In this document: positions 1 through 5,536 of the stretch, piece by piece
How positions within the stretch are numbered: position 1 is the first letter of the stretch
Layout of the letters: each line of letters opens with the position of its first letter
Origin: JALXCG01 sp026991065 [NCBI: Gemmatimonadota bacterium]
Lineage (GTDB): Bacteria; GCA-2686955
DNA length: 5,536 bases
NCBI GenBank assembly: GCA_026991065.1
Contig: JALXCG010000512.1
Span: forward strand, 1 to 5,536
Reading direction: 5' to 3'
The notes under the pieces: model-generated
Databases searched by the model: none
Seen by the model: only the letters and a program-made list of their open reading frames with translations
What the model was told of the DNA's origin: nothing
Position numbers and translations under genes: made by a program

Positions 1-404
1 GCGTGGCCCCGGAGGCGGGCTTCGAGGGCGGCTTCGGTGGCGGCGCGGGTGGCGCGAACAGTGCTTCGGATGCCGCCGCCGGCAGCGGCAATCTCGGTGT
101 AGGGGCGGCCCTTGAGCCGGAGAACAAACTCCTCTTCGCGGCTGCCGCCGAAAACCGGGTGGGTATGGGGATCGATCAGGCCGGGCGTGACGCAGCGGCC
201 GCCGAGGTCGAGGGTGGTGAAAGGGCCGCGGTCGTTGGCCTCGCGGGTGACCGCGCGCCGCGGGCCGGCGGCGAGGATCTCGCTGCCATCAAGGAGCAGC
301 GCGGCATCGGTCACCAGGCCGGTCTCTTGCCAATAGCCGTCGGGATCGAGGGGGGCTTCTTCGGCCATGGTGGCCAGTTCACCGATGCCGCTGAGGAGGA
401 TCAT
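1..404 (-). CDS. hutI: Imidazolonepropionase, N-terminal 134 residues (cut by window edge)
   Basis: Imidazolonepropionase hydrolyses 4-imidazolone-5-propionate to N-formimino-L-glutamate, the third step of histidine degradation, in the cytosol. It is a metal-dependent amidohydrolase. The visible part has the family's N-terminal beta-sandwich start (LLSGIGELATM, residues 3-13), then TPGLIDPHTHPVFGGSREEE at 73-92. That stretch carries the metal-binding HxH pair, His80 and His82, and Arg89. Then come Tyr102 and the AAAGGGIRSTV segment (107-117), which is typical of HutI rather than of other amidohydrolases. From memory of family structures, the Arg and Tyr are substrate-contacting positions. The family is about 400 residues long, so about two thirds lies outside the window. 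The ATG at 404 is preferred over the in-frame ATG at 368 because the conserved IGELxTM strand lies between them. It starts 6 bp after the hutU stop, with no strong Shine-Dalgarno sequence, which suggests translational coupling in a hutU-hutI operon. Confidence 0.95.
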   Translation of the reverse strand, partial: MILLSGIGELATMAEEAPLDPDGYWQETGLVTDAALLLDGSEILAAGPRRAVTREANDRGPFTTLDLGGRCVTPGLIDPHTHPVFGGSREEEFVLRLKGRPYTEIAAAGGGIRSTVRATRAATEAALEARLRGH

Positions 405-410
405 GGGAGA

Positions 411-2105
411 CTACTCGCCGGGGTTGGAACGGTTGCTGCCCATGGTGAGGCCGGGGATTCTCACGCCACGCTCGCGCGCGATCTGTTGAGCGCGTTCATA
501 GCCGGCGTCGGCATGACGAATGACGCCGGTCGCGGGATCGTTGGTAAGAACCCGGCGGATGCGGGCAGCGGCCTCGGGAGTGCCGTCGGCCACGGTCACC
601 TGGCCGGCATGGAGCGCATAGCCCATGCCAACGCCGCCACCGTGGTGGAAAGAGACCCAGGAGGCGCCGGAAGCGGTGTTGACCAGGGCGTTGAGGATCG
701 GCCAGTCGGCGACCGCGTCGGTTCCATCCTTCATCGCTTCGGTCTCGCGGTTGGGGCTGGCGACCGAGCCGCAGTCGAGATGGTCACGGCCCATGACAAT
801 CGGCGCGGAGACCTCACCCTTGGCCACCATCTCATTGATGGCGAGGCCGAGGCGGGCGCGTTCGCCATAGCCAAGCCAACAGATGCGGGAGGGAAGCCCC
901 TGGAAGGCGACGCGCTCGGAGGCGAGCCGAATCCAGCGCGCGAGCGACTCTTTTTCGGGGAAAAGCTCAAGCACTTTGCGGTCGGTAGCGTGGATGTCGG
1001 CCGGATCGCCGGAGAGCGCCGCCCAGCGGAAGGGACCCATTCCTTCGCAGAAGAGGGGGCGAATATAGGCGGGAACGAATCCGGGATAGTCGAAAGCGTT
1101 CTCAACACCGGCTTCGAGAGCATGGCCGCGGAGGTTGTTGCCGTAGTCGAAAGCGATGGCGCCGGCGGCCTTCAGATCAAGGATGGCACGGCAGTGGGTC
1201 GCCATGGAGGCAAAGGAGCGGCGCTGATACTCCTCGGGATCGCTGGCGCGCAGGTCGAGTGCTTCCGCCAGGGAGATGCCGTGGGGAACATAGCCGCCAA
1301 GAGGATCGTGGGCCGAGGTCTGGTCGGTGACGATGTCGGGGATCTCGCCGCGGCGAACCAACTCCGGAAGAATCTCGGCGCAGTTCCCCAACAGACCGAC
1401 CGAAAGCGGGCGACCTTCGTCAACCGCGGCATGGCAGCGGCGCAGGGCGTCGTCGAGATCGGTGCTCATCTCGTCGCAGTAGCGCGTGTCGAGGCGACGC
1501 TGGATGCGGTGGGGGTCCACTTCAACACAGAGACAAACCCCCTCATTCATGGTGACGGAAAGCGGCTGGGCACCTCCCATGCCGCCCATGCCGCCGGTGA
1601 GAACCCACTTGCCGCGCAGGGAGGGAACCCCGTAGTGCTGCTTGGCAAGGGCGGCAAAAGTCTCGTAGGTGCCTTGCAGGATCCCCTGGGTGCCGATATA
1701 GATCCAGGAACCGGCCGTCATCTGGCCGAACATGATCAGGCCGCGGGCCTCGAGTTCACGAAAATGCTCCCAGGTAGCCCAGCGGCCGACCAGATTGGAG
1801 TTGGCGATGAGCACGCGGGGAGCGTCGGGGTGGGTGCGGACGACGCCAACCGGCTTGCCGGATTGCACCAGGAGTGTTTCGTCGTTTTCCAGCTCTTTGA
1901 GAGTGGCGACTATGTCGTGAAATGCGGACCAGGAGCGCGCGGCCTTACCGGTGCCGCCATAGACCACGAGTTCGGCGGGGTTCTCGGCGACTTCGGGGTC
2001 CAGATTGTTCATCAGCATGCGCATGGCTGCTTCTTGAATCCAGCCTTTGCAGGTGCGCTCGGAGCCGCGCGGGGCGCGGATGACAGGGGGCGTTTCGGGG
2101 GTCAT
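411..2105 (-). CDS. hutU: Urocanate hydratase (urocanase)
   Basis: Urocanase adds water to urocanate to give 4-imidazolone-5-propionate, the second step of histidine degradation. It is a cytosolic enzyme that uses tightly bound NAD+ as an electrophile. At 564 residues it is the usual full length. Conserved landmarks run in order: [11 protein letters not shown] (49-59), [15 protein letters not shown] (136-150), the glycine-rich [12 protein letters not shown] (170-181), the urocanase signature [10 protein letters not shown] (401-410) with the conserved Cys409, [18 protein letters not shown] (439-456) and [16 protein letters not shown] (486-501). Cys409 corresponds to Cys410 of the Pseudomonas enzyme. 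No key residue is missing and the frame is intact. The ATG at 2105 has a GGAG 7 nt upstream. hutI follows after 6 bp. hutH is not next to it: the gene upstream is a sensor kinase, 81 bp away. A weak possible promoter (TTTCAG, 18 nt, TAGACT) lies in that gap, but it is not convincing. Confidence 0.98.
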
Positions 2106-2112
2106 GACAACA

Positions 2113-2116
2113 CTCC
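2113..2116 (-). promoter_or_regulatory. Shine-Dalgarno site of hutU
   Basis: GGAG on the minus strand lies 7 nt before the ATG at 2105. It supports that start and suggests hutU is translated independently of the upstream kinase gene. The rest of the 81-bp gap (2106-2186) shows no clear terminator hairpin with a T-tract, so read-through from the kinase gene into hutU is possible. Confidence 0.5.
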
Positions 2117-2186
2117 GGGAGAATGAGCTGTGGCGTTCTTGATGGCTCAGTCTACACCCGGAACTGTCTTGGCTGAAAGCGTTGCT

Positions 2187-3692
2187 CTACTCAGCCGGTG
2201 GCTGCTCCCGTGGTAGTGCCACGTAAAAGGTGGTTCCCGGCCCACCGCTGGTGGAGCTGGATCGATCTCCAGGGGAGACTACCCACACGCGCCCGCCGTG
2301 TAGCTCCACCAGGCGCCGGGTGATCGGCAGCCCCAATCCGCTGCCGGCGCTGGCGGTCGGGTCCAAGCGAGTAAAGCGATCAAAGACCTTTTCCAGTGCA
2401 GCGGGCTCAATGCCGGGGCCATTGTCGGCGATGTAGAGGCGGCAGACCGGGCCGTCCGGATCAACTTCAGCGCTCTTCTCCACACTGCTCACACACTCCA
2501 ACCCGACTGCGACATCACCACCTTCGGAGCTGTAGTTGACGGCGTTCTGGAGGAGATTGATGATGATCTGGCGGACCTTTGCCGGATCGGCATCCACCAG
2601 AAGCGGCCTGTCGGTGCCGACGAAATTCAGGTCGATGGCGCGTTCGCAGGCTGCGGGTGCAACGACTCCGATGGCCGCGTGGATCGCTTCGCGGATGTCG
2701 AAGCGAGAACGATTCAGGCGCACCCGTCCCGCCTCCATGCGAGTCAGATCGAGCAGTTCCAGAATCAGGCCGCGCAGGTGATGAGCACTGGCATGGATCT
2801 TCTTCATCGGGTCAATCTGCGCCGGCGGCATTTCACCGGCGAGACCATCGAGCAGCAGCTCCGCATAGCCGATGATGGCGTTGAGCGGAGTCTTGAGTTC
2901 GTGCGAGACCGTTTGCAGGAACTCACTCTTCAAGCGATCCAGTTCCAGCAGGCGCTCATTGGCCCGATCCTGCTCGCGGTGGGCGATCACCAAAGCCTCG
3001 TGCTGCTCTTGCAGCTTGATGTGCGCTTCGCGCAGTTCATGGGTGCGGCTTTCGACCTGACGCTCCAGATACTCCCCCCACAACGAGAGATCCTTGCGGG
3101 AGCGCTCGAGATCGCCGGAGAGCACGGTCAGGGCGCGATTCTGCTCCTGCACCGACTGGTAGAGGCGCGCGTTTTCTATGGCAATCGCGCCATGGTGGGT
3201 CAGCATGGTCAGCGCGTTAATCTGGTACTTGCGCAGTTCGGCGGCAGCGGTCGGCACCTCGATCGCGACCACGCCGAGGGCACCGCCCGGAGCGACCAGG
3301 GGCAGGTAGATCACAGAAGTGCTGCCGGCACTGCCAGGATCGGGGATGACCCGCTCGGTGGAGAGAACCCAAGCGGCGTAACCACTATCGATCGCATGTT
3401 TCACGGCATTCGCGAGATGGGCGCCGGGGTTCGTGGCCTTGCAGGGATCAAAGCTGCGCTTGTCGGCATCGAACCAGTACATGGCGACATCTACAAAGGG
3501 CACCAGTTGGCCGATCAGTTGCAGGAGGACTTTGATGACTTCCCCCTCTTCACGCCGCAACGACAGGCGCTCGGCCGAGCGGAAAACCCCCGAGAGGCGT
3601 TCATACGCATCAGCGAGAGCTTCATAGTCCCTGAGCGTGGGGCGGGAAGGCCGTTGCAGATGCCCCGGCTCGAGCGGAAGAGGTTCGGACAT
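2187..3692 (-). CDS. Cytosolic GAF-domain sensor histidine kinase
   Basis: This is a two-component sensor kinase: it should autophosphorylate on a histidine and pass the phosphate to a response regulator, which is not in the window. Of 501 residues, about 20-45 form a helix and about 45-175 look like a divergent GAF sensor domain (VDVAMYWFDAD near 67, GALGVVAIEV at 137-146, AIAIENARLY at 169-178). A long charged coiled coil spans about 178-258. The HisKA domain follows with the H-box SHELKTPLNAIIGYAELL (263-280; His264). The ATPase domain has the N-box NLLQNAVNYS (379-388; Asn383), the G1 box DNGPGI (423-428), the F-box FDRF (437-440) and the G2 box GSGLGL (450-455). All catalytic motifs are present. 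No membrane segment or signal peptide is visible, so it probably senses a cytosolic cue; the ligand cannot be told. The ATG at 3692 is preceded by CCACCACC and lacks a recognisable Shine-Dalgarno sequence. The HDOD gene lies upstream, across the inserted element. Confidence 0.93.
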   Translation of the reverse strand: MSEPLPLEPGHLQRPSRPTLRDYEALADAYERLSGVFRSAERLSLRREEGEVIKVLLQLIGQLVPFVDVAMYWFDADKRSFDPCKATNPGAHLANAVKHAIDSGYAAWVLSTERVIPDPGSAGSTSVIYLPLVAPGGALGVVAIEVPTAAAELRKYQINALTMLTHHGAIAIENARLYQSVQEQNRALTVLSGDLERSRKDLSLWGEYLERQVESRTHELREAHIKLQEQHEALVIAHREQDRANERLLELDRLKSEFLQTVSHELKTPLNAIIGYAELLLDGLAGEMPPAQIDPMKKIHASAHHLRGLILELLDLTRMEAGRVRLNRSRFDIREAIHAAIGVVAPAACERAIDLNFVGTDRPLLVDADPAKVRQIIINLLQNAVNYSSEGGDVAVGLECVSSVEKSAEVDPDGPVCRLYIADNGPGIEPAALEKVFDRFTRLDPTASAGSGLGLPITRRLVELHGGRVWVVSPGDRSSSTSGGPGTTFYVALPREQPPAE

Positions 3693-3749
3693 GGTGGTGG
3701 AAGAAGTGAAGCGGATGTGGAGTGTGGATGCCGGGCCGCGGATGGCTTA

Positions 3750-3771
3750 GGAGCCTGTCGCGCAATGGCTT
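3750..3771 (+). repeat. Terminal inverted repeat, left end of the element
   Basis: This 22-bp end begins GGAGCCTGTCGCGCA and pairs with 3890-3911. The two mismatches are at 3765 and 3768. A TA dinucleotide lies directly outside it. Confidence 0.85.
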
Positions 3772-3889
3772 TCGAGCCCGTGTTCGGGCCTGCTTCAAGA
3801 TCACGGTGCTGAGTTCGCCGGAAGGCTGGTTGCCTTTCAAGGACTTAGCAACGCAGAGATCGGAGCAGGAACGAGTGCGGGGCGACGTG

Positions 3890-3911
3890 AAGACAATGCG
3901 CGACAGGCTCC
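3890..3911 (-). repeat. Terminal inverted repeat, right end of the element
   Basis: This is the inverted copy of 3750-3771. Base 3911, its outermost position, is the third base of the HDOD gene's TAG stop codon; the flanking TA at 3912-3913 supplies the first two. Confidence 0.85.
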
Positions 3912-4804
3912 TAGCCCAAGAGGTGACGAGACTCGTCCAGCCGTCTGCGGACCTCCCCTTCGAGTTTCTCGAATTCCACCGCGAAAGCCGCGATGACCCC
4001 GTCGGAAGCCGGCAAGGCGCGCGGACGCGGATTCAGCTCGGGGTTCTCCCCGAGTCCCCATTGGTCGATCAGTTGCTCAGCCACGTGGACTGCCAGTGCA
4101 GAGGGATGAGCACGAGTTTCATCATTCGGGCCATGGTGGAAGAGTACACCATCCACCACCGTTGCCGGCAACCCCCACTTTTGCAGCAGCAAAGCCCCCA
4201 ACTCCGCGTGGTCGACCCGCCACACCGCCCGCTCCCGTTCAATGTCATCACTGCGAGCATCGGGAAGTCCGGCCAGCGCAGCCTCCTCGGGGAAATAGAG
4301 CGGCAGGAGGAACTCCGCGATGTCGTGAAAAAGCCCGCTGGTCTGCGCATCATCCGGCGTGCCGATTCGCACGATGTCGGCGACTTGACGCGCCGTTTCG
4401 CTCACCATCACGCTGTGCGTCCACCAAGAGTTCCAGGTTTTCGGTGGAAATGCGGTGCGCAACGTCTCGGCCACCCCAACCGAAAGAGCAATCGCCCGTA
4501 CCGCGGTAAACCCAAGAAAAGCAACGCTGCGCGATATACTCGCCACCGGACGCGGCAGCGCGAAATAGGAGGAGTTGACCAGGCGCAGCACTTTGCTGGC
4601 CAGAGCAGGATCCTGAGCAAATGCCTGGTCGAACTGCCCCATCGTCGTCATTGGATCGTTGCAGAGTTCGATGACCCGGGTCACCACTTGCGGCAAAGCG
4701 GGAAGTTCCTCGACCCGCCGCAGGAAACGCTCACGCAGCGGGCCTTCAAGCGCACCGTCTCGCTTCTCGGTATCCTCCGGCGGTCGATTGCTGCGTCTCA
4801 TCAT
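3911..4804 (-). CDS. HDOD-domain signalling protein
   Basis: HDOD domains are relatives of HD phosphohydrolases found in bacterial signalling and regulatory proteins. Most are thought to act by protein contacts, and the exact role here is unknown. With the ATG at 4804 the protein has 297 residues. The HDOD core covers about 27-224. It opens with LPALPQVVTRVIELCNDP (34-51), followed by DPALASKVLRLVNSSYF (65-81) and SISRSVAFLGF (89-99). The HD-superfamily positions are largely kept: His130 (WWTHS), His160-Asp161 (LFHDIAE), His199 (DHAELG) and His223-His224 (FHH). The C-terminal tail is charged and helical. The frame opens further upstream at a GTG at 4882 (323 residues), but that start has no Shine-Dalgarno sequence. 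The ATG at 4804 follows a purine-rich GAGAGAG and is preferred. The stop codon is shared with the end of the inserted element. A possible -10 (TATAGC, 4868-4863) lies upstream without a good -35. The downstream kinase gene is a likely functional partner. Confidence 0.88.
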   Translation of the reverse strand: MMRRSNRPPEDTEKRDGALEGPLRERFLRRVEELPALPQVVTRVIELCNDPMTTMGQFDQAFAQDPALASKVLRLVNSSYFALPRPVASISRSVAFLGFTAVRAIALSVGVAETLRTAFPPKTWNSWWTHSVMVSETARQVADIVRIGTPDDAQTSGLFHDIAEFLLPLYFPEEAALAGLPDARSDDIERERAVWRVDHAELGALLLQKWGLPATVVDGVLFHHGPNDETRAHPSALAVHVAEQLIDQWGLGENPELNPRPRALPASDGVIAAFAVEFEKLEGEVRRRLDESRHLLG

Positions 4805-4903
4805 TTGCTGCTCTCTCGCACCAGCCTGTTTCTGCTGGACCGATCGCACGTCAAACCACGGCGCTATACACTCCCTCGACACCGCTTATGTTCTGATCGT
4901 AGG

Positions 4904-5536
4904 TCACTCTTCCGCCGAAGGCAGCAACTTCAGCGCAGAAAGCACCTCCTTAAAGTGATCGGCAGACCATACCGGAATGCCCAGCGCCTTCGCTTTCCCG
5001 ACTTTCGACCCCGGCGCCGCACCAGCGATCACATAGTCGGTGCGAGTGGAAACGGTGGCCGTCGGACGGGCGCCGGCGCGGATAGCGAGTTCTTTGGCTT
5101 CCTCCCGAGTAAAACCGGGAATCGCCCCGGTGATGACCACCCGCTTGCCGCGAAGAGGTGAGACAGGGGGTGCCGGAGCATCCGCGACCAGGACCGGAGT
5201 TTGCTCGGAAGCCGAGGGCTGCGAAGAGAGGTTCACGCCCGCCGCGGCCAGTGCATCGATCAGTTTGAGACTGCGTTCATCGGCGGCAAAGCGCGCCACA
5301 CTGGCGGCAATCACGGGGCCGATTTCAGCCAACTCTTCAAGCGTCTCGCGCGGCTGCGCGAGCAACTCTTTCAAACTCCCAAAACTGTTGGCCAGAGTCC
5401 GCGCGGCAGTGCGTCCAACATGGCGGATTCCCAGGCCGGTCAGGAGTCGCTCCAGTGGCTGCTGCTTGGAGCGTTCGATTTCGGCAATCAGCTTGGCTGC
5501 AGATTTGGCGCCCATGCGCGGCAATTCCGCCAGCTG
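4904..5536 (-). CDS. ligA: NAD+-dependent DNA ligase, C-terminal 210 residues (cut by window edge)
   Basis: LigA seals nicks in duplex DNA using NAD+ during replication and repair. Only the C-terminal part is here; the adenylation, OB-fold and zinc-finger domains lie outside the window. Numbered from the edge, residues 1-95 are the helix-hairpin-helix region: a KSAAKLIAEIERSKQQPLER block (11-30), then LLTGLGIRHVGRTAARTLA (31-49), which matches the LigA-specific LGIRHVG stretch, then EIGPVIAASVARF (71-83). A proline- and alanine-rich linker of about 25 residues (102-127) leads to a BRCT domain (about 127-203) with GKRVVITGAIPGFTREEA (130-147), TVSTRTDYVIAG (161-172), PGSKVGKAKALGIPVW (175-190) and a closing DHFKEVL. 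The frame runs open to the window edge, so the CAA (TTG) codon near 5524 is internal and not a start. The gene ends in TGA, 99 bp before the preferred HDOD start, and no strong terminator is visible in that gap. Confidence 0.96.
   Translation of the reverse strand, partial: QLAELPRMGAKSAAKLIAEIERSKQQPLERLLTGLGIRHVGRTAARTLANSFGSLKELLAQPRETLEELAEIGPVIAASVARFAADERSLKLIDALAAAGVNLSSQPSASEQTPVLVADAPAPPVSPLRGKRVVITGAIPGFTREEAKELAIRAGARPTATVSTRTDYVIAGAAPGSKVGKAKALGIPVWSADHFKEVLSALKLLPSAEE

Follow-up and report, generated by a model that had tools for sequence, protein, structure and literature searches.

A CTAG-associated MITE whose ends recurrently form the stop codons of host genes

Introduction

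MITEs that target CTAG and repeats that supply stop codons are each known; the present work contributes their combination in one element, together with counts and a likely cause. IS630 reportedly prefers TA within CTAG, and IS870 is said to need CTAG and to generate the stop codon of its own ORF1 upon insertion. IS870 thus resembles the element described below in its CTAG target and in the creation of a stop, which in IS870 serves its own ORF1 and here serves a host gene. Elements of the IS5/IS701 type produce a 4-bp duplication of the YTAR type.

The published systems that come closest are summarized here from excerpts of the cited accounts. BOX repeats at the very 3' end of 36 Streptococcus pneumoniae genes encode the stop codon, without strong evidence that these genes are truncated (PMC3049150). 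Like the present element, they are small, multi-copy and supply host stop codons, but the likeness is limited to this stop-supplying property: the excerpt gives no target-site rule for the stops (PMC3049150), whereas the present element enters CTAG and, with its end and the flank, restores the stop exactly. MITEPsy1 of Pseudomonas syringae, possibly derived from ISPsy2, inserts at CTAG or YTAA and is, like the present element, non-autonomous, short and CTAG-inserting; it differs in its length of 100 bp, its 4-bp duplication and its terminal repeats, and the excerpt of its description does not mention host stop codons (PMC3189936). Duplication of TA is shared with IS630/Tc1-mariner elements and with the MITE RUP (PMC2170065, PMC2229807). 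For ISY100, AA/TT was also duplicated in two insertions, which parallels the AA/AA flanks of some copies described below (PMC2170065). As a counter-example, insertion of RU-1 in Erwinia carotovora seemingly removed the normal stop codon and lengthened the protein (PMC2759123). A literature search directed mainly at journals outside subscription found no report of a census of a CTAG-targeting MITE at stop codons.

Results

The stretch of DNA analyzed, 5,536 nt in length and referred to here as the window, belongs to a draft genome (G000) of 4.14 Mb in 902 contigs that is 83.8% complete. It contains, at 3748-3913, one copy of a hairpin-forming MITE of about 167 bp including its flanks, which consists of TA, a 162-bp element and a second TA. 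The features of the locus are as follows:

3748..3749, left TA (target-site duplication), in the context T-TA-G
3750..3911, element (MITE) without the TAs, 162 bp, self-complementary nearly throughout
3750..3769, plus strand, left terminal inverted repeat
3892..3911, minus strand, right terminal inverted repeat
3912..3913, right TA (target-site duplication), which on the minus strand forms the first two bases of the HDOD stop codon
3911..3913, minus strand, TAG stop codon of the HDOD gene, composed of the TA flank and the end base of the element
3911..4882, minus strand, gene for an HDOD-domain protein, with a GTG start at 4882 or an ATG start at 4804; the codon model picks 4804
2187..3692, minus strand, gene for a GAF/HisKA/HATPase sensor kinase, the next gene, on the same strand as the HDOD gene, with its start 55 bp past the element

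The minus strand over 3925-3905 reads CACCTCTTGGGCTAGGAGCCT, and the HDOD gene ends with CTC TTG GGC TAG. The TA of this stop codon lies at 3912-3913, and its G is base 3911, the terminal base of the element. The initial annotation had described the stop in exactly this way, and it had also stated that removal of the element together with one TA gives GGC TAA GCC; the flanks joined with a single TA indeed read so on the minus strand. The HDOD protein is genuine (PF08668, E 3.9e-47 in Pfam). The ends of the window element form a 29-nt inverted repeat that is 86% complementary, and the copy deviates from the family consensus at 9 positions, the range among 41 copies being 2 to 31. The window had no match in Rfam at gathering thresholds. 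Elsewhere in the window, the minus strand carries a urocanase gene (411-2105, Pfam), an adjoining ORF (3-404) that by eye resembles imidazolonepropionase and, at 4904-5536, an ORF that carries HHH_2 and BRCT domains and looks like the C-terminal portion of a DNA ligase.

A search of G000 with a 20-base end pattern, allowing up to 3 mismatches, gave 104 end matches, and the reversed pattern used as control gave none. Sequence was fetched for 100 of the 104 places, and the fetched loci contain 42 full-length copies, 41 of them 165-169 bp long with inverted ends; copies whose ends have decayed past the search pattern are included only where they lie inside these loci. The element is thus short, multi-copy and bounded by terminal inverted repeats, as is typical of a MITE. 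At positions 5-8 of the terminal repeat, both arms share a change in the full-length copies L086, L094, L097, L125 and L131, as if the arms were correcting each other or were selected jointly. Diverged copies are present in G001, a genome of the same family (70 end matches versus 1 in the control). G000 and G001 were the only 2 of 41 searched genomes that contain the element; the remaining 39 gave no match at E<=0.001. An exact 19-base end scan of genome contigs added two further records, titled Deltaproteobacteria and Planctomycetota. The Deltaproteobacteria-titled contig (genome G041) carries a 167-bp element that shares these ends, differs in most of its interior (13.3 bits against the profile built from G000) and also folds as one long hairpin, and the Planctomycetota-titled contig (L176) carries one lone element end. 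A candidate second class with an A-rich inner end was seen as isolated ends alone.

The sequences flanking the copies reveal the target. For the 26 full copies in G000 with a TA flank, 44 of the 52 neighboring bases fit C-TA-G; in G001, C precedes TA at 47 of 53 TA ends. Outer dinucleotides were equal in 20 of the 40 two-ended copies of G000, compared with a mean of 11.3 after shuffling (p=0.00075), and this is the pattern of a 2-bp target-site duplication, a further hallmark of MITEs. Among the 28 two-ended pairs other than TA/TA, 8 were equal directly and 2 as the inverse; some copies carry CA/CA, TG/TG, AA/AA or TC/TC. The equal non-TA pairs suggest that certain targets never were TA. A 4-bp duplication of CTAG, as in the IS5/IS701 type, in which the G would belong to the target, is disfavored because at the 64 TA ends the outer base varies more often (13/64) than the inner base (4/64; p=0.035). 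The initial annotation had implied that copies always have a flanking TA and had named copies without one as evidence against its reading. On this point it was incorrect: 64 of the 119 usable ends of G000 carry TA and 55 do not, and the latter are unable to form TAG or TAA. The TA-less ends are consistent with a TA that was lost for want of protection, or with targets that originally were not TA.

To what extent element ends coincide with stop codons was recorded with genes called by a self-trained codon model, independently of external annotation. For each end, the question was whether a gene reading into the element on that strand stops on the end. In G000, 119 ends had enough flanking sequence and 3 further ends did not. 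Altogether, element ends form 35 gene stops. At 11 more TA ends, the gene whose 3' end points towards the element has its stop before reaching it, and just 2 genes continue into the element on the strand that reads towards it. Against the expectation that one third of the frames would stop on the end, 35 stops versus 2 run-ins correspond to p=6e-15. When added background sequence is included, the copies resolve into 79 insertion units, of which 32 lie at stops (a share that can be inflated, because the end searches began from TA and favor TA ends), 43 lie between genes, 3 overlap coding sequence and 1 is not near any called gene. The 32 include two decayed copies (L156 and L160) that were found in contigs sampled regardless of the element. 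The two-ended units alone comprise 15 at stops, 24 intergenic and 1 coding. The other genomes show the same phenomenon, with 10 stop, 47 intergenic and 4 overlapping coding units among the 61 in G001, and with 5 of 12 distinct sites in G041 being gene stop codons. The proposal that the element end rebuilds TAG at stops, and does so repeatedly, is therefore well founded.

The genes concerned are in large part recognizable. A Pfam scan of 33 of the 35 stop genes of G000 gave a match at E<=1e-3 for 25, of which 23 exceeded the Pfam cut-off, and none for 8. Several domains reach the stop, namely Biotin_lipoyl (103-169 of 170 aa), Inositol_P (8-326 of 329 aa) and CLP_protease (47-209 of 217 aa) in G000 and BE_C (425-526 of 527 aa) in G001. 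Domains were found in 3 of 5 scanned stop genes of G001 and in 1 of 3 of G041; the G041 stop genes have open frames of 217 to 501 codons, two of which run to the end of the locus. Three units of G000 (L071, L083 and L088) end two convergent genes at once, and these copies appear to split stops that were common to both genes. The copy at L088:1606-1772 lies between convergent genes for a DUF3307 protein and a methyltransferase, both with Pfam domains; each gene ends on one element end, and the two apparently had an overlapping common stop before. In L083 one gene has a Pfam domain and the other does not, and in L071 a gene with a Pfam domain faces a 51-aa ORF.

The codon present before insertion can be read across the element. 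It is a stop in all 18 readable cases, 15 times TAG and 3 times TAA, and the HDOD gene of the window is one of the three. Its ancestral stop may therefore plausibly have been TAA, as the initial annotation proposed from the joined flanks. However, since 44 of the 52 target side bases fit CTAG, an ancestral TAG whose far G later changed to A is plausible too, and TAA is one of two origins that fit the locus. An empty site was sought for a view of the locus before and after insertion. Via the HDOD protein, neither the same family, in which the best hit in another genome is 34% identical and too distant, nor the genome contigs, a set that may omit the records nearest to the window's genome, yielded one.

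The distribution of the target word itself bears on why so many copies lie at stops. At the G+C content of G000 (0.63), about 1,190 CTAG are predicted in 350 kb of background sequence, and 72 were found; CTAG is thus rare, by about 16-fold. These 72 comprise 16 stops, 34 intergenic and 22 coding sites, and the 200 kb around elements contain 10, 27 and 10, respectively; outside of elements, the total for 550 kb is 26 stops, 61 intergenic and 32 coding sites. TAG is a common stop in this genome of 63% G+C (33 of 90 complete genes). The ratio of stop to intergenic sites was 32:43 for insertions and 26:61 for all non-coding CTAG, an upward trend (odds ratio 1.75, p=0.10) that was also not significant against the background contigs (16/50, p=0.26), against the vicinity of elements (10/37, p=0.15), in a binomial test against a fixed share of 0.32 (p=0.06) or for two-ended copies alone (15:24, p=0.41). 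In G001 the trend was downward (10:47 versus 10:26, p=0.30), with a background that consists mostly of the element loci themselves. Compared with all TA sites of G000 (83 stop and 627 intergenic), in contrast, the excess of insertions at stops is strong (p=3e-10). Insertions in coding sequence are depleted in both genomes, with 3 of 78 units versus 32 of 119 CTAG sites in G000 (p=2e-5) and 4 of 61 versus 63 of 99 in G001 (p=7e-14). Because of this depletion, and because there is no significant excess over non-coding CTAG sites, the stop niche is most likely explained in the main by the choice of target word, combined with selection against insertions in genes, and recognition of gene ends by the element is most likely not the cause. 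A mild additional preference for stops is possible in G000. Of the claim that stop codons are a recurring niche, the recurrence thus holds; the preference is for CTAG, with no significant preference for stops as such.

What happens after insertion is reflected in the retention of TA. TA is present at 29 of the 86 non-stop ends of G000. If stop ends decayed equally, about 69 lost ones would be predicted besides the 35 kept, an estimate that is subject to the caveat that some non-TA ends never were TA, and only 2 genes read into the element. This comparison supports selection on the rebuilt stop that keeps the TA on the stop side. Isolated ends that lack a recognizable interior account for 13 units of G000, 8 of them at stops. 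Twelve were inspected individually, from a set that may be incomplete; one of them, L077, is cut by the contig end. The share at stops was not significantly higher among isolated ends (8/12) than among the other units (24/63; p=0.11). The isolated ends would be remnants of decay in which the stop end was retained. They include L068:1239, L070:1542, L081:1532, L095:1532, L110:1573, L112 and L129, and are often located near a convergent gene while forming a stop. By eye, the match to the element often stops after 12-16 bases; much shorter remnants would be invisible to the search pattern.

Discussion

The recurrence at stops, the target word, the rebuilt codon and the depletion in coding sequence are direct observations, and they make it likely that a CTAG-targeting MITE rebuilds host stops and that target choice and selection together explain its niche. 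The element would be a non-autonomous DNA transposon (MITE) of about 167 bp including its flanks whose insertion at the TA in the middle of CTAG leaves that TA duplicated. Both of its ends start with G, and a TA-flanked copy would thereby offer TAG to genes entering from either side. CTAG is rare, and about one third of its non-coding occurrences are stop codons; insertions in coding CTAG would be purged. A copy that enters a stop would be a minor burden to the host, because it immediately restores that stop, on both strands where convergent genes have a common CTAG. From then on the gene would depend on the TAG of the element, and selection would hold this end while the remainder decays, which would account for the partial copies and the short end remnants at stops. 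Since preservation is no better at stops than elsewhere, and since copies there have no orientation preference, the element itself is probably neutral for the host, a tolerated passenger.

It is unlikely that the transposition machinery, over and above its preference for CTAG, actively seeks out stops or the 3' ends of genes. Such targeting would be in line with the large excess over all TA sites, of which 83 of 710 are at stops, and with the share of 32 stops among the 75 stop or intergenic units of G000 compared with 26 of 87 CTAG sites, but none of the comparisons with CTAG is significant and the trend is reversed in G001. Furthermore, the TA ends that are not at stops have the CTAG context as well (C before TA in 24/29). 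Truncation, that is, insertion inside coding sequences so that the stop is new and not rebuilt, is conceivable in principle, because an element that offers TAG ends any gene with TA at codon positions 1-2, and small C-terminal losses might escape notice, with 8 of the 33 scanned genes lacking a Pfam match. It is nevertheless highly improbable: none of the 18 readable pre-insertion codons is TAC or TAT, genes entering in another frame are almost lacking, and several Pfam domains extend to the stop.

A further possibility is that the element is kept at gene ends because its hairpin is of benefit to the mRNA, by protecting the 3' end, by termination or by control of translation termination; such roles have been proposed for other hairpin-forming bacterial repeats. 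Indeed, the whole element is predicted to form one hairpin that begins at the stop codon: the stretch 3745-3916 folds at -103.3 kcal/mol, with z -9.5 on the plus strand and z -6.6 on the other. In addition, single copies have the same change in both arms of the terminal repeat, and 13 of 52 consensus pairs have a double change, but covariation adds little (-1.13 kcal/mol). Copies at stops were no better preserved than intergenic copies (16 versus 24 copies, p=0.42), they involve left and right ends alike (13 and 14) although the two strands fold differently, and certain of them are fragments or short end remnants. We therefore regard a benefit of the hairpin as quite improbable. Rather doubtful is also the broader view that a considerable number of the bacterium's genes now obtain their stop codons from the mobile element, with a hairpin that may jointly tune termination and mRNA 3' ends. 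TAG-forming ends and the CTAG target would then constitute a renewable landing site at stops, with ends that are locked by host selection.

If the MITE is a passenger that rebuilds stops, its persistence in a gene-dense genome would follow a simple, countable rule, namely a rare target word that often is a stop and that is rebuilt by the element ends. Other CTAG-targeting elements (IS630, IS5-type and their MITEs) would then be predicted to accumulate at TAG stops and also at convergent gene pairs with a common CTAG. Through the same process, genes would come to rely on mobile DNA for both the stop codon and the 3' untranslated region.

The transposase that mobilizes the element would, we infer, be IS630-like or IS5-like. 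The TA duplication and the preference for CTAG are those of IS630/Tc1-mariner elements. The DDE_3 transposase typical of IS630 (PF13358) was not found in the 83.8% complete draft G000. Five Pfam families were searched in draft assemblies (PF13358 and PF01609 in G000; PF13340 in G000 and G001; PF13586 and PF13546 in G000, G001 and G041), and none yielded a transposase with matching ends. One DDE_Tnp_1 protein in G000 and one DDE_5 protein in G001 were detected, neither with element ends in the fetched loci; the loci L238 and L279 lack such ends. On the Planctomycetota-titled contig, the isolated end lies at 2392-2411, and a nearby ORF (934-1926) is transposase-like and, by eye, ISL3-like.
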